A DNA stretch of 33,289 bases, taken from contig PGXU01000030.1 in assembly GCA_002839335.1 (NCBI GenBank), positions 1 through 33,289 of the forward strand, written 5' to 3'. The notes beneath the pieces were generated by a model. It worked only from the letters and a program-made list of their open reading frames with translations. It made no database searches and was not told the DNA's origin. This stretch comes from Spirochaetae bacterium HGW-Spirochaetae-4 (GTDB lineage: Bacteria > Spirochaetota > Spirochaetia > Sphaerochaetales > Sphaerochaetaceae). Shown here one piece after another: positions 1 to 33,289 of this stretch; position 1 is the stretch's first letter; each line of letters starts with the position of its first letter. The translations under genes were made by a program, and so were the position numbers.

Positions 1-45
1 GTAGGTGCAATCCCAGCACGTGTGTGCTAGACTCTGTTCTGTCAT
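1..45 (-). CDS. tnpA: IS200/IS605-family transposase TnpA, N-terminal fragment (runs off window)
   Basis: Only the first 15 codons lie in the window and read MTEQSLAHTCWDCTY. This resembles the start of IS200-type TnpA proteins, which begin with a stretch of the form SLAHTxWxCxYH before the Y1 HUH domain. TnpA is a small single-strand DNA transposase that cuts with one tyrosine. The ATG is preceded at a normal distance by a strong GGAGG Shine-Dalgarno (about 50-54), which itself sits in an inhibitory RNA structure. The catalytic HUH and Tyr residues lie beyond the window, so intactness cannot be judged. The call depends on 15 residues plus the characteristic leader and end hairpins, which agree with each other. 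Confidence 0.72.
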   Translation of the reverse strand, partial: MTEQSLAHTCWDCTY

Positions 46-47
46 CT

Positions 48-108
48 GGCCTCCTGTCTTCTGTTCGGATGCGTTGTGAACCGCAACCAAACTGTATCAT
101 GGGAGGCC
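48..108 (-). promoter_or_regulatory. tnpA leader hairpin that masks its ribosome binding site
   Basis: In the transcript the Shine-Dalgarno segment GGAGGCC (complement of 48-54) is the exact reverse complement of an upstream GGCCTCC (complement of 102-108). Between them, 63-92 forms a second stem of about ten pairs with one mismatch. The combined structure would close over the ribosome binding site. IS200 of Salmonella is known to repress tnpA translation with a 5' UTR stem of this kind, so the arrangement matches the family. The pairing was read by eye, with no energy calculation. Confidence 0.65.
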
Positions 109-150
109 TTTCCTTTCGAAACATTTGTTCGGGTCTAACCACCTATCGCA

Positions 151-169
151 CCACAGGCTCAGCCTGTGG
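151..169. repeat. Perfect palindrome, candidate IS left-end hairpin
   Basis: CCACAGGCTCAGCCTGTGG is a perfect 9+1+9 palindrome, realistically an 8-bp stem with a 3-nt loop on single-stranded DNA. It lies about 105 bp upstream of the tnpA start, where IS200/IS605 elements carry the hairpin bound by TnpA. Confidence 0.6.
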
Positions 170-359
170 ATTTCTCACGCTATTAAACCCAGAAGACCCA
201 GATTGCGTAGTTTTTTTTATATTGTCAAAAGCATGTCATCGGATGAAGAACCACCGGGATTATCTTCCGAGACCCCAGCATAACCGTTATTTCACCTCCA
301 CAGCAAAAATGGCAACAGATGAGATCATATTCTTAAATAAGATTTTGAAAATTTTTTTG

Positions 360-388
360 TTGTTTTTCATCATAAAAAGAGATATGAT
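360..388 (+). promoter_or_regulatory. Candidate sigma-70 promoter for the rloA-rloB pair
   Basis: TTGTTT (360-365) and TATGAT (383-388) are separated by 17 nt, which gives an expected start near 395 and a leader of about 45 nt before the rloA ATG. The surrounding sequence is very AT-rich, so chance matches are likely. Nothing else coding is seen between about 190 and 438. Confidence 0.4.
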
Positions 389-438
389 ATCACCTAAAGT
401 TTGTTTTAAACATTTTTTTGATTAAGAGAGGATTTATT

Positions 439-1767
439 ATGATTCTGGAATTTTCGGTCAAAAACTACAAAGTTTTCAAAGATCGAGCAACCATGAGCTT
501 TGTCGCATCCAACTACGACAAGTCGACGCTCGAGAATCAGAATGTCAAATCCCTTCCAGATTTGGGAATCCGAATCCTCAACAGCGCAGTATTGTATGGT
601 GCGAACGCATCAGGAAAAACCAAATTCTTCGAAGCTCTTGAGTTCATGAGACGATTTGTTCGAAAATCTTCGAAAGAAGGCCAAAAAGGTGAAATGATTC
701 CCATCCAACCGTTCTTACTTTCTGAAGCCACAGAACATGAGCCAAGTGAATTTGAAGTTGTCTTTGTGCAGAACGGAATCATGTATCGTTATGGGTTTGA
801 ATGTACTAACCAAGCGGTGTTATCAGAATGGCTGTTCTTCAAACCAAAAACACGGGAAACCCAGATATTCTATCGCGACACAGTCGATAAGCATATTGAA
901 GTCAATCAAACCCATTTCAAGAAAGGCGATCTTCTCATCAATGCAGACTTGGTACGTGATAACGCGCTCATGGTGTCGGTAGGGTCACAGTTCAATGATG
1001 AAATTTGCAATCATGTGGTGAAATGGTTCACACAAGATGTGGCATGTCTATCCTGCATGCATGAGTCTGGGTATAAAAGCTTGTCGTTGATGCAAACTGA
1101 CCAAAATAACAATCATGACAAGATTCTTGATCTTTTACGACGAGCTGATCTTCATATTCAAGACATCAATGTTGAGACACTATCACCCGACAATCTGCCA
1201 AATTCCGCATCTCCCGAGCTTCGTGCATTCCTCATGGAAAAATTGCTTGCTGAGAAGACAAAAATCTACTCCGATGTCATAACAAGCCACCATAAGTACG
1301 ATATTGAAAACAAGATCATTGGTTCGACGCTTTTCTCCTTGGAGAAAGAAGAATCGCATGGAACCCAAAAATTCTTCTACCTTTCAGGTCCAATTTTGGA
1401 TGTATTGGAGCAGGGAAAAACCTTGTTCATTGATGAACTGGATGCTCGACTCCATCCCAATCTGGTCCAGCGGATATTCTCACTCTTCAATAACCCGAAA
1501 ATCAATTGCCATGGGGCACAGTTGGTGGCGACAACGCATAACACGAGTCTTCTAAGGAGCGACAGGCTCCGAAAGGACCAGATATGGTTTGTCGAGAAGG
1601 ATAATCATGAAGCTGCCCACCTATACTCGCTGGCGGATTTCAAATCGACTGAAGTACGCTCTAATGAGAACTATGAAACCAACTATCTGCGCGGAAAATA
1701 TGGGGCCACCCCATACCTGCAGGAACTTGATAACTTTAAGAATCGTGTGAGTGAGGAAGAACGATAA
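439..1767 (+). CDS. rloA: AAA/ABC-type ATPase, RloA-like (AbiL-type defence ATPase)
   Basis: A 442-residue ATPase of the AAA_21 / OLD-like group. It starts with the typical MILEFSVKNYKVFKD and carries a Walker A GANASGKT at residues 54-61. The signature-like segment SHGTQKFFYLSGPILD is followed by the Walker B LFIDELD (D332, E333) and a switch histidine in ATTHNTS (H367). I chose ATG 439 over an upstream in-frame TTG at 418 because AAGAGAGGA sits just before it and family members begin with MILEF. The stop overlaps the next start as TAATG, so the two are translationally coupled. Paired ATPase plus RloB proteins occur in type I restriction loci and as abortive-infection systems (AbiL). Base composition is more AT-rich than the main chromosome here, suggesting transfer. 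The ATPase call is firm; the defence role is inferred from family and pairing. Confidence 0.88.
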   Translation: MILEFSVKNYKVFKDRATMSFVASNYDKSTLENQNVKSLPDLGIRILNSAVLYGANASGKTKFFEALEFMRRFVRKSSKEGQKGEMIPIQPFLLSEATEHEPSEFEVVFVQNGIMYRYGFECTNQAVLSEWLFFKPKTRETQIFYRDTVDKHIEVNQTHFKKGDLLINADLVRDNALMVSVGSQFNDEICNHVVKWFTQDVACLSCMHESGYKSLSLMQTDQNNNHDKILDLLRRADLHIQDINVETLSPDNLPNSASPELRAFLMEKLLAEKTKIYSDVITSHHKYDIENKIIGSTLFSLEKEESHGTQKFFYLSGPILDVLEQGKTLFIDELDARLHPNLVQRIFSLFNNPKINCHGAQLVATTHNTSLLRSDRLRKDQIWFVEKDNHEAAHLYSLADFKSTEVRSNENYETNYLRGKYGATPYLQELDNFKNRVSEEER

Positions 1768-2435
1768 TGGCATCAAGAGAAATTGAGCGACGTAGGCGCC
1801 AAGAGTCTCATAATTTAAAAAGGAAGCGTGCTCGGTTATCGGTTTCTCCTACTATCCTGATAGTTTGTGAAGGCAAGAACACCGAAGTATCCTATTTCAA
1901 TAAGCTGAAGTTTCGATCCGCAACCATAGTACCGGTGGGAGAAGGTTTCAACACTATTTCTCTTGTGGAAAGAGCAGAATTGCTGGCGAGTGAGAAAAAG
2001 TATGATGAGGTATGGTGTGTATTCGACCGTGATGATTTCCCTGCTTATAATTTCAACAATGCCATCTGGAAAGCACGAAGCAAAGGATTCGAAGTCGCAT
2101 ACTCAAACCAAGCATTTGAATATTGGATTATTCTTCATTTCCGTGATCACCAAGGAGGAGCGATGGATCGGAGCCAATATGGTATTCAAATCAACCGGCA
2201 ATTGCGTTCGTTTCTTTTGCATTATGACCACGATGGGTCAAAAGACATCACAGATGAATTGTTCAATCTACTATTCAGCATAGACCCCACATATGGCAAT
2301 CCCCGATCTCAACTTGCGATTGAGCGAAGTAGAAAAATTTATAATCGTTTTGACCATTCATCTCCTGCAACTGAGGAATCTTCAACTACTATGCATCTTT
2401 TATTTGAGCATCTGATGGAATTCCAGAGATATTGA
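1767..2435 (+). CDS. rloB: RloB-domain protein, TOPRIM-like partner of the upstream ATPase (AbiLii-like)
   Basis: 222 residues. A basic N-terminus (rich in Arg/Lys up to about residue 23) leads into ILIVCEGKNTE (CEGKNTE at 34-40), then WCVFDRDD (DRDD at 87-90) and SNQAFEYW (114-120). The glutamate after the first strand and the DxD-type acidic motif are the hallmarks of RloB (PF13707), which resembles a TOPRIM nuclease fold. The ATG shares its A with the stop of the preceding ATPase gene, so stoichiometric expression is likely. By analogy with OLD-family and AbiL pairs, the ATPase would gate a nuclease activity in this subunit. The target and trigger are unknown. No restriction or methylation gene is visible beside it, so this appears to be a stand-alone cassette. 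Confidence 0.83.
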   Translation: MASREIERRRRQESHNLKRKRARLSVSPTILIVCEGKNTEVSYFNKLKFRSATIVPVGEGFNTISLVERAELLASEKKYDEVWCVFDRDDFPAYNFNNAIWKARSKGFEVAYSNQAFEYWIILHFRDHQGGAMDRSQYGIQINRQLRSFLLHYDHDGSKDITDELFNLLFSIDPTYGNPRSQLAIERSRKIYNRFDHSSPATEESSTTMHLLFEHLMEFQRY

Positions 2436-2547
2436 TGCTATGTTGGAATCGTCACAAGGTGCCTAAAACAATCTATTGGTGATACTTCTTCAAGGAGTCT
2501 ATCCATTGATGGCATGGTGGGATTAGACAGAGGAAGGTTGTACCCGA

Positions 2548-2970
2548 ATGGCAGAATTGAAGACCAGGCAACATGAGGGCGATGTATTTGAATTCATCGA
2601 TACCTTCGCGGATACCGATCAGAAGTGCTCAGATAGCCTTAAGCTGGTGAAGCTGATGCGGAAAATTACCGGGCATCCGCCCAAGATGTGGGGACCCACG
2701 ATGATCGGCTTCGGCAGCTATCATTACAAGTCGGAACGTAGCACACAGGAGGGTGATTGGCCACTGGTTGGTTTCTCGCCACGCAAGGCAGCGATCTCGC
2801 TCTATGTGTACACGGGGAATCCCGAGCAGAAGCATCTGCTCGCTGACCTGGGAAAGTTCACAATGGGAAAGGCATGCATCTATGTGAAACAGCTGTCGGA
2901 CATCAATGTCGGTCAGCTCGAACGGCTCATGCGGGCGACGATTGGATTCCTGCAGGACAAATACAGGTGA
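2548..2970 (+). CDS. DUF1801 (YdhG-like) domain protein
   Basis: 140 residues, matching the DUF1801/YdhG fold by its pattern: a helix containing a lysine-rich core (LKLVKLMRKITG), the conserved MWGPTMIGFGSYHY, then WPLVGFSPRKAAISLYVY and a C-terminal GKFTMGKACIYVKQL. The biochemical function of the family is not established. AGAGGAAGG lies upstream of the ATG at a slightly long spacing. It is preceded by a 112-nt gap after rloB with no obvious signal, and it converges on the GNAT gene. Composition returns here to that of the main chromosome, so the AT-rich accessory patch seems to end before this gene. Confidence 0.8.
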   Translation: MAELKTRQHEGDVFEFIDTFADTDQKCSDSLKLVKLMRKITGHPPKMWGPTMIGFGSYHYKSERSTQEGDWPLVGFSPRKAAISLYVYTGNPEQKHLLADLGKFTMGKACIYVKQLSDINVGQLERLMRATIGFLQDKYR

Positions 2971-3062
2971 GCAGTCGGGAAGCAGTTGATCTGGCGTAAT
3001 CGGCGGTCCTACACGGGTCTCTCGCCCGTGCCAAAAAACCCGAGGAGAGCTTCCAGCATCCC

Positions 3063-3920
3063 TTAGGCAGGATCAAAGCATGTGATCATCTCATATTGGT
3101 CGACATACGGATCCCATCCATCTTCTTCCAGGAAAGAGATGAATGGAGAGGATTCGTCGATATTGATACATTTTACCATATCGGCGATCGTATAGGATTT
3201 TGCAAGCGCCAACAGCTCCCGGTAGATAGTGGGCGATCCCCCTACTGCTGAAATCTGCATGATATTTCCTGTATAAGGATGCAAAACAAAATATCCAACC
3301 GGATTCATACCCTCGATCAATACACGAATTATGAGATGTTCAAAGATATTGACGACAGATGCATTGGAGTTTTGCCACGAAGGTATGTATGGGAGAGAAA
3401 AAGAAGCACAAACCTCCAGATATCCATCCATTTCGGGAGCAGCGATCGTATAGGAGTAGGATTCCATCGAAGGAATCTCCTCCAACGATTTCCTAAAGCA
3501 CCGGAGGCTCCGTGAAATGGCAAATCCACGCGACTCGTAAAGTTTCCGTGCCTTCAGATTATCTTGTATGACCTCAAGGACGAATTCGTGCGCTCCTCGG
3601 GCATTTGCATCGGACAATACCGTGTCCAAGAGAAGTCCACCGACTCCCCGTCCGCGCCATTCGGGAATTATCGCGGTTCCACCGTCGTAATACCTCATGT
3701 TCCCGTCCTTGTTCCTGACCCCGCATAGGATGAACCCAACGAGTTCACCATCGTCCGCAAAGGATCCGAACGAGGCATCGTAATCAATATCCCTCTGCAT
3801 GTTCGCCACTGCCATCTCCTGCAACGTCTCCTTCACCGGAATGTGATAATCGCTGAAGGCACGCGTGAAAGCGGCATGTATATCGGCATGGGAAACCTGT
3901 GATAGTCTGGCAATCGTCAT
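3063..3920 (-). CDS. GNAT-family N-acetyltransferase with extra C-terminal domain
   Basis: 285 residues from the chosen start. Residues 1-145 are a GNAT domain: TIARLSQVSHADIHAAFTRAFSDY at the start, an acetyl-CoA-binding loop WRGRGVGG (88-95) and the later strand region EFVLEVIQDNLKARKLYESRGF. Residues from about 155 onward resemble a second, degenerate GNAT-like fold without a clear CoA loop. The open frame extends to a TTG at 3998, but family members begin near this ATG. A TGATATACT extended -10 box ends 7 nt before it, and no Shine-Dalgarno is visible for either start, so the mRNA may be leaderless. The substrate is unknown. It lies downstream of the amidohydrolase gene on the same strand. 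Confidence 0.8.
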   Translation of the reverse strand: MTIARLSQVSHADIHAAFTRAFSDYHIPVKETLQEMAVANMQRDIDYDASFGSFADDGELVGFILCGVRNKDGNMRYYDGGTAIIPEWRGRGVGGLLLDTVLSDANARGAHEFVLEVIQDNLKARKLYESRGFAISRSLRCFRKSLEEIPSMESYSYTIAAPEMDGYLEVCASFSLPYIPSWQNSNASVVNIFEHLIIRVLIEGMNPVGYFVLHPYTGNIMQISAVGGSPTIYRELLALAKSYTIADMVKCINIDESSPFISFLEEDGWDPYVDQYEMITCFDPA

Positions 3921-3927
3921 GAAGTGG

Positions 3928-3936
3928 AGTATATCA
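3928..3936 (-). promoter_or_regulatory. Extended -10 promoter element for the GNAT gene
   Basis: TGATATACT on the minus strand matches TGnTATAAT with one mismatch. The -35 region at the right spacing is poor, which an extended -10 can compensate. The expected transcription start falls at or next to the A of the ATG at 3920. Confidence 0.35.
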
Positions 3937-4030
3937 AGCCAAGGTTCCAAATGGAAGGTTCCATCGGACACCTTATGTTGCCTGTACTCGTTCGGCAATC
4001 ATACCCAGACGTATGTTCAAATATGACAGG

Positions 4031-5464
4031 TCAACGATAGTTGGCTGAAGCCAATTGGTCGAGCATGTCCGTTAATTCCGACTGGGCATATGGCACCCCT
4101 TGTACAACAACAAGATTGATGTCGCGCAGTTGTGTGATATCTTCGAGGGGATTGCCGGAAAGGACCAACAGGTCGGCCCGCAGTCCAGCTTGGATAGAAC
4201 CGAATTCATCGGCTCTGCGCAAACATTCTGCGGCATGTACTGTTGATGCGGCAAGCGCCTCCCACGGAGTCATTCCCAGCTCCACCAACGCCTCCAATTC
4301 CCTATGCAAAGAAGTTCCCGCAACCACGTTCAGGGTTCCACTGTCCGTCCCAGCTGCGATTGGAGCTTTTGCTTCAATCAGAGCCTCCACGATCAATTCG
4401 AAATCCTCCATGTGGTCGGAAGGTAACATTGCGTAGCCTTCCACTTGCTTCTTGATCAGATTGGAAAACGATTTGATCGAACCTGACCAGATTTTTCGAT
4501 TGGGCGTGGATATGTAGCGAGTCCACGGATCGGTATCGATAGCATCGATGTGTTCGGGGGCGACAATATGTTTCCATACTTCCAAAGTCGGGACGTTCCA
4601 GATCCCTGCCTCTGCAGTACGATAGGCGATTTCATCGAGCCTGGAGGGACTGAATTTCATCTTGCCAAAGGGATTGATATATCCGGTGAGATGCTCGATG
4701 GAATGCATTGAAGAGCTATCGAGCACCGATTCCAAAGACACCTCGTGCGGAACATGTCCCACAACCGGCAACCCCAACTCCTCTGCTTCCCGTACGATAA
4801 TGGAAAATGCCGACGATGGAAGCTTGTTGTATATCTTGAAATAATCGAATCCTTTTTCGTAGGCTTCTTGGACCATTTCTTTTCCTGCTTGAGCTGAATT
4901 TGTGTTTACATAGAGTGCCCTATCAAAATATTTGCCCGTACGTGCCTCATGGATGGGGCTTGCTTGGTAGACCCAAGGCGAAAGTACTTCCCCCCTGCGG
5001 ATCGAATCACGGAATTCCAGGTGGTCGCTGAAGGCGAACCTGGCATCATCACACCCGGAGTCTGTCAAGGAAGCCATGTTGCGAACCGAGGTTACCCCAT
5101 TCGCAAGAAACAACAAGGGGTCAAGGGCGTTGAAAAGAAGATGGACGTGGGCATCGGCCAAACCGGGGACTATCCATTTACCCGAACAGTCGATAATGTT
5201 TGCAGTCAAAGGAATCCTCCCATAATCTGTACCCACATACACAATTGTTTGGCCTTCGACAATCACGATCGCATCGTCGATAACTGTATCGGGCTCTGTC
5301 ATGGGAACCACCGATGCATGTACGAAAGCTTGCGTGGCATGCACCTGCCGAATCTTTGGAAGTTCCACCCGAACTGCACGGGGTCCGGAAAAACACGACG
5401 TCATCAGCAACATGAACACCAAGACAGATCCACATACGAAGTTCTTATATTTTCTTCTTGTCAT
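4031..5464 (-). CDS. Lipoprotein amidohydrolase (imidazolonepropionase/prolidase-like)
   Basis: 477 residues from ATG 5464, which has GAGGAGG upstream; an in-frame extension to 5755 lacks any signal-like start. The N-terminus is a lipoprotein signal: MTRRKYK, a hydrophobic stretch, and a lipobox-like LMTSC with Cys24 as the predicted lipidated residue. The mature part is a metal-dependent amidohydrolase: DAHVHL (H106, H108), FKIYNKLP with K210 as candidate bridging lysine, GHVPH (H237), SIEHLTG (H258) and AAGTDSG (D374). A C-terminal GSIQAGLRADLLVLSGNPLEDI closes the small beta domain. The family includes imidazolonepropionases and Xaa-Pro/Xaa-Arg dipeptidases; the substrate cannot be told here. 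Being exported and membrane-anchored, it may process peptides or cyclic amides in the periplasm. Confidence 0.88.
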   Translation of the reverse strand: MTRRKYKNFVCGSVLVFMLLMTSCFSGPRAVRVELPKIRQVHATQAFVHASVVPMTEPDTVIDDAIVIVEGQTIVYVGTDYGRIPLTANIIDCSGKWIVPGLADAHVHLLFNALDPLLFLANGVTSVRNMASLTDSGCDDARFAFSDHLEFRDSIRRGEVLSPWVYQASPIHEARTGKYFDRALYVNTNSAQAGKEMVQEAYEKGFDYFKIYNKLPSSAFSIIVREAEELGLPVVGHVPHEVSLESVLDSSSMHSIEHLTGYINPFGKMKFSPSRLDEIAYRTAEAGIWNVPTLEVWKHIVAPEHIDAIDTDPWTRYISTPNRKIWSGSIKSFSNLIKKQVEGYAMLPSDHMEDFELIVEALIEAKAPIAAGTDSGTLNVVAGTSLHRELEALVELGMTPWEALAASTVHAAECLRRADEFGSIQAGLRADLLVLSGNPLEDITQLRDINLVVVQGVPYAQSELTDMLDQLASANYR

Positions 5465-5802
5465 ACCAGTATCCTCCTCACGCTTTACAATGGATAAGAT
5501 ACGGCTTGTAGAAGTTTGGCACCATCGAACGAGTGTATGAGAACGCGTGTGAACACCTAAGCATTTTGTTGTAATTCGCCTGTTTTCTGTATCCTGTGAC
5601 AACAGGATGTTGTGGATCCATCCAGAATAACCAGATTTAGTCGTTCCTATATCCGTATGCAGGCACGCAATCCCAAACCATCGGCGACCAGTTTCGCAGG
5701 TGCTTGGAAAAAAGAAAATTTCCACAAGGTTCCATCCGTGATATAGTTCGCACAAGGCGTATGGGATAACCAGCCGATCTTTGCAACAGCACAGAGAACA
5801 AG
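5465..5802. other. Intergenic region between divergent genes
   Basis: This 338-bp gap separates the amidohydrolase (minus) from the flavoprotein (plus) and must hold both promoters, but I see no convincing -35/-10 pair for either. It contains a perfect 7-bp inverted repeat with a 4-nt loop at 5591-5608 (ATCCTGT/ACAGGAT), which lacks a T-run on either strand and so is not a typical terminator. No tRNA or small RNA is recognised. Confidence 0.5.
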
Positions 5803-6927
5803 ATGATGAAAATTCAAGAATTCGACATTGTCATTGTTGGCGCAGGTATAGCGGGACTAACTGCCGGAATTCACTTACGCAAGAGGAATCTCAGTGTACT
5901 GGTCATCGAGAAAGCGGTTTTCCCACGGAAAAAACTGTGTGGAGGGTTTCTCACGTATCCTGCCATTCGGGAGATTGTGGCATTGGGTTTTGATTGCACC
6001 GACAACTCAATCTTCTACCCATCTTCAGACATATTCATCCATCATCACGGAAGCGAACTGAAACTAAAACTCACCCAGGACGCCTATATGGTGAGCCGGT
6101 TTGACTTTGACCATATGTTGTGTAAGAAATACCTGGAAATGGGAGGAGAGTTGATCGAGGGAACCCGAGCAACCTGTATTGCCGATGACAATACCCTCCT
6201 CCTCGACAATGGCGACACGCTTCGTTTCAACATTCTCATCGGTGCCGACGGCGCGAATAGCATGGTGAGGAAATATATAAATAGAGACATCCAACGCTCT
6301 GATGGTTTCTGTGTCGGCAAGAATTATTCTTTGCCAATTCCCTCCTCACTTCCGCAAGGTTTCCATCTGTATATGGATCTTATTGACGAGGGATACGGAT
6401 GGTGTTTCGCTTATACCGACCGGTACGCCTCCGTAGGTGTCGGAGGCACGAAAAAGGACGGCATGGTACTGGATGCGGCGAAGCAACTCTTCGCTCGGCT
6501 GCACATTGATGAGCCACATCTGGAGGGTGCGATCATTCCAAATGGAACGCCTGCCAACATACTGGCCTCCGGAAATATATTTCTTGCCGGTGATGCGACA
6601 GGTCTTGTCGATAGGGTCTTGGGCGAAGGTATCTACCCTGCATTACTGGTGGGACGGATTATCGGAAGCAAGTTGGGAGCGGGGCTTACGGATAAAACGT
6701 ATCGAAAGGAATTGAAGGAACTGACTGAGATTTGTCGATCCGCCCGAATCCTGGGCAAGCTTATGGCGGACAAGAATTTCAAGGACATACTGGTGCACAA
6801 GGGATTCGGCCATCCCCTTTTTCTGAAATACCTGTGTGAAGAGATCGTGTTGAAGAAAAACCAGCGTTATTCCCATGTCCTCCCTTCGTATATGAAGGGT
6901 CGAAAAAAGCAATCGGCACTGTCTTGA
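5803..6927 (+). CDS. FAD-dependent oxidoreductase, geranylgeranyl reductase family
   Basis: 374 residues. An N-terminal Rossmann fold binds FAD: IVIVGAGIAGLTAGIHL with GAGIAG at 13-18 and E36 for the ribose. PRKKLCGGFL (41-50) is the cysteine motif typical of geranylgeranyl/digeranylgeranyl reductase-like enzymes. ILIGADGANSMVRKYI (145-159) and IFLAGDATGLVDRVLGEGI (259-277) are the second and third FAD motifs. Family members reduce polyprenyl double bonds or act as aromatic-ring hydroxylases. With no isoprenoid gene beside it, the substrate remains open. The start is ATG ATG with only a weak purine-rich ribosome site (AGAGAA). The next gene follows after 37 nt and may be co-transcribed. Confidence 0.85.
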   Translation: MMKIQEFDIVIVGAGIAGLTAGIHLRKRNLSVLVIEKAVFPRKKLCGGFLTYPAIREIVALGFDCTDNSIFYPSSDIFIHHHGSELKLKLTQDAYMVSRFDFDHMLCKKYLEMGGELIEGTRATCIADDNTLLLDNGDTLRFNILIGADGANSMVRKYINRDIQRSDGFCVGKNYSLPIPSSLPQGFHLYMDLIDEGYGWCFAYTDRYASVGVGGTKKDGMVLDAAKQLFARLHIDEPHLEGAIIPNGTPANILASGNIFLAGDATGLVDRVLGEGIYPALLVGRIIGSKLGAGLTDKTYRKELKELTEICRSARILGKLMADKNFKDILVHKGFGHPLFLKYLCEEIVLKKNQRYSHVLPSYMKGRKKQSALS

Positions 6928-6964
6928 AAAACGAAACGTGTATATGGATGCGAGGGGGTTCCAG

Positions 6965-7339
6965 ATGAAATTTTGCGGATGGTATGCGATTACTGTCGGA
7001 ATTGTCATGATCGGACAATGGGTATTCTTCATTTCCATGGGGCAAGTACCCGAGTTGCAAAGCGAACCGTTGAGGATAGCTTTCCACCTTGCCTCGGAAG
7101 GCATAACGGCAATCCTATTGATCCTGAGTGGAGTCGGTGTCTTGCGATCGTGGAAACGCATACGGATTTGGTACCATGTGGCCTGTGGCATGCTCCTCTA
7201 TTCGGTTATCGTGAGCCCAGGATATTTTGCCCAGCTTGGACAGTGGAGCTTGGTAGTCATGTTCGCTGTGCTAGGTGTGGCGACCATCAGTGCGATCGTG
7301 GTTCTGGACACGAAGTCTCCCGATACCCATGGATCATGA
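6965..7339 (+). CDS. Small hypothetical membrane protein
   Basis: 124 residues, mostly hydrophobic, with about four predicted membrane segments: CGWYAITVGIVMIGQWVFFI, a helix containing EGITAILLILSGVGVL, the segment ending MLLYSVIVSPGYF, and WSLVVMFAVLGVATISAIVVL. I prefer ATG 6965 over 6938 because GAGGGGG lies about 7 nt before it. No family is recognised. It lies just after the flavoprotein gene and its stop overlaps the stop of the converging membrane-protein gene by 6 nt. Confidence 0.65.
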   Translation: MKFCGWYAITVGIVMIGQWVFFISMGQVPELQSEPLRIAFHLASEGITAILLILSGVGVLRSWKRIRIWYHVACGMLLYSVIVSPGYFAQLGQWSLVVMFAVLGVATISAIVVLDTKSPDTHGS

Positions 7340-7945
7340 GGCGACCAGATATACCACCAGGGCAATAAAGAAAAATACCACAAAACACACAATCATGATG
7401 CCAAGCGTACGGGAGTAGCCATGTGGGGTTATCTGCCCAGCCTGATCCATACTTCTGATTCCTGGATACAATCGGGAGAAAAACGTCAAGATCGAGAAGA
7501 TCAAAGCGATAATGCTGAAAACCTTTGTCGCGGCATTCCCGGTGATGATGATACCGATGAGAAGAACGATAAAAATCAGCTTGGTTCCGGCTACCCAATT
7601 GACAAGATATGTGACAAGAGCATGGATTTCCGGGTCGGATTTCGACTTCTCATAGGCATCGAAAAATCCAACACTATTTCCTCTTTTGGATCCTGGAGCC
7701 AAGTAGAGCACAAGAACGTTTGACAATTCCAAGACGCCGAATAGCATCAAAGCAATCGATATCGCATCCAAGATGACCTCCTTTCCCTGTACAACGCTGT
7801 TGAACCATTCCTCTACACACCATGTTACTTGGTGCAGCACTACAGGCACAAGAAAAAAGTGCAAATCGATGGCAATGCCATTTTTTATGACCGGAATCCA
7901 AAAAACTATGATACAACTGATGAAAGGAACAAGGTAGCACAGCAT
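7334..7945 (-). CDS. Hypothetical multi-pass membrane protein
   Basis: About 203 residues with four or five hydrophobic segments: one at the N-terminus (VPFISCIIVFWIPVI), one around AISIALMLFGVLELSNVLVLYL, one in TKLIFIVLLIGIIITG with FSIIALIFSILTFF, and a C-terminal IMIVCFVVFFFIALVVYLV. A soluble loop with SVGFFDAYEKSKSDPEIHALV lies in the middle. The start is uncertain: in-frame ATGs occur at 7996, 7957 and 7945, none with a Shine-Dalgarno. The 7945 choice avoids a long overlap with the divergent gene; the two starts then share a CATG. No family recognised, but the helix pattern argues for a real gene. Confidence 0.6.
   Translation of the reverse strand: MLCYLVPFISCIIVFWIPVIKNGIAIDLHFFLVPVVLHQVTWCVEEWFNSVVQGKEVILDAISIALMLFGVLELSNVLVLYLAPGSKRGNSVGFFDAYEKSKSDPEIHALVTYLVNWVAGTKLIFIVLLIGIIITGNAATKVFSIIALIFSILTFFSRLYPGIRSMDQAGQITPHGYSRTLGIMIVCFVVFFFIALVVYLVAS
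7885..7912 (+). promoter_or_regulatory. Candidate promoter for the SnoaL-like/SDR gene pair
   Basis: TTATGA (7885-7890) and TATGAT (7907-7912) are 16 nt apart, 31 nt before the ATG at 7944. The element lies inside the antisense membrane-protein gene. It is weak evidence, based on consensus only. Confidence 0.35.
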
Positions 7946-8384
7946 GGAACAGTACATACAAAGCAAAGAACAATTGAGAGATCTCTGGACAAACATCTAT
8001 AATACCGAAGGCAAGCCCGACTGGTCCCACATCCTGCCCTACTATGACGATGGCATATATTTCTGGGACAGTGTCCAGAAGATATACGGAATAAGCGAAT
8101 TCAAAGCCATGACCGAGCGACTGATTGCCCGTTCCAACAACCTGAAAATGGATATAAAGAACATCGCCCAGAACGGAAATATCATATTCCTTGAATGGGA
8201 AATGAGTCTGAGCTTCAAGAAATATCCGAACTCATCCGTGTACGGCTCAAGCAGGGTAACGTTGAACGAGCGCGGAAAAATAATCGAACAACGCGATTAC
8301 TATGACCTGTGGGGCGATATATTCGACAACATTCCCCGATTCGGCAAAGCCTATCGGAAATTCATGCATAAGAAATTCGGATAA
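7944..8384 (+). CDS. SnoaL/NTF2-like domain protein
   Basis: 146 residues with the look of the SnoaL-like NTF2 superfamily. An N-terminal helix (SKEQLRDLWTNIYN) precedes DWSHILPYYDDGIYFWDSVQKIYGI, where the aspartates and aromatic residues line the cone-shaped pocket. IIFLEWEMSLSF, RVTLNERGKIIEQRDYYDLWGDIF and a basic C-terminus (FRMK-like FMHKKFG) follow. AAAGGAACAAGG upstream gives a usable ribosome site. It sits 13 nt before a short-chain dehydrogenase on the same strand. Pairs of this kind recur in bacteria and may act on the same small hydrophobic substrate, which is not identifiable here. Confidence 0.75.
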   Translation: MEQYIQSKEQLRDLWTNIYNTEGKPDWSHILPYYDDGIYFWDSVQKIYGISEFKAMTERLIARSNNLKMDIKNIAQNGNIIFLEWEMSLSFKKYPNSSVYGSSRVTLNERGKIIEQRDYYDLWGDIFDNIPRFGKAYRKFMHKKFG

Positions 8385-8397
8385 GAAGAGAGCAATC

Positions 8398-9327
8398 ATG
8401 AACCCATACCTGAAAGAATACAAATGGTCGAATATCGGAGCCATGCTCAAGAATAACAAGGCTGCACCCAAGGAAGAACAGCAGGACTTTCATGGAAAGC
8501 TGGTCGTTATCACTGGAGCCACGTCCGGAATCGGCTACGAGACAGCCCGACTCTATGCATCACATGGAGCCAAACTGCTGGTGATCAACCGAAACAAGGA
8601 AAAGTCAGAACTCCTCAAACAGGAGATCGAGCGTGACTTCAATGTTCCCTGCACCTGTTTCATTGCCGACTTTTCACAGCTCGGGCAGGTACATGCGGCC
8701 GCCGATATGCTTGCCGATGTAGATTGTGACATAGCGGTACTCATCCATAACGCCGGTGTCTACAATACCAAGCTTCGATTTACCGCCGACGATATCGAGG
8801 AAGTCTTTCAAGTCAACTATCTCGCATCATTCATCATAAACTACCGCCTGAAGGAGAAGCTGAGACAGCAGGGCCATGGTCGGATCATCTATGTCAACTC
8901 CGAGGGCCACCGCTTCGCGATCGCCGGACTGAGAATCGATGATCTGCGCTGGGAACGACACCACTATACCGGCCTGAAGGGATACGGCTCGGCAAAAACC
9001 GCACAATTGCTCTCGATGTTCCAATTTTCCCGATATTTCCAAGATAGCGGAGTAACTATCAATGCCATGCATCCAGGCGATGTGCGGACAAACATGGGAG
9101 AGAACAATGGAAGGATCTACAGGTTCTTCAAGCATCTGCTGATAAACCCCTCCGCCAGATCCCCTGTACTATCTGCCCAAGCCCTCTATTACCTTGGAGT
9201 TTCGGACGACATCGAAGGAATCACCGGAAAATTCTTCAATTTCACCACCGAGGAAATCCCCGCACCCCATGCGCTGGATACCATGATGGCTCAGAAACTC
9301 TGGCAACTGAGCCTCGAAATGCAATAA
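8398..9327 (+). CDS. Short-chain dehydrogenase/reductase (retinol-dehydrogenase-like)
   Basis: 309 residues from ATG 8398, chosen because an AAGAAGAGAG ribosome site precedes it; the open frame upstream overlaps the previous gene. Classical SDR features are present: the NAD(P)-binding TGATSGIG (39-46), HNAGVYN with NAG at 118-120, catalytic Ser168 in YVNSEGH, and the YxxxK pair Y196/K200 in GYGSAKTAQ. HPGDVRTNM follows. NRNKEK after the second strand favours NADP. The N-terminal 30 residues before the Rossmann fold are an extension. It is probably co-transcribed with the SnoaL-like gene. Confidence 0.88.
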   Translation: MNPYLKEYKWSNIGAMLKNNKAAPKEEQQDFHGKLVVITGATSGIGYETARLYASHGAKLLVINRNKEKSELLKQEIERDFNVPCTCFIADFSQLGQVHAAADMLADVDCDIAVLIHNAGVYNTKLRFTADDIEEVFQVNYLASFIINYRLKEKLRQQGHGRIIYVNSEGHRFAIAGLRIDDLRWERHHYTGLKGYGSAKTAQLLSMFQFSRYFQDSGVTINAMHPGDVRTNMGENNGRIYRFFKHLLINPSARSPVLSAQALYYLGVSDDIEGITGKFFNFTTEEIPAPHALDTMMAQKLWQLSLEMQ

Positions 9328-9354
9328 GTTCAAAGCGTATCGGGCACCTTTTGC

Positions 9355-9383
9355 TTGCAGTGTCATGTGGTCTTCTATACAAT
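9355..9383 (+). promoter_or_regulatory. Candidate promoter for the diguanylate cyclase gene
   Basis: TTGCAG (9355-9360) and TACAAT (9378-9383) are separated by 17 nt, leaving a leader of about 140 nt before the start at 9529. No known riboswitch is recognised in that leader. Confidence 0.35.
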
Positions 9384-9528
9384 TCCCATAGCAATGAAGA
9401 TTTCTGATACTGGTTCTTCAAGGATAGGTAATGCCGGAAACACATTTCCATGATGACGCCCCCTGTCTAGACAACCCAAATGTTGCAGCAAATACCATGA
9501 ACTATCCGATAACGAAGGAGAGTCCCCG

Positions 9529-10737
9529 ATGAATGACCTCATCATCAATCTCCTACGCGGTAGTGTTTCCTCTGTCATGAATGTAATTCTCCTGTTCACC
9601 CTGACCAGGTCGAAATTCGGCCGCAACGGTACCATCGTTGTCGCCACCTCGGTATTTGCCATCAATATGGCCAGCACCATCTGGTTCTATGTGCATGGAG
9701 ACCTTACCGCGCTTTCCAAGTTCGACATAATCATGTTTCTTGTTGTCGGCCTTGCCCTCAAACCAATGACACGGCTCAGTTTCATGCAATGGAGCTTCAC
9801 GTTTCTCACTACCCTCAATATCATGATGATGATTATCTTTCTCAGCTTCGATTGGAGCAGATCATTGCCAATGCCCCCATATGCCAACACCTTCCTTCGT
9901 TTGGTGCTTTACATCGCAGTGATCTTCCTTTTTAAAAAGTACTTGCGGCTGTCCTACGAATCGGTGGTCAACAACTGGCCGATCTTCTCGGTCCTGGTTG
10001 TTTGTATCTTCCTCAACCTGTCCTATTATTTTTACGCCACGGATGACATCCAGAAGTCATTGACCGTGTTCAGATGGCCGCTATACCTACTGGTCACACT
10101 TTCCCTGGCCGCATACGGAACTGTCTTCTATTCCCTGAAGAAGATTATGGCCATGTACGCATTGGAAACGGAAAACTTGAAGATCCAGAACGAATCGGGA
10201 CTTCTTCACCAAGCTGCAATCAAACTGGAAAAATATGCAAACTACGACACCTTGACTGGATTACCCAACAGGAGATTCTTTTTCGAACGGTTGGAGCAGG
10301 TGGTAGCAGAGAGTAAAAGGGATGCCGGGAAGTTCGCGCTTCTGTATATCGATTTGGATGGATTCAAGGACATCAACGACAATTATGGCCATGAAGTTGG
10401 CGATGGAGTGCTCGTTGCGGTAGGAGACCGGCTGTTGAAGTGTATCCGCAAGACCGATATCGTTGCACGCCTTGGTGGAGATGAGTTTGCGATTATCTTC
10501 CGCGATATCGAAGATATGGAAATTGCAAAAAAGCTTACAGGGAAAATCCATACGATGTTACAGGAAACCATATCCATGGGGACTATCGAGTGTGCTGTCA
10601 ATTCATCCATCGGCATCGCCGTTTACCCCGATACCGGCAATGATGGCGAGACATTGGTGCGGAATGCAGATTCGGCGATGTATGAAGTAAAAAGAAATGG
10701 AAAAGGTGGAATCGGCTTTTTCAAGGATACGCCATAG
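9529..10737 (+). CDS. Membrane-bound diguanylate cyclase (GGDEF)
   Basis: 402 residues. Residues 1-205 form about six or seven membrane helices, a sensor part of unknown ligand. A short helical linker (about 208-235) leads into a GGDEF domain. It contains YDTLTGLPNRR (239-249), the metal-binding YIDLDGFKDIND and an intact active site RLGGDEF (GGDEF at 316-320). RKTD at 307-310 lies exactly five residues before GGDEF, so it matches the RxxD inhibitory c-di-GMP site. The enzyme should make c-di-GMP from two GTP and be product-inhibited. No EAL or effector gene adjoins it. AAGGAGAG precedes the ATG. Confidence 0.92.
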   Translation: MNDLIINLLRGSVSSVMNVILLFTLTRSKFGRNGTIVVATSVFAINMASTIWFYVHGDLTALSKFDIIMFLVVGLALKPMTRLSFMQWSFTFLTTLNIMMMIIFLSFDWSRSLPMPPYANTFLRLVLYIAVIFLFKKYLRLSYESVVNNWPIFSVLVVCIFLNLSYYFYATDDIQKSLTVFRWPLYLLVTLSLAAYGTVFYSLKKIMAMYALETENLKIQNESGLLHQAAIKLEKYANYDTLTGLPNRRFFFERLEQVVAESKRDAGKFALLYIDLDGFKDINDNYGHEVGDGVLVAVGDRLLKCIRKTDIVARLGGDEFAIIFRDIEDMEIAKKLTGKIHTMLQETISMGTIECAVNSSIGIAVYPDTGNDGETLVRNADSAMYEVKRNGKGGIGFFKDTP

Positions 10738-10778
10738 ATACGTTGTCTTGGTGCCGATTGGCAGCGCCAGAGCCCGAT

Positions 10779-11711
10779 CTATTCGACCAAATCCTTGGCG
10801 TTGCACCGGCTGCAGAACTCGGCATCGCCGCTACAGGGATTCGTGTGGACCATGACGTGACGGACTTTGGGAAACTTGCCCTCGATCCGATCATGGATCT
10901 CTTCAGCGACATCGTGGGCTTCATGCAGCCTCAGATGCCGGCAACAACAGATTTCCACTTCCACCCAAAACCCTGCTCCTACCGTCCGGGTCCGCAATAG
11001 ATCGATCCGTTGCACCTGGGGATTCGAAAGGATCGCCTTTTCCAGCTGGGCCTTCGTATTCTTGTCCACCGACGAATCCATAAGTACGGAAATAGCCGAC
11101 CTGAATACCTCGACAGCCGATTTCACAATCAGCAGGGCGATTATGACCGATGCGATAGGATCGAGTACCGGATATCCCAATCGTGCACCGACTACACCAA
11201 CCAAAGCTCCTGTGGAGGAAAGGACATCCGACAAATGGTCGGTGGCCAGAGCGCGTAAGGAATTCAGGCTCGTCTTTTTCGCGGCCCGTGTAGTCATCTG
11301 CCACAACAGCAGCTTGGTGATTATCGAAAAACCTGCGCCAAGAAGTGGCAACAGGGTGGGAATAGCCAAGGTATCCACACGGCCGATATTCCGTATGCCC
11401 GACAAGCCGATACCGACTCCAGTACCGAAAATCACCAAGGCCAGGAAGACCGAGACGATACTCTCCAACTTCTCATGTCCGTACTGGTGGTTGCTGTCGG
11501 CTTCCCTATCGGAAGCGGCGACTCCGCCCATGACAACCGTATAGCTGACGACATCGCTGATGGAATTCACCCCATCCGAGACCAGTGCCGAGGATTTGCC
11601 GATTATTCCGGTGGTCAGTTTTAGAAGGGACAGCAGTATGCTGGTAACTATGGAGATGAGGGAGATCCTCACTCCGGTCTTGGTATGGGCGCTCCTTTCA
11701 GGTTTTCCCAT
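10779..11711 (-). CDS. Cation diffusion facilitator (CDF) metal-efflux transporter
   Basis: 310 residues with the CDF fold: six membrane helices up to about residue 210 and a C-terminal cytoplasmic ferredoxin-like domain (VQRIDLLRTRTVGAGFWVEV). Metal-site motifs are NSISD in TM2 (N49, D53) and DHLSD in TM5 (D158, D162). This N-x3-D/D-x3-D arrangement differs from the His-containing sites of zinc CDFs and hints at manganese or iron, though weakly. The C-terminus adds a cysteine cluster, CSGDAEFCSRC, that may bind metal. The gene starts only 8 nt after the stop of hisIE, so it is probably the last gene of the histidine operon. Confidence 0.88.
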   Translation of the reverse strand: MGKPERSAHTKTGVRISLISIVTSILLSLLKLTTGIIGKSSALVSDGVNSISDVVSYTVVMGGVAASDREADSNHQYGHEKLESIVSVFLALVIFGTGVGIGLSGIRNIGRVDTLAIPTLLPLLGAGFSIITKLLLWQMTTRAAKKTSLNSLRALATDHLSDVLSSTGALVGVVGARLGYPVLDPIASVIIALLIVKSAVEVFRSAISVLMDSSVDKNTKAQLEKAILSNPQVQRIDLLRTRTVGAGFWVEVEICCCRHLRLHEAHDVAEEIHDRIEGKFPKVRHVMVHTNPCSGDAEFCSRCNAKDLVE

Positions 11712-11719
11712 GGGGCGAC

Positions 11720-12328
11720 CTAGCGGGAGTGGCGCCCTTTGAGAACCTCGATGACCTCGTCCAGCCTGATGTTCTTCTGCGCAAGGAGCACCAGCATGTG
11801 GTACATGAGATCCGCGGCTTCGCCAAGGAAAAGGGGCTTGTTGTCGTCCTTCGCCTCTATGACGAGCTCGACAGCTTCCTCTCCGACCTTCTGGGCAATC
11901 TTGTTGATACCTCGGGAGAACAAATGGTTGGTATATGAACCTTCGATCGGATGCTCCCGTCGGTCGTGGATGACTTCCTCCAGGTAGAGCAGGAATTCAC
12001 TTGACGTCATGAGCTCGGGATCGTTCGCTTCATCGAAACAGGTATCGCTACCGGTATGGCAGACCGGACCGGCTGGAATCGCCTTTATAAGCAGGGTATC
12101 GTTGTCGCAATCGGCGACAATTTCACGGACCGTAAGATAATTCCCACTCGTTTCCCCTTTCGTCCACAATTTTTGTCGGGTACGCGAATAAAAAGTCACC
12201 AGGCCACGTTCTTGTGTAATGGTCAAAGCCTCCTCATTCATATACCCAAGCATGAGGACACGACGTGTCACCGCATCTTGTACGATTGCCGGTACCAGTC
12301 CATTACCTTTATTAAAATCTACCTGCAT
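11720..12328 (-). CDS. hisIE: Bifunctional phosphoribosyl-AMP cyclohydrolase / phosphoribosyl-ATP pyrophosphohydrolase
   Basis: 202 residues, catalysing steps 2 and 3 of histidine synthesis. The HisI domain (about 1-105) has LVPAIVQDAVTRRVLMLGYM, FYSRTRQKLWTKGETSGN, DCDND and PVCHTGSDTCF, with the cysteines and aspartates binding zinc and magnesium. The HisE domain (about 115-202) has the alpha-helical MazG-like pattern KIAQKVGEEAVELVIEAK and GEAADLMYHMLVLL. ATG 12328 is preferred over an upstream TTG because GGAGGGAG lies 5-6 nt before it. It follows hisF by 16 nt. The order and fusion match the enterobacterial operon. Confidence 0.95.
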   Translation of the reverse strand: MQVDFNKGNGLVPAIVQDAVTRRVLMLGYMNEEALTITQERGLVTFYSRTRQKLWTKGETSGNYLTVREIVADCDNDTLLIKAIPAGPVCHTGSDTCFDEANDPELMTSSEFLLYLEEVIHDRREHPIEGSYTNHLFSRGINKIAQKVGEEAVELVIEAKDDNKPLFLGEAADLMYHMLVLLAQKNIRLDEVIEVLKGRHSR

Positions 12329-12344
12329 CAAAACTCCCTCCAAC

Positions 12345-13127
12345 CTAACGGTTCAGGCGTATAGGTATACCATGTTTTTCCAGAAAAATCTTCAGTTCGG
12401 GAATGTCTATCTCGTGAAAATGGAAAATCGAGGCAGCCAGCGCGGCATCCGCACCGCCGGAGGTGAAGATTTCGGTAAAATGTTCCATCGCTCCGGCCCC
12501 ACCCGAGGCGATTATCGGAATACGGACACGATCGCTGAAGCGACGGGTCAGTTCGACCGCAAAACCCGCTTTCGTGCCATCATGGTCCATGGACGTAAGC
12601 AGGATCTCCCCCGCCCCACGGTCCTCGGCTTCCACCGCCCAGGAAAGGGCCTCCAGACCTGTTGGTGTCCTACCTCCGGCCACATAGACTTCCCACCCGA
12701 GCATTCCATCGGCATCGAACGTGTGATTGGATCGGACATCGATCGCACAGACCACACATTGGCTACCGAATTCCTTGGCCAGCGTATCGATGATCCTGGG
12801 ATCCTTTACGGCCATACTGTTGATGGAGATCTTGTCCGCACCCGCATCCAACAGGGCTCCGACATCGGCCACACTCCGTATTCCACCACCGACGGTGAAG
12901 GGAATATCGATGACATCGGCAATACGTCGCACCAACGATGTGAAGGTACCCCTATTCTCGACCGTCGCGGTGATATCGAGAAAGGTCAACTCGTCGGCTC
13001 CCTGGCGCGCATACAACGCGGCAAGCTCGACGGCATCACCAGCATCGCGCAAATTCACAAAGTTGACACCCTTGACCGTCCTGCCATCCCTGACATCGAG
13101 ACAGGGAATTATTCGTTTAGCCAGCAC
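12345..13127 (-). CDS. hisF: Imidazole glycerol phosphate synthase, cyclase subunit
   Basis: 260 residues from a GTG start that lies one base after the hisA stop; GGGGGG precedes it. HisF is a (beta/alpha)8 barrel that uses ammonia from HisH to close the imidazole ring, giving IGP and AICAR. Characteristic sequence: [22 protein letters not shown] with the catalytic Asp of CLDVRDG near residue 11, [17 protein letters not shown], and CAIDVRSN with the second catalytic Asp. [11 protein letters not shown] forms the C-terminal phosphate loop. The length is normal for the family. Confidence 0.96.
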
Positions 13128-13128
13128 T

Positions 13129-13872
13129 TCACACCCCCCGGGAAGCTTGCCATGCGGCAAGAGCCTTCGGTTCGATCGCCCCTTCGTATATCGCCTTCCC
13201 AATGATTGCTCCGGAAAGTCCCTTCTTCGCCAAGATATCCAGATCGGCCAAGGAGCGGATCCCTCCACTTGCGACCAGTTCCATGGAAAGTTCCCGTTTT
13301 GCCATATCGTCCATCAATGCTTCGTACAGCTCCACCGAGGGGCCGTTCATCATCCCGTCCCGGGAGATATCGGTACTGACCACCGTACGGAACCCTGCCG
13401 CCAGATAGGTGGCGACGAAGTCATATACCGCCAGATCCGTCGTAGTCTCCCAGCCGGAGACCGCGATCTTTCCCTCCCGGCAATCAGCACCCAACACCAG
13501 CCGATCCGGACCAAACGTCTGGAGCAAGGAGAGCGTCAGTTCCCTGTCGCGTGCAGCCAAGGATCCAACGGTCGCCATAGCCGCACCAGCCGAAAATACC
13601 GCATCGAAATCCTGACGGGACTGCAGTCCTCCCCCGACATCGATCACCAGGTCGGTTTCCTCGGCTATCCGTTCAAGGACCTTCAGGTTCCGGACCCGCC
13701 CGGCTTTTGCTCCGTCAAGGTCGACGAGATGCAGACGCGACAGACCGGTATCCGCAAACATCTTGGCCAATTCGGTGGGATCGGCACCATACACCTGCTT
13801 GCTGGCATAGTCGCCCATCCGCAAGCGGACACACGATCCGTCGATAATATCCATTGCGGGTATCGCTACCAT
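13129..13872 (-). CDS. hisA: ProFAR isomerase
   Basis: 247 residues starting [16 protein letters not shown], the HisA N-terminus with catalytic Asp in AMDIIDG. The second catalytic Asp is in [21 protein letters not shown] and ASGGIRS form the two phosphate-binding loops. The enzyme performs the Amadori isomerisation of ProFAR to PRFAR, the substrate of HisF/HisH. ATG 13872 is preceded by GGAGG and overlaps the end of hisH by 7 nt, so translation is likely coupled. Confidence 0.96.
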
Positions 13873-14477
13873 AACCGGTCCTCCGATATTTCCAGGAAGT
13901 TCTTCAATATCCGTTCGCCCAACGGTCCGCTTTTCTCCGGATGGAACTGCACTCCGCGATAGTTTCCTGCCCCAAGGGCCGCGCTGAAGGTGTTCTGGCC
14001 ATAGGTGCACGTGGCGATTGTCTCTTTCGATGCGGGAACATAGTATGAATGGACGAAGTAGCACCATGCCGGATCGGTTATTCCCGCAAAGAGCGGATCG
14101 TCACCGAGACCGAGGGTATTCCACCCCATATGCGGAATCTTCAGTCCCGGCTCCTCGGCGAACCGCACAACCTGACTTTCAAATATGCCCAGGCAATCGG
14201 TATCGTTCTCCTCGCTGCGGCTGCACATGAGCTGCATGCCCAGGCAGATACCAAGAAAGGGTTGTTGCAAGGACAGCAATACTTCGTCGAGATGCACCTG
14301 ACGCAAGTACCGCATGGCCGACGACGCCTCGCCCACGCCGGGAAAAATCACGCGGGAGGCATTGCGCAAGACCTTCGGATCATCGCTGACCGTGGCATCG
14401 CGACCCAACCTGTTGAGGGCACATAGCACCGAACGGATATTGCCGGCATTGTATTTCACGATAACGATGGAGGACAT
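13866..14477 (-). CDS. hisH: Imidazole glycerol phosphate synthase, glutamine amidotransferase subunit
   Basis: 203 residues, a class I glutaminase that feeds ammonia to HisF. The nucleophile Cys78 is in PFLGICLGMQL, and the His179/Glu181 pair is in GVQFHPEKSG. IVKYNAGNIRSV at the N-terminus and PGVGEASSAM (oxyanion region) are typical. The ATG shares one base with the hisB stop (TGATG) and AAGGAG precedes it. All catalytic residues are present. Confidence 0.96.
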   Translation of the reverse strand: MSSIVIVKYNAGNIRSVLCALNRLGRDATVSDDPKVLRNASRVIFPGVGEASSAMRYLRQVHLDEVLLSLQQPFLGICLGMQLMCSRSEENDTDCLGIFESQVVRFAEEPGLKIPHMGWNTLGLGDDPLFAGITDPAWCYFVHSYYVPASKETIATCTYGQNTFSAALGAGNYRGVQFHPEKSGPLGERILKNFLEISEDRLW

Positions 14478-15496
14478 CACAACACTCCTTTGGTCGATGG
14501 CAGGTCGTCGTTCCCAGGGTAGCGGAAAACCGCATGTCGCAGTGCCCGTCCGAAGGCTTTGAAGAGTGCTTCGGCCTGGTGGTGCGCATTTCCGCTGCTC
14601 ACCTGCATATGGAGATTGCACTTGGCCTCATCGCTGAACGACTTGAAGAAATGGGAGAACAATTCCGTGGGGAACGTTCCCACCATTTCACGCGTAAATT
14701 CCACATCCCATGCGAACCAGGCCCTACCCGAGAAGTCGAGGGCAACGTGTGCCAAGCATTCGTCCATAGGCAACAGTTCGAATCCGTATCTGCCGATTCC
14801 CCGCTTATCTCCCAAGGCCTGGGCAACCGCTTGTCCGAGCACAATCGCCACATCCTCCACCGTATGGTGTTCGTCGACTTCCAGGTCCCCATTGCACTGC
14901 AGTGTGAGATCAAGGCGGCCATGGCGGGCGACCTGGTGCAACATATGGTCGAAAAACGGCAACCCGGTGGCAATGGATCCTTTTCCGGTGCCGTCGAGAT
15001 CCAGTTCCAGACGTATGGATGTTTCCTTGGTCGTGCGTTCGAATCGGGCCGTGCGCGGCGGTCTCCCGATTGAACCGGAAAGCTTTGCCACCATATCGGG
15101 CCATCCGGTGAATGGCAGGGGATGCATCCCGGCTTTGGTTGCAACCGTTTGGGGGTCCACAGCGATGATCCAGGAATGTTCGGCATCCGGACTTGGACCG
15201 GGGGACCCGATCAAGGGGAGCTGGTCATCGTATACGACCTGCTCCACGGGAATACCTTCGTTGTCGAGGGTGTCGAGGATCCGTTGCAGAACTTCCTTCG
15301 CATAGAAGGCCTCTTTCTCCCGTTGCAATAGTATGGCGAGCTGAAATATGCCTTCCTCCGCAAGGTGCCTTAGGCCCCTGAATACACCCGGTGTCCAAAC
15401 AATGTCGGCAAATGTGGTCAGCGAATCCGTTACGACAACCGGTCCATCCAACGCGACTGCCAGTATCATCACCCGACTCTTCATCGATTGCTCCAT
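14477..15496 (-). CDS. hisB: HisB: imidazoleglycerol-phosphate dehydratase with degenerate N-terminal phosphatase domain
   Basis: 339 residues, the length of the bifunctional HisB. The C-terminal part (about 150-339) is a normal IGP dehydratase: FFDHMLHQVARHG (D183 onward), VDEHHTVEDVAIVLGQA (DEHH at 208-211) and SGNAHHQAEALFKAF, the two manganese-binding His motifs. The N-terminal 145 residues align in pattern with the HAD histidinol-phosphatase domain (TPGVFRGLRHLAEEGIFQLAILL) but have lost its chemistry. The DxDGT nucleophile motif is ALDGP, with Ala15 in place of the nucleophilic Asp and Pro19 for Thr. The TNQDG motif is ILLQREK, and the Cys/His zinc loop is absent. It follows hisC by 2 nt. 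Dehydratase activity is expected; phosphatase activity is not. Confidence 0.93.
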   Translation of the reverse strand: MEQSMKSRVMILAVALDGPVVVTDSLTTFADIVWTPGVFRGLRHLAEEGIFQLAILLQREKEAFYAKEVLQRILDTLDNEGIPVEQVVYDDQLPLIGSPGPSPDAEHSWIIAVDPQTVATKAGMHPLPFTGWPDMVAKLSGSIGRPPRTARFERTTKETSIRLELDLDGTGKGSIATGLPFFDHMLHQVARHGRLDLTLQCNGDLEVDEHHTVEDVAIVLGQAVAQALGDKRGIGRYGFELLPMDECLAHVALDFSGRAWFAWDVEFTREMVGTFPTELFSHFFKSFSDEAKCNLHMQVSSGNAHHQAEALFKAFGRALRHAVFRYPGNDDLPSTKGVL

Positions 15497-15498
15497 GG

Positions 15499-16581
15499 TC
15501 AGCCCTCCAATTCTTCCATCGCCGTGAGCAGCGAATCGTTTTCACTTCTGTTGCCTATGGTGATCCGTACACACCCGAAACAACCGCGTACAGTAGAACG
15601 GTTTCTGATTATGATTCCCCGCTCCCGCAAGGAGGAGCACAGTCCATCCGGATCGAGTACCCGGACCAACAGGAAATTCGCATCGCTGGGGAAGACCATT
15701 TGCACAAAGGAAAACTTCTGCAGCTGCCGGGCGACACGCTCCCGTTCCTGTATGGTCCCATCGATATTCCGGTACACTTCCTGTGCGTGCTCCAAAGCCG
15801 CGATCGCGAGCTCTTGTGCGATGCCGCTGAGATTGTAGGGATATTTGACCTTGTGCATGGCCTCGACAATCTCCGGCGGAGCAACCGCGATTCCCACCCG
15901 TGCATTCGCCAATCCCCAGCTTTTGGAGAGGGTCCGGAGAACCACCAGGCGGGGACAATCCCGCATGAGGGTAATCGCCGATTCCTTGCCTGAGAATTCG
16001 ATATAGGCTTCATCGACTACGGTGATTCCCTTGAAGCGTAGGGCAATCTTCGCAATCTGTTCCAAAGGAAAACTGTTGCCGGACGGATTGTTGGGAGAGC
16101 AGATGAAGAGCATCTTATGCATGCCGGTTTCCGGAGTCCCGTTGTTCACCAGGTGGCAAACGGTATCCAAATGCCGCAGGTTGAGGGAAAAATCGGTCTG
16201 CAGAGGACAATGGGAGACCCCTATGTCGTTGATATCGGCGAACACCTCATAAGCCCCATACGTAGGCGACATCAACAGTACCTTGTCCTTGTGGGGGACA
16301 CAGAAGATCCTAAACAGTACATCGATCATTTCATCGCTACCGTTTCCTATCACCAGGCTCTTCTCCGGCAATCCCATGACAGTGGAAATCGCACGTTTCA
16401 AATCCCTATGTTGAGGATCGGGATACCGGTTTCTCCCCACATCCCCGACAAAGTCACGCCAATTCTCGTTGGCATCCAAGAACACTTTTGCTGTCCCGGT
16501 ATATTCATTGCGGGCAGATGAATAGGGAACCAACGATACAATGTTCGGCCGCATGAGTTCCTTGATAGTGAATCCGCTCAT
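15499..16581 (-). CDS. hisC: Histidinol-phosphate aminotransferase
   Basis: 360 residues, a fold type I PLP enzyme converting imidazole-acetol phosphate plus glutamate to histidinol phosphate. Features: LDANEN near 36-41, IGNGSDEMIDVL at 78-89, CSPNNPSGN (161-169), VVDEAYIEF with Asp190, and the Schiff-base lysine K220 in LRTLSKSWGLANARVG. FLLVRV and a late arginine motif (VRITIG) bind the carboxylate end. The ATG overlaps the hisD stop by 4 nt (ATGA), with GAGGAG just before it. Confidence 0.96.
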   Translation of the reverse strand: MSGFTIKELMRPNIVSLVPYSSARNEYTGTAKVFLDANENWRDFVGDVGRNRYPDPQHRDLKRAISTVMGLPEKSLVIGNGSDEMIDVLFRIFCVPHKDKVLLMSPTYGAYEVFADINDIGVSHCPLQTDFSLNLRHLDTVCHLVNNGTPETGMHKMLFICSPNNPSGNSFPLEQIAKIALRFKGITVVDEAYIEFSGKESAITLMRDCPRLVVLRTLSKSWGLANARVGIAVAPPEIVEAMHKVKYPYNLSGIAQELAIAALEHAQEVYRNIDGTIQERERVARQLQKFSFVQMVFPSDANFLLVRVLDPDGLCSSLRERGIIIRNRSTVRGCFGCVRITIGNRSENDSLLTAMEELEG

Positions 16582-17900
16582 TTTTGCTCCTCTTCGATGC
16601 TTGACAATCGTACACGTACAGCTTGGGCATGGGCATCCAACGATTCGGCGGTTGCCATGGTCTCGATCACCGGGCCCAGGGATTGCAACCCGTGCCTGGT
16701 AATTCGCTGGAATGTTATCTTCTTATAGAAACTGTCCAAGGAAACCCCACTGTATGAACGGGCCCACCCTGCGGTAGGCAACGTATGGTTTGTTCCCGAG
16801 GCATAATCCCCTGCCGACTCGCATGTCCATTCGCCGAGAAAAACGGACCCGGCGTTTCTCACCTGGTTCTCGACCAGCGCAAAGTCGACAGTATTGACGA
16901 TGAGGTGTTCCGGACCATAGGTATTGATCACACGTGGCAACAACCCGATATCAGTGACAAGTACAGCCTTGGCGTGCTGCAGTGACTGGAGCGCCAATTC
17001 CTTGCGTGGCAGATATGCCAATTGTGCTTCGAGTTCCCTCTCTACGGCATCGGCCAGATGGTGGCCGGCCTGGACGTCGTCGGCGCTGACGACGAGAATC
17101 ACTTGGCTATCGGGACCATGTTCAGCCTGGCTGAGCAGATCCGCCGCCGCGAACCGAGCATTGCTGGAAGCATCGATCACCACCATGACTTCGGACGGAC
17201 CCGCCGGAAGGTCTATGGCACATCGGCGAGCGGCAACCTGTTGTTTGGCTTCGGTGACGAAACGGTTTCCGGGACCGAATATCTTATCCACTGCGGGAAC
17301 GGTTTGGGTACCGTAGGCAAGTGCGGCGATAGCCTGTGCTCCCCCCGCGGCTACGATTTTCGTTACACCACTTATGGATGCGGCATACAATATCGCGGGG
17401 TGGATCGTTCCGTCGGGCCTGGGAGGTGTGGCCAGAACCACGTGCTTGCACCCGGCCAACTGTGCCGGAATACCCAACATAAGGACCGTCGAGAACAACG
17501 GAGCACTTCCGCCCGGCACATAGATGCCGACAGTTTCCAATGGGATGCTTTTGCGCCAGCAATAGACTCCCGGTTCGGTCTCCACCTGCTCATCCCTCGG
17601 CTTTTGCGTTGTATGGAACCGTTCGATATTTCTCTTCGCATGATCGATGGCTGTGCGCAGCTTTACATCCAGGCTCGCTTTGGCAGCCTCCATGACCGAT
17701 CGGGAAATCGACAGCGATTCCAATCGGGCGTGGTCGAACCGCTCGGCGTAGGCCAGCAGGGCAGAGTCGCCATGAAGGCGTACGTCTTCGATGATCTCGG
17801 CAACGACCGAGGCGACAGATTCCGCCTCCAACGCCGGTCGGGCCAGCAGCCTTGCGATTTCCTCGGGTTTTGGATCGATAATCCGCTCCATCAGTCCCAT
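16578..17900 (-). CDS. hisD: Histidinol dehydrogenase
   Basis: 440 residues; a zinc enzyme that oxidises histidinol to histidine in two NAD-dependent steps. Diagnostic segments are YVPGGSAPLFSTVLMLGIPA, IFGPGNRFVTEAKQ, GPSEVMVVID, LSQAEHGPDSQ and the zinc-binding region GTNHTLPTAGWARSYSG. The ATG at 17900 has GGAGG seven bases upstream and lies 15 nt after hisG. The length is slightly above the usual 430 because of an N-terminal segment before the conserved domain. Confidence 0.96.
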   Translation of the reverse strand: MGLMERIIDPKPEEIARLLARPALEAESVASVVAEIIEDVRLHGDSALLAYAERFDHARLESLSISRSVMEAAKASLDVKLRTAIDHAKRNIERFHTTQKPRDEQVETEPGVYCWRKSIPLETVGIYVPGGSAPLFSTVLMLGIPAQLAGCKHVVLATPPRPDGTIHPAILYAASISGVTKIVAAGGAQAIAALAYGTQTVPAVDKIFGPGNRFVTEAKQQVAARRCAIDLPAGPSEVMVVIDASSNARFAAADLLSQAEHGPDSQVILVVSADDVQAGHHLADAVERELEAQLAYLPRKELALQSLQHAKAVLVTDIGLLPRVINTYGPEHLIVNTVDFALVENQVRNAGSVFLGEWTCESAGDYASGTNHTLPTAGWARSYSGVSLDSFYKKITFQRITRHGLQSLGPVIETMATAESLDAHAQAVRVRLSSIEEEQK

Positions 17901-17915
17901 CGGGCTATCCTCCCT

Positions 17916-18776
17916 TCAGTCGGCCATCTTTTCGATAGCCGTAACCAGAATTCCTTGTGCCCCCAGATTCTTCAACTGCTCCAGGACATCCCAGAACCGT
18001 TCTTCCCTGACAACCGTCTGGACGGCACACCACCCGCTGTCCAGCAACGGCGTGACCGTAGGACTTTTCATACCGCCAATAATCGCCGCCGCCTGGTCCA
18101 AATGTTCCTTGGGGAGGTTGAACATGATGTACTTGTAATCGTCGGCACGCATAACGGCATCGATCCGCAGCAACAGGCGGTCCAGGATGACACGCTTGGC
18201 CTCGGCCAATCCGGGATGCACGAGCATGACTGCCGTAGAACGGTAAATCACTTCAACTTCCTGCAACCCGTTGCTCACCAGGGTGGCTCCGGTGCTCACC
18301 AAATCGCAAATGGCGTCGGCAACTCCAATCGAGGGGGTTATCTCTACCGAACCTGAGATCTCGTAGATCCTGGCATCCACACCCGCTTCCTCAAGCTTGC
18401 GTCCCAGGATACCGGGATAACTGGTTGCGATGCGCTTGCCATCGAGCGATTTCAGACCATCGTAGGCAAACCCCTGTGGAACCGCAATGGAGAGACGGCA
18501 CTTGGAAAAGCCGAGGTCACGCAATACATCCAACGGCAAGTTCTGCTCATCATGTTCATTGCGACCGACAATGCCGATATCGGCGACACCATCGTGCACA
18601 TACCGTGGAATATCGTCGTCCCGCAGGTAGAGGAATTCGATGGGGAAATTTTCAGCCTCTTCCTTGAGCAACCTTGAATCCGAACCGAACCTGATACCAC
18701 AGTCCCGGATGATCTGCAACGATTTCTCACTCAACCGTCCACTTTTCTGTACCGCGATCCTCAATCGTGTCTCCAT
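17916..18776 (-). CDS. hisG: ATP phosphoribosyltransferase (long form)
   Basis: 286 residues; commits PRPP and ATP to histidine and is normally inhibited by histidine. It begins METRLRIAVQKSGRLSEKS, the proteobacterial-type long form. DDIPRYVHDGVADIGIVGRN, ADAICDLVSTGATLVSNGL (PRPP loop) and a C-terminal ACT-like regulatory domain (about 210-286, with MFNLPKEHLDQAAAIIGGMKSPTVTPL) are visible. The long form with its own regulatory domain does not need HisZ. ATG 18776 has GAGGAGGG six bases before it. Transcription reaches it only by reading through the attenuator terminator at 18795-18821. Confidence 0.96.
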   Translation of the reverse strand: METRLRIAVQKSGRLSEKSLQIIRDCGIRFGSDSRLLKEEAENFPIEFLYLRDDDIPRYVHDGVADIGIVGRNEHDEQNLPLDVLRDLGFSKCRLSIAVPQGFAYDGLKSLDGKRIATSYPGILGRKLEEAGVDARIYEISGSVEITPSIGVADAICDLVSTGATLVSNGLQEVEVIYRSTAVMLVHPGLAEAKRVILDRLLLRIDAVMRADDYKYIMFNLPKEHLDQAAAIIGGMKSPTVTPLLDSGWCAVQTVVREERFWDVLEQLKNLGAQGILVTAIEKMAD

Positions 18777-18794
18777 GCAAGCCCTCCTCAGGAT

Positions 18795-18821
18795 AAAAAA
18801 AAACTCCGCGAAATGCGGAGT
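18795..18821 (-). terminator. his attenuator terminator
   Basis: In the transcript ACTCCGC and GCGGAGT pair perfectly (7 bp) around an ATTTC loop and run straight into nine Ts (complement of 18795-18803). It sits about 33 nt after the leader-peptide stop and 19 nt before the hisG ATG, the expected place for a transcription attenuator. Confidence 0.93.
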
Positions 18822-18885
18822 CGTCAAGTACTCTGTCAACGCACACGCATTCCATCAAGATTCCGAGATGTGGTGATGGTGATGC
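18810..18885 (-). promoter_or_regulatory. his attenuator switch: mutually exclusive RNA pairings
   Basis: Three alternative pairings can be read. Segment 1, GCATCACCATC (18885 down to 18875, across the His codons), pairs with segment 2, GATGGAATGC (18856 down to 18847), in nine pairs with a small internal loop. Segment 2, as GGAATGCG (18853 down to 18846), can instead pair with segment 3, CGCATTTC (18817 down to 18810), in eight pairs including one G-U; this antiterminator uses up the 5' arm and loop of the terminator. A ribosome stalled on His codons would cover segment 1 and release segment 2. This is the classical his logic; the pairings were found by eye. Confidence 0.8.
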
Positions 18886-18905
18886 AGTGCCAATGTCTTT
18901 TTCAT
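18855..18905 (-). CDS. hisL: his operon leader peptide with five His codons
   Basis: The peptide is MKKTLALHHHHHISES, 16 residues with CAT CAC CAT CAC CAC in a row. It functions as a sensor: slow decoding of the His run when charged His-tRNA is scarce stalls the ribosome and favours the antiterminator. E. coli hisL has seven consecutive His codons in a peptide of the same length. The stop codon overlaps the start of RNA segment 2, as attenuation requires. No Shine-Dalgarno precedes the ATG and the likely transcription start falls on its A, so initiation may be leaderless. Confidence 0.92.
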   Translation of the reverse strand: MKKTLALHHHHHISES

Positions 18906-18911
18906 GAATTC

Positions 18912-18940
18912 ACACTACCGAAGGCAATCTTTTGTGTCAA
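18912..18940 (-). promoter_or_regulatory. his operon promoter
   Basis: A perfect TTGACA -35 (18940 down to 18935) is followed after 17 nt by TAGTGT (18917 down to 18912), a poor -10. The -10 ends 6 nt before the hisL ATG. It starts 5 nt after the stop of the DUF308 gene. The -35 and the context make it convincing; the exact -10 is less sure. Confidence 0.6.
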
Positions 18941-18945
18941 GAGCA

Positions 18946-19533
18946 TCATGGAGTTTCATCGATCTCGACATCGGCCGCCTCGACCGTCACACCCACACGT
19001 TTCTTGCGCGCCATGAAAGCCACCAGGGCAAGGGTGAGTCCCACCACAATCACCGTAATGCCAAGGATTATGACCAGCAAATCCGCCACACTCCGGGGAA
19101 ACAGGAACAACAGTACGGCGAACACGAGCGAAACCAGTCCCTCGGTAACCAATGGAGCCGCGGGGAAACCGGCGGCCTGGACGGCAAATGCATCGATGAT
19201 CATGACAATGGCGGATATCACCATCTGGGCAGCCAGGACATAGATGATGATCGTCCACATGGCCTCACCGGTCGCCAAGGGCATGATGACAGCCAGAACA
19301 CCGATAATGATTCCCAACACGCCCTTTACCAGTGTCGTCGCATGGTTGAACCGTCCGAACGAATATTTGTTCATGGTCGCCAGCGAACCGATTCCCGTTA
19401 TGATGGCGACGATTCCCAAGACTATGATAAAGACCTGTATGAAAAGGTCCTGCCGGGCAAGTATGAAGATGCCCACTATGACCACAAGAATTGCGATCAG
19501 CAATTGTACGATCCATCGACCTTTCAGTTTCAT
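18946..19533 (-). CDS. DUF308 / HdeD-like membrane protein
   Basis: 195 residues with six hydrophobic segments arranged in two-helix repeats, as in the HdeD (DUF308) family. Visible segments include WIVQLLIAILVVIVGIFIL, FIQVFIIVLGIVAIITGIG, VKGVLGIIIGVLAVIMPLA, the helix with VISAIVMIIDAFAV, LVSLVFAVLLFLF and LLVIILGITVIVVGLTLAL. A basic stretch MARKKR and an acidic C-terminal tail face the cytoplasm. HdeD of E. coli is linked to acid resistance; the function here is unknown. ATG 19533 is chosen for the GGGAGGA before it. The gene ends 5 nt from the his promoter and is divergent from the HAD gene. Confidence 0.82.
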   Translation of the reverse strand: MKLKGRWIVQLLIAILVVIVGIFILARQDLFIQVFIIVLGIVAIITGIGSLATMNKYSFGRFNHATTLVKGVLGIIIGVLAVIMPLATGEAMWTIIIYVLAAQMVISAIVMIIDAFAVQAAGFPAAPLVTEGLVSLVFAVLLFLFPRSVADLLVIILGITVIVVGLTLALVAFMARKKRVGVTVEAADVEIDETP

Positions 19534-19561
19534 CCGATTCCTCCCACAGAGTACTTGGCCG

Positions 19562-19590
19562 TTGCCATTGTCCATCCGTCCCGGTATAGT
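19562..19590 (+). promoter_or_regulatory. Promoter of the HAD hydrolase gene
   Basis: TTGCCA (19562-19567) and TATAGT (19585-19590) are 17 nt apart, 5 of 6 consensus positions each. The resulting leader is about 34 nt and contains AAAGGAA before the ATG at 19631. Confidence 0.6.
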
Positions 19591-19630
19591 TGCAGTATCA
19601 CCTTTTTATGCAAGTATGTAAAGGAATTGT

Positions 19631-20326
19631 ATGTACGATCATTTGTTGTTCGATGCCGACGGCACGCTTTTCAACTTCGAGGCCGCTGAAAAATGGGCCC
19701 TCTCGCACGTCTTGGAAGAGTTGGGGATCGATCCATCCGACGAAGCCATCGATACCTATAGCCGTATCAACAACGGTGTCTGGCTCGAGTTCGAGCAAGG
19801 GCTCATTACCATGGACCGGCTGAAGACGGAACGGTTCCGCCGCTTCTACAGCCGCTATGGACTGCAAGGCGACCCAGGCCTGACAGCACAAAGATACACG
19901 CTCATGCTTTCCCGATCTTTCCATCTCTATGATGATGCGATACCGGTCTTGGATGAATTGAAAAACCGCAATATCCCCATGAGCCTGATCACGAACGGCA
20001 TATCGAACGTACAACGCGGCAGGCTTGTCGCCACCGGTACCCGAGACTACTTCACCGCGGTGGTTATCAGTGAGGAGATTGGCATCCAGAAGCCCCATCC
20101 GAGCTATTTCGAGAAGGCATTGTCTCTGGTACGCGATACCGGAGCTCCTGCCAAACGGCCGTTGGTGATCGGAGACAGTCCGACCAGTGACATCCGCGGA
20201 GGAATCGACTCGGGCTTGGATACCTGCTGGATAAACCGGTTCGGCATGCCCACCGATCCCTCGCTCAGACCCACGTATGAGATAACAGGATTGAAAGAGC
20301 TCTTGGATATACTGGGCACCCGGTAG
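19631..20326 (+). CDS. HAD-superfamily hydrolase, YjjG/YfnB-like (pyrimidine 5'-nucleotidase type)
   Basis: 231 residues. All four HAD motifs are present: LFDADGTLF with nucleophile Asp8 and Asp10, MSLITNGISN (motif II Thr), IQKPHPSYFEKAL (motif III Lys) and VIGDSPTSDIRGG (acidic motif IV). The helical cap starting FNFEAAEKWALSHVLEELGI matches the YjjG group, which removes phosphate from pyrimidine and non-canonical nucleotides. It is divergent from the DUF308 gene and close to the his operon, whose HisB lacks phosphatase residues; a role in histidinol-phosphate hydrolysis is possible but unsupported beyond proximity. Confidence 0.88.
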   Translation: MYDHLLFDADGTLFNFEAAEKWALSHVLEELGIDPSDEAIDTYSRINNGVWLEFEQGLITMDRLKTERFRRFYSRYGLQGDPGLTAQRYTLMLSRSFHLYDDAIPVLDELKNRNIPMSLITNGISNVQRGRLVATGTRDYFTAVVISEEIGIQKPHPSYFEKALSLVRDTGAPAKRPLVIGDSPTSDIRGGIDSGLDTCWINRFGMPTDPSLRPTYEITGLKELLDILGTR

Positions 20327-20359
20327 GCGGACTTCCCGTAGCCTACAGGTGCAGACCTT

Positions 20360-21232
20360 CTACCGGTCTTCGATCTCGACCAGATCCACATCGAATATCA
20401 GCAGGGTGTTCGGTTCGATCTTTGTCGAACCTGTCTCCCCATAGCCAAGATCCGGATGGACATAGAACCTGAATCGCGAACCGACGGACATGAGCATGAG
20501 CCCTTCGCGAAAGCCCGGGATCAGGGAGGAGAGGTCGAACGCACTGGGAATACCCCGTATGGAGGCATCGCCTTCACGGCCATCCAAGTAGGTGAGCCGG
20601 TAGTTGACCTTGACGGTATCGTCTCCCGACGGCATGGGACCTTCGGCATCCTCGAGGATCTCGTATTGGAGTCCACTGGAGGTGGTAATGACGCCTTCCC
20701 GCTTTCCGTTCACCGCAAGGAAACTCTCGGCATCCTCCAAATTCTTCTTGGCCAACTCTTCCAGACGTCGCGCTGCCTCATTGATCAACTTGTCTTGATA
20801 TTCATACAACACGGAGTTCATCGACGATTGTTCTATCAGCGGTTCGTTCGAGACACCCGAATCATATGCGCCACGGGCGAAGTACACCGGGTCGATGCCT
20901 TGGACGTCCCGCATTGCCGTCACCATGAGCAGATACCCGTAGGTATAACTGAAACGCTCCTCAAGGGTTCCGGGCGGCGGGAGATATTCGATCATCGAGT
21001 TTTTGGATACCGAGGCTGATGAATCGGCACCGGCATCCACTACTGCTGTCGTATCCGTCTCCGTCGACCCCGGACCTGCCTCATGTGTCGAATCCGCAGG
21101 AACCTGGATGCGAGCTGGATTGGCAACGGTGTCCGTACCGTCCGATTTCTCCGCGCATCCTGTGACAAGGGTCATACTAACGAGTAGGGTTAGAACGAGT
21201 AGTCCGGGAATATATTTCTGTTGCCACACCAT
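20360..21232 (-). CDS. FKBP-type peptidyl-prolyl isomerase lipoprotein
   Basis: 290 residues. A lipoprotein signal ends in LVTGC with Cys26 as the lipidated residue. A low-complexity linker rich in Thr, Ser, Asp and Ala runs to about residue 80. An FKBP N-terminal helical domain follows (about 85-165, with RFSYTYGYLLMV and a long helix ending RRLEELAKKNLEDAESFLA). The FKBP domain starts at about 170 (SGLQYEILEDAEG, DTVKVNYRLTYLDG, LIPGFREGLMLMSVGSRFRFYVHPDLGYG, LIFDVDLVEI). This is the Mip/FkpA layout, a periplasmic dimeric proline isomerase and chaperone. I start at ATG 21232 with AAGGACG upstream. A 75-nt gap separates it from the fumarase genes. Confidence 0.9.
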   Translation of the reverse strand: MVWQQKYIPGLLVLTLLVSMTLVTGCAEKSDGTDTVANPARIQVPADSTHEAGPGSTETDTTAVVDAGADSSASVSKNSMIEYLPPPGTLEERFSYTYGYLLMVTAMRDVQGIDPVYFARGAYDSGVSNEPLIEQSSMNSVLYEYQDKLINEAARRLEELAKKNLEDAESFLAVNGKREGVITTSSGLQYEILEDAEGPMPSGDDTVKVNYRLTYLDGREGDASIRGIPSAFDLSSLIPGFREGLMLMSVGSRFRFYVHPDLGYGETGSTKIEPNTLLIFDVDLVEIEDR

Positions 21233-21307
21233 CACACTTGAACGTCCTTATTCCCCAACCCCATTTGTGCATGGTAAACGCAAAATTTGCCGTAGTCTAC
21301 AAAAAAA

Positions 21308-21832
21308 TCAAGCAAATACCGAATTTCCACGACTATCGATACCGACAATAACGGGAAAGTCCCGTATTTCCAGCCGTACCAGGGCTTCAGGCCCCAACTC
21401 CCCGAACGCGAGGATATGTTGTGACACCACTTTGGTCGCATACAGGGCTCCACACCCACCGAACGCAATCAGGTACAAACCTCCGTGGCGTCTGATGGCT
21501 TCGATAACCTGGGGACTTCTGGGACCTTTGCCGATCGTGGCGACCAAGCCCGCTTCCATGAGAGCCGGTACGAACCGGTCCATTCGTGCGGAAGTGGTGG
21601 GCCCGCAGGACCCGATCACCATGGAATCGGGGGTTGCCGAGGGTCCCATGTAGTACATGGTTTCGCCTTGCAACGGAACCGGAAGGTCCTTGCCATCTTG
21701 TAGCAGTCGCGACAACCGTTGGTGGACCTGGTCGCGTCCCACCAACACTGTTCCGCTCAACAGTACGCGATCGTAGGCTTCCAATGACGAGATTGTTCCA
21801 GGATCGAATGGCAACCGTATTTCCCGTCTCAT
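21308..21832 (-). CDS. Class I fumarate hydratase, beta (C-terminal) subunit
   Basis: 174 residues. It corresponds to the C-terminal half of class I fumarases and to TtdB: LSGTVLVGRDQVHQRL, YYMGPSATPDSMVIGSCGPTT, GKGPRSPQVIEAIRRHGGLY and FGGCGALYA are the conserved substrate-binding loops. With the alpha subunit it reversibly hydrates fumarate to malate; L(+)-tartrate dehydratase is the closest alternative. ATG 21832 overlaps the alpha stop by 4 nt (ATGA) with GGGGAGG before it. The alternative 21874 start has no support. Confidence 0.9.
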   Translation of the reverse strand: MRREIRLPFDPGTISSLEAYDRVLLSGTVLVGRDQVHQRLSRLLQDGKDLPVPLQGETMYYMGPSATPDSMVIGSCGPTTSARMDRFVPALMEAGLVATIGKGPRSPQVIEAIRRHGGLYLIAFGGCGALYATKVVSQHILAFGELGPEALVRLEIRDFPVIVGIDSRGNSVFA

Positions 21833-22734
21833 TGCGCACCTCCCCACTGGACCACGGCCGTGCGGTCGGCCCAACAGCTGATCGAGACACCGACAGGCAA
21901 ACCCGCGATGTGGGTCGGTTCATATTCGACAGCTACGGCCAATGCAGTCAAGGGTCCACCGAACCCGCCCGGTCCAATGTGCAGACCTTGGATGGAATCG
22001 AACAATTGTTGTTCCAACCTGGCATACCGCGGGTCCGGATGTACCGAACCGACTTCGCGCAACAACGCTTTCTTCGAAAGCAACAGCGCCCGTTCCGCAG
22101 TTCCGCCCAATCCGACTCCAAGGACGATGGGCGGACACGGCTTGCCTCCAGCGTTGCGCACCATATCCAGGATGGTCGATAGTACCGTTTCGACACCGGC
22201 TGTGGGATTCAGCATCGCCAAGGCGGAGCAATTCTCGCTTCCGAATCCTTTCAGCATCATCCGGATAGTCAATCCCCCGCTATTCTTGGGGAACCAATGC
22301 ACGACCGCAGGGAGATTCGTCCGTGTGTTTTCCCGATCGAACACCGGATCAAGAACAACCGAATTGCGGAAGAACCCATCGCGCACCGCCAATGCGATGC
22401 CGCTGTCCAAAGCCTCGCCGATCTCTTGCATGGAGAGCTGGACGTCGGGTCCCATTTCGACGAATGCGACCACCATGCCTGTATCCTGGCACATGGGCAA
22501 TCCCGTCGCATCGGCAATGGCAAGATTTTCCCGAATCATAGCAAGGACCTCCAACGAAGCCTCGTAACGATCCTTCTTTCCATCATCCGGCCCCAACGCC
22601 TCTGTTGCGGACATCGTTTCCCGATACATCCAATCCAACCGGGCCATGAGTGATGGCTCCAGATGTGTCACCGCATGCAACAAGGCCTCGCGTACGGCAC
22701 CGGCCAATCCATCCTTCTGGTGGTGGTCCATCAT
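21829..22734 (-). CDS. Class I fumarate hydratase, alpha (N-terminal, Fe-S) subunit
   Basis: 301 residues carrying the three cysteines that hold the catalytic [4Fe-4S] cluster: Cys82 in LPMCQDTGM, Cys169 in GSENCSALAMLNP and Cys200 in GKPCPPIVLGVGLGG. The cluster has an open iron that binds substrate, which makes the enzyme oxygen-sensitive and suits an anaerobe. HIGPGGFGGPLTALAV is the conserved C-terminal loop. AAGGAGAGG precedes ATG 22734, which overlaps the vanZ-like stop by 4 nt. Split alpha/beta fumarases are common in anaerobes. Confidence 0.92.
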   Translation of the reverse strand: MMDHHQKDGLAGAVREALLHAVTHLEPSLMARLDWMYRETMSATEALGPDDGKKDRYEASLEVLAMIRENLAIADATGLPMCQDTGMVVAFVEMGPDVQLSMQEIGEALDSGIALAVRDGFFRNSVVLDPVFDRENTRTNLPAVVHWFPKNSGGLTIRMMLKGFGSENCSALAMLNPTAGVETVLSTILDMVRNAGGKPCPPIVLGVGLGGTAERALLLSKKALLREVGSVHPDPRYARLEQQLFDSIQGLHIGPGGFGGPLTALAVAVEYEPTHIAGLPVGVSISCWADRTAVVQWGGAQ

Positions 22735-23168
22735 CCGCCTCTCCTTTCTTCCCAATATGTCCCCAACGTCAATGCCAGTATGCCGACGGCTATCCCCAAC
22801 AGACCTCCTATACCGTCCGCTACAAGGTCCAGCATTTCCATGCTTCTGCCGAAACGGGGTTGAACAAGTTCTATCGTCAGTCCGATTGCGATAAGCAAAA
22901 CCGCAACTGCACCGATTCTCCAACGGTTCGTCCAGATGGCAGCACCAGGATGCCAAGTCTCGCCCCTTGCCGCAACCGCACAGAACATACAGAAACCCAA
23001 AGCCGCATACGCCAATGCATGTGCACCCTTGTCGCCAAAGGGAAGCCAGGAGATCAGACCAGCCGATCCACTCGAGGGAGACAGGGACAATACGGTGACA
23101 GTGAGGAGAACCAGCGGGCTGGAACCGAGCCCGAACCAATGGAAAAACCTCAGCACAGGTGTCTTCAC
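22731..23168 (-). CDS. VanZ-family membrane protein
   Basis: 145 residues with four membrane segments. The VanZ signature is present as DKGAHALAYAALGF followed by a second conserved loop ELVQPRFGRSMEMLDLVADGIGG. VanZ of enterococci gives low-level teicoplanin resistance; chromosomal homologues like this one have no proven role and are unlikely to be resistance genes. The GTG start overlaps the radical-SAM stop (GTGA), with GGGAG before it. Confidence 0.88.
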   Translation of the reverse strand: MKTPVLRFFHWFGLGSSPLVLLTVTVLSLSPSSGSAGLISWLPFGDKGAHALAYAALGFCMFCAVAARGETWHPGAAIWTNRWRIGAVAVLLIAIGLTIELVQPRFGRSMEMLDLVADGIGGLLGIAVGILALTLGTYWEERRGG

Positions 23169-24163
23169 AATGCATCTCCCTGTGTTGCACCCAAGCGAAC
23201 CATCTCGTTGCGCAAGGTCGTGATGAAGGTATTCTTGTCGCCGAAATCCCGGGGAGCAGCCAAGCGGTGCGAGGGCGTGTCGCTCAGGAACCGTTGGATC
23301 ACAATATCGGCGGGAATATGCCTGAGCAACAGGATCGTTTGGCGCACATGTTCGGCCATATCCGAAACCGGCAGGTTCCCGGCGATATACCGGTCATAGA
23401 GGCGCGTGCCGGCGACAACATGCAAATTGTGAATCTTTATCGCTTCGGGGTGGCTTTGTGCAATTACCTTGGCGGTATTGAGTATCTCGGCATCCCCTTC
23501 CTGCGGAAAGCCCAGGATCACGTGCGTACTTATCTCGATCCCGGCGGCGTGCAATCGTACACAGGCGTCCAGGTAATCGGAAACCGTGTGTCCCCGCCCT
23601 ATCCAGCGCAAGGTCGCATCGTTTCCGCTTTGGAGGCCAAGTTCCACCCATACCGCATCCACCCGATCCCTATACGAGGCCAACAACCCGACTATCGGGT
23701 CTTCCAGGCAATCGGGGCGGGTACTGACTATCAATTCCCGGTATTCCCCGGTCTGCAAGGCATGGTCGTACAATTGCTTCAACACCTCGGGATCATCGTA
23801 CGTACTGGTAAAAGCCTGAAAGTAGATGCTTTTCGCCGAATCGGGATACCGCGTGTCGAGAAAATGGGAACCATGCCTGATCTGGTCGGTCAACGAATGT
23901 TTGCGGTCCTCAAGGGACAGTGGCGGTTCCGGCTTGCCAAGCTGGTCGATATTCTCCACAAAGACACTGCTACGGTTGTATCGGCTTTCATCCCTGCGCT
24001 GGTAGACAGCCGAAGAACCCTTGGCGTCACAATAGATGCAACCTCCTCCACGATTGGCCGACCGGTTGGGACACGAGAAACCACCATCCAGTCCAATCCG
24101 GTATACCCGTTGCCCGTACCGTTGGTGAAGGTAGGTCTTGTAGTCACGCCACAGTTCTACCAT
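23165..24163 (-). CDS. Radical SAM protein, TIGR01212 (YhcC-like)
   Basis: 332 residues. The cluster-binding cysteines are Cys31, Cys42 and Cys45 in FSCPNRSANRGGGCIYC, the long-spaced C-x10-C-x2-C pattern of TIGR01212 and Elp3-like proteins rather than CxxxCxxC. An oxygen-independent SAM fold follows (YFQAFTSTYDDPEVLKQLYD, STRPDCL, WVELGLQSGNDATLRWIGRGH, HVILGFPQEG). YhcC function is not established; a role in tRNA or redox-linked chemistry has been suggested for relatives. ATG 24163 shares its A with the patatin stop and has GAGGTG upstream. MVELWRDYKTYLHQRYG is the usual N-terminus. Confidence 0.9.
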   Translation of the reverse strand: MVELWRDYKTYLHQRYGQRVYRIGLDGGFSCPNRSANRGGGCIYCDAKGSSAVYQRRDESRYNRSSVFVENIDQLGKPEPPLSLEDRKHSLTDQIRHGSHFLDTRYPDSAKSIYFQAFTSTYDDPEVLKQLYDHALQTGEYRELIVSTRPDCLEDPIVGLLASYRDRVDAVWVELGLQSGNDATLRWIGRGHTVSDYLDACVRLHAAGIEISTHVILGFPQEGDAEILNTAKVIAQSHPEAIKIHNLHVVAGTRLYDRYIAGNLPVSDMAEHVRQTILLLRHIPADIVIQRFLSDTPSHRLAAPRDFGDKNTFITTLRNEMVRLGATQGDAL

Positions 24164-26514
24164 CAGAGCACCTCGAGGAACACAGACACCTTGAGATCGG
24201 CATCGATCGCACATCCGAACAACAGGTCCAGCGTTTCGAATGAGAACCCGAGTGCGAAGGAAGCACTCGCCTCGAGCGGTCCAAGGGTGGAAAAGGGGGC
24301 CGCAAGGTTTGTCAACGTGGGATTATCGGTAAGCAGATCGGTGACTGTTTCCCCATACGTACCGACAGTGAGCATGGATTGGAGGACGAGACCGACGGGC
24401 TTGTCAAAGAACCAATGCAGGTGCTTCACCCGAACCATGAGCATGTCGTCGACCAAAGTGGTCGAAGGATAGGTCGGCATGCCGCGTGAACCACCAAAAT
24501 CGAAATAGGACTCTTTCCGGGGCACATGGATATGGGAAACGCCACCGTGCACATCGATCCAAAGAGCATTCCTTTCGCCCATCGGAAATACCTTCTGGAG
24601 TCGGCTTTCCACCTTGTATCCCAATTCCCCTTTGTATTCCGCATCCAGGGAAAGATCCGCACGCGTGCCACGGTGGGGAAAGAATCCGAACGGCATGGTG
24701 GTGTATACGGTCTCCAAGTGGACCGAAGGAAGGAACCCGTCATGATCCACCGAGGGATCACCGAACCACAAGTAGTCGAAGAGAGCCACAGTCTGGACAA
24801 GGAATCTGGGAGACGGTTGATGCCGCAATATGATTTCGGTGGAGAGCATCCTGTCCTGCACCTGTTCGTCCATGAAGGTGGAGCGAAGGTTCAACGGATG
24901 GATACCGCCGCTGTGGTAGCTGATTTCATTGCCAATCTTCCAATTGTCGGAAAACCCATACATGAACAGGTTCGAGACATGCAAGGCATCGTCGTTCGAC
25001 ACCCGGACCGACCACGTGGTTGGAGAGGCGAAAACCTTGTACAACGAATAACTGAGCGAGAAGTCGGGTTTGAACTCGAAGGACGGTGTCGTCTCTGGTA
25101 CAAAAACCAAGGAAAGTGTACCGAACACTCCGGCGGAAACAGAGGATCTCCTCGGTGCGAACTGGCGTGTCTGTATCTCCAGATTCCCCCAGACCGAGCC
25201 AGACCTTCCCAGACTCGCATCGGTATAGTCGTATGAGACCGTCGCATAGTTTCCCGACAAGCGCAGTTCGTCGAACTGTGCGTTGAGTTGGGATTTGCGC
25301 ATGGAATCCAAGGGGAAGCCCGCAAACCGATTGAACGATGACAGATCGAAGCCGGCTTTGGACTCAAACTCCGCGCCTTGCAACGAACGGTGCGATACCG
25401 TTCGGACAAACACGTCCGGCAAGCTGAAATAAGGTCCGTACCGGTTGGGATCCAGGACATTCAGGGGCCGGGCGGTTCCGATTGTTCGGGCAATACTGGA
25501 GAAATCCTCCAGGTGCAACGCCGCTTCGGTTTCCCCAACCACGAGAATCTCGTCGACCTCGGCGAAATCGAGGAGTCCATGGTCCAACAACGATGGGGTC
25601 AACAACAGGTCTGCGCCGGCCACCTGGTCTACGACCGTATTTTTGGTGAGGATCACGACCAACTGGGCAAGGATCGATGTAAGCGATTCAAGCTCTTTTG
25701 CGGTAACGTCGTAATCGACGGCATTCACATCGACTGCGATTACGATATCGGCACCCATCTCCTTGGCAAGGTCGATCGGCATGTTGTCCACCAGTCCACC
25801 ATCGATCACCATGCGCCCGTCGACAGGATACGGGGTAAACACCAATGGTATCGAAATGCTGGCTCGGATCGCGGTCACCAACGACCCGGAAGAGAAGATT
25901 ATCTTTTCTCCCGTGACCAGGTCGGTACCGATACAGCGGAAAGGAATTGCCAAATCGTCGAAGTCCACGATTCCAGCGACTCGTGACAGGGAATCGTTGA
26001 GCATTTGCAGGATCCGCTGGTCGCCCAATATCCCGGAAGCGGTTCCGAGTCCACCACGATCGAACCCGATGATAAAGAGATTGTCACGATCGCGTCGCAG
26101 CGGTGTCGGGTCAAGCGGAATAGGTGGTAAGGCCGAAAGTGCGAACAGCTCGACCATGTCGTATGCAGCGATGAGCCTTCTCATGTCTCCCGGTGAATAC
26201 CCGGCGGCGTAGAGGCCTCCCACGAGGCTACCCATGCTGGTCCCCAGGACCATGTCGATGGGAATACCCGCGCGCTCCACCGCTTCGATGATCGGAATAT
26301 GGGCGAATCCCCTCGCCCCTCCCCCCGAGAGCACGAGCGCGACTTTCGGACGGAGATTCCGTTGCGCCGGGCTCAAGCCGTAGGTGGTGATCGCGATCTG
26401 GCGGTCGCCGAGGGTAAGGCTACGATATTCGTAGGCCGAAAGTGGAGACACGAGGGCGGTGAGCAACACCAACGACAACAGAATGGCTTTCACATACCCT
26501 CGTCTTCTTGTCAT
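24163..26514 (-). CDS. Patatin-like phospholipase fused to an outer-membrane beta-barrel (type Vd autotransporter-like)
   Basis: 783 residues. A Sec signal (AILLSLVLLTALVSPLSA, cleavage near 27) precedes a patatin domain (about 57-300). It has the oxyanion GGGARG (64-69), nucleophile Ser93 in GTSMG and Asp238 in IDGGLVDNMP, the full catalytic dyad. About residues 370-440 could be a POTRA-like linker. The remainder (about 440-783) is rich in alternating polar/hydrophobic strands with aromatic girdles, as expected for a 16-strand Omp85-type barrel. This is the layout of PlpD from Pseudomonas, whose lipase is delivered by its own barrel. It starts 2 nt after the fmt stop. The frame extends upstream to 26811 but only inside fmt. 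Confidence 0.87.
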   Translation of the reverse strand: MTRRRGYVKAILLSLVLLTALVSPLSAYEYRSLTLGDRQIAITTYGLSPAQRNLRPKVALVLSGGGARGFAHIPIIEAVERAGIPIDMVLGTSMGSLVGGLYAAGYSPGDMRRLIAAYDMVELFALSALPPIPLDPTPLRRDRDNLFIIGFDRGGLGTASGILGDQRILQMLNDSLSRVAGIVDFDDLAIPFRCIGTDLVTGEKIIFSSGSLVTAIRASISIPLVFTPYPVDGRMVIDGGLVDNMPIDLAKEMGADIVIAVDVNAVDYDVTAKELESLTSILAQLVVILTKNTVVDQVAGADLLLTPSLLDHGLLDFAEVDEILVVGETEAALHLEDFSSIARTIGTARPLNVLDPNRYGPYFSLPDVFVRTVSHRSLQGAEFESKAGFDLSSFNRFAGFPLDSMRKSQLNAQFDELRLSGNYATVSYDYTDASLGRSGSVWGNLEIQTRQFAPRRSSVSAGVFGTLSLVFVPETTPSFEFKPDFSLSYSLYKVFASPTTWSVRVSNDDALHVSNLFMYGFSDNWKIGNEISYHSGGIHPLNLRSTFMDEQVQDRMLSTEIILRHQPSPRFLVQTVALFDYLWFGDPSVDHDGFLPSVHLETVYTTMPFGFFPHRGTRADLSLDAEYKGELGYKVESRLQKVFPMGERNALWIDVHGGVSHIHVPRKESYFDFGGSRGMPTYPSTTLVDDMLMVRVKHLHWFFDKPVGLVLQSMLTVGTYGETVTDLLTDNPTLTNLAAPFSTLGPLEASASFALGFSFETLDLLFGCAIDADLKVSVFLEVL

Positions 26515-26516
26515 AT

Positions 26517-27482
26517 TCACGTTCCCAACACGGATCCGATGATCCGGGGATTTCCGTTTATGAAAGAGGTGCTGTCCATTTCCTTCTTCTGGGCCAATTG
26601 GAGCCGATCCACATAGAGCAGGCCATCTTTGCAGGCTATCGCCAAGCCCTTTCCCTTCACATGCTTGACGACGGTACCGCACACCGTACCGGGCGGAAGC
26701 GGTTCTTCTCCCGCCGTATCCACAGGTCCGTGCACCGAAGCAAGCATCAGTTGTATTCCCTGATACGTCGTGTAGGCTTTCGGCCAGGGAGCATAGGCCC
26801 GTACCTTGCAATGGAGGGATCGTGCGCTATCGGTCCAATCGACGAGGCCATCCGACTTGTTCAGCAAAGATGAGAACGTGGCGTCCTCTTCCCGTTGTAC
26901 GGTCTCAACCAATCGGCCCGCGCACAACCGCTCCAACGTATCGGTTATGAGGGAGGCCGCACGCACCGCCACGATGTCACCAAGGCTCTGTGTGGTTTCG
27001 GTACCATCCAAAGACAGGGTCTCCTGCGCGAGGATATTGCCGCTGTCTATTTTCGCGACGATCCGTTGGATGCTGATTCCCGTGTGCGATTCTCCGTTGA
27101 GTAGGGCGAATTGCAGCGGGGCGCTTCCACGATATTTCGGTAGGAGCGATGGGTGGATGTTCGCCGTCCCCTGGGAAAACAGTGCGAGGAACTTCGGACC
27201 GAAATAGTGGCCGCAAGCGAACGAGACCAGGAAATTCGGCTGCAGGGCGGCGACCTGCGTCCGGGCATCACCCAAGAGCCGTTCATACTGGAGTACTGGA
27301 ATGCCGAGTCGGATTGCCGTATCCTTGACCGGAGGTGCTTCCATATGGCGGCCCCGTCCAACAGGTCTGTCTGGATTTGTAAGGACCCCAACCACAGTGA
27401 AAGCCTCTGAAAGGGCTTCAAGGGCAGGCACGGCTATCGACGGATTACCTGCGAACAGAATCCGCAAATCGGAACACTCCAT
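26517..27482 (-). CDS. fmt: Methionyl-tRNA formyltransferase
   Basis: 321 residues; formylates Met-tRNA(fMet) with 10-formyl-THF. The N-terminal formyltransferase domain has RILFAGNPSIAVPALEAL, TNPDRPVGRGR, the catalytic ANIHPSLLPKYRGSAPLQFA (Asn-His region) and GISIQRIVAKIDSGNIL, followed by a C-terminal OB-like domain binding tRNA. GGAGA precedes the ATG. It follows def by 12 nt, the usual def-fmt pairing, and is joined to the patatin gene downstream. Confidence 0.95.
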   Translation of the reverse strand: MECSDLRILFAGNPSIAVPALEALSEAFTVVGVLTNPDRPVGRGRHMEAPPVKDTAIRLGIPVLQYERLLGDARTQVAALQPNFLVSFACGHYFGPKFLALFSQGTANIHPSLLPKYRGSAPLQFALLNGESHTGISIQRIVAKIDSGNILAQETLSLDGTETTQSLGDIVAVRAASLITDTLERLCAGRLVETVQREEDATFSSLLNKSDGLVDWTDSARSLHCKVRAYAPWPKAYTTYQGIQLMLASVHGPVDTAGEEPLPPGTVCGTVVKHVKGKGLAIACKDGLLYVDRLQLAQKKEMDSTSFINGNPRIIGSVLGT

Positions 27483-27494
27483 GCAGTATCTCCA

Positions 27495-27995
27495 CTATTT
27501 TTTTCGTTTCTTGTTTCGCCTGTTGTACGATGCCACCAGTTTTTCCCGGGCCTCTTCGTCCATCCTGTCTATGAACAGGATTCCGTTGAGGTGGTCGTTC
27601 TCATGCTGGACGACCCGAGCCAACGTCCCTCCGATATGTTTGACGAACGCCTTGCCCGAGAGATCTTGTGCCTGAATTGTTATTTCCAATGGCCTGACGA
27701 TATCGTAGTACATGCCGGGAATGCTCAAACACCCCTCTTCATACAACCCCTGTTCCTGGCTGGTCTCGATAATCTCGGGGTTGATGAACACCATCCGCTC
27801 GCCGGGGCGATGGGTGTCGACCACGAACAATCGCTTGAGCACACCTACTTGCGGAGCTGCCAATCCAATGCCATCGGCTTCAGCCATGGTCTCGAACATG
27901 GCATCCACGAATATTGCCAACGCGTTGTCGAAAACGGTAATTTTTTCCGTCTTCTCACGCAATACTTCTTCACCTAGTGTATAGATATCCAACAT
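27495..27995 (-). CDS. def: Peptide deformylase
   Basis: 166 residues, removing the formyl group from new proteins. Motif 1 GIGLAAPQVG (42-51), motif 2 EGCLSIPG with metal ligand Cys89, and motif 3 QHENDHLNG with His131, Glu132 and His135 are all present. The C-terminal tail is very basic (RRNKKRKK). No Shine-Dalgarno is seen before the ATG; a promoter lies directly upstream with its -10 ending 6 nt before the start codon, so the mRNA is probably leaderless when made from it. Confidence 0.95.
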   Translation of the reverse strand: MLDIYTLGEEVLREKTEKITVFDNALAIFVDAMFETMAEADGIGLAAPQVGVLKRLFVVDTHRPGERMVFINPEIIETSQEQGLYEEGCLSIPGMYYDIVRPLEITIQAQDLSGKAFVKHIGGTLARVVQHENDHLNGILFIDRMDEEAREKLVASYNRRNKKRKK

Positions 27996-28001
27996 GGTTC
28001 A

Positions 28002-28031
28002 ATAATAGCCGCAAAACGGTACAATCGTCAA
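28002..28031 (-). promoter_or_regulatory. Promoter in front of def
   Basis: TTGACG (28031 down to 28026) and TATTAT (28007 down to 28002) are separated by 18 nt, both 5 of 6 to consensus. The expected start is at the A of the def ATG (27995). It lies in the 39-nt gap between priA and def and could uncouple def-fmt and downstream genes from the cdaA-priA block. Confidence 0.65.
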
Positions 28032-28034
28032 TGT

Positions 28035-30014
28035 TCAGAGCATCTGCAATGGATCCAAGTCAATTTCCAGATACATGCCGGAAGGAGCCTTGTACTGCTC
28101 GTATACGCCGGTGGCGATCTGGAGGACACGGGAGGGTTCGGAACCCCTCAGGACCAGGTGATGCCTCCAATTGCCGGCTATCTTCTCCAACGGGCAGGGG
28201 GCGCTGCCGAGTATGTCGGGAATCTGCTTCAGCGGTACGTTTGATTCGGCGAGACTGTGGAGAAAGGATTCGACCATCTGTCGCAACCGGTCGATTTCCA
28301 CTTCGGTCTTCTCCTTGCTTCGTCCCCGTATGGTGAAGTTCACCAAACGGGTGTAGGGGGGGAAGGCGGTTTCCTTTCTCGCTGCCAATTCCTGGCGATA
28401 GAATTCCTCGATATTGCCGTTGGTCGCCAACCGTATCGCCGTATTGTCGGGATGGAAGGTCTGCACCACGACCTTTCCCGCATCGTTGTAGCGTCCGGCC
28501 CTGCCGCTGACTTGCACGATAAGGGAAAAGGTCCGTTCCTGGGACCTGAAGTCGGGAAGATTCAGGGCGCTGTCCGCCAAGACGATCCCCACCAGGTCCA
28601 CCAGGGGGAAGTTCAACCCTTTGGCAACCATCTGGGTTCCCAGCAGGATATCGATTTTGCCCTCGCGAAACTCGTGGAGCACTGTGGCGACCATCGGCTT
28701 GTCCTTGGCCGAATCGGTATCCAATCGTGCGATACGGGCCTGGGGGAAAAACCGACCGACTTCCATTTCCACCATCTCCGTGCCGAAACCACCATAACCG
28801 ACATCCACGGAGGAACATTCGGGACAAACCGATATGGGGTTGCGTGAGAATCCACAGTAGTGGCAGACCATCCTGTGCTTGTCCTTATGGTAGGTGAGCG
28901 CGACAGAACAGTGTGGACACACCATGTCATACCCGCAACTGCGGCAGTGGAAGTAGTGGGAGAATCCCCTGCGGTTGAGGAACAGGATCACCTGGCGACC
29001 CTTGGCAAGTGTCGCTTTCATTTCTCCCATCAGCTTCTTGGAGAGCATACGTTGCTCGGCCAACATGTTCACCACCGTCACTTGGGGCGGAACACCCCCG
29101 GCGACCCGGCGGGAGAGGACATGGCGGACAACCTTCTTCTCCTCCATCATCAGATGCGCTTCCAAAGATGGAGTTGCGCTCCCCATGATCATGACCGCCC
29201 CGGCTTCCAACGCCTTCTTCTGGGCAATTTGCCGGGCATGGTATCGTGGATTGTTTCCCGATTTGTAGGAATTCTCATGTTCCTCATCGATGATTATCAA
29301 CCCCAATTGTTCGAAAGGCGCGAATACGGCACTCCGGGCTCCGATAGCCAGCTGTACTTCCCCGCGCTTGATCTTTCGCCATGCGGACAACCGTTGCGAA
29401 GGTGTCATGCCGGAATGGAGAATGGCGACCCGACCCGCGAAGCGCTTGGATACCTGCCGGGCCAACTGGTGGGTCAACGTGATCTCAGGTACCAGGTAGA
29501 TCACTTGCCTACCCTGTGCAATCACGTTCTCGGCGATGCGAAGGAATACCTCGCTCTTGCCACTGCCGGTCACCCCATAGAGATAGTGCATCGGTTGGGA
29601 ACTGGCGAGGATAGCGTCAAGGGTGGACTGTTGCTCGTCCGAGAGCATATGGTCCCCGATAGCCACGCTATCCTCATCCATGGGAAGCAAGGCGGGTTCG
29701 ACATCGCGTCTCCCGCTTGGGATCATGCTGCCGAGCGCTTCACCCTCGCTGCAGAGATAGAACCGGGCCATCCATTTGGCCAGTTCTATTTCACGCTCAC
29801 CATACAACGGTTCCTTATCGATCACCCGCTTGATGGGTTTGATGGCGTAGGCGGTAGCTTCGATCGTCTCCAATACCTCGACAATGTATGCAGTTACCTC
29901 ACGGTTGCCGAACGGCACGACAGCACGCATACCCACCTGGGCGTTGCAGTCCGGGGGGACCAGGTAGGTGAAGCGTTGCCCGAGTGGATTGTTCAGGAGT
30001 ACCGAGACAAACAT
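28035..30014 (-). CDS. priA: Primosomal helicase PriA
   Basis: 659 residues; restarts collapsed replication forks. An N-terminal 3'-end-binding domain (VLLNNPLGQRFTYLVP) precedes the helicase core with Walker A GVTGSGKS (147-154), Walker B IIIDEEHENSYKSG (DEEH 243-246) and GSATPSLEAHL. The cysteine-rich insertion binding two zincs is CRSCGYDMVCPHCS plus CHYCGFSRNPISVCPECS. GTQMVAKGLNFP and QVSGRAGRYND are motifs V and VI. GGGGAGG precedes the ATG. It is shorter than the 730 of E. coli, as often seen outside proteobacteria. The start follows the glycosylase stop by 3 nt. Confidence 0.96.
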   Translation of the reverse strand: MFVSVLLNNPLGQRFTYLVPPDCNAQVGMRAVVPFGNREVTAYIVEVLETIEATAYAIKPIKRVIDKEPLYGEREIELAKWMARFYLCSEGEALGSMIPSGRRDVEPALLPMDEDSVAIGDHMLSDEQQSTLDAILASSQPMHYLYGVTGSGKSEVFLRIAENVIAQGRQVIYLVPEITLTHQLARQVSKRFAGRVAILHSGMTPSQRLSAWRKIKRGEVQLAIGARSAVFAPFEQLGLIIIDEEHENSYKSGNNPRYHARQIAQKKALEAGAVMIMGSATPSLEAHLMMEEKKVVRHVLSRRVAGGVPPQVTVVNMLAEQRMLSKKLMGEMKATLAKGRQVILFLNRRGFSHYFHCRSCGYDMVCPHCSVALTYHKDKHRMVCHYCGFSRNPISVCPECSSVDVGYGGFGTEMVEMEVGRFFPQARIARLDTDSAKDKPMVATVLHEFREGKIDILLGTQMVAKGLNFPLVDLVGIVLADSALNLPDFRSQERTFSLIVQVSGRAGRYNDAGKVVVQTFHPDNTAIRLATNGNIEEFYRQELAARKETAFPPYTRLVNFTIRGRSKEKTEVEIDRLRQMVESFLHSLAESNVPLKQIPDILGSAPCPLEKIAGNWRHHLVLRGSEPSRVLQIATGVYEQYKAPSGMYLEIDLDPLQML

Positions 30015-30017
30015 CGC

Positions 30018-30782
30018 CTACCTCCCCGAGTTGGGCACAGGCAGATTGAGGACGTTCGCGGTTCGCTTGAGGTCCTCCCACACAGGCCCGCGGAGTTGAA
30101 GGTTCCTCAGTACGGCCGCAGGATGATAGGTCACCACGACAGGTAGCCCCTCGAACCGATGGATGGTTCCCCGCAATGCATGCAATGCGTCTTCACGTCC
30201 CAACAGGAAGTGGGCCGCAACTTTTCCGACACACAATATGCCGTCCGGCTTGACCAACGCGATCTGTCGTTTCAGGTATGGAATGCAGGCTTGCGCCTCT
30301 TGTGGGAGCGGATCCCGATTCTCCGGCGGTCTGCATTTCACGATGTTGGCGATAAAGACATTCGTCGAGCGATCCAACCCGATTGCCGTCAACCATGAGT
30401 CGAGATACTTCCCGGCTTTGCCGACAAAGGGACGACCAGTGCGGTCCTCCTCGGCTCCGGGACCTTCTCCAATCACCATGAGACGGGCATTTGCCACACC
30501 TTCCCCGGGAACAGCATGTGTACGTGTACTCCCTAGGGCGCACAGCGAGCAGTTCGTAACCATGTGCGCGATTTGTGACAAGGAGACTCGATGCAAGGCG
30601 TCGGCAGCCTGTTGTTGCGGATCGGGAACAATCTCGAGAGCACGCTGGTGGAAATCGGGCACTTCGGTGGCCATGGTCCGGGTTTCGCCGATATAGTCCT
30701 GCACCTCCTGGAACAGAGACCATGCTTGTTCCAAGCTGGTTTCAACCGATTGTAGTACGTCTTCCCGATTATCTTGGGTCAT
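30018..30782 (-). CDS. Uracil-DNA glycosylase, family 4 (Fe-S type)
   Basis: 254 residues. The family 4 core begins near residue 75. Four cysteines (Cys78, Cys81, Cys150, Cys166) match the [4Fe-4S] ligands, motif GEGPGAEEDRTG (105-116) is the active-site water/uracil loop, and VVVTYHPAAVLRN carries the late His motif. It excises uracil from DNA. The N-terminal 70 residues are an extra acidic, helical segment of unknown role, which also occurs in phage- and spirochaete-type homologues that resemble DNA polymerase-linked proteins. ATG 30782 overlaps the end of truA by 14 nt, with AGGA upstream; the long extension to 31100 is truA antiframe. Confidence 0.9.
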   Translation of the reverse strand: MTQDNREDVLQSVETSLEQAWSLFQEVQDYIGETRTMATEVPDFHQRALEIVPDPQQQAADALHRVSLSQIAHMVTNCSLCALGSTRTHAVPGEGVANARLMVIGEGPGAEEDRTGRPFVGKAGKYLDSWLTAIGLDRSTNVFIANIVKCRPPENRDPLPQEAQACIPYLKRQIALVKPDGILCVGKVAAHFLLGREDALHALRGTIHRFEGLPVVVTYHPAAVLRNLQLRGPVWEDLKRTANVLNLPVPNSGR

Positions 30783-31581
30783 ATTCAATCCTATGGAGGT
30801 ACAGTCCCCCCGGTGGAGCCGTCTTGCCGGCTTCCTTCCTGTTCCTGGACAGCATCCGCCGTTCGAACTCCTCGACAGGCGCGAGCGCTTCCCCCAATTG
30901 CAACATGGTTCCGACCATGGAACGGACCTGGTGCATGAGGAACGCATTCCCCCGTACGGTGTAGACCAATATCTGCCCTCCCCACTGCGAGCTTTCGAAG
31001 CCGAAGGAGCTGCTATACATATCCCTGACCCTTGAATGGCTCTGGTCGGCGGCGGCACTGAAGGTGGAAAAATCGTGGGTACCGACAATGCAGGCCGCAT
31101 ATCCGTTCAACAGCTCCAACGGAGGGAATTTGCGGATGCGGCACACCCTGTTCCGATCGAACGGGGTATAATCGTCCAACACTTTCGTATAATACCGGTA
31201 TTCCCGACACACCGAAGTGAAACGGGAATGAAAATATTCGTCTTCCTGGGCACTGCCGGTAATCCTGATATCAAGCGGCAACAAATGGTTGAGCGCGACA
31301 GGAAATACTTCGACGGGAACACTCTGGTTCTCGATATCGAAGTGTGCAACCTGTCCGATCGCATGCACCCCGGCGTCGGTCCGTCCCGATCCATGGATAC
31401 AGACCGGCACCTTCAGCATCTTGCCCAAAGCTTTCTCAATTTCCTGTTGTACACTCCGTACACCCCGTTGCCGTTGCCATCCGGAGAATCCCGACCCGTC
31501 GTAACTGACGGTAATCTTGATTCTTCGATGTCCTGCGGCCAAGGAGAATTCGGAAGGTCTCCTCCAGTCAGAACGCGCCAT
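30769..31581 (-). CDS. truA: tRNA pseudouridine(38-40) synthase
   Basis: 270 residues. The catalytic Asp69 lies in HGSGRTDAGVHAIGQV. KITVSYDGSGFSGWQRQ near the N-terminus, FTSVCREYRYYT and FLMHQVRSMVGTMLQLGEA toward the C-terminus are the other TruA hallmarks. It modifies uridines 38-40 of the anticodon arm. ATG 31581 is supported by GGAGG upstream and overlaps acpS by 14 nt; the first ~18 residues are an extension. Confidence 0.95.
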   Translation of the reverse strand: MARSDWRRPSEFSLAAGHRRIKITVSYDGSGFSGWQRQRGVRSVQQEIEKALGKMLKVPVCIHGSGRTDAGVHAIGQVAHFDIENQSVPVEVFPVALNHLLPLDIRITGSAQEDEYFHSRFTSVCREYRYYTKVLDDYTPFDRNRVCRIRKFPPLELLNGYAACIVGTHDFSTFSAAADQSHSRVRDMYSSSFGFESSQWGGQILVYTVRGNAFLMHQVRSMVGTMLQLGEALAPVEEFERRMLSRNRKEAGKTAPPGGLYLHRIEYDPR

Positions 31582-31963
31582 CGATTTCCTCCACCACGAC
31601 AAAAGCTATAGCCAATGGTCCTTCGTGTGTCAAGGAGAGATGGATCACAATAGAATCGAATCCGAGACGCTCCAGTATCCCCGCCTCCAAACCGATCTCG
31701 GGTTTGCCGATCGCATTTACCTTGACCGCGATCTCGGAGGGAGAAATTCCCCTGAATCCTGTCCCCAAAGCTTTGACCAACGCCTCTTTCGCGGCAAACC
31801 GGGAAGCCAGGAATTGGGACCGTCCCTGCTCCAGGGCCATTGCCTGGGCTACTTCTGTCGGGTGGAACATCCTGTTGAGCACATGGGTACCCATACGGTC
31901 CGAATCCATCCGTTCGATAGAAACCGCATCGATACCGACACCATGAATTTTTGCCGTGGTCAC
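31568..31963 (-). CDS. acpS: Holo-[acyl-carrier-protein] synthase
   Basis: 131 residues; transfers phosphopantetheine from CoA to acyl carrier protein. HGVGIDAVSIERM supplies the magnesium-binding Asp and FLASRFAAKEALVKALGTGF the conserved Glu/Lys helix; LSLTHEGPLAIAFVVVE is the C-terminal strand pattern. The GTG start overlaps the cdaR stop as GTGA. Confidence 0.95.
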   Translation of the reverse strand: MTTAKIHGVGIDAVSIERMDSDRMGTHVLNRMFHPTEVAQAMALEQGRSQFLASRFAAKEALVKALGTGFRGISPSEIAVKVNAIGKPEIGLEAGILERLGFDSIVIHLSLTHEGPLAIAFVVVEEIDGAF

Positions 31964-32403
31964 AACGCTATACCACCCAATTCCTGATTCACCTCCACCT
32001 GTGCAGGCATTTCCGACTTCTGGAAATATATCCTGATCGTCTCGGGATCGGTGGAGAACGAAATCTCGATATCGAAGTACGAGGGCTCTGCCATGAGCAC
32101 CACGGGCGCACTGGAGACACCCTCGGTATCCACCATCGAATAATCGACGGTCGCCTTGATCGCAGTGGAATCGACCATGCCGATATACCGTTCGTCGGCC
32201 TTGATCTTCAATGTCACCGATTCAGGTACCGTACTGGTAGCCACAAAAGCATCGGGCAGGATCACGTGCAGTGGAATTTCCACCGTTCGTTGGTCCAACG
32301 TCGCGTAATTGACCACCAGGTAGATGCTGATGGCCAACAACAGGGAGAACACCTTTACCGGCCAGTTGAACAGCATTGTGCGCCACAATTTATTCGGTTT
32401 CAT
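31960..32403 (-). CDS. cdaR: YbbR-domain protein, short CdaR-like regulator of CdaA
   Basis: 147 residues: an N-terminal membrane helix (WPVKVFSLLLAISIYLVV) followed by an extracytoplasmic YbbR region (EIPLHVILPDAFVATSTVPESVTLKIKAD), enough for one YbbR module plus part of a second. CdaR of Bacillus has four YbbR modules in about 480 residues, so this one is minimal. It is next to cdaA, as in Firmicutes, where it modulates the cyclase from outside the membrane. Its start overlaps cdaA by 14 nt, with GGAGG upstream. The pairing supports the name; regulation in this organism is inferred. Confidence 0.85.
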   Translation of the reverse strand: MKPNKLWRTMLFNWPVKVFSLLLAISIYLVVNYATLDQRTVEIPLHVILPDAFVATSTVPESVTLKIKADERYIGMVDSTAIKATVDYSMVDTEGVSSAPVVLMAEPSYFDIEISFSTDPETIRIYFQKSEMPAQVEVNQELGGIAL

Positions 32404-33205
32404 CTGTCGGGGCCTCCGTAATATCTTGTGGTGTGATATCGTGGTAACTGAACAAGGCCAACAACATCCGTTTCACGGTGGGAGAGTCGAGGTCATAATA
32501 GAGGTTGGCGTTGTAGGTGAGGCTGATAGCCCCGGTCTCTTCAGAGACTATCAAGACTATCGCATCCGATTCCTCGGCCAAGCCAAGTGCGGCACGGTGG
32601 CGTGTTCCGAAACTCTTCTTGATATCGGTCTGCTCACTCAAGGGAAGGTAACAGCCGGCCGCAATGATCTTCCCACTTTGTATGACCATGGCACCATCAT
32701 GCAATGGGGTATCATGGTCGAAGACAGTGAGTATCAACGCCGAGGAGAGGTCCGCGTTCAAACGGGTACCCGAATCGACAACACCCTTGATCCCAAGATG
32801 CCGGGTGAAGACAATCAAAGCACCGCGGTTCTTCGAAACCAGGACATTGCAAGCGTTGAGGATGATATCGATCTGTTCGGCGGTCGTCTGCGCTCCCATC
32901 CTGAACAATCCACTGCGTCCACTGAACAGTTGGGTGAACGCGCGCCGCAATTCGGGTTGGTACACCACGCACATGAATATCACCATGGGAATGGTCATAT
33001 ACCGGTAGAGCCAGAGGAAGGTCTCCATATGGAGCAATCGGGCAAGACTGTAACCGGCGACTAGTATGAATACAATTTTTGCGATCTGCTGCGCCTTGGT
33101 CTGTGCCACCGAGACATGGAAACGGTAGAACACGTAGGTAAGTGTCCCTATCTCCACAATGGGTGCGATGATATTCCATATCGTGGTCATTATGCCTGCA
33201 AACAT
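32390..33205 (-). CDS. cdaA: Diadenylate cyclase CdaA (c-di-AMP synthase)
   Basis: 271 residues. Three membrane helices occupy about 1-85. A DAC domain follows with the catalytic DGA (170-172) in TPLHDGAMVI and the RHR (202-204) in FGTRHRAALGLAE, both essential for ATP condensation to c-di-AMP. LVSKNRGALIVFTR and ISLTYNANLYY complete the fold. ATG 33205 is chosen over GTG 33211 because GAGG lies at good distance. It starts 12 nt after the stop of a glpK-like gene and leads the cdaA-cdaR-acpS-truA block. Confidence 0.96.
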   Translation of the reverse strand: MFAGIMTTIWNIIAPIVEIGTLTYVFYRFHVSVAQTKAQQIAKIVFILVAGYSLARLLHMETFLWLYRYMTIPMVIFMCVVYQPELRRAFTQLFSGRSGLFRMGAQTTAEQIDIILNACNVLVSKNRGALIVFTRHLGIKGVVDSGTRLNADLSSALILTVFDHDTPLHDGAMVIQSGKIIAAGCYLPLSEQTDIKKSFGTRHRAALGLAEESDAIVLIVSEETGAISLTYNANLYYDLDSPTVKRMLLALFSYHDITPQDITEAPTDETE

Positions 33206-33217
33206 TCCCACCTCGTA

Positions 33218-33289
33218 TTATTCGTCTTCTTCCGTAACCCACCCGAGAGTCCGTTGGACAGCCTTGTTCCAGAACAGGATCTTCTGGTC
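33218..33289 (-). CDS. glpK: C-terminal end of a glycerol-kinase-like protein (runs off window)
   Basis: The last 23 residues before the TAA read DQKILFWNKAVQRTLGWVTE plus EDE. The pattern W-x-KAV-x-R-x(3)-W followed by acidic residues matches the C-terminus of FGGY glycerol kinases, for example the E. coli GlpK end. With so few residues the family call is tentative. It reads into cdaA with a 12-nt gap. Confidence 0.5.
   Translation of the reverse strand, partial: DQKILFWNKAVQRTLGWVTEEDE

Follow-up and report, generated by a model that had tools for sequence, protein, structure and literature searches.

The 33,289-nucleotide stretch of DNA analyzed here (the window), from Spirochaetae bacterium HGW-Spirochaetae-4, carries on its minus strand a histidine biosynthesis operon with a leader region in front of it. 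The features of the leader and the operon, in the direction of transcription, were as follows.

18935..18940, minus strand: -35 box TTGACA, read from the sequence; its position at -36 to -31 from the leader ATG is kept family-wide
18912..18917, minus strand: -10 box TAGTGT, after a spacer of 17 nt, ending 6 nt upstream of the leader ATG; predicted +1 at A18905
18855..18905, minus strand: hisL leader peptide ORF, MKKTLALHHHHHISES followed by a stop codon, with five consecutive His codons and without a Shine-Dalgarno (SD) site
18872..18890, minus strand: region 1, the 5' arm of the 1:2 hairpin, overlapping the His codons, from folds and pair counts
18841..18857, minus strand: region 2, TGATGGAATGCGTGTGC, partner of region 1 or region 3
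18810..18817, minus strand: antiterminator part of region 3, CGCATTTC, pairing with GGAATGCG at 18853-18846, from folds
18802..18822, minus strand: terminator hairpin 3:4, GACTCCGC-ATTTC-GCGGAGTT
18795..18803, minus strand: terminator T run of nine T, read from the sequence
18782..18788, minus strand: hisG Shine-Dalgarno AGGAGGG, a strong SD
17916..18776, minus strand: hisG, long form, 286 aa, ATG at 18776
16578..17900, minus strand: hisD
15499..16581, minus strand: hisC
14477..15496, minus strand: hisB, IGPD domain intact, N-terminal HisN-like phosphatase domain degenerate
13866..14477, minus strand: hisH
13129..13866, minus strand: hisA
12345..13115, minus strand: hisF
11720..12343, minus strand: hisIE (fused)

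The leader ORF comprises 16 codons (ATG AAA AAG ACA TTG GCA CTG CAT CAC CAT CAC CAC ATC TCG GAA TCT TGA), and its run of five consecutive CAY codons occurs once in the window, against 0.02 occurrences per shuffle. The terminator core, ACTCCGC-ATTTC-GCGGAGT, spans 18821-18803, and the stem reaches 8 bp when G18822:T18802 is counted. The upstream neighbor of the leader is a DUF308 gene that ends at 18946, 41 bases before it. The ORF with its five His codons, the GC-rich hairpin followed by nine Ts, and hisG behind them constitute a complete his attenuator. The first-pass annotation had proposed such an element, and its leader ORF, terminator, nine Ts, and hisG were all located on the minus strand where it had put them, followed by the gene order that it had read, hisGDC(NB)HAF(IE).

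Within this operon, the histidinol-phosphatase half of HisB (15496-15070) was found to have lost its catalytic DxDGT motif, the corresponding stretch reading ILAVALDGPV in the window genome. A genus mate, G124, has lost the motif too (GLFVEPEGPL); G080 shows an altered version (FVDREGTI), and six other genera keep DRDG. With the phosphatase motif lost and the dehydratase half intact, the phosphatase activity is probably supplied by another enzyme.

The attenuator is routine in the Sphaerochaetaceae, the one family whose genomes were sampled for the order, an order-level search having added nothing. Long HisG was present in 99 of 139 genomes, and a His leader was identified in 86 distinct upstream regions, with 4 other regions giving none. 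In these 86 distinct leaders, the ORF with the His run usually lay 105 to 155 nt 5' of hisG; the leader-to-hisG distance, ∼110 to 150 nt, is short beside the ∼180 to 210 nt of gammaproteobacteria. The peptide residues around the His run differed from leader to leader, as in MKKTLALHHHHHISES, MNSRFAKHHHHLSVYL, MKTNQNRVHHHHHLCNRP, MNLHHHMCVLPA, and, in the cultured Sphaerochaeta halotolerans, MKTNQSCVHHHHLLCNRP (L092); since the other residues vary freely, the His run is the part under selection. Automatic detection gave a terminator hairpin followed by a T run in 82/86 leaders and in 11/86 shuffled sequences, counts in which the leaders of one genus are not independent, and the terminator of leader L003, missed by the automatic search as an artefact, was seen on reading the region. 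Across relatives, the stem pairs were exchanged in compensatory fashion. Absence of the leader and stems from close relatives, which the first-pass annotation had named as evidence against its proposal, was the opposite of what these 86 leaders and 82 terminators showed. A minority of the family (G024, G031, G033, G058, G059, and G066; genera g21 and g22) was without long HisG; the HisG match in these genomes was distant, at ∼31 to 34% identity over ∼200 residues, and probably represents the short HisG form.

In the fold of the window leader, the 1:2 pairing joins 18890-18872 with 18857-18841, and the 2:3 pairing joins GGAATGCG (18853-18846) with CGCATTTC (18817-18810), the latter being half of the terminator 5' arm plus the terminator loop. 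The alternative partner of region 2, TGATGGAATGCGTGTGC, is GCACTGCAT..CCATCACC over the His codons. On its own, the window leader folded only mildly better than its shuffles (z of -1.5), which is not decisive, and the proof was therefore taken from relatives. Helix 1:2 was stronger than with a dinucleotide-shuffled region 2 in 74/82 leaders, and helix 2:3 likewise in 74/82, part of this excess being expected given that the composition of region 1 is fixed by the His codons. The two helices occupy the same region 2 bases, with a mean overlap of 0.95 over the family. In an alignment of ten sequences from the genera nearest the window, each of the three helices kept far more of its pairs than slid controls did (69, 76, and 91% of cells); covariation was clear for the terminator only, with that of 1:2 weak and the core of 2:3 invariant. 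The three mutually exclusive pairings read from the single sequence all exist; of the covariation proposed as a check on each of them, only that of the terminator was clear. The stall logic of the E. coli type fits as well and is kept across the family, with both competing helices in excess in 74/82 leaders.

The effect of ribosome position was simulated. The mean terminator probability over the family was 0.72 when the ribosome sat at the second His codon versus 0.91 when it sat at the stop. This signal is modest, as the simulation scored the terminator 5' arm only and the terminator loop is also part of the antiterminator; the duplex-versus-shuffle tests given above were then used instead. 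In equilibrium folds of the full RNA, the terminator was still favored in the stalled state in many members (0.88 versus 0.95 for the window leader). Therefore, the switch must act during transcription.

The family was also aligned on the leader ATG. This revealed TTGAC at -36 to -32, TAnnGT at -12 to -7, and a pyrimidine at -1, and no SD-like motif upstream of the leader ATG was found in the alignment. Leaderless genes are widespread in bacteria, and their hallmark is a -10 box ∼12 bp before the start codon (PMC3160421). When the best promoter in the 90 bases upstream of each leader was chosen by textbook sigma-70 scoring, the predicted +1 fell exactly on the leader ATG in 61/85 cases and within 1 nt of it in 68/85; with other in-frame ATGs allowed, it fell within 1 nt in 76/85 (68 exact), covering about a dozen genera. 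The same scan gave 3/85 for shuffled sequences and 0/57 for gammaproteobacteria. It gave 1/30 for Bacteroidota and 0/16 for Calditrichota-like leaders; the scan uses the sigma-70 consensus and Bacteroidota use another promoter type, so that their 5' ends are not properly judged by it. The mean anti-SD energy was -2.8 kcal/mol at the leader and -9.8 at hisG, with -2.5 for shuffled upstream sequence. From these sequence features, the leader peptide appears to be leaderless, its mRNA starting with AUG. This apparent lack of both a 5' UTR and an SD at the leader ORF was missed by the first-pass annotation, as was the routine presence of the attenuator in the family.

Nine leaders were exceptions to this spacing, and eight of them fell in genus g2. 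There, a promoter located ∼15 to 30 nt upstream came with an SD such as AGGAG. An SD of -6 kcal/mol or better was found in 7/10 g2 leaders, and one more carries an SD ahead of an in-frame ATG farther upstream; no SD accompanies the leaderless promoter in the two g2 leaders that retain it. The g2 leaders concerned are L050, L054, L059, L061, L063, L186, L188, and L191. Judged by its predicted signals, genus g2 has exchanged the leaderless start of its his leader for an SD-led one served by an upstream promoter.

The same promoter-to-ATG spacing was enriched throughout the window genome, with 49 sites against 11 in the reversed control, and in one other spirochaete (G276; 182 against 14). When the gap was lengthened by 7 nt in the window genome, the enrichment was gone (14 versus 15), and it was absent from the three gammaproteobacterial, one Bacteroidota, and one Calditrichota genomes scanned. 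Of 30 such sites inspected in the window genome, ∼23 had an ATG opening a long ORF, and the genes following such sites, named by eye, included those for leucyl-tRNA synthetase (leuS), ribonuclease HII, the CCA-adding enzyme, and peptide deformylase (def). An example within the window is the site at 28031-27993, before the peptide deformylase gene. This spacing suggests that leaderless mRNAs may be common in spirochaetes, including those of essential genes such as leuS, the CCA-adding enzyme gene, and def.

Taken with the helices and the terminator, the promoter position makes it very probable that the his operon is controlled by a ribosome-mediated transcription attenuator with a leaderless leader peptide. 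RNA polymerase would start at or beside A18905, producing an mRNA that begins with AUG, and, as the promoter position implies, a ribosome would load on the free 5' end without an SD site. When charged His-tRNA is scarce, the ribosome would stall on the CAU/CAC run and cover region 1, leaving 2:3 to pair; no terminator would then form, and hisGDC(NB)HAF(IE) would be transcribed. When His-tRNA is plentiful, the ribosome would reach the UGA at 18857-18855 and cover the antiterminator part of region 2, so that the 3:4 terminator forms. With no ribosome on the leader, 1:2 and 3:4 would both form, and transcription would also stop.

The main competitor to this reading is an attenuator that is real but not leaderless, with upstream or multiple starts and a short 5' UTR that lacks a strong SD. 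Consensus matching is the sole source of the predicted start sites, SD scores are likewise weak for E. coli hisL and other gammaproteobacterial leaders, and in L046 the predicted +1 lies 4 nt 5' of the ATG. Against this, about a dozen genera keep the -35 box, the -10 box, and the -1 pyrimidine at a fixed distance from the ATG, the genome-wide excess of this spacing disappears on the 7-nt shift, and in g2 an SD has arisen precisely in leaders whose promoter has moved upstream; the nonleaderless version is thus rated unlikely. Far more improbable still, to the point of being hardly credible, is that the terminator and the short ORF coincide by chance or serve another role, be it as the DUF308 terminator, as a small RNA, or through a His-rich peptide that acts in trans. 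The DUF308 gene does end only 41 bases off at 18946, intergenic terminators are common, and leader transcripts and peptides can act in trans, as for S. meliloti trpL (PMC7298713), but the His run, the terminator position, and region 2 are kept specifically before hisG while the other residues vary. The leaderless attenuator is accordingly retained as the preferred reading.

The origin of the operon was examined through HisG. The nearest named matches were from Spirochaetae bacterium HGW-Spirochaetae-2 (98%), other Spirochaetales MAGs, and Sphaerochaeta (71%), placing the host, a probable spirochaete in the first-pass annotation, in the Sphaerochaetaceae. HisG was 71 to 98% identical among the nearer genera of the family and ≤37% identical to that of other Spirochaetota (393 spirochaetes sampled), whereas identity reached 58% in Bacteroidota, 56% in Calditrichota, and 50% in gammaproteobacteria, with 49% to E. 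coli. In a maximum-likelihood (ML) tree of this one gene, unevenly sampled, Sphaerochaetaceae (98/92), gammaproteobacteria (100/99), and Bacteroidota plus Calditrichota (99/94) each formed a clade; Sphaerochaetaceae adjoined Bacteroidota/Calditrichota, with gammaproteobacteria outside and other spirochaetes far away. His leaders were found before hisG in almost every gammaproteobacterium examined and in most of the Bacteroidota and of the Calditrichota. Since the latter two phyla also have them, an exchange of the operon between phyla, perhaps together with its leader, is probable and is the simplest reading. For Bacteroidetes, his operon and hisNB transfer has been a subject of discussion (PMC8305728). 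The His-rich leader ORFs of Bacteroidota and Calditrichota, often followed by a terminator, include L085, L195, L206, L210, L222, L225, L227, L229, and L239.

Two other histories were weighed. The transferred operon proposed in the first-pass annotation is supported as to transfer, given the ≤37% identity to other Spirochaetota, but its expected nesting among gammaproteobacteria does not. A donor from within that group shares the operon order, the fused hisNB and hisIE, and a similar leader logic, along with the 49% HisG identity to E. coli; as nothing nests in gammaproteobacteria in the HisG ML tree, this source is very unlikely. Somewhat less improbable, although still doubtful, is that there was no transfer and that this HisG type is ancestral to Spirochaetota and was lost or replaced in all other families. 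The phylogeny alone gives no direction, and sampling beyond the family reached only as far as the search patterns allowed, but no other spirochaete of the 393 exceeded 37%, against 58% in Bacteroidota, 56% in Calditrichota, and 50% in gammaproteobacteria, and the full operon order and the HisNB and HisIE fusions match those of these three groups. Movement of the operon type between phyla, possibly with its leader, therefore remains the probable history.

A second case of his leaders was observed in some genera of two other Spirochaetia families, where His leaders with terminators, such as MTEIRLHLHHHLFSA, MKFSVHHLHHHFLNFSA, and MNRIFAALGHHHHHGYSLPPESGGFAR, precede a HisG only ∼30% identical to that of the window. 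The leaders concerned are L168, L283, L285, L286, L287, L295, L296, L314 to L316, L318, and L330. Their predicted promoters lay at or near the ATG, in a check less thorough than that of the Sphaerochaetaceae, and most members of the largest genus there (g27) are without a His leader. We give roughly even chances to the view that Spirochaetia his operons of two origins are both under leaderless His-peptide attenuators, the leaderless mode being a property of the host lineage to which attenuators were fitted or refitted, with one genus having since reverted to an SD-driven leader.

Known RNA families did not account for the leader. In Rfam, no family reached its gathering score in the window; the best relevant one was His_leader (RF00514) with 15.4 bits and an E value of 4.2 against a gathering score of 49, and His_leader had no match in the whole window genome. 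A T-box was rejected, none being found down to E 10 around the leader, and the Hrs1 and anti-hemB matches were terminator look-alikes. The element resembles the his attenuator (hisL) of E. coli and Salmonella in its His-codon run, its 1:2/2:3/3:4 alternatives, the terminator before hisG, and the gene order, but differs in the predicted start at the leader AUG, the lack of an SD, a HisG of another branch, and a score below the RF00514 gathering score (15.4 bits versus 49). The spirochaete attenuator therefore departs from the E. coli model, although the mechanism itself is known. Leaderless attenuator peptides have been documented for Sinorhizobium meliloti trpL (PMC7298713) and Streptomyces lividans leuL (PMC8079986), which likewise control an amino acid operon from a leader ORF at the transcript 5' end but differ in amino acid, genes, and phyla.

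Attenuators of his genes that work through a leader peptide have been described for gammaproteobacteria and for scattered groups of Firmicutes (PMC9413887; PMC4833913). Those of the Bacillus cereus group, Peptostreptococcaceae, and Erysipelotrichales (PMC9413887) similarly combine a His leader with a terminator/antiterminator outside Proteobacteria; they belong to Firmicutes, and a leaderless start is not among the features stated in the accessible part of that report. The candidate Bacteroidota/Calditrichota leaders (L085, L195, L206, L222, and L229) share the HisG clade and a His-rich ORF, with a terminator in several, but are without a promoter fixed at the ATG by the sigma-70 consensus (1/30 and 0/16). 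The literature searched, mostly outside subscription journals, held no description of a spirochaete his attenuator or of Sphaerochaeta leaderless mRNAs. Within that literature, this agrees with the undescribed branch envisaged in the first-pass annotation; a host phylum in which such control is already routine, the other circumstance that it had named as evidence against its proposal, applies to the family itself but not to the searchable literature.

These findings extend leader-peptide control of histidine synthesis to spirochaetes, with Bacteroidota and Calditrichota as candidates, among leaders that the Rfam His_leader model misses. A leaderless peptide would alter the coupling of translation to transcription, in that ribosome loading has to await the appearance of the 5' end; in a leader lacking both an SD and a 5' UTR, the timing between ribosome loading and polymerase would be set differently from that in E. 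coli. The apparent switch of genus g2 to an SD-driven leader may accordingly offer a natural experiment on the joint evolution of initiation mode and attenuation.
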